Shown here in pieces: positions 1 through 56,136 of a stretch of DNA of 56,136 bases; the stretch's first letter is position 1; the number at the start of each line of letters is the position of its first letter. The notes beneath the pieces were generated by a model. That model made no database searches, had not been told where the DNA came from, and saw only the letters and a list, made by a program, of their open reading frames with translations. Source of the stretch: Fusobacterium perfoetens (GTDB lineage: Bacteria; Fusobacteriota; Fusobacteriia; Fusobacteriales; Fusobacteriaceae). The DNA lies in contig NZ_JADYTX010000009.1 of assembly GCF_021531475.1 (NCBI RefSeq), positions 1-56,136 on the forward strand, given 5' to 3'. Both the position numbers and the translations under genes were made by a program.

Positions 1-48
1 AGTCCAATAGAATATAGGAAATTTAAAGAAAAAAATGTTGATAATTAA
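1..48 (+). CDS. IS3-family transposase OrfB, C-terminal fragment
   Basis: Fifteen codons and a TAA stop, open to the left edge of the window. The reading SPIEYRK matches the very conserved end of DDE transposases of the IS3/IS150 group, usually seen as SPxEYR plus a few basic residues. The catalytic core lies outside the window. The call rests on this short motif and on the abrupt interruption of the opposing cstA-like frame next to it. Confidence 0.55.
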   Translation, partial: SPIEYRKFKEKNVDN

Positions 49-63
49 ATTGAGTACTTGACA
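1..63 (+). mobile_element. Right end of an IS3-family insertion sequence (partial)
   Basis: The first 48 bases encode a tail reading SPIEYRK followed by a short basic stretch and TAA. This resembles the C-terminus of IS3/IS150-type OrfB transposases. The stop is followed by a short AT-rich stretch ending in TTGACA at 58-63, and IS3-family ends terminate in CA. From about base 64 the opposite strand is continuous CstA coding sequence. I infer that the element ends near 63 and sits inside the cstA-like gene. Only this end lies in the window, so the inverted repeat partner and target duplication cannot be checked. Confidence 0.6.
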
Positions 64-746
64 GGGTACAGATCAGATTGTCCTTTTGGATGGAAGTTAT
101 GGAAAGCGATTTCAGGAATATCATATCCTTGAATTACAATACCAAATCCAATTCCAACTGCCATTATAAGTAATGCCACACCAAATATTGGATAAATTTT
201 TCCTATTACTTTATCTATTGGTAAAACTGTTGCAACTAAATAGTAAGCAATAATTATACCGATTAAAACAAGTTTATCAATTCCAGTTAAATCATTTAAG
301 ATTGCTGCTGGACTTGTTACGAAAACTACTCCTACTAGAACTAACAATACAACTGAGAAAACTCTCATAAGTTGTTTTGCCCCATTTCCTAAGTTCTCTC
401 CTACTAATTCAGCAACACTTGCACCATCTCTTCTAAGTGACATCATACCGATTAAATAGTCGTGAACTGCTCCTGCAAATATACAACCAAATACAATCCA
501 AATAAATGCTGCTGGTCCCCACATTGCTCCTGCAACTGCCCCAAATATAGGACCTGTTCCTGCAATATTTAAAAATTGAATTAAGAAAGTCTTTTTAATA
601 TCCATCTCAACATAGTCAACACCATCTTCCAATCTTTTTGCTGGTGTTAAAGAGTTTGGATCTGGATCAAAAACTTTTTCCACAACCTTACCATAAATCA
701 TATACCCTACTACAAGGGCAATTATTGAAGCTATAAAACTTATCAT
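45..746 (-). pseudogene. cstA: CstA-family carrier, 3'-truncated by an insertion
   Basis: The N-terminal half of a CstA-type carrier (carbon starvation protein; the family includes pyruvate and peptide transporters of the inner membrane). The visible 233 codons hold several hydrophobic membrane segments and the family stretches GTGPIFGAVAGAMWGP (about residues 63-78) and FHNFHPKG near the end. Family members continue with a long second half, starting with a stretch like ACGAISGFH. Here homology stops after Leu-Tyr-Pro, and the last few codons to the TAA at 45-47 are unrelated and lie in the IS end. No other frame of bases 1-60 continues the family, so this is an insertion break and not a frameshift. 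RBS AAGGAGGG precedes the ATG. It diverges from a LytS/LytTR pair that probably controls it. An intact paralogue lies at 17222-18931. Confidence 0.82.
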
Positions 747-785
747 ATTTATCCCTCCTTAAAGATTTATTTGTTTACAATATTT

Positions 786-853
786 ATTATACTATTTTTT
801 TACTTTTTTTATTGTTTTAATACGTAAAATGTATTTTTTAATGTTTAAAATGT
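786..853 (-). promoter_or_regulatory. cstA promoter with tandem LytTR-type repeats
   Basis: On the minus strand a TATAAT (791-786) stands upstream of the cstA-like gene with no good -35 box, as expected for an activator-dependent promoter. Just upstream are two direct copies of TAAAATGT (plus-strand 825-832 and 846-853), 21 bp apart and each followed by a T-run. LytTR regulators such as AgrA and ComE bind direct repeats about two helical turns apart next to a weak -35. The repeats and spacing are seen; the operator role is inferred from the adjacent LytTR gene. Confidence 0.5.
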
Positions 854-926
854 TGTTTTTTTTATCTGAAATGCACTTACTATATTTTTCTTTTTGTGAT
901 AAAATAGTCTGAAAGGAGATGATAAT

Positions 927-2579
927 ATGTTTAATTTGGTTAGTGCTCTTCTTAATAACTTGGGATATATTATAATCATAGCTTTTTTATTTACCCGTAT
1001 CCAAAGTTCAAGAAATATATTTACTAAAGAAAATTATAATGCTAAAGATATAATTATGCTTTCTCTATTTTTTGGAGGACTTGCTATAATCGGTACATAT
1101 TCTGGTATTAACTATAAAGGTTCTATTGCAAATACTCGTAATATCGGGGTAATTGCTGGAGGATTGATGGTTTCCCCTTGGGTTGGAATATTTGCTGGAA
1201 TAATTGCAGGGATTCATAGATTTTTCCTACTCAATGGACAATTTACTGCTATTCCTTGTGCTATCTCCACAATTTTTGGTGGTTTTTTTGTAGCTTATCT
1301 CTCGAAATATATAAATGAAAAAAATAAATATATTTATGGTTTCTTTGCTGGCTTTGTTGTAGAAAATCTTAGTATGTTACTTATCTATCTTTTGGGGGCT
1401 GATAAAGCTCACGCTCTTGAAATAGTAAAGGCTATATACATTCCTATGATTTTGGCAAATGCTTTAGGAGTTCCCATTGTTATAATTATAATAGAAAGCA
1501 TCATTGAAGAAAAAGAGATAATGGCTGGTAAACAAGCTAAACTTTCTCTTGAGATAGCTGAAAAAACTTTGCCGTATTTCTCAAATGGTGGCTCACTAAA
1601 TGAAGTATGTAAAATTATAATGGAAGCTTTAGATGCTAAATCAGTTATTCTTTCAAATGAAAAATTTATAGTTGGTAGTCATTCATTCAGTGATGAATTT
1701 CGTGTTGACCATGTAGAAGTTCAAAGTGAAGAAGCAAAAAAAGTTTTATCCACTGGAGAGATGTTTGTTGCCAATAGAATTTTTAATAAACAAGAGTTTG
1801 AATGTGTTGAGGGAAATATAAAATCATATATCATTGTTCCACTTTATCAAAATAAAAAAGTTTCAGGTACTTTAAAAGTATATTTTGATAAATTCGGACA
1901 GATTACTGAGAGTAAAAAAAATCTAATAGTTGGGCTTTCTCAGCTTATATCAACACAACTTGAGCTCACAAAACTTGAAAACTTTAAAGCTATGGCAAGA
2001 GATGCCAACTTTAAAATGCTACAGACACAAATAAATCCACATTTTTTATTTAATGCTTTAAATACTATCTCATCTTTTATAAGAATAAATCCTGAAAAAG
2101 CTAGAGATGTTATCCTAAATCTTTCTACTATTCTTAGATTTAATCTTGAAAATTTTGATAGACTTGTTCCTGTAGAAAAAGAAATTGAACAGGTAAAAGC
2201 CTATGTAAATATAGAACAAGCTCGTTTTAATAATAAAATAAAAGTGGATTATTCTATCGATGATGATATTTTAAATTTCCAGATACCTAGTCTTATTATT
2301 CAACCTCTCGTTGAAAATAGTATAAAACACGGATTACTTCCTAAACGTGAGGGAGGAAGTGTATTTATTGGTATAAAAAAAATAGAAAATAACCATATAA
2401 AAATCACAGTAAAAGATGACGGAGTTGGTATCCCACAAGAAATTATTAATTCAATAGATGATGTAGATATCAAAAGTATCGGTCTAAAAAATGTACATGC
2501 TAGGCTTAAACTTCTATATGGAAAAGGACTTGAAATAAAAAGACTAGCTCAAGGAACAGAGATAAATTATGATATATAA
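927..2579 (+). CDS. LytS/BtsS-type sensor histidine kinase
   Basis: A 550-residue membrane sensor kinase. Residues about 1-190 form a run of hydrophobic helices of the 5TM-LYT type, with a conserved stretch around GLMVSPWVGIFAGIIAGIHR. A GAF-like segment follows (about 210-340), then a LytS-type kinase domain with QINPHFLFNAL (phospho-acceptor His near 372), N-box VENSIKHG (near 464) and G-boxes DDGVGIP and IGLKNVHARL. RBS GGAGATG precedes the ATG. It is followed after 14 bp by its LytTR regulator and diverges from a cstA-like gene. In enterobacteria the homologous BtsS/BtsR and YpdA/YpdB pairs sense pyruvate and switch on pyruvate carriers, so pyruvate is the likely stimulus. The stimulus is inferred; the kinase assignment is secure. 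Confidence 0.88.
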   Translation: MFNLVSALLNNLGYIIIIAFLFTRIQSSRNIFTKENYNAKDIIMLSLFFGGLAIIGTYSGINYKGSIANTRNIGVIAGGLMVSPWVGIFAGIIAGIHRFFLLNGQFTAIPCAISTIFGGFFVAYLSKYINEKNKYIYGFFAGFVVENLSMLLIYLLGADKAHALEIVKAIYIPMILANALGVPIVIIIIESIIEEKEIMAGKQAKLSLEIAEKTLPYFSNGGSLNEVCKIIMEALDAKSVILSNEKFIVGSHSFSDEFRVDHVEVQSEEAKKVLSTGEMFVANRIFNKQEFECVEGNIKSYIIVPLYQNKKVSGTLKVYFDKFGQITESKKNLIVGLSQLISTQLELTKLENFKAMARDANFKMLQTQINPHFLFNALNTISSFIRINPEKARDVILNLSTILRFNLENFDRLVPVEKEIEQVKAYVNIEQARFNNKIKVDYSIDDDILNFQIPSLIIQPLVENSIKHGLLPKREGGSVFIGIKKIENNHIKITVKDDGVGIPQEIINSIDDVDIKSIGLKNVHARLKLLYGKGLEIKRLAQGTEINYDI

Positions 2580-2593
2580 TTAAGGAGTGATTA

Positions 2594-3322
2594 ATGTTAA
2601 AATATATAATAGTAGAGGATGAATTTCCAGCAAGAGAAGAACTGAAATATTTTATTGGACTTTTTGAAGAATTTTCTATGGAGGGAGAGTTTGAAAATCC
2701 AATTGATGCTCTAAAATTTTTAGAAGATACAAAAGTTGATGTGGCATTTTTAGATATTAATATGTCTGGACTTGATGGGATTAATCTTGGAAAAATTATT
2801 CATAAATTAAATCCCAATATGAAAATTGTTTTTATAACAGCCTATAGAGAATATGGAGCAGAAGCTTTTGAGTTAAAAGCTTTTGATTATCTATTAAAAC
2901 CATATTCTGAAGAGAGAATTAAAACTACTCTCTCAAATCTCATAAAAGAATCTAATAAACAACCAGGTTTAAAAGAGGATATATCAAAGGTAAATAAACT
3001 TGTAGTAAACGAAGATGATAAATTTATTTTCTTAGGCTTCGATAATATTTACTATATAGAAGCCTCTGATAAAGAGTGTTTGATCCACACAAAAGATAAA
3101 ACTTATACTTCAAAACTTAAACTTTCAAAGTTAGAAGAACTTTTACCAAATAAAAAGTTTTTTAAAACTCACAGATCGTATCTTGTAAACCTTGATAAAA
3201 TTTCTGAACTTGAAGCTTGGTTCAGTGGTAGTTACGTGATTAAGCTAGAGGGAATCTCTGATACCTTACCTCTTAGCAGAAACAATCTTAAAGCTTTTAA
3301 AGAATTATTTATCATAAAGTAA
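2594..3322 (+). CDS. LytTR-family response regulator (BtsR/LytR type)
   Basis: A 242-residue regulator. The N-terminal receiver has the acidic pocket (VEDE, near residue 8), the phospho-acceptor Asp in FLDINMSGLDG (near 54), the conserved Thr in FITAY, and Lys in YLLKPY. The C-terminal part (about 135-242) is a LytTR DNA-binding domain, with IYYIEASDKECLIHTK and FFKTHRSYLVNL as family hallmarks. RBS AAGGAGTG lies ahead of the ATG, and it is translationally close to the kinase gene. Its likely target is the divergent cstA-like promoter, where two TAAAATGT repeats lie 21 bp apart. Because that carrier gene is interrupted by an IS, the pair may now have no local output. Confidence 0.9.
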   Translation: MLKYIIVEDEFPAREELKYFIGLFEEFSMEGEFENPIDALKFLEDTKVDVAFLDINMSGLDGINLGKIIHKLNPNMKIVFITAYREYGAEAFELKAFDYLLKPYSEERIKTTLSNLIKESNKQPGLKEDISKVNKLVVNEDDKFIFLGFDNIYYIEASDKECLIHTKDKTYTSKLKLSKLEELLPNKKFFKTHRSYLVNLDKISELEAWFSGSYVIKLEGISDTLPLSRNNLKAFKELFIIK

Positions 3323-3364
3323 TTGATTATTTTTTGAACAATAAAAATGTGTTTTTAATTAATA

Positions 3365-3393
3365 TTGATAATATTTTTATCTTGTGCTATACT
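3365..3393 (+). promoter_or_regulatory. Sigma-70 type promoter for the SLH gene
   Basis: TTGATA (3365-3370) and TATACT (3388-3393) are separated by exactly 17 bp. They are followed by the RBS AAGGAGG and the ATG at 3411. The SLH-pgi-M18 set could all be read from here, since no terminator is seen until 6702. Confidence 0.65.
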
Positions 3394-3410
3394 AAAAACA
3401 AGGAGGACAT

Positions 3411-3857
3411 ATGAAGGTAAAACTACTGTTATGTTTTTTTATTTTTTCTGTTTTAACCATTGGAGAAGAGATAAAGTTTAATGATTTAACAAAAGATCAT
3501 TGGGCGTATAAATCTATACAAAATCTAGTAGATAATAAAATTATAGATCAAAAATCTGTAAATTTTAATGGAAATCTGCCTATATCAAGATATCAATTTG
3601 CTTATGAACTTTCCAAACTTCTTACTAAAATAGACACCGAAAAAATAGACAAAAAAGAAATTGATGTTTTAAGAAGTGTTATATATGATTTTTCTGCTGA
3701 ACTTAATGAGATTGGATTTAATTACAGCGAATTTAATCAAAGGCTTAGCAATACTGAAGAAAGTATTGATACTTTAAAGAGAACTATTGAAGTTAACAAT
3801 ATTAAGATAAAAGAACTAGAAAAAAGACTAAAAGAACTTGAGAAAAAATATAAATAA
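3411..3857 (+). CDS. Small exported SLH-domain protein with coiled coil
   Basis: A 148-residue exported protein: signal peptide (MKVKLLLCFFIFSVLTIGE, cleaved about residue 17-19), one S-layer homology domain (about 22-75; motifs DHWAYKSIQNLV and ISRYQFAYELSKLL), then a charged helix (about 95-148) with heptad-like spacing, ending in KELEKRLKELEKKYK. This is the N-terminal layout of OmpM-like proteins of diderms, where SLH grips cell-wall polymer and a coiled coil spans the periplasm to a beta-barrel. Here the barrel is absent and the stop is clean, so it may be a periplasmic spacer or tether. It has its own promoter and lies 22 bp before pgi. Function is inferred from domain order only. Confidence 0.75.
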   Translation: MKVKLLLCFFIFSVLTIGEEIKFNDLTKDHWAYKSIQNLVDNKIIDQKSVNFNGNLPISRYQFAYELSKLLTKIDTEKIDKKEIDVLRSVIYDFSAELNEIGFNYSEFNQRLSNTEESIDTLKRTIEVNNIKIKELEKRLKELEKKYK

Positions 3858-3879
3858 TCAAAAATAGGAGTGTGTATTT

Positions 3880-5217
3880 ATGAAAAAATTAGAACTTGAC
3901 TTATCAAAAGTTTTAGACTTTGTTTCTTGTGAAGAAATAGCTAAAATGGAAGAAGAAGTAAAAAATGCTGAAAAACTTCTTATGGAAGGAACTGGAGAAG
4001 GTAATGATTTCTTAGGTTGGATAAATCTACCAACTAACTACAACAAAGATGAGTTTGAAAGAATAAAACTTGCTGCTAAAAAAATCAGAAAAAATTCAGA
4101 AGTTTTAGTTGTTATAGGTATCGGAGGTTCTTATCTTGGAGCTAGAGCAACAATAGATTTCTTAAGCAATACTTTCTACAATAAAGTACCTAATGGACCT
4201 GAAATTTATTTTGCTGGAAATAGTATTTCTGGTACATATTTAGCTCACCTTATCCAAGTTATTGGAGATAGAGATTTCTCTGTAAACGTTATATCTAAAT
4301 CTGGAACTACTACTGAACCAGCTATTGCTTTTAGAATTTTCAAAGAAATGTTAGAAAAAAAATATGGTGTTGAAGGAGCTAGAGAAAGAATATTTGCTAC
4401 TACTGACGCTAGCAAAGGAGCTCTTAAAAAATTATCTGCTGAACAAAGTTATGAAACATTCACTATACCAGATGATGTTGGAGGAAGATTCTCTGTTTTA
4501 ACTCCAGTAGGACTTTTACCAATAGCTGCTGCTGGTATTGATATAGATGCTTTAATGGCTGGAGCTAGAGAAGCTCAAAATGATTACACAGCTCCTTATG
4601 CTGAAAATGATTGTTACAAATATGCAGCTGTAAGAAATTTACTTCTTAGAAAAGGAAAATGTATCGAACTTTTAATCAACTACGAACCAAAATTACACTA
4701 TGTTGCTGAATGGTGGAAACAATTATATGGTGAATCTGAAGGAAAAGATGGAAAAGGGTTATTCCCTGCATCTGTTGACCTAAGTACAGATTTACACTCT
4801 ATGGGACAATATATCCAAGATGGACAAAGAATATTATTTGAAACTTTAATTGACATAGATGAAAAAGAAACTGACGTAGTTATCCCATTTGATGAAGCTG
4901 ATCTTGATGGACTTAACTATATAGCTGGTAAAGGAATGAACTTCGTTAATGAAAAAGCTATGCTTGGAACTCAACTTGCTCACGTTGACGGTGGAGTACC
5001 TAATATCAGAGTATGTATGCCTAAAGCTGACTCATTCAGTCTTGGATACTTATTCTACTTCTTTGAAAAATCTTGTGGAATCAGTGGATACTTATTAGAA
5101 GTTAATCCATTTAACCAACCAGGTGTAGAAGCTTACAAGAAAAATATGTTTGCTTTACTTGGAAAATCTGGATATGAAAAAGAAGCTGAAGCTTTAAATA
5201 AAAGACTTGAAAAATAG
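3880..5217 (+). CDS. pgi: Glucose-6-phosphate isomerase
   Basis: Interconverts glucose 6-phosphate and fructose 6-phosphate in glycolysis and gluconeogenesis; cytosolic. At 445 residues it is the short form common in Firmicutes and Thermotoga and not the ~550-residue enterobacterial form. Visible family stretches are [13 protein letters not shown] (about 77-89), [12 protein letters not shown] (phosphate-binding loop, about 138-149), [12 protein letters not shown] (about 206), [20 protein letters not shown] (about 307) and the C-terminal [10 protein letters not shown] with the catalytic lysine. RBS AGGAGTG lies before the ATG. It stands between the SLH gene and an M18 peptidase on the same strand, spacing 22 and 30 bp. 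Confidence 0.97.
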
Positions 5218-5247
5218 TACATTAAATATTTAAGAAGGTGGTATATT

Positions 5248-6687
5248 ATGCTATACAAAAAAACTAATGGTTGGAAAAATATCTCCTCTGAAAAAATGGA
5301 AAAAGTTTTCACAATGGGGGAGGAGTATAAAAAAGTCTTAGACCTTGGAAAAACTGAAAGAGAGTTTGTAGAACTTGCTACAAGTTTTGCAAAAGAATGT
5401 GGATTTATCGACGCTAGACTTAAGGATACTCTAGTTCCAGGAGACAAAGTTTACTACCTTAACAGACACAAAAATATAGTTCTTGCTGTAATTGGTAAAG
5501 AGGATATCTTAAAAGGAATAAACTATATAGTTTCACACATTGATTCTCCTAGACTAGACCTTAAACAAAATCCTTTATATGAAGAGTTTGAACTTGCCTA
5601 TATGAAAACTCACTACTATGGTGGTATCAAAAAATATCAATGGGCATCTATTCCATTAGCTCTTCATGGAGTTGTTGTTCTTTCTAACGGAGAAAAAGTA
5701 AAAGTTGTTATTGGAGAACATGAAGATGATCCTGTATTTACTGTTCCAGATATTTTACCTCATCTTGACAGAAAAGTTCAAGGAGATAGAACAGCTAGAG
5801 AAGTTATAAAAGGTGAAGAACTTCAAATTATAGTTGGTTCTATACCTGCTACTATCAATGATGAAGAAATAAAAGATTCAGTTAAATACGCAATCTTAGA
5901 AAAACTTAACGATATTTATGGTATAGTTGAAGAAGATTTTATCTCTGCTGAACTTGAATTAGTCCCAAGCCAAAAAGCAAAAGATGTAGGACTTGATAGA
6001 TCTTTAATCGGAGCATATGGACAAGATGATAGAATCTGTGCTTATACATCTTTAAGAGCTATACTTGATATGCAAGATGCTCCTGAAAGAACAGCTGTTT
6101 GTTTCTTAGCTGATAAAGAGGAAACAGGTTCTGATGGTTCAACAGGTTTACAAAGTGATTTTATAGATTATTTCACAGCTGATATGATATTCAAAACAAA
6201 AAGAATCTATTCAGATTTATATTTAAAAGAAACTCTATGGAATTCAAAAGCATTATCATCTGACGTTAATGCAGGAATAGATCCAATTTTCAAAAGTGTT
6301 CATGATGAGCAAAATGCTCCAAAACTTGGATATGGTGTAGTTATTGTTAAATATACTGGTTCTGGTGGAAAATATGGAACTAACGACGCTGATGCAGAAT
6401 ATGTCGGAGAAATCAGAAAAATGTTAAACGACAACGGAGTTCTTTGGCAAACAGGAATGCTTGGAAAAGTTGATGAAGGTGGAGGAGGTACTGTTGCAAA
6501 ATATCTAGCTAAAAAAGGAATTAGCACAATAGATATTGGACCAGCTTTACTTGCAATGCACTCACCTTTTGAAATTTCTTCTAAATTAGATGTCTTTGAA
6601 ACTTATAAAGCTTACAAAGCTTTTTATAGAGGAGAGAAAAAAGACAAAACAAAATATATTGCAAAAAGCAATAAAATCTATTTATAA
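5248..6687 (+). CDS. M18-family aminopeptidase
   Basis: A 479-residue zinc aminopeptidase of the M18 (aspartyl aminopeptidase/ApeA) family that removes N-terminal residues from cytosolic peptides, fitting an amino-acid-fermenting lifestyle. Metal-site and catalytic stretches can be read: IVSHIDSPRLDLK (about 94, first His ligand with the following Asp), GAYGQDDRICAYT (about 255, bridging Asp), ADKEETGSDG (about 289, catalytic and ligand Glu), and LLAMHSPFEISS near 435 for the last His. The Gly-rich KVDEGGGGTVAKYLAKKG is also typical. RBS AGAAGGTGG before the ATG. A terminator follows at 6702. Confidence 0.93.
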   Translation: MLYKKTNGWKNISSEKMEKVFTMGEEYKKVLDLGKTEREFVELATSFAKECGFIDARLKDTLVPGDKVYYLNRHKNIVLAVIGKEDILKGINYIVSHIDSPRLDLKQNPLYEEFELAYMKTHYYGGIKKYQWASIPLALHGVVVLSNGEKVKVVIGEHEDDPVFTVPDILPHLDRKVQGDRTAREVIKGEELQIIVGSIPATINDEEIKDSVKYAILEKLNDIYGIVEEDFISAELELVPSQKAKDVGLDRSLIGAYGQDDRICAYTSLRAILDMQDAPERTAVCFLADKEETGSDGSTGLQSDFIDYFTADMIFKTKRIYSDLYLKETLWNSKALSSDVNAGIDPIFKSVHDEQNAPKLGYGVVIVKYTGSGGKYGTNDADAEYVGEIRKMLNDNGVLWQTGMLGKVDEGGGGTVAKYLAKKGISTIDIGPALLAMHSPFEISSKLDVFETYKAYKAFYRGEKKDKTKYIAKSNKIYL

Positions 6688-6701
6688 TTAAATTCAAAAG
6701 A

Positions 6702-6733
6702 GGTTGCTATAAAATGTAGCAACCCCTTTTTTT
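6702..6733 (+). terminator. Rho-independent terminator after the M18 peptidase
   Basis: Arms GGTTGCTA (6702-6709) and TAGCAACC (6717-6724) form a perfect 8-bp stem with a 7-base loop, followed by CC and a run of seven T. It ends the SLH-pgi-peptidase unit and separates it from the convergent thiamine-precursor transporter. Confidence 0.88.
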
Positions 6734-6759
6734 ATTCTCAATATTTAATTTTTTATAAA

Positions 6760-7734
6760 TTATAATTCTATCATTACATCTTCAGCAGATATTTTTTCTT
6801 TTATCATTCCTTGTTGTAACATCCAATCTATATTTTCTTCCCAAACTTTTTTATCTTGTGATAAGAATTTAGAATTTTCAGTTTCCATTAAAGGAATTAA
6901 AATATCAATACTTTGTTTTTCAACATTTCTTGTTAATGGGAATTGATCAGCCTCTTGTTTTTTAAGAAGTAAATCTACTGCACTATCTGGATCTTTTCTC
7001 ATATCTTCAAATCCTCTTCTTATTGCTCTTAAGAATCCTTGGTAAAGTTCTTTGTCTTCTTTAACCATATCTTCATTAACTACAAATACTTCTTCATAAT
7101 AGTTAGGGAATCCAAAATCAGTTGGATAGAAATAATTTACTTTTATTCCTCTTTCTTCAAGAACAGGAACTTCGTGGTTTACAAATCCTCCAAAAGTAGC
7201 ATCAACACTATTAGTTATTGTAGCTGTTAATAGATCAAAACCAACATATAAAAGTTTGGCTTGTTTTACATCTCCACCATCAAGAGCGATTACAGTACTT
7301 AAAAGTCTTTCTGCTACATCTCCTTGAGAATATCCAACTTTTTTTCCAACTAAATCTTTGGGTCTTTTTATATTATTTTCTTCTTTTGCAATAACTACAT
7401 TTAAAGGTCCTTGAGTTATAGCTCCTATTGATGTTACAGGAATTTTTTCATTAGCTTTTGCCATAATTAATTGATGTAAATAATACATTCCAGCATTTGC
7501 TTTTTTAGCTGCTGGTAAAGCTAATGGGTCAGATACATTTGCAGGATAATGAATAACTAAATTTATTCCCTCTTCTTCAAAGTATCCTTTTTCTTCAGCT
7601 AAATATAAAAAGCTGTGAATTGCATTTGGATACCAATCCAATACAACGCTAAAATCTTTAAGTTTTTTATTATTTGCTCCAAAACTTAAAGCACTAATTA
7701 AAACAAACATTAATAATAATTTAATTTTTTTCAT
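6760..7734 (-). CDS. thiY: Thiamine-precursor ABC transporter, substrate-binding protein (ThiY-like)
   Basis: A 324-residue periplasmic binding protein of the NMT1/THI5-like family, with a signal peptide (KIKLLLMFVLISALSFG). It probably binds a pyrimidine precursor such as formylaminopyrimidine. Family stretches: VVLDWYPNAIHSFLYLAEEKGYF near the mature N-terminus (the pyrimidine-binding region), GYSQGD, and VNEDMVKEDKELYQGFLRA. It lacks the Cys-rich CCCFC motif of fungal THI5 synthases, as expected for a binder. I chose the ATG at 7734: it has AAGGAGA just upstream and starts the signal peptide, whereas the longer frame (from 7770) would add a charged leader and overlap the permease gene. It is last in a TPP-riboswitch-controlled operon. 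Confidence 0.87.
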   Translation of the reverse strand: MKKIKLLLMFVLISALSFGANNKKLKDFSVVLDWYPNAIHSFLYLAEEKGYFEEEGINLVIHYPANVSDPLALPAAKKANAGMYYLHQLIMAKANEKIPVTSIGAITQGPLNVVIAKEENNIKRPKDLVGKKVGYSQGDVAERLLSTVIALDGGDVKQAKLLYVGFDLLTATITNSVDATFGGFVNHEVPVLEERGIKVNYFYPTDFGFPNYYEEVFVVNEDMVKEDKELYQGFLRAIRRGFEDMRKDPDSAVDLLLKKQEADQFPLTRNVEKQSIDILIPLMETENSKFLSQDKKVWEENIDWMLQQGMIKEKISAEDVMIEL

Positions 7735-7751
7735 AAGTTTCTCCTTTATAT

Positions 7752-8492
7752 TTATTGTTTTTTTACCCACACTAAAAGTTTTTCTTCAATAATTGAAATA
7801 ATTTTTACAATAACTATTACAATTAATGAAATAAGTACCACTGGTGCAAAAACTCCAGCTCCATCAAGTTGTGTCATCATTCTTTTACTAAAATATCCAA
7901 GCCCTGCTGTTGCTCCAAGCCATTCTCCAATGGTAGCTCCAATTATTACAAAAGGGATTGCCATCTTAAGAGATGAGAAAAAATATGGCATCACTGTTGG
8001 AATTTTTAGTTTTAAAAATATATCCCACTCACTTGCGTTCATACTTTTAAAAAGTTCCAAATGTTCCTCTTTCACTGATTTTAATCCTTGGGAAAGATTT
8101 ATAGTCACAGGGAAAAATGTAATAATTATTGCAACCAATACTTTTGACCAGATAGAATATCCAAACCATAAAATAAAAATCGGTGCAAGAGCTGTTATTG
8201 GAATTGTCTGACTTGTTACAAGTATCGGATAAATTGCATTTTCAATAGCTTTACTTCTATCCATCAAAACAGCAAGTATAATTCCAATTCCCAGAGAAAT
8301 TCCTAAGGAAATTCCTGCAATTTTTAAAGTTTCCACCAAATGATAACAGATTAAAGTTTCTCTAAGCTCCCAAAATCTTTTTATTATAAGGGTCGGTGTA
8401 GGAAGTATAAAAGACATATTTATATATCTCGCCAGTCCTTCCCAAAGTGCAAAAAATCCCAAAGATATTACTACTGAAGGTGATACTTTCAA
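7752..8492 (-). CDS. thiX: Thiamine-precursor ABC transporter, permease (ThiX-like)
   Basis: A 246-residue inner-membrane permease of the BPD_transp_1 (SsuC/TauC-like) type with about six hydrophobic helices. The cytoplasmic EAA-type loop reads MNASEWDIFLKLKIPTVMPY and couples to the ATPase. It overlaps the upstream ATPase gene by 4 bp (ATGA), which indicates translational coupling, and lies 17 bp before the binding-protein gene. Substrate is inferred from the binding protein and the TPP riboswitch, because the permease family as a whole also carries sulfonates and nitrate. Confidence 0.87.
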   Translation of the reverse strand: MKVSPSVVISLGFFALWEGLARYINMSFILPTPTLIIKRFWELRETLICYHLVETLKIAGISLGISLGIGIILAVLMDRSKAIENAIYPILVTSQTIPITALAPIFILWFGYSIWSKVLVAIIITFFPVTINLSQGLKSVKEEHLELFKSMNASEWDIFLKLKIPTVMPYFFSSLKMAIPFVIIGATIGEWLGATAGLGYFSKRMMTQLDGAGVFAPVVLISLIVIVIVKIISIIEEKLLVWVKKQ

Positions 8493-9202
8493 TATTTTCC
8501 ACCTCCTATATCAGATAAAATATTTTCTTTTAAAAAACTCATATATTTTAAATCATTTTTTCTTTCAACTGAAATTTTATATTCTTTTAAATTATTAAGA
8601 GGTTTATTTTCACATACTAAAATCCTGTCAGATAAAAATAACGCCTCATTTATATCGTGAGTTATAAAAATCACACTTTTATTAAAAGTTTTTAAAACAT
8701 CTAATAGCCACTTTTGAAGATTTTCCTTAGTTATTGCATCTAAAGCACTAAAAGGCTCATCAAGAAGAAGTATCTCAGCCTCTGTAAGCAAAGTTCTTAT
8801 AAAAGATACTCTCTGTTTCATTCCTCCTGAAAGTTCATAAGGATATTTATCTTTATATTCCAAAAGTCCAAGACGTTTTAAATAACTACAAGCTTTTTCC
8901 TTTCCTTCTTTTAAATCTTTTTTTTCCAATTCAATAGGTAAAATTATATTTTCTAAAACTGTTCTCCAAGGAAGTAATAGATCTTTTTGAGGCATATAGG
9001 CAGTTTTTTTACCGATAATCTCACCAGATTTTTTTTCATATATTCCACTTATCAGTTTTATTATAGTTGATTTTCCGCAACCACTACTTCCAACAATAGA
9101 AACAAACTGATTTTTTTCTACATCAAAAGAAAGATCTGATATTAAATCTTTATTTTTTTCATAAGAGAAATATATATTTTTTACCTCTAAAACCTTTTCC
9201 AT
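8489..9202 (-). CDS. thiZ: Thiamine-precursor ABC transporter, ATPase (ThiZ-like)
   Basis: A 237-residue ABC ATPase. Walker A GSSGCGKST (near 38), Q-loop MPQKDLLLPW, signature LSGGMKQR (near 124), Walker B LLLDEPFSALD (near 144) and the H-loop FITHDINEA are all intact. It belongs to the nitrate/sulfonate/thiamine-precursor importer group. It is the first gene behind the TPP riboswitch and its terminator, so importer synthesis should fall when thiamine pyrophosphate is plentiful. RBS AGGAG lies shortly ahead of the ATG. Confidence 0.9.
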   Translation of the reverse strand: MEKVLEVKNIYFSYEKNKDLISDLSFDVEKNQFVSIVGSSGCGKSTIIKLISGIYEKKSGEIIGKKTAYMPQKDLLLPWRTVLENIILPIELEKKDLKEGKEKACSYLKRLGLLEYKDKYPYELSGGMKQRVSFIRTLLTEAEILLLDEPFSALDAITKENLQKWLLDVLKTFNKSVIFITHDINEALFLSDRILVCENKPLNNLKEYKISVERKNDLKYMSFLKENILSDIGGGKY

Positions 9203-9229
9203 TTTTTCTCCTAAAATTTTTCCAAAAAA

Positions 9230-9275
9230 TAAAAAAATTATTTTCTCTGATATAAATTTATCACAAGAAAATAAT
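9230..9275 (-). terminator. Riboswitch-linked terminator ahead of thiZ
   Basis: On the minus strand ATTATTTTCT (9275-9266) and AGAAAATAAT (9246-9237) make a perfect 10-bp AT-rich stem followed by seven T. It lies between the TPP aptamer and thiZ and is the likely expression platform: ligand-bound aptamer allows this hairpin to form and stops transcription. Confidence 0.75.
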
Positions 9276-9292
9276 CAAAAAAACAAAACTTT

Positions 9293-9375
9293 CGACTACT
9301 TCCCTACGATAGAATTATCTATATCAGGTTCATAAGGGTTTAAATTCTCAGCAAACTTGCTCCCCTAGTAGTTAA
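9293..9375 (-). ncRNA. TPP (THI-box) riboswitch
   Basis: Read on the minus strand this contains the hallmark TPP aptamer elements in order: AGGGGAGCA, CTGAGA (pyrimidine-sensing arm), ACCCTTATGAACCTGAT and TCGTAGGGAAGT. The ends close as P1 (ACTACT with AGTAGT). A -10/-35 pair lies directly upstream and an intrinsic terminator downstream, before the ThiZXY-like importer genes. High TPP should terminate transcription. Confidence 0.96.
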
Positions 9376-9379
9376 GAAT

Positions 9380-9408
9380 ATATTATCACAATATAAAAAT
9401 ATTTGCAA
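9380..9408 (-). promoter_or_regulatory. Promoter of the TPP-controlled transporter operon
   Basis: On the minus strand TTGCAA (9408-9403) and TAATAT (9385-9380) are 17 bp apart. Transcription would begin almost at the first base of the TPP aptamer, which supports the assignment. Confidence 0.65.
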
Positions 9409-9542
9409 TAATATTATATAAAGACAAAAAGAATAATATTTTTATTTTTTGTATACAAAATTTTTAAAAACTCATATTCTTTTTACTAAATATATGATAG
9501 AATTTAATTAATATATAAGTTTTTAGTGGGAGGAGTTTTTTT

Positions 9543-10208
9543 ATGAATAATCATCAGAATATTGTTCTATTTTGGATTGGTACTTTGAGTTTTATCAGTG
9601 GATATGCTAATGTGTACGGTATAATTTTAATCGGGCTGACACTTACACATTTTTCTGGAGATGTTTCAAAGGCTGCTATACATTTTGTAGAACATACCCC
9701 TTTTGATGATCATATTTTAAAAATTGTTATCGGTTTATCTCTTTTCTTATTAGGAAATGTTTTTTCTGGATTTTTTATTGGAGAGAGAGCTTTCAATCTG
9801 AAAAGAAGATACGGTTACGTTTTTATTGGAATGGGGTTTGCAATATTTTTCACTTATATGTTTTTTGGAGATAGCAAAAATTTTGCTTATATTCTTTGCT
9901 TTACAACGGGAATTCAAAATGGACTTTTTATGACTTATAAAGGTATTCTTATAAGAACTTCTCATCTAACTGGTAGTATCAGCGACTTGGGAGTTTATAT
10001 CGGTTATAAGTTAAGAGGTCTTAAAGTGGATAATATAAAAATTTTCTATTATATTACCACAATACTTGCATTCTTTATAGGAGGAGTTTTTTCCTCTTAT
10101 CTTTATGGAAAATTTGGAGAAGATGCTATTATTTTAGTTCCTATACTTTATTTTTTAGTTGGAGCTGAATATTTCCAAATAAAAAGAGATTTTGAAAATA
10201 ATAAATAA
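9543..10208 (+). CDS. DUF1275 (YoaK-like) membrane protein
   Basis: A 221-residue integral membrane protein with about six hydrophobic helices. The DUF1275 pattern is visible: an N-terminal GTLSFISGYANVYGI helix, the central TGIQNGLF (about 124), and RTSHLTGSISDLGVYIG (about 139). The family is widespread and without an established function; some members are proposed transporters. RBS GGGAGGAG lies upstream of the ATG. It is followed after 14 bp by an M29 aminopeptidase, probably co-transcribed. The 9409-9526 stretch upstream is AT-rich and holds only weak promoter candidates. Confidence 0.85.
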   Translation: MNNHQNIVLFWIGTLSFISGYANVYGIILIGLTLTHFSGDVSKAAIHFVEHTPFDDHILKIVIGLSLFLLGNVFSGFFIGERAFNLKRRYGYVFIGMGFAIFFTYMFFGDSKNFAYILCFTTGIQNGLFMTYKGILIRTSHLTGSISDLGVYIGYKLRGLKVDNIKIFYYITTILAFFIGGVFSSYLYGKFGEDAIILVPILYFLVGAEYFQIKRDFENNK

Positions 10209-10222
10209 TTAAGGAGTTAAAA

Positions 10223-11452
10223 ATGATAAAAAAAGAGATAATTACAAAATATGTTGATTTAGCTTTAAATATTGGAATAAATCTTCAAAAGGAACAAATT
10301 TTAGTTATTATGTCCCCTGTTGAAACTGCACCTTTTACAAGACTTCTTGTAGAAAAAGCTTATGAGCTTGGAGCATCTGAGGTAATCGTTCACTGGAGTG
10401 ATGATTTCTGTAAAAAAATGACTTTCACTTATGGAAAAAAAGAAATTTTTGAAGAGATGCCAGCTTGGCAAGTTGATTCTTTAATGTATTATGCAAATAA
10501 AGGAGCTGCTTTTTTAAGTATCGCTGCTAATGACCCAGAACTTTTAGCTGGAATAGATAGTGAAAAAATCGGTGCTTACCAAAAAACTCGTGGACAAGCT
10601 CTAAAACCTTATTACGATAAAATTATGATAAATGAATTACAATGGAATATTATTTCTGTCCCAACTTTAGCTTGGGCTAAAAAAGTTTTCCCTAACGTAA
10701 ATGATGATGAAGCTGTTGATATGTTATGGAATGCTATTTTAAAATCAACTAAAGCTGACACTGAAAATCCTATTGAAACTTGGAAAAATCATTTAAGCAT
10801 TTTAAAAGAAAAAATGGATTACTTAAACAATAAACAATTTGAAAAAGTTGTTATAACTAACTCTCTTGGAACTAACCTAACAGTTAAACTTCCAAAAAAT
10901 CATATTTGGGCTTCTGGAAAAGATGTTACTCAATCTGGAATAGAGTTTGTTGCAAATATTCCAACAGAAGAAGTATTCTCTATGCCACATAAATATGGTG
11001 TTGATGGAATAGTTTATGCCTCAAAACCACTTAACTATGGTGGAACTTTAATAGAAGATTTTTCTATAACTTTTAAAGATGGAAAAATTATAGATTTTTC
11101 TGCTAAATCTGGATATGAAGCTTTAGAAAATCTTGTAAGCATTGATGAAGGAGCAAAATATTTAGGAGAAATAGCTTTAGTTCCATTTGATTCTCCAATA
11201 TCAAATCTTGGAATTTTATTCTATAACACACTATTTGATGAGAATGCTTCTTGCCACTTAGCTATTGGACAAGCTTATTCAAGCTGTATTCAAGGTGGAG
11301 ATAAATTATCATCTGAAGAAATGGAAAAAGTTGGAATGAACGATTCTTTAACTCACGTTGATTTTATGTTTGGAACTTCTGATCTATCTATTGTAGGATA
11401 TGAAGAAAACGGAAACTGCGAAAATGTTTTTATAAATGGAAACTGGGCATAG
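10223..11452 (+). CDS. M29-family aminopeptidase (AmpS/PepS type)
   Basis: A 409-residue metallo-aminopeptidase of the thermophilic aminopeptidase M29 family, acting on cytosolic peptides. Length and the N-terminal domain fold (YVDLALNIGINLQKEQILVI) match the family. Metal-site stretches near the C-terminal half can be read: GVDGIVYASKPLNYGG, GEIALVPFDSPIS (with its Glu), NTLFDENASCHLAIGQAY (Glu and His ligands) and THVDFMFGTSDLSI (His and Asp). RBS AAGGAG precedes the ATG. With the M18 enzyme it is the second broad-range aminopeptidase in this window, in line with peptide fermentation. Confidence 0.93.
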   Translation: MIKKEIITKYVDLALNIGINLQKEQILVIMSPVETAPFTRLLVEKAYELGASEVIVHWSDDFCKKMTFTYGKKEIFEEMPAWQVDSLMYYANKGAAFLSIAANDPELLAGIDSEKIGAYQKTRGQALKPYYDKIMINELQWNIISVPTLAWAKKVFPNVNDDEAVDMLWNAILKSTKADTENPIETWKNHLSILKEKMDYLNNKQFEKVVITNSLGTNLTVKLPKNHIWASGKDVTQSGIEFVANIPTEEVFSMPHKYGVDGIVYASKPLNYGGTLIEDFSITFKDGKIIDFSAKSGYEALENLVSIDEGAKYLGEIALVPFDSPISNLGILFYNTLFDENASCHLAIGQAYSSCIQGGDKLSSEEMEKVGMNDSLTHVDFMFGTSDLSIVGYEENGNCENVFINGNWA

Positions 11453-11458
11453 AAATTC

Positions 11459-11487
11459 TTGAAATTTTTTGGGGTTTATCTTATAAT
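11459..11487 (+). promoter_or_regulatory. Promoter of lepA
   Basis: TTGAAA (11459-11464) and TATAAT (11482-11487) are exactly 17 bp apart, 40 bp before the lepA GTG codon and just after the M29 stop codon. Confidence 0.65.
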
Positions 11488-11526
11488 ATAGTGTAATATA
11501 AATTTTAATTTTTTTAGGAGGCTTAA

Positions 11527-13332
11527 GTGCAACAAAAATTTAAAAGAAACTTTTCTATCATAGCTCATATAGACCACGGAAAATCTACTATAGCTGATAG
11601 ACTTTTAGAAGCTACTCATACAGTTGCTGAGAGAGATATGAAATCTCAACTTCTTGACTCAATGGATCTTGAAAGAGAAAAAGGGATCACTATCAAAGCT
11701 CAAGCTGTAACTCTTTATTATGACGCAAAAGACGGAAATAGATATGAATTAAATCTTATTGATACTCCGGGACACGTTGACTTTATATATGAAGTTTCTC
11801 GTTCTCTTTCTGCTTGTGAAGGAGCATTATTAGTAGTTGACGCTGCTCAAGGTGTAGAAGCTCAAACTCTTGCTAACGTTTACCTTGCTTTAGAAAATGA
11901 CTTGGAAATAGTTCCTGTTGTAAATAAAATAGATTTACCAGCAGCTGAACCAGAAAGAGTTAAAAAAGAGATAGAAGATGTAATAGGACTTCCAGCTGAT
12001 GATGCTGTTCTTACATCTGCAAAAATAAATCTTGGTATTGAAGAACTACTTGAAGAGATTGTTAAAAGAATCCCTTGTCCTGACTATGACGAAGAAGCTC
12101 CTCTTAGAGCTTTAATCTTCGATTCAAAATTTGACGATTATAGAGGAGTTATCACTTATATAAAAGTAGAAGATGGAAGTATCAAAAAAGGTGACAAAAT
12201 AAGAATTTGGTCAACTGACAAAGAAGCTGAAATCTTAGAATGTGGAATCTTCTCACCAAATATGAAACCTACAAATGAATTAACATCAGGTTCTGTTGGA
12301 TATATTATAACAGGTTTAAAAACAATAAAAGATTCAAGAGTTGGGGATACTATCACTCATGTAGATAGACCTTGTGATGAACCTCTTCATGGATTTAGAC
12401 CAGCTCAATCAATGGTTTTTGCTGGAATCTATCCAATTTCAACTGACGACTACGGAGATTTAAGAGAGTCTTTAGAAAAATTACAACTAAACGACGCATC
12501 TTTAAACTTTGTTCCTGAAACATCTCTTGCTTTAGGATTTGGATTTAGATGTGGATTCTTAGGACTTTTACATATGGAAATTATAGTTGAAAGACTTAGA
12601 AGAGAGTATGACATAGATCTTATTTCTACATCTCCATCTGTTGAGTATAGAATAACTATGGAAGGAAAACCTACTTATGTAATTGACAACCCTTGTGATT
12701 TCCCTGATGGTGGAAAATCTAAATTTATAATTCAAGAACCATATATCAAAGGAAATATCATAGTTCCAAAAGATTATGTTGGATCTGTTATGGAACTTTG
12801 CCAAGAAAAACGTGGAGTTTATATTGGAATGAGTTATATTGATGATACAAGAACAATGATAACTTATGAACTTCCTCTGGCTGAAATCGTTCTTGATTTC
12901 TATGATAAATTAAAATCAAAAACAAGAGGTTACGCTTCATTTGAATATGAACTAATTGATTACAGAGATGGAGATCTTGTAAAAGTTGATATTCTAGTTT
13001 CAGGAGAAGTTGTTGACGCATTCTCATTTATCGCTCATAAAGACAATGCTGTTTCAAAAGGAAGAGCTATCTGTGAAAAATTAAAAGAAGCTATCCCTAG
13101 ACAACAATTTGAAATTCCTATTCAAGCAGCACTTGGAGCAAAAATAATAGCTCGTGAAACTATCAAAGCATATAGGAAGAACGTTCTTGCTAAATGTTAT
13201 GGTGGAGATATCACAAGAAAGAAAAAACTTCTTGAAAAACAAAAAGCTGGTAAGAAGAGAATGAAACAAATAGGAAACGTTGAAATTCCTCAAGAGGCTT
13301 TTGTTTCTATCTTAAAATTAAATGATAACTAG
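11527..13332 (+). CDS. lepA: Elongation factor 4 (LepA), ribosomal back-translocase GTPase
   Basis: A 601-residue translational GTPase. G motifs: AHIDHGKST (G1, about 13-21), [11 protein letters not shown] (G2, about 50), DTPGHVDF (G3, about 78), NKID (G4, about 132) and SAK (G5). The LepA-specific C-terminal domain follows in place of EF-G domain IV, with [19 protein letters not shown] and [17 protein letters not shown] at the end. Start is GTG with AGGAGG upstream, so the first residue is still Met. It has its own promoter; a small zinc-ribbon gene begins 8 bp after its stop. Confidence 0.97.
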
Positions 13333-13340
13333 GAGTAATT

Positions 13341-13688
13341 ATGTTTTTTGTCATGGGATTTGGAAGTAAAGATGAACTTTTAAAAGAAGTTAGCTTTAGA
13401 TGTACAAACTGTATAAATGAAAAGTTTGAACTTCATCAAATGTCTAATGTATTTAGTTTTTTCTTTATCCCAATTTTTAGATTTAACAAAAAATTTTTAA
13501 TAGTTTGTAAAAACTGTAAAAGTATATATAGATTAAAAAATGAATCATTGGAAAAAGTTTTAGAAACATCAAACGTCACTTATGATGATGTAGAAGAAAT
13601 TATTAGAAACAACAATGTTTGCAAAAACTGTGGTCACAGAGTAGATGAAACTGATAAGTTTTGTCCAAACTGTGGAAATAAACTTTAG
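13341..13688 (+). CDS. Small double zinc-ribbon protein
   Basis: A 115-residue protein with two zinc-binding parts. The first (about 20-66) is of the zinc_ribbon_15 kind: CTNC, then a hydrophobic stretch (VFSFFFIPIFRFNKKFLIV) and CKNC. The second (about 95-115) is a compact zinc ribbon with CKNCG and CPNCGNKL. No catalytic domain is present. The family is uncharacterised; the hydrophobic hairpin between the first two Cys pairs could touch membrane. It starts 8 bp after lepA and runs 11 bp before the LysE-type gene, so it is probably read with lepA. Confidence 0.75.
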   Translation: MFFVMGFGSKDELLKEVSFRCTNCINEKFELHQMSNVFSFFFIPIFRFNKKFLIVCKNCKSIYRLKNESLEKVLETSNVTYDDVEEIIRNNNVCKNCGHRVDETDKFCPNCGNKL

Positions 13689-13699
13689 ATAATAAGGGT

Positions 13700-14320
13700 G
13701 TGATTTATTTGTTAACAGCTACATTTTTTAAAGGTGCCATCACTGGCTTAATATTATCTTTTCCATTTGGACCTGTTGGGTTTTATTGTATGGAAAAAAC
13801 TTTAACTGAGGGAAGAAAAGAAGGATATGTCACTGCACTAGGAATGATTACTTCTGATGTAATCTATGGAATGGTTGCCTTTCTCTTTGTTAATTTTGTG
13901 GACGATTTTATTTTTAGATATGAGACACTTTGCAAAATAGCTGTTGGTATACTTTTAATACTGCTTGGAGTAAAAAAATTAAAATCTCCTGTACTTTTAG
14001 ATAAAACTATAGAAAAAGGATACAATATTATTCAAAATTATTTTGTTGGACTTGGACTTGCTAGTATAAATATAACAGGTATCCTTACAATTTTAGGTAT
14101 TTATACTTTGCTTGGACTTGTGAGAGATCAAGATAATTATCTGTATCTTGCTCTTGGAATAGCCACTGGTGGAGTAACTTCTTGGTTCTTCACTGTAAAT
14201 ATTATCTGTTTCTTTAGAAGATTTATAACAGATGATCTTTTAGTAAAACTTTCAAGAATTGCTAGTTTTATCATTATGACTTTTGGTATTATTACTTTAG
14301 GTTACATACTTTTTAAATAA
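13700..14320 (+). CDS. LysE/RhtB-type amino-acid exporter
   Basis: A 206-residue inner-membrane protein with about six hydrophobic helices. The start matches the LysE superfamily: FFKGAITGLILSFPFGPVG followed by a charged loop (MEKTLTEGRKEG). Members export amino acids or related small molecules. Two starts are possible: GTG at 13700 or TTG at 13709. The SD-like AAGGGTG (13694-13700) overlaps the GTG but is well placed for TTG, so the protein may be three residues shorter than the coordinates given. A strong terminator follows. Confidence 0.8.
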   Translation: MIYLLTATFFKGAITGLILSFPFGPVGFYCMEKTLTEGRKEGYVTALGMITSDVIYGMVAFLFVNFVDDFIFRYETLCKIAVGILLILLGVKKLKSPVLLDKTIEKGYNIIQNYFVGLGLASINITGILTILGIYTLLGLVRDQDNYLYLALGIATGGVTSWFFTVNIICFFRRFITDDLLVKLSRIASFIIMTFGIITLGYILFK

Positions 14321-14330
14321 AAATCTATTG

Positions 14331-14397
14331 AGACTGTTGAAATTTTTTAGAACTGATTTTATTTCAATTCTAGAATATCTCAGCAGTCTATTTTTTT
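14331..14397 (+). terminator. Terminator after the LysE-type gene
   Basis: AGACTGTTGA (14331-14340) pairs with TCAGCAGTCT (14380-14389) through one T-G wobble, with a smaller inner hairpin of AT pairs, and is followed by an eight-base T-run. It closes the lepA transcription unit. Confidence 0.75.
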
Positions 14398-14448
14398 AGA
14401 TATATTTACTTTAAAAATAAAATTGAAATAATTTTTAAGGAGAAATTT

Positions 14449-15168
14449 ATGGAAAAATTAATTTATAAAATTGAAATAAATGAGATTGCAAAATTTTTAG
14501 AAAGACCAAATCGGTTTATTTGTAATGCAAAATTAAAAAACGGAGATATTGTTACAACTCATGTTCATGATAGCGGAAGAATAAAAGAATTATTATATCC
14601 AGAAAATACTGTTTTCCTAAGACGTGCCAAAGATATGAGCAAAAGAAAAACTGAATGGGATCTGATTGGAGCTTTAGCAGAAGACGGAGAAGAAATTCTT
14701 CTTAACTCATCTTTTCACAGATATATTTCAGAAAATATTTTAAGAGATTTTGAAATATCTCCTTTTGGAGAAGTTGATTTAGTAAAAGCAGAAGTTAAAA
14801 ATGGACATAGCCGTTTAGACTATATGCTTGAAAAAGATAATAAAAAAATTTGGGTTGAAGTAAAAGGTGTTTCTCTTTCTGTAAATAAAAGAGCTATTTT
14901 TCCAGATGCTCCCTCTGAAAGAGCCACTAAACATCTAAACACTTTAATGGAAATCAAAAAAAATGGAGACAGAGCTTGCGTTCTTCTTTTAGTCTTTAGA
15001 GATTCTGATAGTTTTATTCCAAACTATGAAACAGATAAATTATTTTTTGAAACTTTTTATAAAGCTTTAGAGAATGGTGTTGAAGTATATCCTATCCAAC
15101 TAAAATTAAAAAATGGTGAGATTTTTTATACTGACAAAAAAATATCAATAGAACCTAGAGAAAAATAA
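14449..15168 (+). CDS. sfsA: SfsA family DNA/RNA nuclease-like protein
   Basis: A 239-residue SfsA protein. N-terminal OB-like region with FLERPNRFICNAKLKNGD and HVHDSGRIKELLYP; C-terminal PD-(D/E)xK-like region with RLDYMLE, WVEVKGVSLS and FPDAPSERATKHLNTL, in which the Asp and the Glu-x-Lys form the predicted metal site. The E. coli protein was first linked to sugar-fermentation gene stimulation and binds DNA; the physiological substrate is unsettled. RBS AAGGAG lies ahead of the ATG. It stands alone between a terminator and the ilvE leader. Confidence 0.93.
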   Translation: MEKLIYKIEINEIAKFLERPNRFICNAKLKNGDIVTTHVHDSGRIKELLYPENTVFLRRAKDMSKRKTEWDLIGALAEDGEEILLNSSFHRYISENILRDFEISPFGEVDLVKAEVKNGHSRLDYMLEKDNKKIWVEVKGVSLSVNKRAIFPDAPSERATKHLNTLMEIKKNGDRACVLLLVFRDSDSFIPNYETDKLFFETFYKALENGVEVYPIQLKLKNGEIFYTDKKISIEPREK

Positions 15169-15240
15169 TATTTTTTTATTAATTAAATACTAAAATTCAA
15201 GGATTTTTATCAAAAAATAAAAATTTTTTCAAAAAAAAGC

Positions 15241-15269
15241 TTGACATTTTTTTTGAAATATTTTATACT
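15241..15269 (+). promoter_or_regulatory. Strong promoter of the ilvE leader
   Basis: A perfect TTGACA (15241-15246), 17-bp spacer and TATACT (15264-15269). It lies 47 bp ahead of a small ORF with an ideal RBS. It is the only good promoter found between sfsA and ilvE. Confidence 0.8.
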
Positions 15270-15315
15270 CTAGCCATAAAAAAAGCAAACAAAATTTTAA
15301 AGGGAGGAGAATTGT

Positions 15316-15468
15316 ATGTTTAGACTACTTAGCATAATATTTGTCATACGTATAATATTACTGATATCAATAGCTATCAGGGATTTTGTCGTACACAAAA
15401 TAAATGTTAAGAGTGAGTTTACAATATACAAATCTTTTTATGATAAAGAATGGTTGGCTTTAGCTTAA
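15316..15468 (+). CDS. 50-residue Ile/Leu/Val-rich small ORF, candidate ilvE leader peptide
   Basis: ATG at 15316 with GGGAGGAG seven bases upstream and TAA at 15466-15468. The first 31 codons hold 9 Ile, 4 Leu and 4 Val, for example LLSIIFVIRIILLISIAI. The last 19 residues are mixed and charged. It lies between a strong promoter and an intrinsic terminator that precedes the branched-chain aminotransferase gene, so a ribosome-mediated attenuator is the best explanation. The stretch TGTTAAGA inside the ORF (15405-15412) is exactly complementary to TCTTAACA in the terminator (15509-15516) and could act as antiterminator. The alternative is a small single-pass membrane protein, since residues 4-22 are hydrophobic. 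Confidence 0.6.
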   Translation: MFRLLSIIFVIRIILLISIAIRDFVVHKINVKSEFTIYKSFYDKEWLALA

Positions 15469-15500
15469 CCACAATTTTGATAAAAATAAATTGATATTAT

Positions 15501-15532
15501 AAAAACAGTCTTAACAAAGGCTGTTTTTTTTA
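15501..15532 (+). terminator. Terminator between the small leader ORF and ilvE (candidate attenuator)
   Basis: AAAACAGTC (15502-15510) pairs with GGCTGTTTT (15519-15527) through one G-T wobble, followed by a T-run. No promoter of quality is visible in the roughly 40 bases between it and the ilvE RBS, so ilvE expression should depend on read-through. Confidence 0.75.
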
Positions 15533-15584
15533 TACCAAATTATTAAAAATAAATTATTTTTTTATATTGCGAGGAGGAAATGTT

Positions 15585-16649
15585 ATGGAAATCAGAGTAG
15601 AGAGAGCTAAAACTTTAAAGGAGAAACCAGATCAAAATAATCTTGGATTTGGAAAATATTATACAGACCATATGTTTTTAATGGATTATTCTAAAGAAAA
15701 AGGTTGGCACGATGCAAGAATAGTTCCTTATGGACCACTTTCTTTAAGTCCAGCATCTTTTGTTTTACACTATGCTCAAGAAGTTTTTGAAGGATTAAAA
15801 GCTTACAAAACAAAAGATGGAAAAGTTCTTTTATTCCGTCCTGAGATGAATGCTAAGAGAATGCAAAATTCTTGTGCTAGACTTTGTATGGCAAAATTAC
15901 CTGAAGATATGTTTGTAGAAGCTATTGAAAAATTAGTTGAATATGAAAAAGATTGGATTCCTGAAGCAGAGGGAACTTCATTATATATCCGTCCATTTAT
16001 GTTCTCAACTGAAGCTACAGTTGGAGTTCACCCAGCAGATAATTATCTATTTGCAATAATTTTATCTCCAGTTGGAAACTATTATCCTGAAGGAGTTAGT
16101 CCAGTAAAAATCTACGTTGAAGAAGAACTAGTACGTGCTTCAAAAGGTGGAACAGGATTTACAAAATGTGGTGGAAACTACGCTGCAAGTATCCTTGCTC
16201 AATATAATGCTCAACAAAAAGGATATACTCAAGTTTTATGGCTTGATGGGGTAGAGCGTAAATATGTTGAGGAAGTTGGAACTATGAATGTTATGTTTAT
16301 GGTTGACGGAGAAATCTATACTTCACCTATTGATGGAACAGTTTTACCGGGAGTTACAAGAGATTCTTGTTTAGCTCTTTTAAGAGAATGGGGATATAAA
16401 GTTCATGAGGAACATTTCACTATTGATTTCTTAATGGAAGCTGGAAAAAATGGAAAACTTCAAGAAGCTTTTGGTACAGGAACTGCAGCTGTTATCTCTC
16501 CAGTAGGAGAACTGTTCTACAAAGGTGAAACAGTTGTTATAAATGATTTTAAAACTGGAAGTCTAACTCAAAAATTATATGATACTCTAACTGGTATCCA
16601 ATGGGGTAAATTAGAAGACACTCACAATTGGACTAAAGAAGTTAAATAA
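15585..16649 (+). CDS. ilvE: Branched-chain amino-acid aminotransferase
   Basis: A 354-residue fold-type IV PLP enzyme that transfers the amino group between glutamate and the keto acids of Ile, Leu and Val, as the last step of synthesis or the first of breakdown. Family stretches: LHYAQEVFEGLKAYK (about 60), FRPEMNAKRM, YIRPFMFSTEATVGVHP, TGFTKCGGNYAAS (the Lys before CGGNY is the PLP lysine), EVGTMNVMF and LPGVTRDSCLALLREWG. I chose ATG 15585 with GAGGAGG just ahead; a TTG at 15567 lies inside that RBS region. It is followed closely by an unknown gene and cstA with no terminator between. Confidence 0.95.
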   Translation: MEIRVERAKTLKEKPDQNNLGFGKYYTDHMFLMDYSKEKGWHDARIVPYGPLSLSPASFVLHYAQEVFEGLKAYKTKDGKVLLFRPEMNAKRMQNSCARLCMAKLPEDMFVEAIEKLVEYEKDWIPEAEGTSLYIRPFMFSTEATVGVHPADNYLFAIILSPVGNYYPEGVSPVKIYVEEELVRASKGGTGFTKCGGNYAASILAQYNAQQKGYTQVLWLDGVERKYVEEVGTMNVMFMVDGEIYTSPIDGTVLPGVTRDSCLALLREWGYKVHEEHFTIDFLMEAGKNGKLQEAFGTGTAAVISPVGELFYKGETVVINDFKTGSLTQKLYDTLTGIQWGKLEDTHNWTKEVK

Positions 16650-16667
16650 TTTTGAAAGAGAGTAGAT

Positions 16668-17186
16668 ATGGATAGTAAAAAATATCTGGATAATATTCTT
16701 GAACTTTATAAAAACTCTTTTGATATAATAAGAAATTATGATTTTGAAGGAAACTATTTTTCAGCCTATGGATATTTTAACTCTAAGGCTGAAAAATATG
16801 TTTTAGTAAAAGAGGTAAATCTTTGGGAAGTAAATAATTTTGAACATATTTTTTTCATAGAGTTAGATAATCTTACTGAAGAAATATTTAAAAATTATGA
16901 AAAACTTTTAAAAGAAAAATTAGAAAGTCATTTTATAAGAAATGGAAATAAATATCCTGAAAAAAATCATATGACATCATTTTTAAGTTTAGTTTTTATA
17001 AGTTCTTCACCAATAAATGAAAACTTAATTAAAAAAATAGAAAAATTTAGTTTTGAAAAGACTTATCTTTTTTCTATAAGAGGTTTTTTAACTACAAAAG
17101 TTATCGGAGTAGACTTAAAAAACAAAAAAGTTTATTACAACAAACCTGCTAAAGATTTAAAAGAGGTTTATGAAAAAAGTTTCTAA
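16668..17186 (+). CDS. Uncharacterised 172-residue protein between ilvE and cstA
   Basis: I do not recognise the family. It is soluble by composition, without signal peptide, membrane segment or metal motif. A predicted mixed alpha/beta protein: an N-terminal helix (YLDNILELYKNSFDII), a Tyr/Phe-rich strand region (NYFSAYGYFNSKAEKYVLVKE), a helix with LTEEIFKNYEKLLKEKLES, and a C-terminal strand region with FLTTKVIGVDLKNKKVYYNK. It starts 18 bp after ilvE and ends 35 bp before cstA, so the three probably form one operon, and a role tied to amino-acid or pyruvate handling is possible but unproven. Confidence 0.6.
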   Translation: MDSKKYLDNILELYKNSFDIIRNYDFEGNYFSAYGYFNSKAEKYVLVKEVNLWEVNNFEHIFFIELDNLTEEIFKNYEKLLKEKLESHFIRNGNKYPEKNHMTSFLSLVFISSSPINENLIKKIEKFSFEKTYLFSIRGFLTTKVIGVDLKNKKVYYNKPAKDLKEVYEKSF

Positions 17187-17221
17187 AGTATAACAATTTT
17201 TAATAAATGGGAGGAAAATTT

Positions 17222-18931
17222 ATGAGTAGTTTAATGATTTTAGTATTATCAATTTTTGCATTTTTAGTTGCTTATGTTACCTACGGTTCTTGGCTTGCAA
17301 AACAATGGGGAGTAGATCCAAAAGAAGTTACACCAGCTCACACTATGGAAGATGGTATTGATTACGTTCCTGCAAAAGCTCCTATCCTTTTAGGACACCA
17401 TTTCGCTTCAATTGCTGGAGCTGGACCAATAACAGGTCCTATCCAAGCTGCTGTATTTGGTTGGTTACCAGTTCTTTTATGGATTGTTGTAGGAGGAATA
17501 TTCTTTGGAGGAGTTCAAGATTTTTCATCAATCGTCGTTTCAATCAAACATGGTGGAAAAACTTTAGGGGAAGTTATTGAAGAATATATCGGTCATAAAT
17601 GTAAAGTTTTATTTACAACATTTGCTTGGCTAGTAATCTTACTAGTTATCGCAGCTTTCGCTGACATCGTTGCAAGTACATTCCAAGGATATACAGTGGC
17701 AGCTGACGGAACAAAAACTTATATTCAAGCTAATGGTTCTGTTGCAACTGCATCTATCTTATTTATTCCTTTAGCTGTTGCATTTGGATTTTTAGTTTAT
17801 AGAAAAAATGCTCCATTAGTAATTTCTTCAGTAGCGGGAGTTGCTCTTTTAGTTCTTTGTATCTATGTAGGACTTAAATTCCCTATCTACTTAAGTAAAA
17901 ATTTCTGGCTTGGATTTGTATTTGTATATATCATTGTAGCTTCTGTTACACCTGTATGGATCTTATTACAACCAAGAGATTATCTAAATAGTTTCTTATT
18001 ATATTTTATGATTTTAGCAGCTTTTATCGGAGTTGTTTTCACTAACCCAACTATCAATCTTCCAAGTTTTACTGGAATGAAAAATAGTTTTAATGGACAA
18101 TTTGTTTTCCCTTATCTATTCATCACAGTAGCTTGTGGGGCAGTTTCTGGATTCCACTCATTAATCGGCTCAGGGACAACATCAAAACAACTTGATAACG
18201 CAAAAGATGCAAAATTAATTGGATATGGTTCTATGTTAATTGAATGTGTATTAGCTGTTATTGCTCTTATCACAGTTGGAGTTTTATTTAAAGACGGTAA
18301 AATGCCAGCTGGTTCTCCAGCAGTAGTTTTCGCTACTGGTGTTTCTGGATTTTTCGGAGCAATGGGATTTAGTGATATTGCTGTAAGAACTACATTTACA
18401 GTTATCTCTCTAGCTTTCTCAGCTTTTGCTTTAACTTCACTTGATACAGCTACTAGACTTGGTAGATTTTTATTCCAAGAATTATTCACTTCAAAAAATC
18501 CTGAAGAAAATAAAGGAATAACTAAATCATTTAGTAATATGTATGTGGCTACTGTTATAACTGTTTTCTTAGATGGAATCCTTTGTTTAGGTGGTTATAA
18601 AAATATTTGGCCAATCTTTGGAGCTTGTAACCAATTAGTTGCTGTTCCTTGCTTCTTAGGTGTATCTGTATGGCTTGCAAAAACTGGTAGAAATAATAAA
18701 ATGTTATTTATCCCAATGGTATTTATGATTTGTGCTACTATGAGTTCTCTATTAATCTCTTTCAAAACTAACGTTTTATTATTAGTTAGTGGACAAGGAA
18801 AATTAGCAGTTCACGGTTTACAATCTGTTGTAATTTTCTTTATCTTTGGACTTGCTTTAATATTAGTTATTGAAGGAACAAAAGTTTTAATGAGTTTAAA
18901 AAAGAAAACTCCTGTAGCAAATAAAGTTTAG
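17222..18931 (+). CDS. cstA: CstA-family carrier (intact paralogue)
   Basis: A 569-residue inner-membrane carrier with many hydrophobic helices. CstA hallmarks: TPAHTMEDGIDYVP (about 33-46), LGHHFASIAGAGPITGPIQA (about 58-77), and FITVACGAVSGFHSLIGSGT (about 299-318), the second-half signature missing from the interrupted copy at 45-746. CstA proteins take up pyruvate or peptides; which applies here is not visible. ATG 17222 is preceded by GGGAGG; an upstream ATG (17207) overlaps that RBS and is unlikely. It is the third gene behind the ilvE leader. A shared terminator with topA follows. Confidence 0.92.
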   Translation: MSSLMILVLSIFAFLVAYVTYGSWLAKQWGVDPKEVTPAHTMEDGIDYVPAKAPILLGHHFASIAGAGPITGPIQAAVFGWLPVLLWIVVGGIFFGGVQDFSSIVVSIKHGGKTLGEVIEEYIGHKCKVLFTTFAWLVILLVIAAFADIVASTFQGYTVAADGTKTYIQANGSVATASILFIPLAVAFGFLVYRKNAPLVISSVAGVALLVLCIYVGLKFPIYLSKNFWLGFVFVYIIVASVTPVWILLQPRDYLNSFLLYFMILAAFIGVVFTNPTINLPSFTGMKNSFNGQFVFPYLFITVACGAVSGFHSLIGSGTTSKQLDNAKDAKLIGYGSMLIECVLAVIALITVGVLFKDGKMPAGSPAVVFATGVSGFFGAMGFSDIAVRTTFTVISLAFSAFALTSLDTATRLGRFLFQELFTSKNPEENKGITKSFSNMYVATVITVFLDGILCLGGYKNIWPIFGACNQLVAVPCFLGVSVWLAKTGRNNKMLFIPMVFMICATMSSLLISFKTNVLLLVSGQGKLAVHGLQSVVIFFIFGLALILVIEGTKVLMSLKKKTPVANKV

Positions 18932-18968
18932 CCTTCACGCAATAATTTAAAATATACAAAAAAAAGGG

Positions 18969-18995
18969 GGAGAGAAAAGTTTTTCTCTCCTTCTT
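18969..18995. terminator. Bidirectional terminator between cstA and topA
   Basis: GGAGAGAAAA (18969-18978) and TTTTCTCTCC (18981-18990) form a perfect stem. On the minus strand it is followed by CCC and a long T-run. It serves the two converging genes. Confidence 0.85.
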
Positions 18996-21320
18996 CTATT
19001 TCTTAGTTTTTTTAGTTGTTTTTTTTGTTTCTTCTTTCTCTTTTTTTTCTATTACATTTCCATCTTTATCAAGATTTTTTATATTTTTACATTCTGGATA
19101 ACCTGTACAAGCTAAATATCTTCCCCATCTTCCTTTACCTATTCTAAATGGACGTCCACATTTTTCACAAACTCCAGCTTTATCAAGAATAGCTTTTTCT
19201 TCACTTTTTATAGCTTGAAGTCTTAAATTTAATTTTACAACTCCATTTTCTTCTGGGATTTCATTTAAAGCTAAGGCTTTTTTTATTTCACTAGGAAGAG
19301 GCGTTCTGATATTATCAGAAGAATAATTTTCACTCTCTAAATAACTTCCAAATCTTCCAAACTTAAGTAGCATTGGAGAACCATTGTCTGCTAATACATC
19401 AGTTGGTTTCCCTTTTTTCTCAGCAATTTTTTGTTCAACAATATCTTTAACGTGTATTTTTCCAGCTTTTATCTCCTCCATAGGAATCTCTATTCCACGA
19501 AGAGAGATATTTTGTTTGCAGTCTTCATTGGAACAAGCTAAATATCTTCCAAATCTTCCATTTTTCATTATCATATACCCCTCACCACAAGGACAAGGCA
19601 TATCTGAAACTATAATTTTATTTTCATCAGCATCTACTATTTTTTTATATTTTTCTATATACTTTGAAAGCTCAGTGTAGAAATTTTTTAAAATCTCCTG
19701 CCACTTTTCTTTTCCCTCTGCTATATCATCAAGCTTATTTTCCATGTCAGCAGTAAATTTTACATTCATAAAGTTTTTGAAATTTTCATCTAATACTCTT
19801 TCTACTTCATATCCAAGTTCTGTTGGTACAAAGCTTTTTCCTTTTAGAGTTACATATTCTCTATCTTTTAAAGTATTGATAATAGCTGCGTATGTTGATG
19901 GTCTTCCTATTCCGTCAGACTCTAATTTTTTAATAAGAGATGATTCTGTAAGTCTTGCAGGTGGTTTTGTAAAATCCTCTTTGATATTTAATTTTACAAG
20001 TTTTAATTTATCATCTTTTTGGATATTTGGAAAATCTCCTAAAGGAATATCCTCTTCATCTTTAAATAGTTTATAATATCCGTCAAATAATATTTTATTT
20101 AAAACTCCTCTAAATTGAATTCCATCTTTTGAGCAAAGAAGTTCAAATTGCTCATATTTCATTGGTGCAAGTTGAGAAATTAAAAATCTTTCCCAAATAA
20201 GAGTATAAAGTTTTAATTGGTCTTTATCCAAAAATTTTGAAAGATATTCTGGTGTAAAATTAACATCAGTAGGTCTTATTCCCTCATGGGCATCTTGGAT
20301 ATTTTCCTGTTTCTTAGTAGTTTTCTTTACTCCTTCACCAACATAATCTTTACCATAATTTTCTAAAATATAATCTTTTGCCATTTGAACAGCTTCTTCA
20401 GAAATTCTTACAGAGTCTGTTCTCATATAAGTGATAAGCCCTTTATGAGTTCCATTTATATTTACCCCTTCATAAAGTCCTTGAGCTATCTTCATAGTTT
20501 TTGTAGCTGAAAAACCTAAATATGAAGATGAAAGTTGTTGTAGTGTACTTGTTTTTAATGGTAGTGGCGGATTTTTAGTTTTCTTAGTTACCTTTGCTCC
20601 ATCAACTAAAAATTCCTCTCCTTTAAGAGTTTTTATTTTCTCTACTACTTTTTCATCTTTTAGTTTATCTATTTTTTTATCTTCAACTTTATAAAGAGCT
20701 AGATTTATTTTATCTTTAAACTCTCCTGTAATATCCCAAAACTTCTCTGGAACAAAAGCTTTGATACTATCTTCCAATTCACAGATAAGCTTCAGAGCAA
20801 CAGATTGAACACGTCCTGCACTTGTATTTGAAGAGATAGCTTTCCATAAAAGTGGACTTACCTCATATCCCACAAGTCTATCAAGAATTCTTCTAGCTTG
20901 TTGAGCATTAACTTTATTCATATCTATTTTTCTTGGGTGCTTTATAGCATCTTTTATAGCTGAAGCTGTAATTTCATTAAATTCTATTCTATTATTTTCA
21001 TTTTCATCTAATTTTAATGTATGGGCAATATGCCAAGCAATAGCCTCTCCCTCTCTATCAGGGTCAGAAGCCAGATATACTTTTTCTGATTTTTTTGCAA
21101 GGGCTTTTAAATTTTTTGTTACCTCTCCCTTACCTCTAATAGTAGAATAATTTGGAGTAAAATTATTTTCAATATCTACTCCCAAGGTACTTTTCGGCAA
21201 ATCTCTTATATGTCCAAAAGATGCTGTTACTAAAAAATCATTTCCTAGTATTTTTTCTATTGTTTTTGCCTTAGCTGGTGATTCTACTATAACTAGATTT
21301 TTTTTATCATTCTTCTTCAT
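18996..21320 (-). CDS. topA: DNA topoisomerase I
   Basis: A 774-residue type IA topoisomerase that relaxes negative supercoils. TOPRIM domain with VIVESPAKAKTIEKIL (about 10-25) and DPDREGEAIAWH (about 80); catalytic Tyr in GLITYMRTDSVR (near 305); C-terminal zinc ribbons at CPCGEGYMIMKNGRFGRYLAC and CEKCGRPFRIGKGRWGRYLAC with a Cys-less repeat (LKFGRFGSYLE) between them. The extreme C-terminus is a Lys/Thr/Glu tail likely to bind DNA. It is last in a run with dprA, a TPR gene, xseA and uvrB; dprA-topA pairing is common in Gram-positive-like genomes. Confidence 0.97.
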   Translation of the reverse strand: MKKNDKKNLVIVESPAKAKTIEKILGNDFLVTASFGHIRDLPKSTLGVDIENNFTPNYSTIRGKGEVTKNLKALAKKSEKVYLASDPDREGEAIAWHIAHTLKLDENENNRIEFNEITASAIKDAIKHPRKIDMNKVNAQQARRILDRLVGYEVSPLLWKAISSNTSAGRVQSVALKLICELEDSIKAFVPEKFWDITGEFKDKINLALYKVEDKKIDKLKDEKVVEKIKTLKGEEFLVDGAKVTKKTKNPPLPLKTSTLQQLSSSYLGFSATKTMKIAQGLYEGVNINGTHKGLITYMRTDSVRISEEAVQMAKDYILENYGKDYVGEGVKKTTKKQENIQDAHEGIRPTDVNFTPEYLSKFLDKDQLKLYTLIWERFLISQLAPMKYEQFELLCSKDGIQFRGVLNKILFDGYYKLFKDEEDIPLGDFPNIQKDDKLKLVKLNIKEDFTKPPARLTESSLIKKLESDGIGRPSTYAAIINTLKDREYVTLKGKSFVPTELGYEVERVLDENFKNFMNVKFTADMENKLDDIAEGKEKWQEILKNFYTELSKYIEKYKKIVDADENKIIVSDMPCPCGEGYMIMKNGRFGRYLACSNEDCKQNISLRGIEIPMEEIKAGKIHVKDIVEQKIAEKKGKPTDVLADNGSPMLLKFGRFGSYLESENYSSDNIRTPLPSEIKKALALNEIPEENGVVKLNLRLQAIKSEEKAILDKAGVCEKCGRPFRIGKGRWGRYLACTGYPECKNIKNLDKDGNVIEKKEKEETKKTTKKTKK

Positions 21321-21346
21321 AATTCCATACCTTTCACTAAATAAAA

Positions 21347-22408
21347 TTATCTTGCTTTTCTTATATATTTTCCTCCGCTAACACTTGAAATATACCCATT
21401 TATCTCCATATTCATAAGTATAGCTAAAAGTGTTTTAGGTTTTATTCCTGTGATAATTACAAGTTCATCTAGATTTTTTTCTCTCACTAAAGAGTTATAT
21501 ATCTTAGCCTCATCATCTGACAAGCCCAAAATAGTTTCCTCTTTATCTATTTTTTTCCAGCCAAACTCATCTAAAATATCCTCTCCACAAGTTACAAGTT
21601 TAGCTTTTGAATCTTTTATAAGATTATTTGTTCCTATTGATACTGGAGAGTTTATATCTCCCGGAATGGCAAATACATCTCTTCCTTCATCAAGTGCTAG
21701 AGAAGCTGTTATTAAACTTCCACCTCTTTCCTTACTTTCAACTACCAAAATTCCTCTCGAAAGTCCCACTATAATTCTATTTCTCATAGGAAAATTATAA
21801 GCAAGTGGCTCAGTACCAAGAGGATATTCGGATATAATAAGTCCCTTTTCTCCTATCTCTTCCCAGTATTTTCTATTTTCTCTAGGATAGATAATATCAA
21901 GCCCAGAACCGACAACTGCTATTGTTTTTCCATTTTTTTCCAATGTAGTCTTATGACAAATTGTATCTATTCCTGAAGCTAATCCACTTACAGTAACTAC
22001 TTTTGAATTTACAAGTTCTGATGTTATTTTTTCACAAGCTCTTTTCCCATAAGATGAGGCTTGTCTTGTTCCCACAACTCCTATTGTATTTTCTTTTGCA
22101 AGATTTATATCTCCTCTATAATATAAAAATACTGGTGGGTGTGAAATATTTTTTAATCCCACAGGATAATCTTTATCTTTTAATGATATAACTTTTACTT
22201 TATTTTTTTCTAAAAATTTTATCTCTTTTTCTATATCTATATTTTTAGACTTCTGTAACAATGAAATTGTTATTTCATCAAGTTTAAAATATATTTTTAG
22301 TTGCTCTTCAGAAAGTTTGAATATATCTTGATATCTTTCAAAAGAACTCATTAACCTAAAAATAATATTATCTTTTATACTAACAACTCTTAAACGATAC
22401 CAATCCAT
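21347..22408 (-). CDS. dprA: DNA-processing protein DprA (Smf)
   Basis: A 353-residue single-strand-DNA-binding recombination mediator that loads RecA on incoming DNA during natural transformation; also present in species not known to be competent. Rossmann-like core with GVVGTRQASSYGKRAC (about 110), VSGLASGIDTICHK (about 140), AVVGSGLDIIYPRENR (about 165), GGSLITASLALDEGRDVFAIPG (about 225) and GTNNLIKDSKA. A C-terminal winged-helix-like region ends in SGGKYIRKAR. An N-terminal helical (SAM-like) segment precedes the core. RBS AAGGAGAG. Confidence 0.95.
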   Translation of the reverse strand: MDWYRLRVVSIKDNIIFRLMSSFERYQDIFKLSEEQLKIYFKLDEITISLLQKSKNIDIEKEIKFLEKNKVKVISLKDKDYPVGLKNISHPPVFLYYRGDINLAKENTIGVVGTRQASSYGKRACEKITSELVNSKVVTVSGLASGIDTICHKTTLEKNGKTIAVVGSGLDIIYPRENRKYWEEIGEKGLIISEYPLGTEPLAYNFPMRNRIIVGLSRGILVVESKERGGSLITASLALDEGRDVFAIPGDINSPVSIGTNNLIKDSKAKLVTCGEDILDEFGWKKIDKEETILGLSDDEAKIYNSLVREKNLDELVIITGIKPKTLLAILMNMEINGYISSVSGGKYIRKAR

Positions 22409-22420
22409 ATTCTCTCCTTA

Positions 22421-23233
22421 TTATTTTCCGTGAGCTCTTACCAAAAGGTCATTTATCACTTTTGATTTAGGATACAACAATTTTCCCTCATTTAAAATAA
22501 ACTTAGCATTTGAAAAATCTTTTCTTATTATATAAATATTTCCAAGTGCTGCATAAGCCTCTTCACTATTTTTCATACTTTTATATTTTAGAAAATCAGC
22601 TAAAGCCTCTCTTGTTTTATCTTTATTTCTATAACAAATCCCTCTACCAAAATATGGTTCTGCAAGATTTGGATTCATATCTATAACTTCACTATAATAA
22701 GCTATCGCCATATTATAATCACCTAAAAATCTATTAGTTGTCGCTGCTCCAAAAAGATTTTCTACACTATCTATATTTTTACTAAAAACATCTCTAGCTT
22801 TTTCATACTGATTGTGTGTAAAATAATAATTTCCAAGATTATAAACCTCTCTTGAATCACCACTTATTTTTTCTAAATGTTCTCTAAAAGTTTTATTATA
22901 ATATTTAAGCATGGCTGCTGCTTTTTCTCTTATAGTTTCTCTTTTTACCAACTCCTCAATAGTGGCTATCTCAGCAGGTCTTGGATCATCTGGTTTTTGT
23001 TGAATAATTTTAATAAAAAAACTTTTTTTAGCTTTTGTTTTTTTATCCACGTATTCAAAAGTTATCTTTGTTGGTCTTTCTTCATCTTTTTCTAAAAATC
23101 CCTCAGCCTCTTCCATATCACTATAATCTATATTAACTGTTCCATCAAGTAAACCTGCATTATCGAAATAACTATTTGCAAATGAATTTAAAGAAATTGC
23201 TAATACTAAAAAAATCTTAAGAAAATATTTCAT
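22421..23233 (-). CDS. Exported TPR-repeat protein
   Basis: A 270-residue protein with signal peptide (YFLKIFLVLAISLNSFA) and, from about residue 125, tetratricopeptide repeats: YNLGNYYFTHNQYEKARDVF, YNMAIAYYSEVIDMNPNLAE, YFGRGICYRNKDKTREALAD, YAALGNIYIIRKDFSNAKFI. The pattern suggests a periplasmic scaffold. The N-terminal 100 residues have no recognised domain. It sits inside a DNA-repair operon with 1-bp stop/start overlap to xseA upstream (TAATG) and 12 bp to dprA downstream; a functional link to those cytosolic enzymes is not evident. Confidence 0.75.
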   Translation of the reverse strand: MKYFLKIFLVLAISLNSFANSYFDNAGLLDGTVNIDYSDMEEAEGFLEKDEERPTKITFEYVDKKTKAKKSFFIKIIQQKPDDPRPAEIATIEELVKRETIREKAAAMLKYYNKTFREHLEKISGDSREVYNLGNYYFTHNQYEKARDVFSKNIDSVENLFGAATTNRFLGDYNMAIAYYSEVIDMNPNLAEPYFGRGICYRNKDKTREALADFLKYKSMKNSEEAYAALGNIYIIRKDFSNAKFILNEGKLLYPKSKVINDLLVRAHGK

Positions 23234-24435
23234 TAATTTTTAATCTCCTTTACTATGCCTACAAGGCTACCTTTATATAATTTTATCTCTATTTCATCTC
23301 CTTGATTTACCTCATCAGAAGATTTTATTATTTTTTCATTAGCTTTTACCAGTGAATATCCACGGAATAAAATATTCAATGGATTTAGAGAGATTATTTT
23401 CTCAGCTTGAACTTGGATTTTTTGTTTCTTTCTTTCAAGTAAAAGTTTCATAGCTCTTTCAAGCTCAACCTCTTTACTGTCTAGTATCTCTTTTGAATCT
23501 TTAAAAACTTTTGAGAAATTTTTTAAAGCATATGAGTTCTCTCTATTTTCTAAATGTATCTTTGAATGTTCTATCTTTTTCTTAATAAGAGATGTAAGAT
23601 ATTTTTTATCATCTTCTAACATCTCTAACACATCTTTTTTTACTGGAATTGCTATTTCAGCACTCTGAGTTGGAGTAGCAGCTCTTACATCAGCCACTAA
23701 GTCTGTAAGTAAAAAATCTATCTCGTGACCTACTGCAGAAATTATTGGCTTTTTACAATTATAAAACGCCATTGCAACTTTCTCTTCATTGAAAGCCCAA
23801 AGATCTTCGATACTTCCTCCACCACGTCCAGCAATAATAAGATCAATTTCTGGAATTTTATCCAAAGTTTTTATCCCCTCGATAATCTCCTCTATTGCTC
23901 CATCTCCTTGAACTTTTGCTGGATATACATAGATATTTATATTATCCATTCTTTTTCTTGATGTTGTTATTATATCATAAAGTCCAGCTCCATTTGAAGA
24001 GGTAACTACACCGATGTTTCTTGGATATTTTGGAAGTGGCTTTTTATTTTCTGATGAAAAATATCCCTCTTCTTCCATTTTTTCTTTTACCATTTCAAGT
24101 TTTCTATAAAGTTCCCCCATAGAATTTTCTTTTTCTATATGACGAACTAAAATTTGAAAATCTCCACGAACTTCATAAAATCCCACATCTCCAAAAATTG
24201 TAACACTGTCTCCCTCTTTCAGATCTTCTGGAATTCTTTTTAATTTATAACTAAAAGCTGCACATTTTATCTGAGATTTTCTATCTTTTATAGTAAAATA
24301 TAGATGTCCACTTTTATAATAAGTTACTCCTGAAAGCTCTCCTTTTAAAAAAAAGTTATGGAACTCTGGTACATCATCTATAAAATTTTTAACTATTCTA
24401 TTAAATTCACTTACTCCATAAATTTTATCTTCCAT
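23233..24435 (-). CDS. xseA: Exodeoxyribonuclease VII large subunit
   Basis: A 400-residue nuclease subunit that, with XseB, degrades single-stranded DNA to short oligonucleotides. N-terminal OB fold: VSEFNRIVKNFIDDVPEFHN and LSGVTYYKSGHLYFTIKD. Catalytic core: NIGVVTSSNGAGLYDI (near 143), IIAGRGGGSIEDLWAFN (near 200), PIISAVGHEIDFLLTDLVAD and RAATPTQSAE. A helical coiled region follows (about 265-355), and a C-terminal piece LNPLNILFRGYSLVK. The TAATG overlap with uvrB shows coupling. xseB is not next to it. Confidence 0.96.
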   Translation of the reverse strand: MEDKIYGVSEFNRIVKNFIDDVPEFHNFFLKGELSGVTYYKSGHLYFTIKDRKSQIKCAAFSYKLKRIPEDLKEGDSVTIFGDVGFYEVRGDFQILVRHIEKENSMGELYRKLEMVKEKMEEEGYFSSENKKPLPKYPRNIGVVTSSNGAGLYDIITTSRKRMDNINIYVYPAKVQGDGAIEEIIEGIKTLDKIPEIDLIIAGRGGGSIEDLWAFNEEKVAMAFYNCKKPIISAVGHEIDFLLTDLVADVRAATPTQSAEIAIPVKKDVLEMLEDDKKYLTSLIKKKIEHSKIHLENRENSYALKNFSKVFKDSKEILDSKEVELERAMKLLLERKKQKIQVQAEKIISLNPLNILFRGYSLVKANEKIIKSSDEVNQGDEIEIKLYKGSLVGIVKEIKN

Positions 24436-26417
24436 TATAACTCCAATAACATCTCTTTAAGTTTGTTCATCTTATCTCTCTTAAGGATAGCTGTTTCAAA
24501 ATCAAGTTCTTCAGAACATTTTTTTATCTCCTTAAGAAGTTTTGAAATCTCTTTTTCAATATCGGTTTTTGATGTAAAGTTCATCTCTGATGCTTTTTTA
24601 GTTTCCTCTATATCCAATCCATAATCAAGATTTAAAACTTCCTCAGATACCTCTCTTATTATAGATTTTGGGTCTATATTATTAAATACATTATATTCTT
24701 TTTGAATTTTTCTTCTTCTTTCAGTTTCCTCTATTGCTTGAGCCATAGATTTTGTGATAATATCTCCATAGAGAATAGCTTTTCCATTAATATTTCTTGC
24801 AGCACGACCAATAGTTTGGATTAAAGATCTTCTACTTCTTAAAAATCCCTCTTTGTCAGCCTCTAAAATTGCTACCAATGAAACTTCTGGAATATCAAGT
24901 CCCTCTCTCAAAAGATTTATTCCAACAATTACATCTATAGTTCCATATCTTAGTTCTCTTATTATCTCTATTCTTTCAAGAGTATCAATGTCAGAGTGCA
25001 TATATTTTATTTTTACACCTAAGGCTGCATAATATTCTGTTAACTCCTCTGCCATTTTTTTGGTAAGAGTTGTTACCAAAACTCTCTCTTTTTTCTTTAC
25101 TCTCTCACGAATTTCTTCCAACAAATCATCAACTTGATTTTCTGTTTTTCTTATCTCTATCTCAGGATCAACTAAACCTGTTGGTCTTATAAGTTGCTCT
25201 GCAATATTTCCTTTTGATTCCTCTATTTCAAAATCTCCCGGAGTTGCTGAGATAAATACTGTTTGATTTGATATTTTCCTAAATTCTTCAAATCTTAGTG
25301 GTCTATTGTCCAATGCTGATTTTAATCTAAAACCATTTTCAACTAAAGATTCTTTTCTAGCTCTATCTCCGTTGTACATTCCACCGATTTGTGGCACTCC
25401 AATATGTGATTCATCTATAAATATTAAAAAATCTTTTGGAAAATAATCTATCAAAGTGTCTGGTCTTTCATTTGGTTTTTTACCACTTAAATATCTTGAA
25501 TAATTTTCTATCCCTTTACAGTGACCTATCTCTTGAATCATTTCAATATCATAAGTAGTTCTTTGTTTAAGACGTTCTGCTTCTAAAATTTTTCCAGCAT
25601 TTTTAAAATCTTCAACTTCTTTTGTCATATCCTCTTTTATCTCATTTATTATTGACTCGAGTTTTTCTTCCTCTGTTAGATAATGAGTTGAGGGATAGAT
25701 AACAATTCTTTGAATATTTTTTTGAATTTTTTGACCAGTCAAAGTATTTATAGTAGATATACTTTCTAAATCATCACCAAAAAATTCTAAACGATAACCC
25801 ATCTCCATATAAGATGGATAAATATCTATGACATCTCCTTTGATTCTAAATTTTCCTCTCTCAAAGGCAATATCGTTTCTTTCATATCTTAGATTAATAA
25901 GTTTTTCTAAAAGTTCTGACCTATCATAACCAGTTTTCAGATCTATTGGGATTGTCATTTTTTTATAAGTTTCCGGAGAACCTAACCCATAAATTGCTGA
26001 AACTGAGGCAACAATAATCACATCATCTCTATTAATAAGAGCTGCTGTAGCTGCATTTCTAAGTCTATCTATATCATCATTTACTGATGAATCTTTTTCT
26101 ATATAAGTATCAGTTGATTTTATATAAGCCTCTGGTTGATAATAATCATAATAAGATACAAAATACTCAACTGCATTTTCTGGAAAAAATTTCTTATACT
26201 CAGAATAAAGTTGAGCTGCCAAAGTTTTATTTGGAGCAAGTATCAAAGTAGGTTTTCCAACTTCTGCTATAACATTTGCCACAGTAAAAGTTTTTCCAGA
26301 CCCAGTAACTCCCAAAAGCACTTGATCTTTTACACCTTTTTTTATATTATCCACTAAAGTTTTTATAGCTTGTGGTTGATCTCCTGTTGGTTTAAAACTT
26401 GAATGTATCTTAAACAT
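24435..26417 (-). CDS. uvrB: UvrABC system protein B
   Basis: A 660-residue excision-repair helicase-like factor that checks damage with UvrA and recruits UvrC. Walker A GVTGSGKT (near 39), the beta-hairpin region YYDYYQPEAYIKSTDTYIEK (near 92), DEAD-box variant IDESH (near 338), motif VGINLLREGLDIPEVSL (near 500), RSLIQTIGRAARN (near 535) and a C-terminal UVR motif (about 620-655) that binds UvrC. The start MFKIHSSFKPTGDQPQAI is typical. It leads the run uvrB-xseA-TPR-dprA-topA. I saw no recognisable SOS box in the short AT-rich upstream stretch. Confidence 0.97.
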   Translation of the reverse strand: MFKIHSSFKPTGDQPQAIKTLVDNIKKGVKDQVLLGVTGSGKTFTVANVIAEVGKPTLILAPNKTLAAQLYSEYKKFFPENAVEYFVSYYDYYQPEAYIKSTDTYIEKDSSVNDDIDRLRNAATAALINRDDVIIVASVSAIYGLGSPETYKKMTIPIDLKTGYDRSELLEKLINLRYERNDIAFERGKFRIKGDVIDIYPSYMEMGYRLEFFGDDLESISTINTLTGQKIQKNIQRIVIYPSTHYLTEEEKLESIINEIKEDMTKEVEDFKNAGKILEAERLKQRTTYDIEMIQEIGHCKGIENYSRYLSGKKPNERPDTLIDYFPKDFLIFIDESHIGVPQIGGMYNGDRARKESLVENGFRLKSALDNRPLRFEEFRKISNQTVFISATPGDFEIEESKGNIAEQLIRPTGLVDPEIEIRKTENQVDDLLEEIRERVKKKERVLVTTLTKKMAEELTEYYAALGVKIKYMHSDIDTLERIEIIRELRYGTIDVIVGINLLREGLDIPEVSLVAILEADKEGFLRSRRSLIQTIGRAARNINGKAILYGDIITKSMAQAIEETERRRKIQKEYNVFNNIDPKSIIREVSEEVLNLDYGLDIEETKKASEMNFTSKTDIEKEISKLLKEIKKCSEELDFETAILKRDKMNKLKEMLLEL

Positions 26418-26491
26418 AAAATCACCTAATAAAAATAAAATATTTTATATATTAATTGTATAATATTTTCGAAATAAAATAAAGAAAAAAT

Positions 26492-27907
26492 CTATATTAG
26501 CTCAGAATAGATTGAGAAATTTATATTTTCCCAAGTTATTTTCATATTACTTGTCATTGTAATTTTTACCATTCTACTGCTGTCTAAAATTCTTTTTACT
26601 GATTTATCAAAAAGAATATGAGCATCTTTTTTATCTTTTTTTACAATTTTTTGAATTTTACTATTTGGTTCTATAAAATTATCATTATAATCATCAAGAC
26701 TTTCAATAGACATTGTGATTATTAAATCTTTATCTTCACACTCTCTATCTTTTATCCCTACAACACGAGCAACAGATCTTAAAAGATACTCTTTTTTTAA
26801 TTTTTTAGGAACTACTATCTCAGTTTCAAAATAATCAGTAAACTCTCCATCACTTTCAAAACTAAAATCATATTGACTTAAAGTTTGCTCTCCGCAGATG
26901 TCAACTTGCATTTTTCTTTTTATCTGTTTTATATCTTTATAAGCTCCTAAAAGATACATTAGTTTTGTAACTGCTGCCTCTGGAGTAAGATCAGTTCCAC
27001 TTATTACTCCAATATCAGTTAATTTTGCACTTGCTTCATAAAGTCCCATTTTTACAAAACCTTTTGTACATTGAGTTATATCTATTATAACTATTTTTTG
27101 GGATGAGATATATTCTAGAAAATCTAAAAACTCTTGGCTTGTTGGAGCGTTTCCATTTCCATAAGTTTTAAGAATAACCCCTTTTATTCCAGACCCTTCC
27201 TTAAAAATATTTTTCAGATAACTAAAATTTAACCCTGGGAAAAGTTCTAGTACAATAACTTCATTTGAAAATCTTTTATCTAAATAAAATTTTTCGTGGC
27301 TAGGTTTTAAAATTCTATCTTTTATAATTTTTATATCTCCTCCAACCTCTCCTATTGCTGGATAGTTTGGTGAAGAAAATCCAAAATAATTTGTTGCATC
27401 TATTTTTCTAGCTCTGTTTCCTCTAAGGAGAGTATCTCTAAAAAATATCGCTACCTCTGGTACAAGTCTAACTCCATAAACTTCATTTCCAGCTATTTGA
27501 ATAGCTGTAATAAGATTTTGTAAAGCATCACTTCTTGGAAATTGAAGTGGTACTTGAGAACCTGTAAGAATTATAGGTTTTGAAAGATTTTTACACATAA
27601 ATGAAAGTGCTGAGGCTGTAAATGCCATTGTATCTGTTCCGTGAAGAATTACAAATCCTCTATATTCATCATAAAATTTTTCTATTATCTCACCTATTTT
27701 TACCCAAACTTCTAAACACATATCTGATGAATCAATAAGTGGGTCTAACTGACAATAATCAGTTGGAAATTTTTCAAGAATAGGGTGTTCTTTTGCTATT
27801 TCGTGCCAATCTTTAGCAGGTCTTAATGGACTAGTTGGATCATTAGGGTCATTATGTACCATTCCAATAGTTCCACCTGTGTTAATTATCAATACTTTTT
27901 CTAACAT
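26492..27907 (-). CDS. L-asparaginase, type I-like, with C-terminal extension
   Basis: A 471-residue amidohydrolase turning asparagine into aspartate and ammonia. Both catalytic triad regions are present: INTGGTIGM (near 8-16, nucleophile Thr) and ILHGTDTMAFTASAL (near 88-102), with ILTGSQVP downstream. No signal peptide, so cytosolic. Usual type I enzymes are about 330-350 residues, and this one carries about 120 extra residues (from about 350) that I cannot assign; they are acidic and basic mixed, ending in NMKITWENINFSIYSEL. RBS GAGGGG before the ATG. A terminator of the neighbouring minus-strand gene lies upstream. Confidence 0.88.
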   Translation of the reverse strand: MLEKVLIINTGGTIGMVHNDPNDPTSPLRPAKDWHEIAKEHPILEKFPTDYCQLDPLIDSSDMCLEVWVKIGEIIEKFYDEYRGFVILHGTDTMAFTASALSFMCKNLSKPIILTGSQVPLQFPRSDALQNLITAIQIAGNEVYGVRLVPEVAIFFRDTLLRGNRARKIDATNYFGFSSPNYPAIGEVGGDIKIIKDRILKPSHEKFYLDKRFSNEVIVLELFPGLNFSYLKNIFKEGSGIKGVILKTYGNGNAPTSQEFLDFLEYISSQKIVIIDITQCTKGFVKMGLYEASAKLTDIGVISGTDLTPEAAVTKLMYLLGAYKDIKQIKRKMQVDICGEQTLSQYDFSFESDGEFTDYFETEIVVPKKLKKEYLLRSVARVVGIKDRECEDKDLIITMSIESLDDYNDNFIEPNSKIQKIVKKDKKDAHILFDKSVKRILDSSRMVKITMTSNMKITWENINFSIYSELI

Positions 27908-27972
27908 CTTTTCCCCTCCAAAAAATATCTTTTCAAGTGATTATACCATAAAATCTAAACTAATGAAATAAT

Positions 27973-28016
27973 AAAAAAGACTGCTCAAAAGGATGTTTTA
28001 TCAATTTGATCAGTCT
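27973..28016 (-). terminator. Terminator after the SNF2-partner gene
   Basis: On the minus strand AGACTG-A-TCAAA (28016-28005) pairs with TTTTGAGCAGTCT (27990-27979 region) with one bulged base, followed by TTTTTTAT. It separates the SNF2 pair from the asparaginase gene. Confidence 0.75.
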
Positions 28017-28025
28017 AATATTTTA

Positions 28026-29786
28026 TTAAGCTAGGAAATATCCATTGCTATTTAATATTTCTTCAAAACTTTTTATATTTTCATTTTTTATTATAATATG
28101 AAAATTTTCAGCCTTTAATATAAGTTTTGAAATCTCTCTATTAGAAGAGATAAAGTTTATTAAATTTTTATCTTGTTTAATTTGTAAAACAGAATAATCA
28201 TTAAGAATTTTTACTGATGTCATTCTTTCTAAAAGCTCCTTAAATAGATTTTCCCATATTTCTCCAGGGTTTTCAGATATTTTATTTCTAAATTCTTGAA
28301 TTTTTTCCTCAAGCTCAGCTCTATTGCTGATTTTTTTCAAGAAACTCTCTGATGAAATTTTAAATTTTGTAGGAGATATTTTTGTTCCAATGCTTTCTAG
28401 GAAAAGTGTTCTTACCGGGGCTTCTCCTACAACAGTGGCTAAAAGGAAATCGTCCTCTAAATAAACACTTCCTTCTTCTACCTGTTTAAACTCATAATTT
28501 TTTCTTTTTCCAAAAATATATTCTCCAAGTTTTGTAAGTTTAAACCCTTTTATTCCATCATATTTTGATAAATATCCGTGTCTTAGATATAAAGATTTTT
28601 TTCCAGTTGGTGCTGTATAATAAATTTCTAAAACTCCAAAAGTTCCTAGAATAAATAGTATAGATTTTATAAATGGCTCTATTATATACCCTTGATAATT
28701 TTCATAGGTAGAAAGTTTTGTTCTCTCATAGTTTGCTTCATTTATATATACATGTTCATACACAGCATCTACATTTAAAATTTCTATAAATTTATCATTA
28801 TAAATAATATAGTTTATAAGATTATCAACACTTATTATTTTATCTGGAGAAATATCTTGTAAAATATCTCTTATTGTATGGATTCCTCTTATGACTTCAC
28901 TATTATTTTTCTTAGGTTTTCCATATCCTTTCAGATAATTTAGATAAAGTCTTGAATAAGTGTAGTTATCATCTATTAAGTTATCTCCATTTAAGAAATC
29001 AAGTATTATATTTTTTAAATTATTCCCTCTTAGATAAGTTCCATTCAAGTATTCTTTTTTTAGAATATAGAAAAATAGTGCTATTGTTTCAGTTTTTAGG
29101 AAATCCAAATCATTTAGATTTTTATAATATTCCTCAATATTACAATATTTATGCATTCCTATTTTTGAAGATTTTAGTAGCTTTCCACTTGTAGAAAGTT
29201 CTAGTTTTCCATCATTGAAAAAATTAAAATATTTTCCAAGATTTTCAATTATACTTTCTTCATTATTTCCAACAGACCAATTTTCATTTTTATTTACTGT
29301 ATAGATAAAACACTCTCTATTTTTTGGTAGGAATTGTCTATACCATCTAACAATATCATTATCTATATAAAGATATTCATTTTTTTGATTATCCTCTCCA
29401 TATTTAAAGAAAGCATATTTTTCATTTAAGTCTACCACAGCAGAAAACTTTTGCTCTTTTCTAAAGAAAATTGCTCTCTCCTCTTGTGAGATTATATATT
29501 TTCCATTCCAAGCAATCTCATTAAAAATCTTTTTTATTCCCTCAGGTAAAGTTTTAAACACTGCTATAAAAACTTCTTCCCTTGCTAAAGATTGCTCCAA
29601 AAGATCAAGGAATTTTATCTTTGGACTGTTTTCTGTCAGAAGAGAAACTTCAAAAAGTCCTAAGTTTATCCCTATATAACCTTCTGCTATCCATTTAATA
29701 AAATATGTTTTAAAAAGGTCGTAAAGCATCTCTTGTGAATAAAAATTATCTAACGCCTTTCTAAACCTATCTCTACTAATTCCCAA
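28026..29786 (-). CDS. Uncharacterised 586-residue partner of the SNF2 helicase
   Basis: I cannot assign a family with confidence. The protein is helical and acidic with no membrane segments, Walker motifs or metal clusters. The C-terminal third (about 475-586) runs TKFKISSESFLKKISN, then a helical stretch with NPGEIWENLFKELLERM and a closing EEILNSNGYFLA. This spacing weakly recalls the helicase-associated domain seen after XPB-like helicases; that is inference. The central part (about 395-425) has a winged-helix-like look. Start is TTG with AAGGAG ahead. It begins 12 bp after the SNF2 helicase stop, so the two are surely co-transcribed and probably act together. Confidence 0.55.
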   Translation of the reverse strand: MGISRDRFRKALDNFYSQEMLYDLFKTYFIKWIAEGYIGINLGLFEVSLLTENSPKIKFLDLLEQSLAREEVFIAVFKTLPEGIKKIFNEIAWNGKYIISQEERAIFFRKEQKFSAVVDLNEKYAFFKYGEDNQKNEYLYIDNDIVRWYRQFLPKNRECFIYTVNKNENWSVGNNEESIIENLGKYFNFFNDGKLELSTSGKLLKSSKIGMHKYCNIEEYYKNLNDLDFLKTETIALFFYILKKEYLNGTYLRGNNLKNIILDFLNGDNLIDDNYTYSRLYLNYLKGYGKPKKNNSEVIRGIHTIRDILQDISPDKIISVDNLINYIIYNDKFIEILNVDAVYEHVYINEANYERTKLSTYENYQGYIIEPFIKSILFILGTFGVLEIYYTAPTGKKSLYLRHGYLSKYDGIKGFKLTKLGEYIFGKRKNYEFKQVEEGSVYLEDDFLLATVVGEAPVRTLFLESIGTKISPTKFKISSESFLKKISNRAELEEKIQEFRNKISENPGEIWENLFKELLERMTSVKILNDYSVLQIKQDKNLINFISSNREISKLILKAENFHIIIKNENIKSFEEILNSNGYFLA

Positions 29787-29797
29787 TTTTTTTCTCC

Positions 29798-32536
29798 TTA
29801 ACTTCCTAAAATAAATTCAATATCCTCTTCACTTAAGAATTTGAAGTTTGCTCCCTCATCAGATATTAGATTTTCTATAAGAAGACTTTTTGCTTTTTGT
29901 AATGTTAATATTTTTTCCTCTATTGTATCCTTAAGTATCATCTTATATGCAAAAACTGTGTTATCTTGTCCAAGTCTATAAGCTCTATCGATAGCTTGAT
30001 TTTCAACAGTTTTATTCCACCAAGGATCATATATAAATATTGTATCAGCTGCTGTAAGGTTTAAACCTACTCCTCCAGTTTTCAAAGTCATAACAAAAAC
30101 TTTATAACTTGAATCGTTTTGGAATTTGTCAACAAGTGAGTGTCTATCTTTTGTATCTCCTGTCATTGATAGATATTTTATTCCTCTCTCACTTAATTCT
30201 CTACAAATACTATCTATTGATGAAAGATAGTTTGCAAATATTAAAACCTTATGATTATTTTTTACAGCCTCAATGGCATTTTCTATAACAGCTATCTTTT
30301 TATTTGAGTAAAGAGCTGGATTTTTATTTTCTGGGCAACTTGCAATCTGTCTTAACTCATTTAGAGCTTGAAGAATACTAAATTGACTTTTATTAAGTCC
30401 ATTTGTTTTTATACTTAAATGAACCAAATTATAATAATAAGCTCTTCTCTCTTCGTAGAATCTTTTTTGTTCTTTATTCATCTCTATAAACAGAGTTTTT
30501 TCAATTTTTTCTGGTAAGTCCTTAAGAACTTCTTTTTTAACCCTTCTTAAAATAAATGGGTAAATTCTTTTCTTTAACTCTTCCATTGCATTTTTGTCGT
30601 TATCTTTTTGAATTGGCAACATATAATATCTATTGAAGTTTTCTATTGAACCAAGCATTGTTGGGTTTAAAAATCTAAACAATGAGTAAAGCTCTAAAAG
30701 ATTATTTTCAATAGGTGTTCCTGAAAGAGCAAGTCTATATCTTGTATTTAAAAGCATTATTGCTTTGTTAGCTTGTGAATAGATATTTTTTATATTTTGT
30801 GATTCGTCTAAGATTACAAAATCAAGTTTTATATCTTTTAACTCTTCTATATCATTTCTTATTGTTCCATAAGTTGTAAGGATAACTTCATAATTTTTAA
30901 AAGTTTCCATATCTCTATTAGTTCCGTAGTAAATTCCAACTTTTAAATCTGGACTAAACTTATTGATCTCACTTTCCCAGTTAAAAACAAGACTCTTTGG
31001 CATAACTATCAAAGTTTTTTCACTAAGTTTTTTCTTATGAAGATTTGTTATTACTGCAATAGCTTGTAAAGTTTTTCCAAGTCCCATATCGTCAGCTAAA
31101 CAAGCTCCAAGATTATTTTCTAAAAGATAAGTTATCCAATGGTAACCATATTTTTGATATTCTCTAAGAGTTGCATTTATCTTTGGAAGATTTTTATCAA
31201 CAGAGATATCATTTATTCCCTCAAAAAAGTTTCTTTGTGGATTTTGCCCATCTTCAAAAATCTTTTCATTGATAAGTTCTTCTATGATAGGAAGATCAAA
31301 GAAAGATATTTTTACATTTTCTGAAGTGGCATTTTCAAAAACTCTTTCAAGTTTTTCTATATATTTTTTATTTATTATTGCATTAGTTCCATCTCCAAGA
31401 ACTATATACGAATCTTTTTTAAGTCTATTTAAAAGATCTATGATACTAAATTTTTCATCACCAATCTCTACTTCTAAATTTCCCTCTAAGAAATCTATTG
31501 AAGTCGTAAGTCTTCCTACAAGTTTTGGTTTTATAAATTTGATATTATATTTCTTTAATTTATCAGAACCAACTATTCTATATTTTGTAGCAAGTTGGAA
31601 TAGATCCTTTGTGATAAACTCTTTAGCAATCTCCTCTTGAATTATCAAAAGATTATTTTCATCTAAATAATACCCAGAACGAATTGAAAAATTTCTTTGA
31701 TGTTTTACAAGAAGTTTTACTATCTCATCTACTACTAACTCAAAAGTTTTGTAATTTACTTCACAGATAAATACCTTTTTCTCAAGATTATTGATAACTA
31801 TTATTTTTTCTAAATCATTTGTCTTTATAAAAGTATCACTTAAACTTGAAAAAAATGTTTCAACCTTTAAGAAAAGACTGTTATCCTTTGAAATTTTTTC
31901 AATAGATAGTTGTGGTACTCCCTCTATTTCACTTCTTTCCTCTATTGTATAATCTAGATAATCAATCTCTAAATCTTTTATATAGTGGTTAGCAAGTGAA
32001 AGATACCCTTCAATATTTTCCTTTGAAATCTCTGTATTCAACTCTTTTATAAAACGAATATCATCTATAAAATTATCAAAGGAGTAAATTACACCTTTTC
32101 TATAAATCAAATTTTCACTGATAATCTGAAAATCAAAATATTTTTTATTAAGAAGTAACTCAGACTTTAGATTAAATTCGTCTCCCTCTATCTCACGAAT
32201 TTTTAAAGTAAGAGTATTTTCTTCAAAACTCCAAAGAATTTTATTAAAATTTTCATCTACAAAATTATCTATATTTTTCAAATTGTAAATAAATTGTCCA
32301 GCATCTTCCAAATAAAGTTCCTTTGTAGAAGACACATCTCCCCACCCAGAAAAGAAATCATCAGTCTCAACATCTTGTAAAATATCTACAATAGTTTGAA
32401 TATGCTCATCTTGTATATCATAATCTGAAAAATTTGAAATTTTTTCTTTTTGACTGTCAACGGCTTTTATGTACCCTCCATTTTCATCAGAGCTTAACAT
32501 AAAATATATTTCATTTTGATTTTTTAAATTATTCAT
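29798..32536 (-). CDS. SNF2-family DNA translocase/helicase
   Basis: A 912-residue protein. The C-terminal half is a full SNF2 motor: LREYQKYGYHW (Q-motif region, near 457), Walker A ADDMGLGKTLQ (near 485), LIVMPKSLVFNWESEI (Ia), Walker B FVILDESQNIKN (near 583), ALSGTPIENNLLELYSLF (III), then the second RecA lobe with LKTGGVGLNLTAADTIFIYDPWWN and QAIDRAYRLGQ. The first ~450 residues form a substrate- or partner-binding region; the SWIM zinc finger usual in many bacterial SNF2 proteins is not seen. It is read with the 586-residue gene downstream. No nuclease or methylase lies beside it, so its role in repair, transcription or defence is open. Confidence 0.9.
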   Translation of the reverse strand: MNNLKNQNEIYFMLSSDENGGYIKAVDSQKEKISNFSDYDIQDEHIQTIVDILQDVETDDFFSGWGDVSSTKELYLEDAGQFIYNLKNIDNFVDENFNKILWSFEENTLTLKIREIEGDEFNLKSELLLNKKYFDFQIISENLIYRKGVIYSFDNFIDDIRFIKELNTEISKENIEGYLSLANHYIKDLEIDYLDYTIEERSEIEGVPQLSIEKISKDNSLFLKVETFFSSLSDTFIKTNDLEKIIVINNLEKKVFICEVNYKTFELVVDEIVKLLVKHQRNFSIRSGYYLDENNLLIIQEEIAKEFITKDLFQLATKYRIVGSDKLKKYNIKFIKPKLVGRLTTSIDFLEGNLEVEIGDEKFSIIDLLNRLKKDSYIVLGDGTNAIINKKYIEKLERVFENATSENVKISFFDLPIIEELINEKIFEDGQNPQRNFFEGINDISVDKNLPKINATLREYQKYGYHWITYLLENNLGACLADDMGLGKTLQAIAVITNLHKKKLSEKTLIVMPKSLVFNWESEINKFSPDLKVGIYYGTNRDMETFKNYEVILTTYGTIRNDIEELKDIKLDFVILDESQNIKNIYSQANKAIMLLNTRYRLALSGTPIENNLLELYSLFRFLNPTMLGSIENFNRYYMLPIQKDNDKNAMEELKKRIYPFILRRVKKEVLKDLPEKIEKTLFIEMNKEQKRFYEERRAYYYNLVHLSIKTNGLNKSQFSILQALNELRQIASCPENKNPALYSNKKIAVIENAIEAVKNNHKVLIFANYLSSIDSICRELSERGIKYLSMTGDTKDRHSLVDKFQNDSSYKVFVMTLKTGGVGLNLTAADTIFIYDPWWNKTVENQAIDRAYRLGQDNTVFAYKMILKDTIEEKILTLQKAKSLLIENLISDEGANFKFLSEEDIEFILGS

Positions 32537-32635
32537 TAATTATCCTCATCTTAAAAAATTTTCAGAACAATATTATATCATACTTATTCGTTTTTAGCAA
32601 GAAACCTATTTTTCACAAGGTCAGTTTAAAAAATT

Positions 32636-33457
32636 TTAATTTAATTTTTCTTCAAAATATTTTTTTAAAAATATCTCAATTCCATCTTCATCATTTGTTT
32701 TTTCAGTGACATATTTAGATAATTTTTTTACATCATCTATGGCATTTTTCATAGCTACTCCGTGTCCTACTCCTTGAATCATCTCCAAATCATTTTCAGA
32801 ATCTCCAAAGGCCATACACTCTTCCATTTTTATTCCTTTTGAGGCTAAAACTTCTGTCAAAGCTTTTCCTTTATTTATATCTTTGTTTAAAACTTCTAAA
32901 TACTGAGCTTGTGTAAAAGTTATATAAGCTCTATCTCCCATTAAATCTTTTAACTGTCCTTTTAAATCATTTAAAAAGTTTTCATCATTATCGATGATAA
33001 CTCCCTTTGTGATATTATCTGGAGATATTTTATTTATATCTACAAGAATTGGGGTAAGTCCAGAATTTTTTACATAAATTTTTGTACTATAACTATCTAA
33101 ACTTCTCACATAACAAATATCATCTTGGAAAAGATTTATCTCAATATCTTTTCTTTTAACAAAATCTATCAAATCTTTCGCTACATCTTTTGGAAGTATT
33201 TTATTTACTAATACTTTATCTTTATTATCCTCAATTGAAGTATCTACTATTTTTCCTCCATTATAACAAATAGCTGTTATTGGCAGATCCAAATCTTTTA
33301 AAGTTGGTATTGTTGAAGAATATGGACGTCCTGTAACTATTAAAATTTCCATTCCTTTTTGATAAAGTTCTCTTAAAACTTTTTTTGCACCAACTGGTAA
33401 TTTTTTTTGGCTATTTAGTAACGTCCCGTCCAAATCAAATGCTAATGCTTTTATCAT
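32636..33457 (-). CDS. Cof-type HAD phosphatase
   Basis: A 273-residue HAD-superfamily IIB phosphatase. Motif I FDLDGTLLNS (8-17; Asp nucleophile and Asp acid/base), motif II VTGRPYS (near 42), and motif III/IV with Lys in KGKALTEVLASKG (near 198) and FGDSENDLEMI (near 216). Members dephosphorylate sugar phosphates or flavin/pyridoxal phosphates; the substrate cannot be read here. It overlaps the MATE gene stop by 4 bp (ATGA), so the two are translationally coupled. Confidence 0.92.
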   Translation of the reverse strand: MIKALAFDLDGTLLNSQKKLPVGAKKVLRELYQKGMEILIVTGRPYSSTIPTLKDLDLPITAICYNGGKIVDTSIEDNKDKVLVNKILPKDVAKDLIDFVKRKDIEINLFQDDICYVRSLDSYSTKIYVKNSGLTPILVDINKISPDNITKGVIIDNDENFLNDLKGQLKDLMGDRAYITFTQAQYLEVLNKDINKGKALTEVLASKGIKMEECMAFGDSENDLEMIQGVGHGVAMKNAIDDVKKLSKYVTEKTNDEDGIEIFLKKYFEEKLN

Positions 33458-34821
33458 AATTTTTCCTCCGTCAATTTTAGGTTTTGATTTTTTAATAATT
33501 TTCTGAATTTTATTTTATATACAACAAAAAGTGTCAAAGCCTCTAAGTTCCATTGTAAAACTGTTATCCACCAAAAATATGTAAGTGGTTTTTTATTTAG
33601 GTACAAGAAATAATACATCAAAGGTAATCTTATTAGCCAGTTGCAAACAAAACTTACCTTAAATGGAGTTTTTGAATCTCCTATCCCTTTGAAAGCTCCT
33701 GAACAAGTCATTCCAAGAGATGTTCCAATCTGTTGGAAACAAGCTATCTGTAAACATAAAGCTCCCAGTGCTATTACTTCCACTTCCTCTTTTTTTATAA
33801 AAAGTTTTATTATATCCTTTGAGAAGAAAAAGAAAATTAACCCAAAAAATCCCATTATAATTCCAGAAAGTATAGCTGTTGTATTTATATATTTTTTAGC
33901 CTTTTCAAAATCTCCCTCTCCTGTACAATGTCCCACAAGAGCAGTACAAGCAAGAGAAAATCCCCAACCGGGCATAAAACTAATACTTTCTATTGTGACA
34001 GAGATTTGGTTTGCTGAAAAAGCAAGACTTCCAAGTGACATAACAATAGTTACACCGATTAACTTTCCTATACTAAAAGCTCCTTCTTGAAGAGAGGCTG
34101 GTATAGAAAATCTTAAAATATCTTTTGCTATTTTTTTATCAAATTTTGAAAAGAATTTAAGTTTTATTGGAAGAGTTCTTGTTCTATAAAGTAAAAAAGA
34201 AAAACAACTTATTCCAGCTGTGGCTGTGGCAATAGCTGCTCCTGGAACTCCAAGCTCTGGTAATCCAAATTTTCCAAAAATTAAAACATAATCAAGCCCT
34301 AAATTTACAAAGTTTGCTATCATTGCCCCATAAAGTGGAGTACGAGTATCTTTACAACCTCTAAAAATTCCACTGAAAATATTTCCTATCATTGTGAAAA
34401 ACATTCCCACAGAACATATTCTTATATAAATAGTAGCATTTTTTATTATATCTTTTTCCGCCCCTAAAAAATTTAAAATTTTATCAGCAAAAATAAAATA
34501 TGTAAGAGCCACTACAAGAGCCACACTAAATCCAAGATTAAAACCTTGGTTTGCAAACTTTGTAGTTTTTATTTCATCTTTTGCTCCAAGACCTCTTGCA
34601 ATAATAGATGTCATTGCAACAGCAAGTCCCATTCCTATTAAAGTATTAATAACCGTATACATAATCTCCGATGAAAAACCTACAGAGGCAACTGCTAATT
34701 TTCCCCCATAATGTCCAACCATCATAGTATCAAATACCCAAACTAACATGTACAAAACCATCTCTCCCACAGCAGGAAGAGCTAATTTTAAAATCTCCTT
34801 AACATATGCCATGTAATTCAT
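33454..34821 (-). CDS. MATE-family efflux transporter
   Basis: A 455-residue inner-membrane pump with about 12 hydrophobic helices in two halves, of the MATE drug/organic cation:Na+ or H+ antiporter type. Family features: AVGEMVLYMLVWVFDTMMVG in the first helix, GLGAKDE loop, GIFRGCKDTRTPLYGAMIAN (near 148) and its second-half counterpart GAFKGIGDSKTPFKVS. It resembles NorM-type pumps; the substrate is unknown. RBS-like GAGGT precedes the ATG. It is divergent from trmN6 and coupled to the HAD phosphatase. Confidence 0.93.
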   Translation of the reverse strand: MNYMAYVKEILKLALPAVGEMVLYMLVWVFDTMMVGHYGGKLAVASVGFSSEIMYTVINTLIGMGLAVAMTSIIARGLGAKDEIKTTKFANQGFNLGFSVALVVALTYFIFADKILNFLGAEKDIIKNATIYIRICSVGMFFTMIGNIFSGIFRGCKDTRTPLYGAMIANFVNLGLDYVLIFGKFGLPELGVPGAAIATATAGISCFSFLLYRTRTLPIKLKFFSKFDKKIAKDILRFSIPASLQEGAFSIGKLIGVTIVMSLGSLAFSANQISVTIESISFMPGWGFSLACTALVGHCTGEGDFEKAKKYINTTAILSGIIMGFFGLIFFFFSKDIIKLFIKKEEVEVIALGALCLQIACFQQIGTSLGMTCSGAFKGIGDSKTPFKVSFVCNWLIRLPLMYYFLYLNKKPLTYFWWITVLQWNLEALTLFVVYKIKFRKLLKNQNLKLTEEKL

Positions 34822-34987
34822 TATTTACCTCACAATTTTTTAAAATTTCCATCCCTTTATTATATCATAGATTAAACTATAAATCTACTAAGTAAAATCC
34901 CTAGTAGTTAAATTGTAAAAATAATATTAACTTTTTTTGTTAAAAATGATAAAATATAACGAAAAATAAAAATTTTTAGGAGAAAAA

Positions 34988-35749
34988 ATGAATAACTCAG
35001 AAATAAATATCACTAATCAAAATGAGGTTGTTAACAATCTTTTAAATAAAAATCTAAAAATTATCCAAAGAAATGATTATTTTAATTTTTCTTTGGACTC
35101 ACTACTTATTTCAAATTTTATTTCACTGGGAAAAGGTGTTAATAAAATTGTTGACCTTGGTACTGGAAATGGTGCTATTCCACTATTTTTATCTGAGAGA
35201 ACAAAGGCTAAAATAACTGGACTTGAAATACAAAAAGTTTCTGCCGATTTAGCAAAAAGAAATATTGAAATAAATAGTTTAAGTGAGCAAATAGAAATTA
35301 TAAATGATGATATGAAAAATTGGAAAAAATATTTCAATCACGGCTCTCAAGATGCTGTTATCACTAACCCTCCATTTTTTAAATTTAATGGGAATGAAGA
35401 ATTTTTAAATGATTTAGACCAACTAACGTTAGCTCGTCACGAAATAACTATCACTTTAGAGGAGATCATCCAAGTGGCATCTTGTCTTTTAAAAGATAAG
35501 GGGTATTTTGCAATGGTACATCGTCCTGATAGAATGTTAGAAATTTTAGACTTAATGAGAAAATATGGAATTTCTCCAAAAAAATTAAGATTTTGTCATA
35601 CAAAAATTGATAAACAAGCAAAGATTTTATTGATTGAGGGGATAAAATTTGGAAAAAATAGTATGACTATTCTTCCACCTCTTGTGGCTCACGACGATGA
35701 TGGAAAATATTCCAAAGAGGTTCTTCAAATGTTTGAACCAATAAAATAA
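34988..35749 (+). CDS. trmN6: tRNA1(Val) (adenine(37)-N6)-methyltransferase-like
   Basis: A 253-residue SAM-dependent N6-adenine methyltransferase of the TrmN6/YfiC type. Motif I VDLGTGNGAIPLFLSE (about 56-71), acidic motif II with LEIQKVSADLAKRN, and the catalytic NPPFFK (motif IV, near 129). N-terminal QRNDYFNFSLDSLLIS matches the family. It likely modifies A37 of valine tRNA, though related enzymes act on other substrates. RBS TAGGAG sits just upstream. A shared terminator with nrdB follows. Confidence 0.85.
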   Translation: MNNSEINITNQNEVVNNLLNKNLKIIQRNDYFNFSLDSLLISNFISLGKGVNKIVDLGTGNGAIPLFLSERTKAKITGLEIQKVSADLAKRNIEINSLSEQIEIINDDMKNWKKYFNHGSQDAVITNPPFFKFNGNEEFLNDLDQLTLARHEITITLEEIIQVASCLLKDKGYFAMVHRPDRMLEILDLMRKYGISPKKLRFCHTKIDKQAKILLIEGIKFGKNSMTILPPLVAHDDDGKYSKEVLQMFEPIK

Positions 35750-35757
35750 TAATAGAA

Positions 35758-35787
35758 AAATAGAGAGAATTTTTTCTCTCTATTTTT
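35758..35787. terminator. Bidirectional terminator between trmN6 and nrdB
   Basis: AAATAGAGAGAA and TTCTCTCTATTT arms flank a short T loop, with T-runs on both strands. It serves the converging trmN6 and nrdB genes. Confidence 0.82.
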
Positions 35788-36833
35788 TAAAATTCGTCCC
35801 AACCTTCGACAGACGAACTCATATTATAACTTGTAACAGTTCCTTCAAAAAAGTTTGCTTTTACATTTCCCTCTCCCTCTGTATCGGCAAATTTTTCAAG
35901 TTGCTTATATGGATTTTTATCAAATCCTTTATAAATAGGTTTTAATCCTATTGATTTTAATCTTTCATTAGCTAACCATCTAGTATATTTTTCAGTATTT
36001 TCCTTTGTTATTCCTAAAACCCTATCTCCAATTATATGGTTTGTCCAAGCAATCTCTTGTTCAACAGCTTTTTCAAACATCTCATAAATTATCTCATCTT
36101 TAAAGAAATTTGAATTTTCAGATTTTATCTCTTTTAAAAGTTGTTGGAATATTATTACGTGAGAAAGCTCATCTCTATTTATAAGTCTTATAATATCAGA
36201 AGTTCCCATCATTCTATTACGACTTGCTAAAAGATAGAAAAAATTAAATCCATTATAGAAATATATTGCCTCTAAAAGATAATCAGCTATTATAGTTTTA
36301 GCAAAATTTTCATCACTTTGATTTTCTATAAAATTTTGATAAATCTCTGCTATATATCTATTTCTTTCAAATAAAATCTTATCATCTCTCCATTTATCAT
36401 AGATAGAATTTCTTATCTCCTTTGGTAAGATTGATTCTATTATATATTGATAAGATTGTGAGTGTATCGCCTCTTGGAAAGTTTGAATTGAAAGTATCAA
36501 ATTTACTTCTGGAGCTGTTATATAATCAGAGATATTTGGAATATTGTTTGTTTGAATACTATCTAAAAATATTAAAAAAGATAAAATTCCGTTATATGCC
36601 TCTCTCTCATCAAAAGTCAAATTATTATAATCATTTTTATCTTGTGTTAAATCTATTTTTTCAGGAATCCAAAAGTTTCCCATCATATTTCTATAAAGAT
36701 GATTAGCCCATTGATATTTTACATTATTAAGGTTAAAAATATTTGTACTATTACCTTTTATTATTTTTCTTTGAATAAGAGAGTCATCTCCTAAAGGATT
36801 AAAAAGTATTTTTTTATCCACTACAACTTTCAC
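35787..36833 (-). CDS. nrdB: Ribonucleotide reductase class I, beta (R2) subunit
   Basis: A 348-residue radical-generating subunit. By comparison with E. coli NrdB the metal ligands and radical Tyr are kept: QEAIHSQSY (Glu, His and the Tyr equivalent to Y122), LLEAIYFY (Glu) and INRDELSH (Glu and His). The C-terminus MSSSVEGWDEF is a docking tail for NrdA. With the Tyr present this is class Ia-like, requiring oxygen or a flavin-type activase for radical formation, notable in an anaerobe. Start is GTG overlapping nrdA by 20 bp; the SD-like GAGGAG is only one base before it, so GTG at 36821 remains an alternative. Confidence 0.93.
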   Translation of the reverse strand: MKVVVDKKILFNPLGDDSLIQRKIIKGNSTNIFNLNNVKYQWANHLYRNMMGNFWIPEKIDLTQDKNDYNNLTFDEREAYNGILSFLIFLDSIQTNNIPNISDYITAPEVNLILSIQTFQEAIHSQSYQYIIESILPKEIRNSIYDKWRDDKILFERNRYIAEIYQNFIENQSDENFAKTIIADYLLEAIYFYNGFNFFYLLASRNRMMGTSDIIRLINRDELSHVIIFQQLLKEIKSENSNFFKDEIIYEMFEKAVEQEIAWTNHIIGDRVLGITKENTEKYTRWLANERLKSIGLKPIYKGFDKNPYKQLEKFADTEGEGNVKANFFEGTVTSYNMSSSVEGWDEF

Positions 36834-39051
36834 ACTCCTCTTTCTCGTTGATTTTATTTGTATTTTTTTGGATAGTTCTTATATAATAAACTGATTTGCA
36901 CCCCTCTTTCCAAGCTGTAAGAAAGGCGTCATAGATATTTTTTGCCCTTATATTTTTATTCAAATCAAATATAAGCTCCATTGAAACTCCTTGTGTTGTC
37001 CACTTACCAATTTTGCTCATTATTTTTATATAAGTTTCTAGCTCTATATTTTTAAATTCTTGATAAAACCAGTTTTTTTCTTTTAGATATTTTACTACTC
37101 TTGGGACTGCTCCTTTTTGATTTTTTTCAATATAGAATTTTGAAAAAGTTGGATTTACTGAGGCACAAGCTCCCATTAAAAGTGATGTTGATGTATTTGG
37201 GGCTATCGCTGTAAGCTCTCCGTTACGTATTCCATATTTTTTTACTGTATCAAATACCTCTTCCCACTCGCTAGAAAAACTTGAATTTTCTCTATACCAA
37301 TCTCTATCTTTTTGGAAAAATCTTCCTTTCTCCCATTCAGAGTTTTTATACAATGGATAGACACCTCTTTCTTTTGCCAAAAGTGACGAAGATTTTATGC
37401 TATAAAGAGCTATTTTTTCAAAAAGTTTATCTACTACATCTATTGATTTTGAATAAGAGATATTGTTTTTTGCCAGATAATCAGCAAGTCCCATTGTTCC
37501 TACACCGATAGCTCTATATGAAAAATTATGTTTATCTGACTCTTTAATTGGGGTTTTTGTAAGGTCTATTGTATTATCTAGAATTCTCACAGCAAGACTA
37601 ACTATTTTTTCAAGCTCACTATCCTCTATTTCAGCCAAGTTCATAGAAACCAAGTTACAAGTATGTACCTCTCCAAGTTCTACTTTTCTAACTCCTTGCC
37701 CCTCTTCTATATTTTCTGTAAAATTTTTACTTGGAGAAAAATTAGAAAAACTTTCCATACAAAGATTTCCATTTCCAATAATTCCGCTATGTTTATTATG
37801 ATTTCTCTCATTTGCTGTATCTTTAAAGAAAATATATGGCATTCCTGTTTCTATTTGAACTTTTAAAATATTTTTAAATAATTCTCTAGCTTTTAAAGTT
37901 TTTCTTAAAGTAAGAGTTTTGTCATTTTCTATTTTTTCATAGATTTCTCTAAACTCATCTCCATAAATTTCACAAAGCTCAATTTCATATTTTTGTCTAA
38001 TTTCATAAGGATCAAACAATGTCCAATTGAGATTTTTATCAACTCTTTCCATAAAAATATCTGATAAAACTACCTGAGGATAGATATCATAAGCTTTTCC
38101 TCTTTGGTCACCATTTTCTGTTTGAAGTTCTAAAAAACTTTCAATATCCAAGTGCCAAGAATCTAGTGCCACAGTTACAGCTCCCGCTCTTCTTCCTTGT
38201 TGATTTACTGCCACTGCTGTATCATTTATAATTTTTATCCAAGGTACAACTCCACCACTTGCATTATAATATCCATTGACCATAGAATTTTTTGCTCTTA
38301 TACGAGAAATATTTACTCCCACTCCTCCACCATTTTTGCTTATTTTTGCAATGGAATCTATATTATAAAAAATAGATTCTATATTATCATCTATGGCAGT
38401 TATAAAACAAGATGAAAGATTTCCTTTTGGAAGTCTTAAGTTTGCCAAAATCGGAGTGGCTAAAGATATTTTTTTAGTAGAAAGCACTTCATAAAAACTT
38501 TTTGCTATTTTTACTCTCTCTTTTTCATTGATAGCTAAAAGCATAGCAATTACCATAAATACCTCTTGTGGGAGTTCAAAAATTTTCCCTTGATATTTTA
38601 CAAGGTATCTATTAACTAGCATATTAGCTCCAGCATAATCATAAATCATATCTCTTGAATAATCCATTGATTTTTCAAGGTCGACTATCTCCTCTTTTGT
38701 ATATTTCAAAAGCCTTTTATCATAGATATTTTTTTCCACCAAAGATGTTATAGTTTTATAAAAATCTCCATAAGAAAATCCTCTATTTTCCTCTACATCG
38801 TCTACTAACTTTTTCATCAAAAGTTTTCCAGCTAAATAAGTCCAATCACTCTCTTCATAACTTGTAAAAGATACTGTTTTATTTATAATAATATCATAGA
38901 TTTCTTTTATCTCTCTTTTTTGAAAATTTTCTATATTTTCCTCTATATAATTTATTAAAAAATTATAATCTACTTCTAAATTTTTAGAAAATTTTAAAAT
39001 ATCATTTTCTATATCTTTTATCTTTTCTTTATATTTTTTTATTTTATCCAT
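36814..39051 (-). CDS. nrdA: Ribonucleotide reductase class I, alpha (R1) subunit
   Basis: A 745-residue catalytic subunit. Active-site residues: Cys in LSSCFI (near 225), NLCMESF (the Asn-Cys-Glu set), a C-terminal Tyr pair in SVYYIRT for electron transfer, and a redox pair CESC at the tail. The N-terminus lacks the VxKRDG hairpin of a normal ATP cone; residues about 25-65 may be a remnant, so dATP overall inhibition may be altered. I chose ATG 39051 with GGAG six bases upstream, not the GTG nine codons earlier (39078), which lies in the operator region. It is followed by the overlapping nrdB. Two NrdR-like boxes lie upstream. Confidence 0.93.
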   Translation of the reverse strand: MDKIKKYKEKIKDIENDILKFSKNLEVDYNFLINYIEENIENFQKREIKEIYDIIINKTVSFTSYEESDWTYLAGKLLMKKLVDDVEENRGFSYGDFYKTITSLVEKNIYDKRLLKYTKEEIVDLEKSMDYSRDMIYDYAGANMLVNRYLVKYQGKIFELPQEVFMVIAMLLAINEKERVKIAKSFYEVLSTKKISLATPILANLRLPKGNLSSCFITAIDDNIESIFYNIDSIAKISKNGGGVGVNISRIRAKNSMVNGYYNASGGVVPWIKIINDTAVAVNQQGRRAGAVTVALDSWHLDIESFLELQTENGDQRGKAYDIYPQVVLSDIFMERVDKNLNWTLFDPYEIRQKYEIELCEIYGDEFREIYEKIENDKTLTLRKTLKARELFKNILKVQIETGMPYIFFKDTANERNHNKHSGIIGNGNLCMESFSNFSPSKNFTENIEEGQGVRKVELGEVHTCNLVSMNLAEIEDSELEKIVSLAVRILDNTIDLTKTPIKESDKHNFSYRAIGVGTMGLADYLAKNNISYSKSIDVVDKLFEKIALYSIKSSSLLAKERGVYPLYKNSEWEKGRFFQKDRDWYRENSSFSSEWEEVFDTVKKYGIRNGELTAIAPNTSTSLLMGACASVNPTFSKFYIEKNQKGAVPRVVKYLKEKNWFYQEFKNIELETYIKIMSKIGKWTTQGVSMELIFDLNKNIRAKNIYDAFLTAWKEGCKSVYYIRTIQKNTNKINEKEECESCSG

Positions 39052-39074
39052 TGGCAACTCCATTTCTATTAAAA

Positions 39075-39121
39075 TCACAATATAATGTGTTTTATTTTTT
39101 TTACACCACTATATACTGGAA
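39075..39121 (-). promoter_or_regulatory. Tandem NrdR-box operator of nrdAB
   Basis: Two 16-bp sites: 39075-39090 (TCACAATATAATGTGT; 14 of 16 matches to the NrdR consensus acaCwAtATaTwGtgt) and 39106-39121 (CCACTATATACTGGAA; 11 of 16, core kept). Their starts are exactly 31 bp apart, which is the three-turn spacing typical of NrdR operators. They lie directly upstream of nrdA. Matches are counted by eye; nrdR itself is not in the window. Confidence 0.75.
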
Positions 39122-39190
39122 TATTATCACATATTTTTATAGTTTTTTCAACTTTTTTATTTTATAATTTTGGAAATCTTTTTAAATTCT

Positions 39191-39342
39191 TTAAACATCA
39201 TAATATAATTTTTATTTTCTATTTTTTTATTTCTTAAACAATTTTTGTTTAATTTTTAGTTGTTTATATACTTTTTGTTTAATATTGTTTAAATTAATAA
39301 AATTAAAAACTTATGAAAATAATTTTATATAAAATGTTTAAA
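39191..39342. repeat. Cluster of TTAAACA/TGTTTAA repeats upstream of the symporter
   Basis: The 360-bp space between nrdA and the symporter holds TTAAACA at 39191 and 39234 and TGTTTAA (or close) at 39246, 39261, 39276, 39286 and 39335. The pair at 39234-39252 forms a perfect inverted repeat with 5 bp between arms. No gene is seen here. The cluster ends just before a good promoter (39351-39379), so it could be a regulator-binding array; extreme AT content makes some of the repetition expected by chance. Confidence 0.45.
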
Positions 39343-39350
39343 AAATTTTG

Positions 39351-39379
39351 TTGACTTTATAATTTTTTTATTCTATAAT
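39351..39379 (+). promoter_or_regulatory. Promoter of the sodium:alanine-type symporter
   Basis: TTGACT (39351-39356), a 17-bp spacer and a perfect TATAAT (39374-39379), 34 bp before the ATG and followed by the RBS GGGGAGG. Confidence 0.75.
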
Positions 39380-39412
39380 AGGTACTATAAAAATAAAACT
39401 TGGGGAGGATTT

Positions 39413-40912
39413 ATGGAAATTATTAATTTTTTAGAAAAAATTATTGTTGCTACTGTAATGTCTCTTAACAAACTTTTGTGGGGAGATTTTATTAATTTAC
39501 AATTTGGTGAAACTACAATAGGACTGAGCATTATGGTTCTTATTCTTTTACCAGTTGGAATATTTTTTACTTTCAAAACTAAATTTTTACCTTTCAGACT
39601 TTTTCCTGAAATGATAAAAGTTACATTAGAGCCAAAACATTCTAATGATGAAAAATCAATATCTGGTTTACAAGCTCTTATTGTTGCTACTGCTTGTAGA
39701 GTTGGAATGGGAAATCTTGCTGGAGTTGCAGCTGCTATCTCTTTTGGAGGAGCTGGAGCTGTATTTTGGATGTGGGTTGTTGCTTTATTTGGAGCAGCTA
39801 CTGCTTTTATAGAATCTACTCTTGCACAAATCTACAAAGAAAAAGATCCATTATATGGTGGATTTAAAGGTGGTCCTTCTTACTATATAAGTAGAATGAG
39901 ATTGATGACAGAAGTTAGAACTAGCGACCTTTGTGTTGAAGATAACCTTGATGAAGCTGATGTTGCATCTACAAGATTCGGTACTCGTTTTAGACAATCT
40001 TGTAGTTTTAGAGGAGTGGCTATATTGTTCTCTTTATCAGGTTTAATCTGTTGGGCTGGTATAAGCCAAATAGTTGCAAACTCTGTTTCTCAATCATTTG
40101 TTAATGCTTTTAACATTCCAGTTCTTCACACTACAATAGCTTTGGTCGTTATTTCTGGAATTATAATTTTCAAAAAAAATACTGTTGTAAGTATTCTTGA
40201 TAAAGTTGTACCTGTAATGGCTTGTTTATATCTTTTATTAACTATATTTATTATGGTAAAAAATATCGGTGCTATTCCTACAATGTTCAAAGAAATTGTT
40301 TCTCAAGCTTTTGGAATAAAACAAGTAGTTTCTGGAGGATTTGGAGCTGTTCTTATGAATGGAGTTAAAAGAGGATTATTCTCTAATGAAGCTGGTTCTG
40401 GTTCTGCACCAAATGCTGCTGCAGCTGCTGACGTTTCTCACCCAGCAAAACAAGGACTTATCCAATCTTTTGGAGTTTTTATAGATACTTTATTTATTTG
40501 TAGCTGTTCTGCTTTTATTATTCTACTTGCACCAAAATCTGTTACTGATGGATTAATGGGAATGGATCTACTTCAAAGTGCTATGAACTACCACATTGGA
40601 GAAATAGGAGTTATCTTTATAGCAGTTATTCTTTTTCTATTTAGTTTCTCTACTTTCTTAGGTGTAATGTTCTACTCAAGAAGTATTTTATCTTTCTTAT
40701 TCGGAGATAAGTGGTGGCCACAAAATACATATAAAGCTATTGGACTTGTTATGCTTTTCTTCGGAGGAATTGCTCAATACAACTGGGTTTGGGAGTTAGG
40801 AGATTTAGGAGTGGCTTTAATGACAGTATTTAATATGATGGCTCTACTTCCTCTTGGAAACCAAGCTATTGCTTCTTTAAAAGATTATGAGAAAAAATAT
40901 CTAAAAAAATAA
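39413..40912 (+). CDS. AGCS-family sodium:alanine (glycine) symporter
   Basis: A 499-residue inner-membrane carrier of the alanine/glycine:cation symporter family with about 10-11 helices. Family stretches: SGLQALIVATACRVGMGNLAGVAAAISFGG (read in two parts near 83 and 98), AFIESTLAQIYKEKD (near 137), YGGFKGGPSYYI, GVKRGLFSNEAGSGSAPNAA (near 323-342) and IGLVMLFFGG near the end. It would import Ala or Gly with Na+. Between helices (about residues 160-200) lies a charged loop with several Asp and Arg. A strong terminator follows. Confidence 0.94.
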   Translation: MEIINFLEKIIVATVMSLNKLLWGDFINLQFGETTIGLSIMVLILLPVGIFFTFKTKFLPFRLFPEMIKVTLEPKHSNDEKSISGLQALIVATACRVGMGNLAGVAAAISFGGAGAVFWMWVVALFGAATAFIESTLAQIYKEKDPLYGGFKGGPSYYISRMRLMTEVRTSDLCVEDNLDEADVASTRFGTRFRQSCSFRGVAILFSLSGLICWAGISQIVANSVSQSFVNAFNIPVLHTTIALVVISGIIIFKKNTVVSILDKVVPVMACLYLLLTIFIMVKNIGAIPTMFKEIVSQAFGIKQVVSGGFGAVLMNGVKRGLFSNEAGSGSAPNAAAAADVSHPAKQGLIQSFGVFIDTLFICSCSAFIILLAPKSVTDGLMGMDLLQSAMNYHIGEIGVIFIAVILFLFSFSTFLGVMFYSRSILSFLFGDKWWPQNTYKAIGLVMLFFGGIAQYNWVWELGDLGVALMTVFNMMALLPLGNQAIASLKDYEKKYLKK

Positions 40913-40927
40913 TTTTATCCTGAAATA

Positions 40928-40964
40928 TAAAAATGCTGAAAGGAAAATCCTTTCAGCATTTTTA
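40928..40964. terminator. Bidirectional terminator after the symporter
   Basis: AAAAATGCTGAAAGGA (40929-40944) and its exact complement (40948-40963) make a 16-bp stem with a 3-base loop, with A- and T-runs at the ends. It also covers the stop of the convergent patatin gene. Confidence 0.9.
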
Positions 40965-41831
40965 TATTTTCTGATGCCCTTCTACATCAAGAAATTCTTT
41001 ATATTTTTCAAAAACTTTTGTTCCATCAGCAAGCCCTAATTTATACACTTCAAAAAGTTTTTCCTTGCTCTTTTCAAATTTATCTATCTCAATAGGTTTT
41101 TCAGGTGCTACAACAAAAGCTTTCCCTTCTTTTTCCATCTCTCTAATGTATTCCAATATAGAATTATATCTTTCATGGCGATTGAAAATTAGTTCCACAA
41201 GTTTTGGGTACTTTCTATAAAGAATATCAAAAAACCATCTTCCCTTTGTAGCAGATTTTTTATAATTTCTATCCCTAGTAAGGACTACAATTACTTTATC
41301 ACAGCCCTCTTCAAAGGCTCTTTTAATAGGAATCGGATCTCCTATTCCTCCATCAAGATATTTTTTCCCTTTTATTGTTACAATGGGTGAAACTATAGGT
41401 AAAGATGTTGAAGCACGTAAAATAATATTTCTATCTTCTTTTTTCAGAGCCTCTTTTCCGTAGTATTCTTCTTCTCCAGTTTCTATATTAGTAATTCCCA
41501 CTCTATAATCACATTTTGAATTAAAACAACTTTCATAATCAAAAGGATCTAATTTTTCAGGAATATCATAAAAAAGAAAGTCCATTCCAAAAAGAGAACC
41601 TGTTTTTAGATAACTCCAAAAACTTAAATATCTTTTGTCATCGATATAGTTTATATTTGTTCTCATTCCTCTTTCTTTCTGCCAAGAAACATAAGAAGCT
41701 CCATTTGTACAACCTGCTGACACACCTATAAGATAATCTGCACAATAATTTTTATTTATAAGAGAGTCCAATACACCTGCTGTATATACTCCTCTCATTC
41801 CTCCACCTTCAAGTACTAATCCTATCTTCAT
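40962..41831 (-). CDS. Patatin-like phospholipase (YjjU/RssA type)
   Basis: A 289-residue lipid acyl hydrolase. The oxyanion stretch GLVLEGGGMRGVYTAG (near 3-18), the nucleophile elbow GVSAG (Ser near 39) and the catalytic Asp in LDGGIGDPIP (near 160) form a complete Ser-Asp dyad. There is no signal peptide, as is usual for this bacterial group. It probably cleaves phospholipid or lipid esters in the cell; the substrate is unknown. RBS AGGAG is ahead of the ATG. It is single, between the symporter and a redox operon. Confidence 0.9.
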   Translation of the reverse strand: MKIGLVLEGGGMRGVYTAGVLDSLINKNYCADYLIGVSAGCTNGASYVSWQKERGMRTNINYIDDKRYLSFWSYLKTGSLFGMDFLFYDIPEKLDPFDYESCFNSKCDYRVGITNIETGEEEYYGKEALKKEDRNIILRASTSLPIVSPIVTIKGKKYLDGGIGDPIPIKRAFEEGCDKVIVVLTRDRNYKKSATKGRWFFDILYRKYPKLVELIFNRHERYNSILEYIREMEKEGKAFVVAPEKPIEIDKFEKSKEKLFEVYKLGLADGTKVFEKYKEFLDVEGHQKI

Positions 41832-41938
41832 AATTTTCTCCTAAAAACTTTTAAACCTTATAATATATTTTACTACAAATTTATTTTTATAGTATACCAT
41901 AATTTTTTTATTAAGAATAAGAAAGATTTAAAGAGTTT

Positions 41939-42574
41939 TTATAAAGTTTCTAAAATATCAACTACTTCTTCAATGGAAAGCTGTCCAAAAAACATTTTAC
42001 TATCATTTATTATAATAGCTGGAACATTCACAAGGTCATATTTTATTTTAAAATCCTTGTGTGAAAATACATCTATAGCCTCTAGACTTATATTTTTATT
42101 CTCTACTACTATTCTTTGACAAGATTGAACAGTCTCTGCACATCTATGGCAATCTAAAGAGATTCCTATTTTTAGATCTAATTTTTTATCAATTTTTTTT
42201 ATTCTTTCTATTATACTTTCATTTATTTTTTGACCTGGACCAGCTACATTATACATAGCCAGTATAAAAGAATTTAACTCTTGTCCAGTAGGTACTGCTG
42301 TGTATTTTATTCTTGAAAATTCTCTATTTTCATCAAGTATCACAACAGCTGGTAATTTTTCAAGATTAATTTCTTTATTTTTAAGTTCTAAACTTTCTTT
42401 TTCAAAAATTTTAACAAATATTTTTTCACTTGTTGAGGCGATATCTTGAACCATCTCTATCATATCTTGAGTTTCTTCTGATTCCTCTCCCTTTATTACA
42501 ACAAGTTCTATCTTTTTTTCAAAAATCTTTGTTATATCTGCTAATTTACTTTTTAACTCATCGTCCAACATCAT
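41939..42574 (-). CDS. Stand-alone AhpF N-terminal-like thioredoxin-fold protein
   Basis: A 211-residue protein like the N-terminal domain of AhpF: two thioredoxin folds in tandem, where the second carries the redox pair DCHRC (about 142-145) and the cis-Pro loop NVPAII. It is clearly a paralogue of the C-terminal third of the reductase at 43246-44871 (shared stretches such as RIKY, KIDKK and KIGIS/KIGVS). Such a module passes electrons from a flavoprotein to peroxiredoxin. It is the last gene after the fused reductase and ahpC (19 bp spacing to ahpC), so it is probably a reductant of AhpC. RBS AAAGGAG. Confidence 0.82.
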   Translation of the reverse strand: MMLDDELKSKLADITKIFEKKIELVVIKGEESEETQDMIEMVQDIASTSEKIFVKIFEKESLELKNKEINLEKLPAVVILDENREFSRIKYTAVPTGQELNSFILAMYNVAGPGQKINESIIERIKKIDKKLDLKIGISLDCHRCAETVQSCQRIVVENKNISLEAIDVFSHKDFKIKYDLVNVPAIIINDSKMFFGQLSIEEVVDILETL

Positions 42575-42592
42575 TTTTTATTTCTCCTTTGA

Positions 42593-43153
42593 TTAAAGTT
42601 TTCCTATCAAATCAATTGTTGGCTTTAAACTTTCCTTACCTGGTTTCCATTTAGCTGGACAAACTTCTCCATTTTCTCTTACAAATTTAGCAGCTTGCAA
42701 TTTTCTTAAAAGTTCGCTTGCCTCTCTACCAATCCCATTAGAATGAACTTCATAAGCTTGAACAACTCCCTCTGGATCAATGATAAAACTTCCTCTCAAT
42801 GCAAGTCCCTCTTCTTCTATCATCACTTCAAACATTCTTGAAAGTTTCCCTGTTGGATCTGCTATCATTGGATATTGTACTTTTTTTACTCTTTCTGAAG
42901 AATCATGCCAAGCTTTATGAACATACTCTGTATCTGTTGATACTGAATATATTTCACAATTCTCTTTTTTAAAATCTTCATATAGATTAGCTAAATCTTC
43001 TAACTCTGTTGGACATACAAAAGTAAAATCTGCAGGATAAAATACAACTGCTGACCATTTTCCTCTCATATTCTCATCTGTTATATCTATAAATTGACCA
43101 TTATGAAAAGCCTTAGCTTTAAAACTTTCTACTTTTTTACCTATTAATGACAT
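42593..43153 (-). CDS. ahpC: Alkyl hydroperoxide reductase subunit C (peroxiredoxin)
   Basis: A 186-residue typical 2-Cys peroxiredoxin that reduces H2O2 and organic peroxides. Peroxidatic Cys in FTFVCPTE (near 46), resolving Cys in GEVCPAKW (near 165), conserved Thr and Arg (KLSRMFEV, LRGSFIIDPEG). C-terminal YF-type motif is not evident. It lies between the fused reductase and the stand-alone AhpF-N-like module, all on the same strand, forming a peroxide-detoxifying operon. RBS GGAGGAAG. Confidence 0.96.
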   Translation of the reverse strand: MSLIGKKVESFKAKAFHNGQFIDITDENMRGKWSAVVFYPADFTFVCPTELEDLANLYEDFKKENCEIYSVSTDTEYVHKAWHDSSERVKKVQYPMIADPTGKLSRMFEVMIEEEGLALRGSFIIDPEGVVQAYEVHSNGIGREASELLRKLQAAKFVRENGEVCPAKWKPGKESLKPTIDLIGKL

Positions 43154-43245
43154 ACTTCCTCCTTCATTAACTTAAAATAAGTTTTAAATTGTAATCTTTA
43201 CAATAAAATTATAGCACCTCTAATCTAATTTTTCAATTTATTTTT

Positions 43246-44871
43246 TTATTGCTTTTCAAGGATTTCTATCATCTCTTCTAAATTCATTTGTCCAAAATAA
43301 AGGTTTTTGTCGTTAACTACTATAGCAGGTACTCCAACAATATCATATTTTGTTTTAAACTCTTTATGAGTTATAACATCTATAACTTCTAAATCAATAT
43401 TTTTATTTTTAGAAACTATAAATTGTGTAGCTCTAACTGTCTGAGGACATCTTGTACATTTTAAAGAAACACCTATTTTTACATTTATTTTTTTATCTAA
43501 TTTATTTATTCTTTCTAATAAATTTTCTCTTACTTTTTCCTCTTCACCAACTATATTATTCATAGCTTGTAAAAAAGATTCCAATTCATGTTCAATAGGT
43601 ATTGTTGAATATTTTATTCTTGCATATTTTCCATCTTTGTCTAATAAATAAAGAGCAGGTAATCTTACTAATGATATTTTATCTTTTAAATATTCATCAT
43701 TAGCTTCATAAATTTTAAATTTTATTTTATTACTTATCTTACCAAGCTCCTCACTAACTTCTAAGATTTTTTTATTTTTTTCATCATCTTCAGATTTTAC
43801 AAGGACAAGTTCAATCTCCTCTTTAAATTTATTTGTAGTTTCTTTTATAAGATTAAGCATCTCTTCAGAAAATACTCCTTGAGGTTTTTCTTCTATTTGT
43901 ACTTCTTTTTTTATTTCAACATTACTATTATTTTTTATTTTATAATCATATAGACATTTCTCTACATCAGAGATAGCGATTGCTCCATCAGCTACCGCTG
44001 TAACAAGCTGTCTTAAATATTTTTGTCTAATATCTCCTACTGCATAAATCATATCAAGATTTGTTCTCATTCTTGTATCAGTTAAAATATATCCATCATC
44101 ATCTAAATCTATTTTTCCTTTGTATAAGGCTGTTTTTGGTTCTTGCCCTACAAAAACAAAGACACCTATATTTTCTCCATCTTCTGAGCTATATTCTACC
44201 ACTTCTCCAGTAATATTGTTTTTAGTTTTTATTTTTCTTGCAAGAGAATCTCCGCTTACTTCCAACACTTCACTATTAAAACTAACTTCTATCTTTGGAT
44301 TTGTTAGAACTTTATCAGCTATAGACCTTGCACAAGTAAATTCTGGTTCTCTTGCTATTATATGAACTTTTTTTCCATATCTTGTTAAAAATAAAGCTTC
44401 TTGACAGGCTGCAAATCCAGCTCCAATAACAAAAATATCTCTATCTACAAAAAATTCTCCATCACAAGTAGCACAATAGCTTATTCCTTTACCTCTGTAT
44501 TCTTCCTCACCTTTAAAATTAAGTTTTTTATGAACTAAACCAGATGCTATTATTACACTACGTCCTTCGTACACTCCTGATTGAGTAATAATTTTTTTTA
44601 TATCTTGTGAAAAATTAACTTCTATTACTTCTGTTTGTACAAAACTAACTCCAAAACTTTTGGCTTGCTCTCTCATTGCTTTCATAAGCTCTGATCCTGA
44701 AATTTTTTTCATTCCTGGATAGTTTACAACTTCATCTGTTAAACTTATTTGACCACCAAGATTATCTTTTTCTATCATCAAAACATCTAATTTGGATCTT
44801 CCACCATAGATACCAGAAGTTAATCCAGCTGGTCCTCCACCTATAACGATAACATCATATATTTTAGCCAT
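43246..44871 (-). CDS. Thioredoxin-reductase-like flavoprotein with C-terminal AhpF-N-like module
   Basis: A 541-residue protein. Residues about 1-310 are a thioredoxin-reductase fold: FAD site IGGGPAGLTSG, catalytic ISYCATCDGEFF (near 135-138), second dinucleotide site VIGAGFAACQEAL and FAD motif AVGDIRQKYLRQLVTAVADG. The NADPH-binding HRR seen in NADPH-specific enzymes is replaced by AREPEFT, so the electron donor may be NADH. Residues about 345-541 are two thioredoxin folds with CTRC (near 472) like the N-terminal part of AhpF. In AhpF that module is at the N-terminus, so the order is reversed. It would feed AhpC in the same operon. RBS AAGGAG. Confidence 0.9.
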   Translation of the reverse strand: MAKIYDVIVIGGGPAGLTSGIYGGRSKLDVLMIEKDNLGGQISLTDEVVNYPGMKKISGSELMKAMREQAKSFGVSFVQTEVIEVNFSQDIKKIITQSGVYEGRSVIIASGLVHKKLNFKGEEEYRGKGISYCATCDGEFFVDRDIFVIGAGFAACQEALFLTRYGKKVHIIAREPEFTCARSIADKVLTNPKIEVSFNSEVLEVSGDSLARKIKTKNNITGEVVEYSSEDGENIGVFVFVGQEPKTALYKGKIDLDDDGYILTDTRMRTNLDMIYAVGDIRQKYLRQLVTAVADGAIAISDVEKCLYDYKIKNNSNVEIKKEVQIEEKPQGVFSEEMLNLIKETTNKFKEEIELVLVKSEDDEKNKKILEVSEELGKISNKIKFKIYEANDEYLKDKISLVRLPALYLLDKDGKYARIKYSTIPIEHELESFLQAMNNIVGEEEKVRENLLERINKLDKKINVKIGVSLKCTRCPQTVRATQFIVSKNKNIDLEVIDVITHKEFKTKYDIVGVPAIVVNDKNLYFGQMNLEEMIEILEKQ

Positions 44872-44903
44872 ATTTTTCTCCTTTTATTAGTTAGTTTAAA
44901 TAA

Positions 44904-44937
44904 AAAAATTCTTTCAGTAAATACTGAAAGAATTTTT
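44904..44937 (-). terminator. Terminator between the biotin-carrier gene and the reductase operon
   Basis: AAAAATTCTTTCAGTA (44904-44919) and its exact complement (44922-44937) form a 16-bp stem with a 2-base loop, T-rich at both ends. It ends the minus-strand decarboxylase cluster. Only about 30 bp remain between it and the RBS of the next minus-strand gene. Confidence 0.85.
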
Positions 44938-44951
44938 GTAATGATTAAAAA

Positions 44952-45347
44952 CTATAAAGTTATTATTGCATCTCCTGTATTTACTGAAGCGCCTTTTCCA
45001 GCGTTTACTGCTGTAACAACTCCTGATTTTGTAGAGAAAAGGTCTGTTTCCATTTTCATAGCTTCTATTACTGCTACTAAATCTCCTTCTTTTACAGTAT
45101 CTCCTACTTTTACTTTAATATCTACTATTGTTCCAGGCATTGGAGCTTCTACTATTTCTCCTGTTGCTGCTGCTTTTGGTGCTGGAGCTGGAGTAGGTGC
45201 AGGCGCTGGAGCCACTGAAGCTGGTTTTGGAGCTACTGGTGCAGGTGCTGGAGCCGCTGCTACTGTTTGTTGTCCTCCTGCTGTTATTTCCTCTACCTCA
45301 ACTTCGTAGACTTTTCCGTTTACATTTACTCTGTAAGCTTTTATCAT
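44952..45347 (-). CDS. Biotin carboxyl carrier subunit (OadA-C/GcdC/MmdC type)
   Basis: A 131-residue biotin carrier. A short N-terminal segment (MIKAYRVNVNGKVYEVEVEE) is followed by a long Ala-Pro hinge (about 32-60) and a biotinyl domain (about 63-131) with EAMKMET (biotin Lys near 97). It shuttles CO2 between the carboxyltransferase and a Na+-pumping decarboxylase. The gene is separate from the carboxyltransferase, as in Veillonella MmdC, whereas OadA in enterobacteria has it fused. RBS AGGAGG ahead of ATG. Third in the cluster with the small subunit and the alpha subunit upstream. Confidence 0.93.
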   Translation of the reverse strand: MIKAYRVNVNGKVYEVEVEEITAGGQQTVAAAPAPAPVAPKPASVAPAPAPTPAPAPKAAATGEIVEAPMPGTIVDIKVKVGDTVKEGDLVAVIEAMKMETDLFSTKSGVVTAVNAGKGASVNTGDAIITL

Positions 45348-45390
45348 TTGTGTCGATCCTCCTAATATATTTATTTTAAATATTTATTAA

Positions 45391-45603
45391 TTAAAGTTTT
45401 TTTATGCTTCTAATTCTAAAATTAGAAAGGTCTTTTTCTCCTGCTGCTTCTACTGTTGCCATCATTGCTGCTACTTGCATTTCTGGTTCTGCTTCTAGTT
45501 TTTCTGCTGTTAATTTTTCTTTTTTAACAGTTGGTTTTTCTACTGTAGTAACTTGTTCTTCCTTTTTATCTGTTCCAAATAATTTTTTTAAAAAATCTAG
45601 CAT
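45391..45603 (-). CDS. Minimal small subunit of a decarboxylase pump (MmdE-like/OadG C-terminal-like)
   Basis: A 70-residue protein: a short basic N-terminus (MLDFLKKLFG), a Lys/Glu/Thr-rich linker and a C-terminal end AAMMATVEA...NFRIRSIKKL resembling the tail of OadG/MmdD. It lacks the N-terminal membrane helix of OadG, so it looks like the Veillonella MmdE epsilon subunit, which stabilises the complex. It lies between the alpha carboxyltransferase and the biotin carrier genes. RBS-like GGTGGTG before the ATG. Confidence 0.65.
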   Translation of the reverse strand: MLDFLKKLFGTDKKEEQVTTVEKPTVKKEKLTAEKLEAEPEMQVAAMMATVEAAGEKDLSNFRIRSIKKL

Positions 45604-45622
45604 ATCTATTCACCACCATATT

Positions 45623-47002
45623 TTATAGGAATATATTTATTTCTTGTACTCTCTTAACTTTTGGATTATATTTATTTTCTAAGAATTTTCTAGCATTTTC
45701 TGGGAATAATGCATAACTTAGTACGTCTTCCATTGAATGTGCTAAACTTCCTATCTCTTGTCTATATTTTTCTAACTCTGGACCTATCTTATCTGCTGGT
45801 CTACAAGTTGTTGGAACTTCATTTCCTATTATTATTTTTTGCACTTCTGGATCTATCGGTGCTGGAGATTTTCCATATAATCCTCTTACATAGTCTTTTA
45901 TCTCTTTTGGTACTACTTTATATCTTTGTTTCATCAACACATTAAATACTGCTTGTGTTCCTACCATTTGTGATAATGGAGTTACAAGTGGTGGGTATCC
46001 TAAATCTTTTCTTACTTTTGGTATCTCTCTTAATACTTCCTCATATTTATCCATTGCATTTTGACCTGATAATTGAGACATTAAGTTTGATAGCATTCCT
46101 CCAGGTACTTGATATATCAATGCTCTTGGTTCTGTTTCCATTACTTTTGGATTCATTATTCCATTTTTTCTATATTTATCTATTACACCTTTTAAGTAAT
46201 CTGCTATCTCTCCTAATACTTCCATATTAAGTTTTGGATCTCTTTCTGTATCTTTTAAAATTTCTGCAAATACTTCTGTTGCTGGTTGTGATGTTCCTCC
46301 TGAGAATGGTGACATCGCTGTATCTATTATATCTACTCCAGCTTCTATTGCGTTTGCATAAAGAATTTGTGCAATTCCAGTTGTACAGTGAGTATGTAAC
46401 TCAACTGGTAATTTTGTATTTTCTTTTATAGCTTTTATTAATTCATAACCTGTATCTGGTAGTAATATTCCTGCCATATCTTTTATACAGATTGAATCTA
46501 CTCCCATCATTTCAAGTTCTTTTACTTTTTTTACATAATATTCTATTGTATGGACTTCACTTATTGTATAGGCTATACACCCTTGACAATGTCCCCCATA
46601 TTTTTTTACAGAGCTTATTGTTGTTTCTAGGTTTCTAAAATCATTTAATGCATCAAAAGCTCTTATTATATCAATTCCGTTTTCTATTGATTTTTTTACA
46701 AATTCTTCCACTACATCATCTGCGTAATGTTTATATCCAAGTAAGTTTTGACCTCTTATTAGCATTTGTAATTTTGTCTTTTTTACTTTTGATCTGATAA
46801 GTCTTAGTCTTTCCCAAGGATCTTCATTTAAAAATCTTATACAAGAGTCAAATGTAGCTCCTCCCCAAACTTCCATTGAATAAAATCCCGCTTCATCCAT
46901 TTTTTCAATTATCGGCATTATTTCTTCAGTTGTAAGTCTTGTTGCTATTAATGATTGAGAACCGTCTCTAAGAGATGTTTCTGTTATCTTCAATTGTGTC
47001 AT
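45623..47002 (-). CDS. oadA: Oxaloacetate decarboxylase alpha-type carboxyltransferase
   Basis: A 459-residue carboxyltransferase of the pyruvate carboxylase/OadA group. TETSLRDGSQSLIATRL (about 7-23), SMEVWGGATFDSCIRF, IKDMAGILLP (metal and lysine region, near 171) and ELHTHCTTG (His ligands, near 197) are present. It transfers CO2 from oxaloacetate (or pyruvate) to biotin. The biotin domain, fused to the C-terminus in Klebsiella OadA, is encoded separately by the third gene. No beta (OadB) membrane subunit gene is close. RBS GGAGAG precedes the ATG, with a promoter at 47048-47076. Confidence 0.92.
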   Translation of the reverse strand: MTQLKITETSLRDGSQSLIATRLTTEEIMPIIEKMDEAGFYSMEVWGGATFDSCIRFLNEDPWERLRLIRSKVKKTKLQMLIRGQNLLGYKHYADDVVEEFVKKSIENGIDIIRAFDALNDFRNLETTISSVKKYGGHCQGCIAYTISEVHTIEYYVKKVKELEMMGVDSICIKDMAGILLPDTGYELIKAIKENTKLPVELHTHCTTGIAQILYANAIEAGVDIIDTAMSPFSGGTSQPATEVFAEILKDTERDPKLNMEVLGEIADYLKGVIDKYRKNGIMNPKVMETEPRALIYQVPGGMLSNLMSQLSGQNAMDKYEEVLREIPKVRKDLGYPPLVTPLSQMVGTQAVFNVLMKQRYKVVPKEIKDYVRGLYGKSPAPIDPEVQKIIIGNEVPTTCRPADKIGPELEKYRQEIGSLAHSMEDVLSYALFPENARKFLENKYNPKVKRVQEINIFL

Positions 47003-47047
47003 TGGGCCACTCTCCTATACCTTCAGTCATTTTATTATTTTGGTTAT

Positions 47048-47076
47048 ATTTTAACACTTTATATCCATTTTTTCAA
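47048..47076 (-). promoter_or_regulatory. Promoter of the oadA cluster
   Basis: On the minus strand TTGAAA (47076-47071) and TAAAAT (47053-47048) are exactly 17 bp apart, 45 bp before the oadA start codon. Confidence 0.6.
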
Positions 47077-47122
47077 CCATTTTTTACAAAACAATACTCA
47101 TTAGTTATACTTTATTTGTTAA

Positions 47123-47749
47123 TTATTTTGTTCCAAAAATTCTATCTCCACAATCTCCTAAACCAGGAATTATGTAGCATTTTTCATTTAATTTTTCATC
47201 TATTTTAGCTGTATAGATATTTACATCTGGGTGAGCTTCTTGAACTTTTGCTATTCCTTCTGGAGCTGATATTAAACACATGAAAGTTATATTTTTTACT
47301 CCTTCTCTTTTTAAATAATCGATAGCATAAATTGCTGATCCTCCAGTTGCTAACATTGGATCTACTAAGATTACTTTTCTTTCTTGGATATCTGTTGGAA
47401 GTTTACAATAATAGTAAACTGGTTTCATTGTTTCTTCATCTCTGTATACTCCGATATGTCCAACTTTTGCTGTTGGGATTAAAGAAAGTATTCCATCAAC
47501 CATTCCAAGTCCAGCTCTTAATATTGGTACAACTGCAATAGCTTTATCTTTTAAAACATATCCTTTTGTTTTTTGGATAGGAGTTTCAACTTCTACTTCT
47601 TCTAATTCTAAATCTTTTGTTGTTTCGTATATCATAAGTTTTGCAATTTCATTTAGATTTTCTCTAAAAGTTTTTGTATCAGTATTTTTGTCTCTTAAGT
47701 AAGTTAATTTGTGTTCTATCAGTGGGTGTTTAATTTCTAATATTGCCAT
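47123..47749 (-). CDS. upp: Uracil phosphoribosyltransferase
   Basis: A 208-residue salvage enzyme converting uracil and PRPP to UMP. Features of [21 protein letters not shown] at the start, [13 protein letters not shown] (near 75), the PRPP loop [13 protein letters not shown] (near 126) and ending [16 protein letters not shown] with the uracil-binding [17 protein letters not shown]. It follows rpmE; only 35 bp lie between its RBS and the rpmE terminator, so its promoter is not obvious. Confidence 0.96.
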
Positions 47750-47784
47750 AAAATCCTCCTGTATTTTTTATTTTTTGTATTTAG

Positions 47785-47809
47785 TAAAAAAGCAGGACCA
47801 CTGTCCTGC
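47785..47809 (-). terminator. Terminator after rpmE
   Basis: On the minus strand GCAGGAC and GTCCTGC (47809-47803 and 47798-47792) form a perfect 7-bp stem with a 4-base loop, followed by six T. Confidence 0.85.
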
Positions 47810-47820
47810 CTCTTCCTGCC

Positions 47821-48030
47821 TTATTTGTTAAGATTATATTTTTTGTTGAACTTGTCAACTCTTCCTGCTGTATCTAAGAATTTAGCCTTTCCTGTGTAGA
47901 ATGGGTGGCATTTAGAACAAACAGCTACTTTAAGGTCTCCTTTTGCATAAGTTGATCTTGTTTCAAATTTTTCTCCACAAGTACATTCAACTGTAACAAC
48001 TTTGTATTCTGGATGTAGATCCTTTTTCAT
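47821..48030 (-). CDS. rpmE: 50S ribosomal protein L31
   Basis: A 69-residue L31 of the zinc-binding (C+) form: Cys in CTC (16-18) and CSKC (37-40), then [20 protein letters not shown] typical of the family. The RBS AAGGTG lies upstream of the ATG. Divergent from the RNase H gene, with about 177 bp of AT-rich sequence between. Confidence 0.97.
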
Positions 48031-48207
48031 TCATTTCACCTTCTTTCGATAATAAACTTATAAATTCACAAGAAATTTTATCATATTTTAAAGTTTTTTG
48101 CAAGTATTTTTTTATAAAGTAATTAAATCAAATAATTTTTCCTCTTTTTTTTTATTCAAATAAATGATAAAATATAATGTATTAAAAATTTTTATGAAAG
48201 GATTGAA

Positions 48208-49017
48208 ATGGGCAAGAAATTTTACAGTTATTATATCCCAGAAACTGAAGAAATCGGAATAGTTGACAACTGGAAAGATTGTTTTAATAAAGTTTCTGGT
48301 ACAAAAGCAAAATATAAATCTTTTTTAACGTATCAAGAGGCAAAAATGTGGCTTAATTATATGATTAGTCCTGACACAGCCCCTCTTCCGACACCGTTAT
48401 TTTCCTCAAAGAAAAATCAAAAATTTTATGGTTGTTATTTTATTAAAGAGGAAAGTTATGAAATTTATAACACTTGGGAAGAATGTGCTAGAAGTGTAGA
48501 ACAATTTAGATGTAGATATAAATCTTTTAAAACATATGAAGAGGCTGAGACATGGTGTAAAAATGGAGCGGTCTATGTAACAAAAGAAACTATCAAAAAA
48601 GAGCTTCCTGAGGGAATTTATTTTGATGCTGGCACTGGTAGAGGAAATGGTGTAGAATCAAAAGTAAGTTTTAAAGATGGAAAATCTATTTTACCTAAAT
48701 TTTTTCCTGAAGAAAATATAAATGAATTTGGAAATCTTTTTTTAGGAACTTCAAAAACAAATAACTATGGAGAATTAAAAGCTCTTGATTTAGCTTTAGA
48801 TGTAGCTTTAAAAGAAAATATTTTAAATATTTTTGGAGATAGTGCCCTTGTAATTGATTATTGGTCAAAAGGACATATTAAAAATGACATGGATTATGAA
48901 ACTAAACTTTTATCAAAACAGGTTACCGAAAAAAGATTGGAATTTGAAAGTCTTGGCGGAACTATAACTAAAATTTCTGGTGATTACAATCCTGCTGACC
49001 TTGGTTTCCATAAATAA
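48208..49017 (+). CDS. rnhA: Ribonuclease H with two viroplasmin domains
   Basis: A 269-residue RNase HI-like enzyme that cuts RNA in RNA-DNA hybrids. Two N-terminal viroplasmin (RNase H1 N-terminal hybrid-binding) repeats: KFYSYYIPETEEIGI to EAKMWLN (about 4-49) and KFYGCYFIKEESYEI to EAETWC (about 71-113). RNase H core (about 132-269): FDAGTGRG (first Asp), NNYGELKAL (Glu), FGDSALVIDYW (second Asp) and NPADLGFHK (last Asp). The double N-terminal module differs from the usual single copy. RBS AAAGG before the ATG. Confidence 0.9.
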   Translation: MGKKFYSYYIPETEEIGIVDNWKDCFNKVSGTKAKYKSFLTYQEAKMWLNYMISPDTAPLPTPLFSSKKNQKFYGCYFIKEESYEIYNTWEECARSVEQFRCRYKSFKTYEEAETWCKNGAVYVTKETIKKELPEGIYFDAGTGRGNGVESKVSFKDGKSILPKFFPEENINEFGNLFLGTSKTNNYGELKALDLALDVALKENILNIFGDSALVIDYWSKGHIKNDMDYETKLLSKQVTEKRLEFESLGGTITKISGDYNPADLGFHK

Positions 49018-49028
49018 AGGAGGGTATT

Positions 49029-49703
49029 TTGGAATATATTTCAATTTTTTCAAAAAACCATATTTTTTATATTTTATTTTTTACTCTGTTTTATAGTGGA
49101 CTTATTTATTCAAGAAAATTTTTGCCACAGAGAAAATTTGAAATAACAGTTGCTGTGGCTCTTAGCTTTGTAAAAATAATTACATATATGGGAAGGTATT
49201 TTATAAATCATGAGCCTTTGTATGCTCTTTGTCCTATTCATATTTGTAATGTATCTTTTATTTTAGCAGTTATATTTCTTATAAAACCAAACTTAAAAGG
49301 ATTTCAGCTAGTATTTTATATGTCCCTTGGGGCATTAGCTGCTATTTTATTTCCAGAGGCAGTAAAAGTATTTCCAGATCCATTTGGAATTGCTTTCTTT
49401 ATGGAACATTTCTTTATAATATTTATGATTTTTTATCAAATGATATATCTAAAATTTAAGCCTAACCTAAAAGGACTTTTTAATACTTTTATAGCTCTTA
49501 ATATTTTAGCTGTGGTTGCTTATATTTTTAATAATCATTTTGGTACTAACTATATGTTTGTAAATCATAAGCCAGTATCTGCTTCACCTATTGATTATTT
49601 TGGTCCTTGGCCATTTTATATTTTAGTAGTTGAGTTTATTTTTATTGGACTTGGATTTATCTGCTATCTCATTTTCAGAGAGAAAAAACAAAAAACTTTT
49701 TAG
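49029..49703 (+). CDS. TIGR02206/YwaF-family membrane protein
   Basis: A 224-residue integral membrane protein with about seven hydrophobic helices; features of the TIGR02206 family include ALCPIHICNVSFILAVIFL, a His in FFMEHFFIIFMIFY and the late segment YFGPWPFYILVVEFIF. Function is unknown. Start TTG at 49029 with AAAGGAGGG ahead. It is 11 bp after the RNase H gene and likely co-transcribed. Confidence 0.82.
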   Translation: MEYISIFSKNHIFYILFFTLFYSGLIYSRKFLPQRKFEITVAVALSFVKIITYMGRYFINHEPLYALCPIHICNVSFILAVIFLIKPNLKGFQLVFYMSLGALAAILFPEAVKVFPDPFGIAFFMEHFFIIFMIFYQMIYLKFKPNLKGLFNTFIALNILAVVAYIFNNHFGTNYMFVNHKPVSASPIDYFGPWPFYILVVEFIFIGLGFICYLIFREKKQKTF

Positions 49704-49707
49704 TTTA

Positions 49708-49736
49708 TTGACAAATAAAAAATTTTATGTTAATAT
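49708..49736 (+). promoter_or_regulatory. Promoter of the ZTP riboswitch/formate channel
   Basis: A perfect TTGACA (49708-49713), 17-bp spacer and TAATAT (49731-49736). Transcription would begin close to the first base of the ZTP aptamer. Confidence 0.75.
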
Positions 49737-49742
49737 TCAGTT

Positions 49743-49813
49743 GTTATATAACTGACGGAAAAAGTGGAAACAACCACATGAAGTATAACGATTATAATGC
49801 CGACCGTCTGGGC
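49743..49813 (+). ncRNA. ZTP/ZMP (pfl) riboswitch aptamer
   Basis: P1 pairs GTTATA (49743-49748) with TATAAC (49784-49789); P2 pairs GTGG (49764-49767) with CCAC (49774-49777); the 3' domain is GCCGACCGTCTGGGC (49799-49813). The conserved loop GACGG (49754-49758) is the exact complement of CCGTC (49804-49808) and gives the pseudoknot that joins the two domains of pfl-type RNA. The 3' sequence matches the pfl hallmark. An intrinsic terminator overlaps it and a formate/nitrite channel follows. Confidence 0.88.
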
Positions 49814-49841
49814 GAAAAAGCCTAGAAGTTCGGCTTTTTTT
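49799..49841 (+). terminator. Terminator of the ZTP riboswitch expression platform
   Basis: GCCGA (49799-49803) pairs with TCGGC (49830-49834) and GGGC (49810-49813) with GCCT (49820-49823), followed by a T-run. It reuses the aptamer 3' domain, so ligand binding should block it and turn the channel on. Confidence 0.8.
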
Positions 49842-49865
49842 ATTAAAAATTTTTAGGAGGTTCAA

Positions 49866-50648
49866 ATGTCTAAATCTTTTTTAGGTCCGTCAGAAATAAC
49901 TTCTGCTGTTATTGCTATGGGAATATCTCGTGGAAATGAGAAGAATATTTTTAAAACTCTTATTTCTGGATTTGTAGCTGGTATGTTTATCGCCCTTGCT
50001 GGTATTGGGCAAATTACAGCTTCACAAACTCTTGCCCAAACTTTTGATGTAGGTTTTTCAAAATTTATTGGTGCTAGCATATTTCCTATTGGTCTTATGC
50101 TTTGTGTATTCACTGGAGCATCTCTTTTTACAGGAAATAGTCTTTTAACTCTTTCTTTTCTTACAAAAGATTTAAAATTTTCTAATCTTGTAAAAAATCT
50201 TACTATTGTTTGGATAGGAAATTTTTTAGGAAGTATTTTTACAGCCTATGTGGCTTTTTATGCTGGAGTTTTTAAATCTCCTATCATTCAAAAAGTTATT
50301 TTAGACACTGGAATTTCAAAAATTAGTCTTTCTTTTTCAGAGTGTGTTGCCAGTGGATTTTTCTGCAATATTCTTGTGGCTATGGGAGTTATTATGGCAA
50401 TGTGTTCAACTGACGCCACTGGAAAATTTTTAGGTTGTTGGTTTCCAGTTATGCTTTTTGTACTTTGTGGTTATCAACACGTTGTTGCAAATATGTTTAT
50501 AATCTATGCTGGAAAAATCCTTTCTCCTGAAAATTTTTCTATGTTAGATATTTTTATTAAGCATTTTTTACCAACTAGTATCGGAAACTTTTTATCAGGT
50601 GGAGTTTTCTTACCACTATTTTTATATTTTTCTTATTATAAAAAATAA
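49866..50648 (+). CDS. Formate/nitrite transporter family channel
   Basis: A 260-residue six-helix membrane channel of the FNT (FocA/NirC) family, which passes formate, nitrite or small anions. Family features: GFVAGMFIALAGIG (first helix), FPIGLMLCVFTGASLFTGNS (near 75-94) and the later CNILVAMGVIMAMCSTDATGKFLGCWFPV with FVLCGYQHVVANM. The riboswitch name pfl reflects links with pyruvate formate-lyase, so formate export or uptake in one-carbon metabolism is likely. RBS TAGGAGG ahead of the ATG; terminator downstream. Confidence 0.92.
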   Translation: MSKSFLGPSEITSAVIAMGISRGNEKNIFKTLISGFVAGMFIALAGIGQITASQTLAQTFDVGFSKFIGASIFPIGLMLCVFTGASLFTGNSLLTLSFLTKDLKFSNLVKNLTIVWIGNFLGSIFTAYVAFYAGVFKSPIIQKVILDTGISKISLSFSECVASGFFCNILVAMGVIMAMCSTDATGKFLGCWFPVMLFVLCGYQHVVANMFIIYAGKILSPENFSMLDIFIKHFLPTSIGNFLSGGVFLPLFLYFSYYKK

Positions 50649-50659
50649 ATTTTAAATAT

Positions 50660-50705
50660 AAAATTAGCCCTTTTGATAGTTTCATCTTAAGGGCTAATTT
50701 TTTTT
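50660..50705 (+). terminator. Terminator after the formate/nitrite channel
   Basis: AAAATTAGCCCTT (50660-50672) and AAGGGCTAATTTT (50689-50701) form a perfect 13-bp stem, followed by T. It also meets the convergent Res gene. Confidence 0.88.
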
Positions 50706-52956
50706 AAAAAATTTTATCTAATGGTTTCCAACAATCATTATTCATATCTTCTCTATATTCTGTATCACTATAATATAAATCATTATTTTTATCTCTTACA
50801 AATGCAAAATTATAGTTGTTCCTTTTTGCAAAATTTTTAAATGCCTCAAATTTATTTTCAGCCTGAATATCTATATTTTTACTTCCATATTTATTTTCTC
50901 CACCTTTAGTTTCAATAATCCAAATACTATCATCTTCTAATTGAATTATATAGTCTGGATAAAATAATCTTTGTTTTTCAAAAAATGTTCCATAAACTAC
51001 AGATAAATAATTTTGTCCACTGTCTCCATTCTTGTAAATAAATTTAACCTTATCATTATTTTCACAATACTTCTCAAATAATCTTTCACTTGTTGACCTT
51101 ATCCCATCAACTATCATAGAAGTATTATATTTTTTATATACATTCTTTTCTAAATCTTTTACATATTTTTCATATGGTAAAAATCTATAATTTTCTTCCA
51201 AAGGAATTGTAAAATCTTCAACCTTATTTGATAATATTTGAGTTTGAATTTGTTTTATTCCTTCAAATCTTCTAAAATCATCTTTTAATTTATCTGCATT
51301 ATTTATAATAAATGCTGTAAATTCTTTTATTGAAAGATTTAATATTTTATATCTTCCTACACCTACATCTCTTAGAAATAAAGTTCTTAAAAGAGCATTA
51401 GTTTTCTCATAGCTTAAATCTAATATTTTTTTTAGATAATCTATTCTATTTTGTTTTTCTAATCCATGATAATGTGTATTAACTTCTATCTCTAATTCTT
51501 CATAATTTGTAGAAGTCATAAGTTCTTTGGTTTCTATATACTTTCCTGTAAGATATTTAGATTTTATTTTTGTACCAAATATATATCCATATGCTTCAAG
51601 TTTTTTTAAATTTTCAGATTTTATATTTTCTAAATTATATTCATCTTTAAAAAAGTCATAAAGTTTATTTCTCATAACTTTTTCATCAAGATAATTTCCA
51701 TCTTTATTTCTCAATTCTTTTTTTAATTTTATTTCTTTTAGTTCTGATTTAAGGAAAACTCTTTGAGTTTCATAACCACCAGTTTTTATGACTTCTTGTT
51801 TATACTTTTCATCAAAAGTATAAAGATAAGAACAGTCTAAAATTTCTTTTCCATAGTGCTTTGCCCTTGGCATTCTCCTTAATCTTCCTAAAGTTTGAAT
51901 TTCAAATTGTTCATTCATATTTTCTCTAAGTTTTATAAGAATTTTAGCTCTTGGACAATCCCAGCCTGTTGCTAATGCTTGTTTAAATAAAAGAAAACAC
52001 GGAACAGCATCATTTTTTGTAATGCTGTCTTCTCCATTAATTTCTCCTATATTTATTTTTCCAAGTTTTTTAGATTTTATTTCTTTATCTTGTTTATTTT
52101 CAGCAGAAAACCAGCTTGCAAGCATTTTATTTTCATAAGTATATCCCATACTTTTTAACTTTTCTTCCACATATTCTATTAATTTATCATTAAGATTAGG
52201 AAATTGAATAAGTACAAGTGGTCTAATATTCTCATTTTCTTCTTGATATGCTTTTAATATTTTTTTTCTGACCTCATCAGCTTTTTCTATAAGAAGACTT
52301 GTTTCACTTTCTATTCCATCAATAGTAACTTCTCCTAAATCATTATTTATCAATAAGTATTTAGTTATAAGTTCTTCAGTTATTACATCAGCTTCTTTAA
52401 TCTGATAATGTTCTGTATTTTTTCTTAAATTTGGAGTAGCAGATACTCTAATTTCATATCTTGAATTTATTGCACTTATAATATCATTAGCTTTTGAAGT
52501 ATTATTTTGATGTTCTTCATCAATTATAAGAATAATTTTTTGATTATTTCTTTGACTATCAGAAATTCTATTAAAAAGATTTTTCCTTTCACTATCTCTT
52601 ATAGCTCTATTTGTTTTATCTGTTACCATTTCCCAGTTAATAAAATATGTAGTCCCATTTTCAAATCCAGTATTTAATATATTATGTATATTACCTGTTT
52701 TTAGAGAATGAGAATATCTTTCCATTTTTTCTTTAGATTGTTCTTCAAGCTCTCCCTTTCCTGGAGTAAACCAACAAAAAATTGTATCAGGAAAATAAGA
52801 TAAATATTTTTCTATATATGCTATGAGAAGTATTGTTTTTCCACTTCCTGTAGGGCTTTCTACAAGTATCTGCGGAAAAGACAGTTCACTTGTTGTTTTT
52901 TCAAAAAGATAGTCTACACATTTATCTTGAAATTTTTTTAATTCTATTCCTATCAT
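50704..52956 (-). CDS. res: Type III restriction enzyme, Res subunit
   Basis: A 750-residue restriction subunit. An N-terminal DEAD-like helicase: Walker A SPTGSGKT (near 34-41), DEEH in LIIDEEHQN, RVSATPN and FKQALATGWDCPRAKIL with LGRLRRMPRAKHYG for the later motifs. A C-terminal nuclease (about 690-710) with PDYI and IETKGG of the PD-(D/E)xK type. It cuts DNA after ATP-driven movement when paired with Mod, which gives sequence recognition. It overlaps the mod frame by 4 bp (ATGA). Because Mod is broken, the system is probably silent. Length is in the lower range for the family. Confidence 0.9.
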   Translation of the reverse strand: MIGIELKKFQDKCVDYLFEKTTSELSFPQILVESPTGSGKTILLIAYIEKYLSYFPDTIFCWFTPGKGELEEQSKEKMERYSHSLKTGNIHNILNTGFENGTTYFINWEMVTDKTNRAIRDSERKNLFNRISDSQRNNQKIILIIDEEHQNNTSKANDIISAINSRYEIRVSATPNLRKNTEHYQIKEADVITEELITKYLLINNDLGEVTIDGIESETSLLIEKADEVRKKILKAYQEENENIRPLVLIQFPNLNDKLIEYVEEKLKSMGYTYENKMLASWFSAENKQDKEIKSKKLGKINIGEINGEDSITKNDAVPCFLLFKQALATGWDCPRAKILIKLRENMNEQFEIQTLGRLRRMPRAKHYGKEILDCSYLYTFDEKYKQEVIKTGGYETQRVFLKSELKEIKLKKELRNKDGNYLDEKVMRNKLYDFFKDEYNLENIKSENLKKLEAYGYIFGTKIKSKYLTGKYIETKELMTSTNYEELEIEVNTHYHGLEKQNRIDYLKKILDLSYEKTNALLRTLFLRDVGVGRYKILNLSIKEFTAFIINNADKLKDDFRRFEGIKQIQTQILSNKVEDFTIPLEENYRFLPYEKYVKDLEKNVYKKYNTSMIVDGIRSTSERLFEKYCENNDKVKFIYKNGDSGQNYLSVVYGTFFEKQRLFYPDYIIQLEDDSIWIIETKGGENKYGSKNIDIQAENKFEAFKNFAKRNNYNFAFVRDKNNDLYYSDTEYREDMNNDCWKPLDKIF

Positions 52957-54557
52957 AATTCTCCTACCTCTCTTAATTCACTTCTGTAATAATATTCGGG
53001 AATTTCTATTTTTTTTATATTTTTTTGCTCTAATATTAACTGCTGTTCTTTAGAAGCAAATATATCTGATGAAACAAATAATCTTATATTCTCTTTCATA
53101 CTTTCATTTACAATTTCATCAAATTCTTCTTCGTCTTTAATTAAAATATTGTTTATTCCATCTATTTCACACATATATTCAAGTTCTATAAGCTCTTTTA
53201 CATAATTTAGCATTTTATATTTTATAGAACTTTCTTCATCTTCAGAGAATTTAGGAATAAATTCTGTCTTAAAATATTTTAAATTATGAGGAAACTCATC
53301 TTGAATTTTACTTAATCTCTGATAAGTAACTTCTTCACAAATATTATTTTCATTATTTGTACAAAGAATATACTTTCTATTTCCTCCATCTTCTTTATTA
53401 AGGTGTATTACTGTTTGTCCTGTAGTTCCTGAACCTGTAAAAAAATCTAATATTATGGCATTCTTATTTCCTATTTCTAAACATCTTTTAATTAGAGCTA
53501 TTGGTTTAGGATTATCAAATATTCCTTTTTGATTAAAAATTCTTTCTAATTCTTTACTTCCTGCTGTATTTTCAGAAATATCATTCCATAAAGTATCTAT
53601 CCTCTTTCATTCATTTTCTCTTTCATTCCAGTATTTTTTTTCTCTTATTCTCTTACCTTCAAAATATAATCTATTATCATTTTCTAAATTTTTTAATTTT
53701 GCATAAGTCATTCTCCAACCTTTAGGAGGACATTTCCAAACTTTCCCAGTATTATCTATATAATCATAAGTAGTTTCAGGTCCGGGATCTTTTGGTTTTT
53801 GCAAACTTACTGTAGAATATTTTCCCCTTCCATCTCCATCATCTTTATTGAACATTTTTGCTGAACTTTCTGCCAATGGTTTATAAGTATTATTTAAAAT
53901 ATAATTTTTTGTTTTAGAATATAAGTATAAATATTCTGTATTTACAGTAAATTTTCCTTTTTCAGTTTTACTACTTGAATTTCTTTTCCAAATAAATTTA
54001 TTTATAAAATTGTATCCAAATATCTCATCACATAATAATTTTAACTGAGCATCTTCATAATCATCTATTGAAATAAAAATTAAACCTTTTTCAGATAAAA
54101 GTTCTCTTGCTATTATTAGTCTATTTTTCATAAAAGAAAGCCATTTACTATGTTTAAAATTATCTTCTTTATCTACATAACTATCATTGTATATAAAATC
54201 TTTTCCATTTGTATTATATGGTGGGTCTATGTAAATTATATCAATTTTCCCTTTATGAGTTTTTTCAAGTAACTTAAGACTATGAAGGTTATCTCCTTCA
54301 ATTAAAAAATTATAATCATTACTTTCTAAATTTTTTATTTTTCTATTCTCTATTTCTGTAAAAACAGGAATATTATGTATCATTTCTTCATCTACTCTTT
54401 CTATATGTTCTTCCCACACAAGCCCATATTTCTTTTCTGTAAGAGCATTTTCTATTTCATTTATTGCCATAAGAGTTTCATCATCTTGATGTTCAGCTCT
54501 AATTTTATTTAAAAAATTAAGCATTTTTTCTCTTTTTAACTGTGATAAATTTGCCAT
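52953..54557 (-). pseudogene. mod: Type III modification methyltransferase Mod, broken by an in-frame TGA
   Basis: One continuous frame of 534 codons is interrupted only by TGA at 53609-53607 (codon 317), in the stretch KKYWNERENE-stop-KRIDTLWNDI. The part before the stop has the DPPY motif (IYIDPPYNTNG, near 111) and the target-recognition region; the part after has DFFTGSGTTGQ (SAM-binding FxGxG, near 373) and KEDGGNRKYIL, giving beta-class motif order. The stop therefore separates the two essential motifs. I saw no good in-frame start with RBS near the stop; the first ATG after it is at 53213. ATG 54557 with GAGGAG upstream is the start; the longer frame from 54599 is less likely. A sequencing error, a recent mutation or read-through are the possible explanations. 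Confidence 0.85.
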
Positions 54558-54613
54558 ATTTTCTCCTCTTTTAATTAATTTTAATGTCCTTTTTATCACA
54601 GCTCTAAAATAAA

Positions 54614-54661
54614 AAAAACTTAAAAATAGCCATTTAATTTAAAGGTTTTTTTTAAGTTTTT
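54614..54661 (-). terminator. AT-rich terminator between yigZ and mod
   Basis: AAAAACTTAAAAA (54614-54626) and its exact complement (54649-54661) form a 13-bp AT stem, T-rich on the minus strand. It separates the yigZ unit from the restriction operon, whose promoter must lie just downstream of it. Confidence 0.6.
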
Positions 54662-54733
54662 AAAAATATTTAAAAGAAAATAAAAGGACGATTATTTTCT
54701 TCAGTTTATTGAAATATATCTTCTTTTTAATTT

Positions 54734-55312
54734 TTATATATCTATTATGATTATATCTTTTTTCTCATTTAATTCATTATAAGAGTTTTCTGATAAAACT
54801 ACTTTATACATAACTCTATCATTATAACCTTTTTCTTGGATTTCATCTCCATTTTTATAGATTATCTGCTCTATCTCTGAAACTTTGTCATAAGAAAATT
54901 CTAAAAGATAGATTTTTTTAGGAATATATTCTATTATTCCAGCCTCTTGAATAGCAAGTTTTGCTGTTTTTGCATAAGCTCTTACAAGTCCACCTGCTCC
55001 AAGTTTTATTCCACCAAAATATCTTGTAGCCACAACTACCAAATTTTCAACTTCCATATAAGTTATAATATCCCCCATTGGTTTTCCAGCTGTACCTTTT
55101 GGTTCTCCATTGTCATCAACCTTAAAATATTCCTGCCCATTCTCAGTAAGTTTATATGCACTACAATTATGAGTGGCATCATAATGTTTTTCTTTTACCA
55201 TTTGTATAAATCTCTCTGCTTCTTCCTTTGAGCTAACAGGTTTTATATATCCCATAAATTTTGATTTTTTTTCTTCAAACTCTATTACACATTCTCTCCC
55301 TATCGTCTGCAT
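54734..55312 (-). CDS. YigZ/IMPACT-family protein
   Basis: A 192-residue protein of the UPF0029/IMPACT (YigZ) family. N-terminal domain with FEEKKSKFMGYIKPV, KHYDATHNCSAYKL and the family hallmark DDNGEPKGTAGKPM (near 71), then VVATRYFGGIKLGAGGLVRAY (near 93); the C-terminal part is the DUF1949-like ferredoxin-fold region. The exact function in bacteria is unsettled; ribosome- or RNA-related roles have been proposed. RBS AGGAGAG overlaps the end of the M50 gene 9 bp upstream. Confidence 0.92.
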   Translation of the reverse strand: MQTIGRECVIEFEEKKSKFMGYIKPVSSKEEAERFIQMVKEKHYDATHNCSAYKLTENGQEYFKVDDNGEPKGTAGKPMGDIITYMEVENLVVVATRYFGGIKLGAGGLVRAYAKTAKLAIQEAGIIEYIPKKIYLLEFSYDKVSEIEQIIYKNGDEIQEKGYNDRVMYKVVLSENSYNELNEKKDIIIIDI

Positions 55313-55320
55313 TCTCTCTC

Positions 55321-56076
55321 CTATCCATAAATTAATCTAAGTATATTTTCTATTAAAATTATCTCTCCACTCATAATAATTCTCATTATTTTATCAAGAA
55401 TATTTGTATAACTTAAAAGTATTATTATAAAAAATCCAAATCTATCAAAAGTAAATATTTGAATTTTTCTATGAGTATCTAAAAAACTTGCAACTACTCT
55501 TGAACCGTCTAGTGGTGGTATGGGAATTAAGTTAAAGGCACACAAACTTATATTTATCAAAGTAGTTTTATATAAAATCTCTCTAAATATTGGTAGAAAA
55601 TCTATTCCAGAATAAAAAATTATCATTGAGATTAGTGCCAATAAAAAATTTACTGTTATACCTGCTAGTGCCACACTTATTTCTCCAATTTTTCCATTTT
55701 TTAGATTTCTATAATTTATTGGAACTGGTTTTGCCCAACCTATAAAAATAGGAAAGCCCATTATTCTCATTATTATTGGCAAAATAGTTCCCATTGGGTC
55801 TAAATGATTAAGAGGATTTAGTGAAAGTCTGCCGTAATATTCAGCTGTTTTATCTCCAGAAAATTTTGCTGCATATCCGTGACCAAGTTCGTGAAAAAGT
55901 AACGACATTACAAGAACTACTATCTCTATTATCATTTTCACAAAACTTTCCTTAAAAAATATCAGATTTTTTATTCCTAAAAGTATCATCAATCCAAAAA
56001 TAATTTTTACACCAATAGGGATACTGCCATTTTCATATTCAATTCTTTTTATATATCTTTTTATCTCATCAAACAT
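55321..56076 (-). CDS. M50-family site-2-type metalloprotease (YwhC-like)
   Basis: A 251-residue membrane protease with about six hydrophobic helices. The zinc site is LFHELGHGYAAK (HExxH, near 62-66), the third ligand region is NLIPIPPLDGSRVV (Asp in LDG, near 196), and the YGRLSLNPLNHLDPMGT stretch (near 84-100) is typical of the group. It cuts within membranes or near the surface; substrates are unknown. RBS AGGAG is just upstream. It is the first of a pair with yigZ. The 60 bases beyond it to the window edge hold only AT-rich sequence. Confidence 0.92.
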   Translation of the reverse strand: MFDEIKRYIKRIEYENGSIPIGVKIIFGLMILLGIKNLIFFKESFVKMIIEIVVLVMSLLFHELGHGYAAKFSGDKTAEYYGRLSLNPLNHLDPMGTILPIIMRIMGFPIFIGWAKPVPINYRNLKNGKIGEISVALAGITVNFLLALISMIIFYSGIDFLPIFREILYKTTLINISLCAFNLIPIPPLDGSRVVASFLDTHRKIQIFTFDRFGFFIIILLSYTNILDKIMRIIMSGEIILIENILRLIYG

Positions 56077-56136
56077 TTTTTTCTAAATTTTTTATCTCCT
56101 TTTTAAATAAAATTATAAAAATTACCACATAAATAA

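Follow-up and report, generated by a model that had tools for sequence, protein, structure and literature searches.

A single in-frame stop codon probably silences the Mod subunit of an apparently acquired type III restriction-modification pair in Fusobacterium perfoetens

The EcoP15I and EcoP1I type III restriction-modification (R-M) systems consist of a Mod subunit with DPPY and FxGxG motifs and a Res subunit with the helicase part, and their mod gene lies directly upstream of res. As set out in a section of PMC3874151, it is Mod that recognises the target site in type III enzymes, and Mod both directs Res and increases the amount of Res. An OFF clone of the MmyCI system of Mycoplasma mycoides had no activity, according to the part of PMC3498834 that deals with it. 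The premature stops in R-M genes described in the portions of PMC3498834, PMC9465063 and PMC6789123 drawn on here resulted from repeat-length changes or other indels. Matches of Fusobacterium to modA alleles are on record (PMC3311624, in extract). The literature searched on mod genes with premature stops, on Fusobacterium mod genes and methylomes, on methyltransferases with simple sequence repeats and on poly-G mod genes held nothing attributable to the present locus. This locus has the same motifs, gene order and helicase part as the EcoP systems and, judged from its sequence, would be a broken member of the type III R-M systems and not a working one.

The Mod reading frame occupies positions 54557-52953 on the reverse strand of the window (the whole stretch of 56,136 nucleotides that was analysed) and comprises 535 positions, with a single internal stop at codon 317. 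The initial annotation had described a Mod divided by one in-frame TGA between its DPPY and FxGxG motifs, and this was confirmed by translation and by the motif positions. The N-terminal half (53607-54557, reverse strand) starts with an ATG at 54557, preceded by a Shine-Dalgarno-like AGGAG at 54567-54563, carries the DPPY motif and the variable target-recognition region, and ends at the TGA (53607-53609, reverse strand) to give a product of 316 residues. The C-terminal half (52953-53606, reverse strand) contains FTGSG, from 53441, and the conserved C-terminal region, and closes with a normal TGA stop at 52955-52953. The two motifs are thus on opposite sides of the internal stop and are not encoded in one polypeptide. 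When the stop was read through, the frame of 534 residues matched the PADLOC profile MTase_III over 1-534 (3.5e-165), and the Pfam N6_N4_Mtase domain was split with little loss, profile positions 1-133 falling in the N-terminal half and 140-213 in the C-terminal half. The best PDB relatives were Mod chains (6k0w, 7dsu and 4zcf), EcoP15I among them. The unshifted frame on both sides of the stop together with the full-length type III homology is far beyond chance.

The res gene (50704-52956, reverse strand) adjoins mod and shares a 4-base ATGA overlap with its end; it has its own AGGAG at 52965-52961 and an open frame of 750 codons with ResIII and DEAD matches, so that the claim of an overlapping and undamaged Res held. 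Over the roughly 3.86 kb that Mod and Res together span, the TGA at codon 317 is the only lesion. It had also been suggested that restriction is silent or waiting for reversion. The first part agrees with the known dependence of Res on Mod, which in type III enzymes provides site recognition and guidance for Res and boosts its amount (PMC3874151, in the section cited above); the second part was not borne out, as no repeat tract that would allow reversion was present.

A scan of the collection returned 204 loci encoding relatives, and the best 80 of these were examined. The column of the stop could be aligned only in the five loci that share the recognition region (L011-L015), as the recognition region of the other loci differs and makes the column untrustworthy there. 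All five had a glycine at this column and an open frame, although they amount to three distinct sequences, L012-L014 being identical over the printed stretch. Because these relatives, which have the same recognition domain, encode glycine at that position in an uninterrupted frame, and the frame here is unshifted, one substitution suffices to account for the TGA, as had been proposed. Mod was visibly damaged in five of the best 80 of the 204 loci (L019, L032, L053, L060 and L065), a count that leaves subtler damage aside. The Mod of L032, from a Clostridium sp. metagenome-assembled genome, has one in-frame TAA beside an open Res frame of 742 codons. L019 and L065 have frame breaks in Mod, and both loci run off their contigs. 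L053 and L060 have lost the N-terminal part of Mod up to the DPPY motif, which may reflect an old lesion common to both or an unusual form of the gene; Res is open in L060 (753 codons) and lies in two frames in L053. Some letters are common to these two loci upstream of the Mod break (about 3940-3960 in L053 and about 6001 in L060). The Mycoplasma locus L018 contains stops under translation table 11 and forms one frame of 582 codons under table 4. No near-identical copies of Mod were found in plasmids or phages, all matches being below 60% identity; viral contigs contributed six loci, with best segments of 34-50% identity.

The 98 genomes of the phylum were also searched for Mod, relatives counting as clear when long stretches matched at about 50% identity or above. 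Besides the genome studied here, such relatives were present in G037, G091, G094 and G096. One intact Mod and Res were found in G094. Two intact tandem Mods precede one Res in G091 (L164 2058-10294) and G096 (L165 3246-9670), and both genomes also carry a remnant of a third Mod; the tandem Mods match the query Mod outside the recognition region. The closest Mod-Res relative in the family, in G037 (L128 3447-5742), is decayed: its Mod changes frame beyond residue 125, and its Res is truncated. Damaged Mods were thus present in G037, G091 and G096. For Res, any match was obtained in only 3 of 60 other genomes of the family, and the match was strong only in G037. Broken or surplus Mod copies beside a readable Res therefore recur in this Mod family, which fits a Res that is harmless without Mod. 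A search of the strain's own genome with this Mod found only this copy; PF01555 gave one match over its cut-off and one below it (23.2 bits), and a second intact Mod in this genome was accordingly rejected.

Poly-G tracts (9, 12 and more) occur a short way downstream of DPPY in more distant Mods from this genus and family, at L129 3764-3772 (G024), L130 3428-3439 (G028), and L131 5034-5110 and L132 13-28 (G003). In G024 and G028 the Mod frame changes across the tract, and in G003 one contig ends in a poly-G tract while another starts close to one. These are candidate phase-variable mod genes. The frame breaks after DPPY in these three genomes were considered as an explanation of the stop at codon 317 and rejected, as they belong to distant poly-G Mods.

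The Mod-Res pair lies between two genes that form conserved flanks, a UPF0029-family gene (54734-55312, reverse strand) and a TMEM164-family gene (49029-49703, forward strand). The segment between them in the window also contains a formate/nitrite transporter gene (49866-50648) preceded by a ZTP riboswitch (49738-49820, forward strand; 61.4 bits, cut-off 39). Another Rfam match in the region, RMST_3, fell below its cut-off of 55 with 24.9 bits and was taken as chance. The pair was missing from the UPF0029 site in all six sister genomes, and no close match to either protein was found in these six other genomes of the genus. In G002 and G005 the UPF0029 and TMEM164-family genes abut, the stretches that matched being about 40-50 bases apart, whereas G004 has other genes between the flanks and the gene order beyond UPF0029 differs in G001, G003 and G006. 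Because the pair is absent from the six genomes and the site is empty in two of them, it looks recently acquired. The absence and the abutting flanks would be typical of a defence module that is acquired and dispensable.

The reading favoured here, with a probability of about 0.72, is that an acquired type III R-M pair lost its modification subunit by one recent nonsense substitution. The main rival holds that the base was miscalled or misassembled, or that the TGA is a minority allele from a mixed sample; mod itself would then be undamaged and the system functional. The genome is a draft of 92 contigs, the stop is one substitution from an open frame and lies within a local 11-base repeat, and the rest of Mod and Res is intact. 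The missing C-terminal half of Mod is, on the other hand, the clearest gene-sized gap among the open reading frames of the window, and the local sequence quality therefore looks good. A lone substitution outside homopolymers is not a typical assembly error. An error of this kind was considered unlikely, at a level that still deserves attention. No strain of the species besides this one was found. The repeat itself, GAATGAAAGAG, proved to be real and slightly longer than the initial annotation had stated: it is a direct repeat of 11 bases on the reverse strand, with its first copy at 53618-53628 and its second copy, which holds the TGA, at 53602-53612, the copies being 16 bases apart from start to start. 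The first copy is also present in the relative L011. It is possible that the substitution was templated between imperfect repeats. The repeat might further be thought to let the gene alternate between a stop and a sense state, as a point-mutation form of phase variation, since the letters of the copy that contains the TGA are identical to those of the other copy in another frame, and phase-variable mod genes are well known (PMC3874151 and PMC3498834, in the sections cited). No other pair of identical 11-mers lying at most 20 bases apart occurs in the 56-kb window, but at least one such pair occurred in 153 of 2000 codon shuffles of the Mod gene, and the repeat alone is therefore weak evidence. 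Within Mod (52953-54557) no tract of the phase-variable type was found, units of at least 7 bases being present in about 2-3.5 copies with scores of 30-47, and none of the tandem units found spanned the TGA. Gain or loss of the 16-base unit would moreover shift the frame and not toggle codon 317, and a second allele was not seen. Repeat-driven switching was rejected on the lack of a tract and on the repeat not being rare enough, and the chance that the gene is a reversible switch appears very slim.

The initial annotation had also envisaged that the two halves work through read-through or by assembly of a split enzyme. The genome contains a tRNA-SeC with anticodon tca (75.8 bits, cut-off 47; L134 1497-1590, contig C43), which makes selenocysteine decoding of UGA probable at some site in this genome. 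Beyond this tRNA there was no sign of read-through at the locus. If the TGA were decoded, as selenocysteine or by near-cognate read-through, a little full-length Mod would be made, and methylation and restriction would be low and dependent on translation. Control of EcoP1 restriction by misreading of a stop codon was indeed once proposed, but this idea applied to Res, and sequencing of the genes later brought a different explanation (PMC3874151, in the section concerned). No hairpin was detected just after the TGA, where folds were no more stable than shuffles (z of -0.72, -0.77 and 0.12). The relatives' column is glycine, not cysteine, and none of the five alignable loci has a stop there. Selenocysteine at codon 317 was rejected on the hairpin and the glycine column, and decoding of the TGA in general was judged highly improbable. 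A variant of very low probability in our estimate is that misreading of UGA at a low rate sets the level of the type III system through translational fidelity. Each cell would then have a few molecules of Mod, methylation would be partial and restriction would be conditional; if true, this would couple methylation and restriction to conditions that raise misreading. Assembly of a working methyltransferase from halves made separately would be in keeping with the position of the break at a domain-like boundary, where the recognition region gives way to the conserved part that binds AdoMet. The stretch from the TGA to FTGSG (53441), however, has no in-frame ATG, GTG, TTG or CTG, only ATT and ATA, and the first in-frame ATG after the TGA, at 53213, lies beyond the motif and is itself preceded by none of these four codons. 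The closest relatives encode a single chain. A naturally split methyltransferase was rejected for want of a start codon for its second chain, and its probability is negligible.

Under the favoured reading of a nonsense substitution in an acquired mod, one base change would have left a fragment of 316 residues that retains the recognition region together with the catalytic motif DPPY but lacks both FxGxG, the motif that binds AdoMet, and the C-terminal part. Such a fragment should not methylate. This takes the base to be real and the mutation to be recent, and would imply that no full-length Mod is made. Res should still be translatable from its own ribosome-binding site, but there would be no Mod to find sites for it or to stabilise it; Res alone would then be inert, restriction would be off as well and the cell would be unharmed. 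With the loss of Mod both activities should fall silent without harm, which can explain why Res has stayed intact. Alternatively, Res may be intact because the system still operates by another route. Nothing in the locus points to a new mechanism. This locus probably gives the strain neither type III methylation nor restriction, a useful point when its methylome is read or the strain is to be transformed. The importance of this beyond the one genome is small, as broken Mod copies are common and the finding is ordinary.

Compared with EcoP15I and EcoP1I, the locus differs in that its Mod is interrupted by a stop and its 750-codon Res gave no match to PDB sequences at E 0.001. It resembles the OFF state of MmyCI, in which a premature stop in mod is accompanied by an overlapping res, but in MmyCI a change in the length of an AG repeat shifts the frame, whereas the Fusobacterium Mod has an unshifted frame and no such tract (PMC3498834, in the part on MmyCI). 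Premature stops likewise silence an R-M subunit in some strains of M. agalactiae and Neisseria gonorrhoeae, where inactivated R-M genes and mod pseudogenes are known; in the portions of PMC9465063 and PMC6789123 that describe them these cases are frameshifts, repeat-length changes or a deletion, in contrast to the in-frame substitution found here. Within the same Mod family, L032, with its one in-frame TAA and open Res of 742 codons, the decayed locus of G037 and the remnants in G091 and G096 are also interrupted. All of these have break points other than that of the present Mod; in addition, the Res of G037 is truncated, and G091 and G096 keep their intact tandem Mods.
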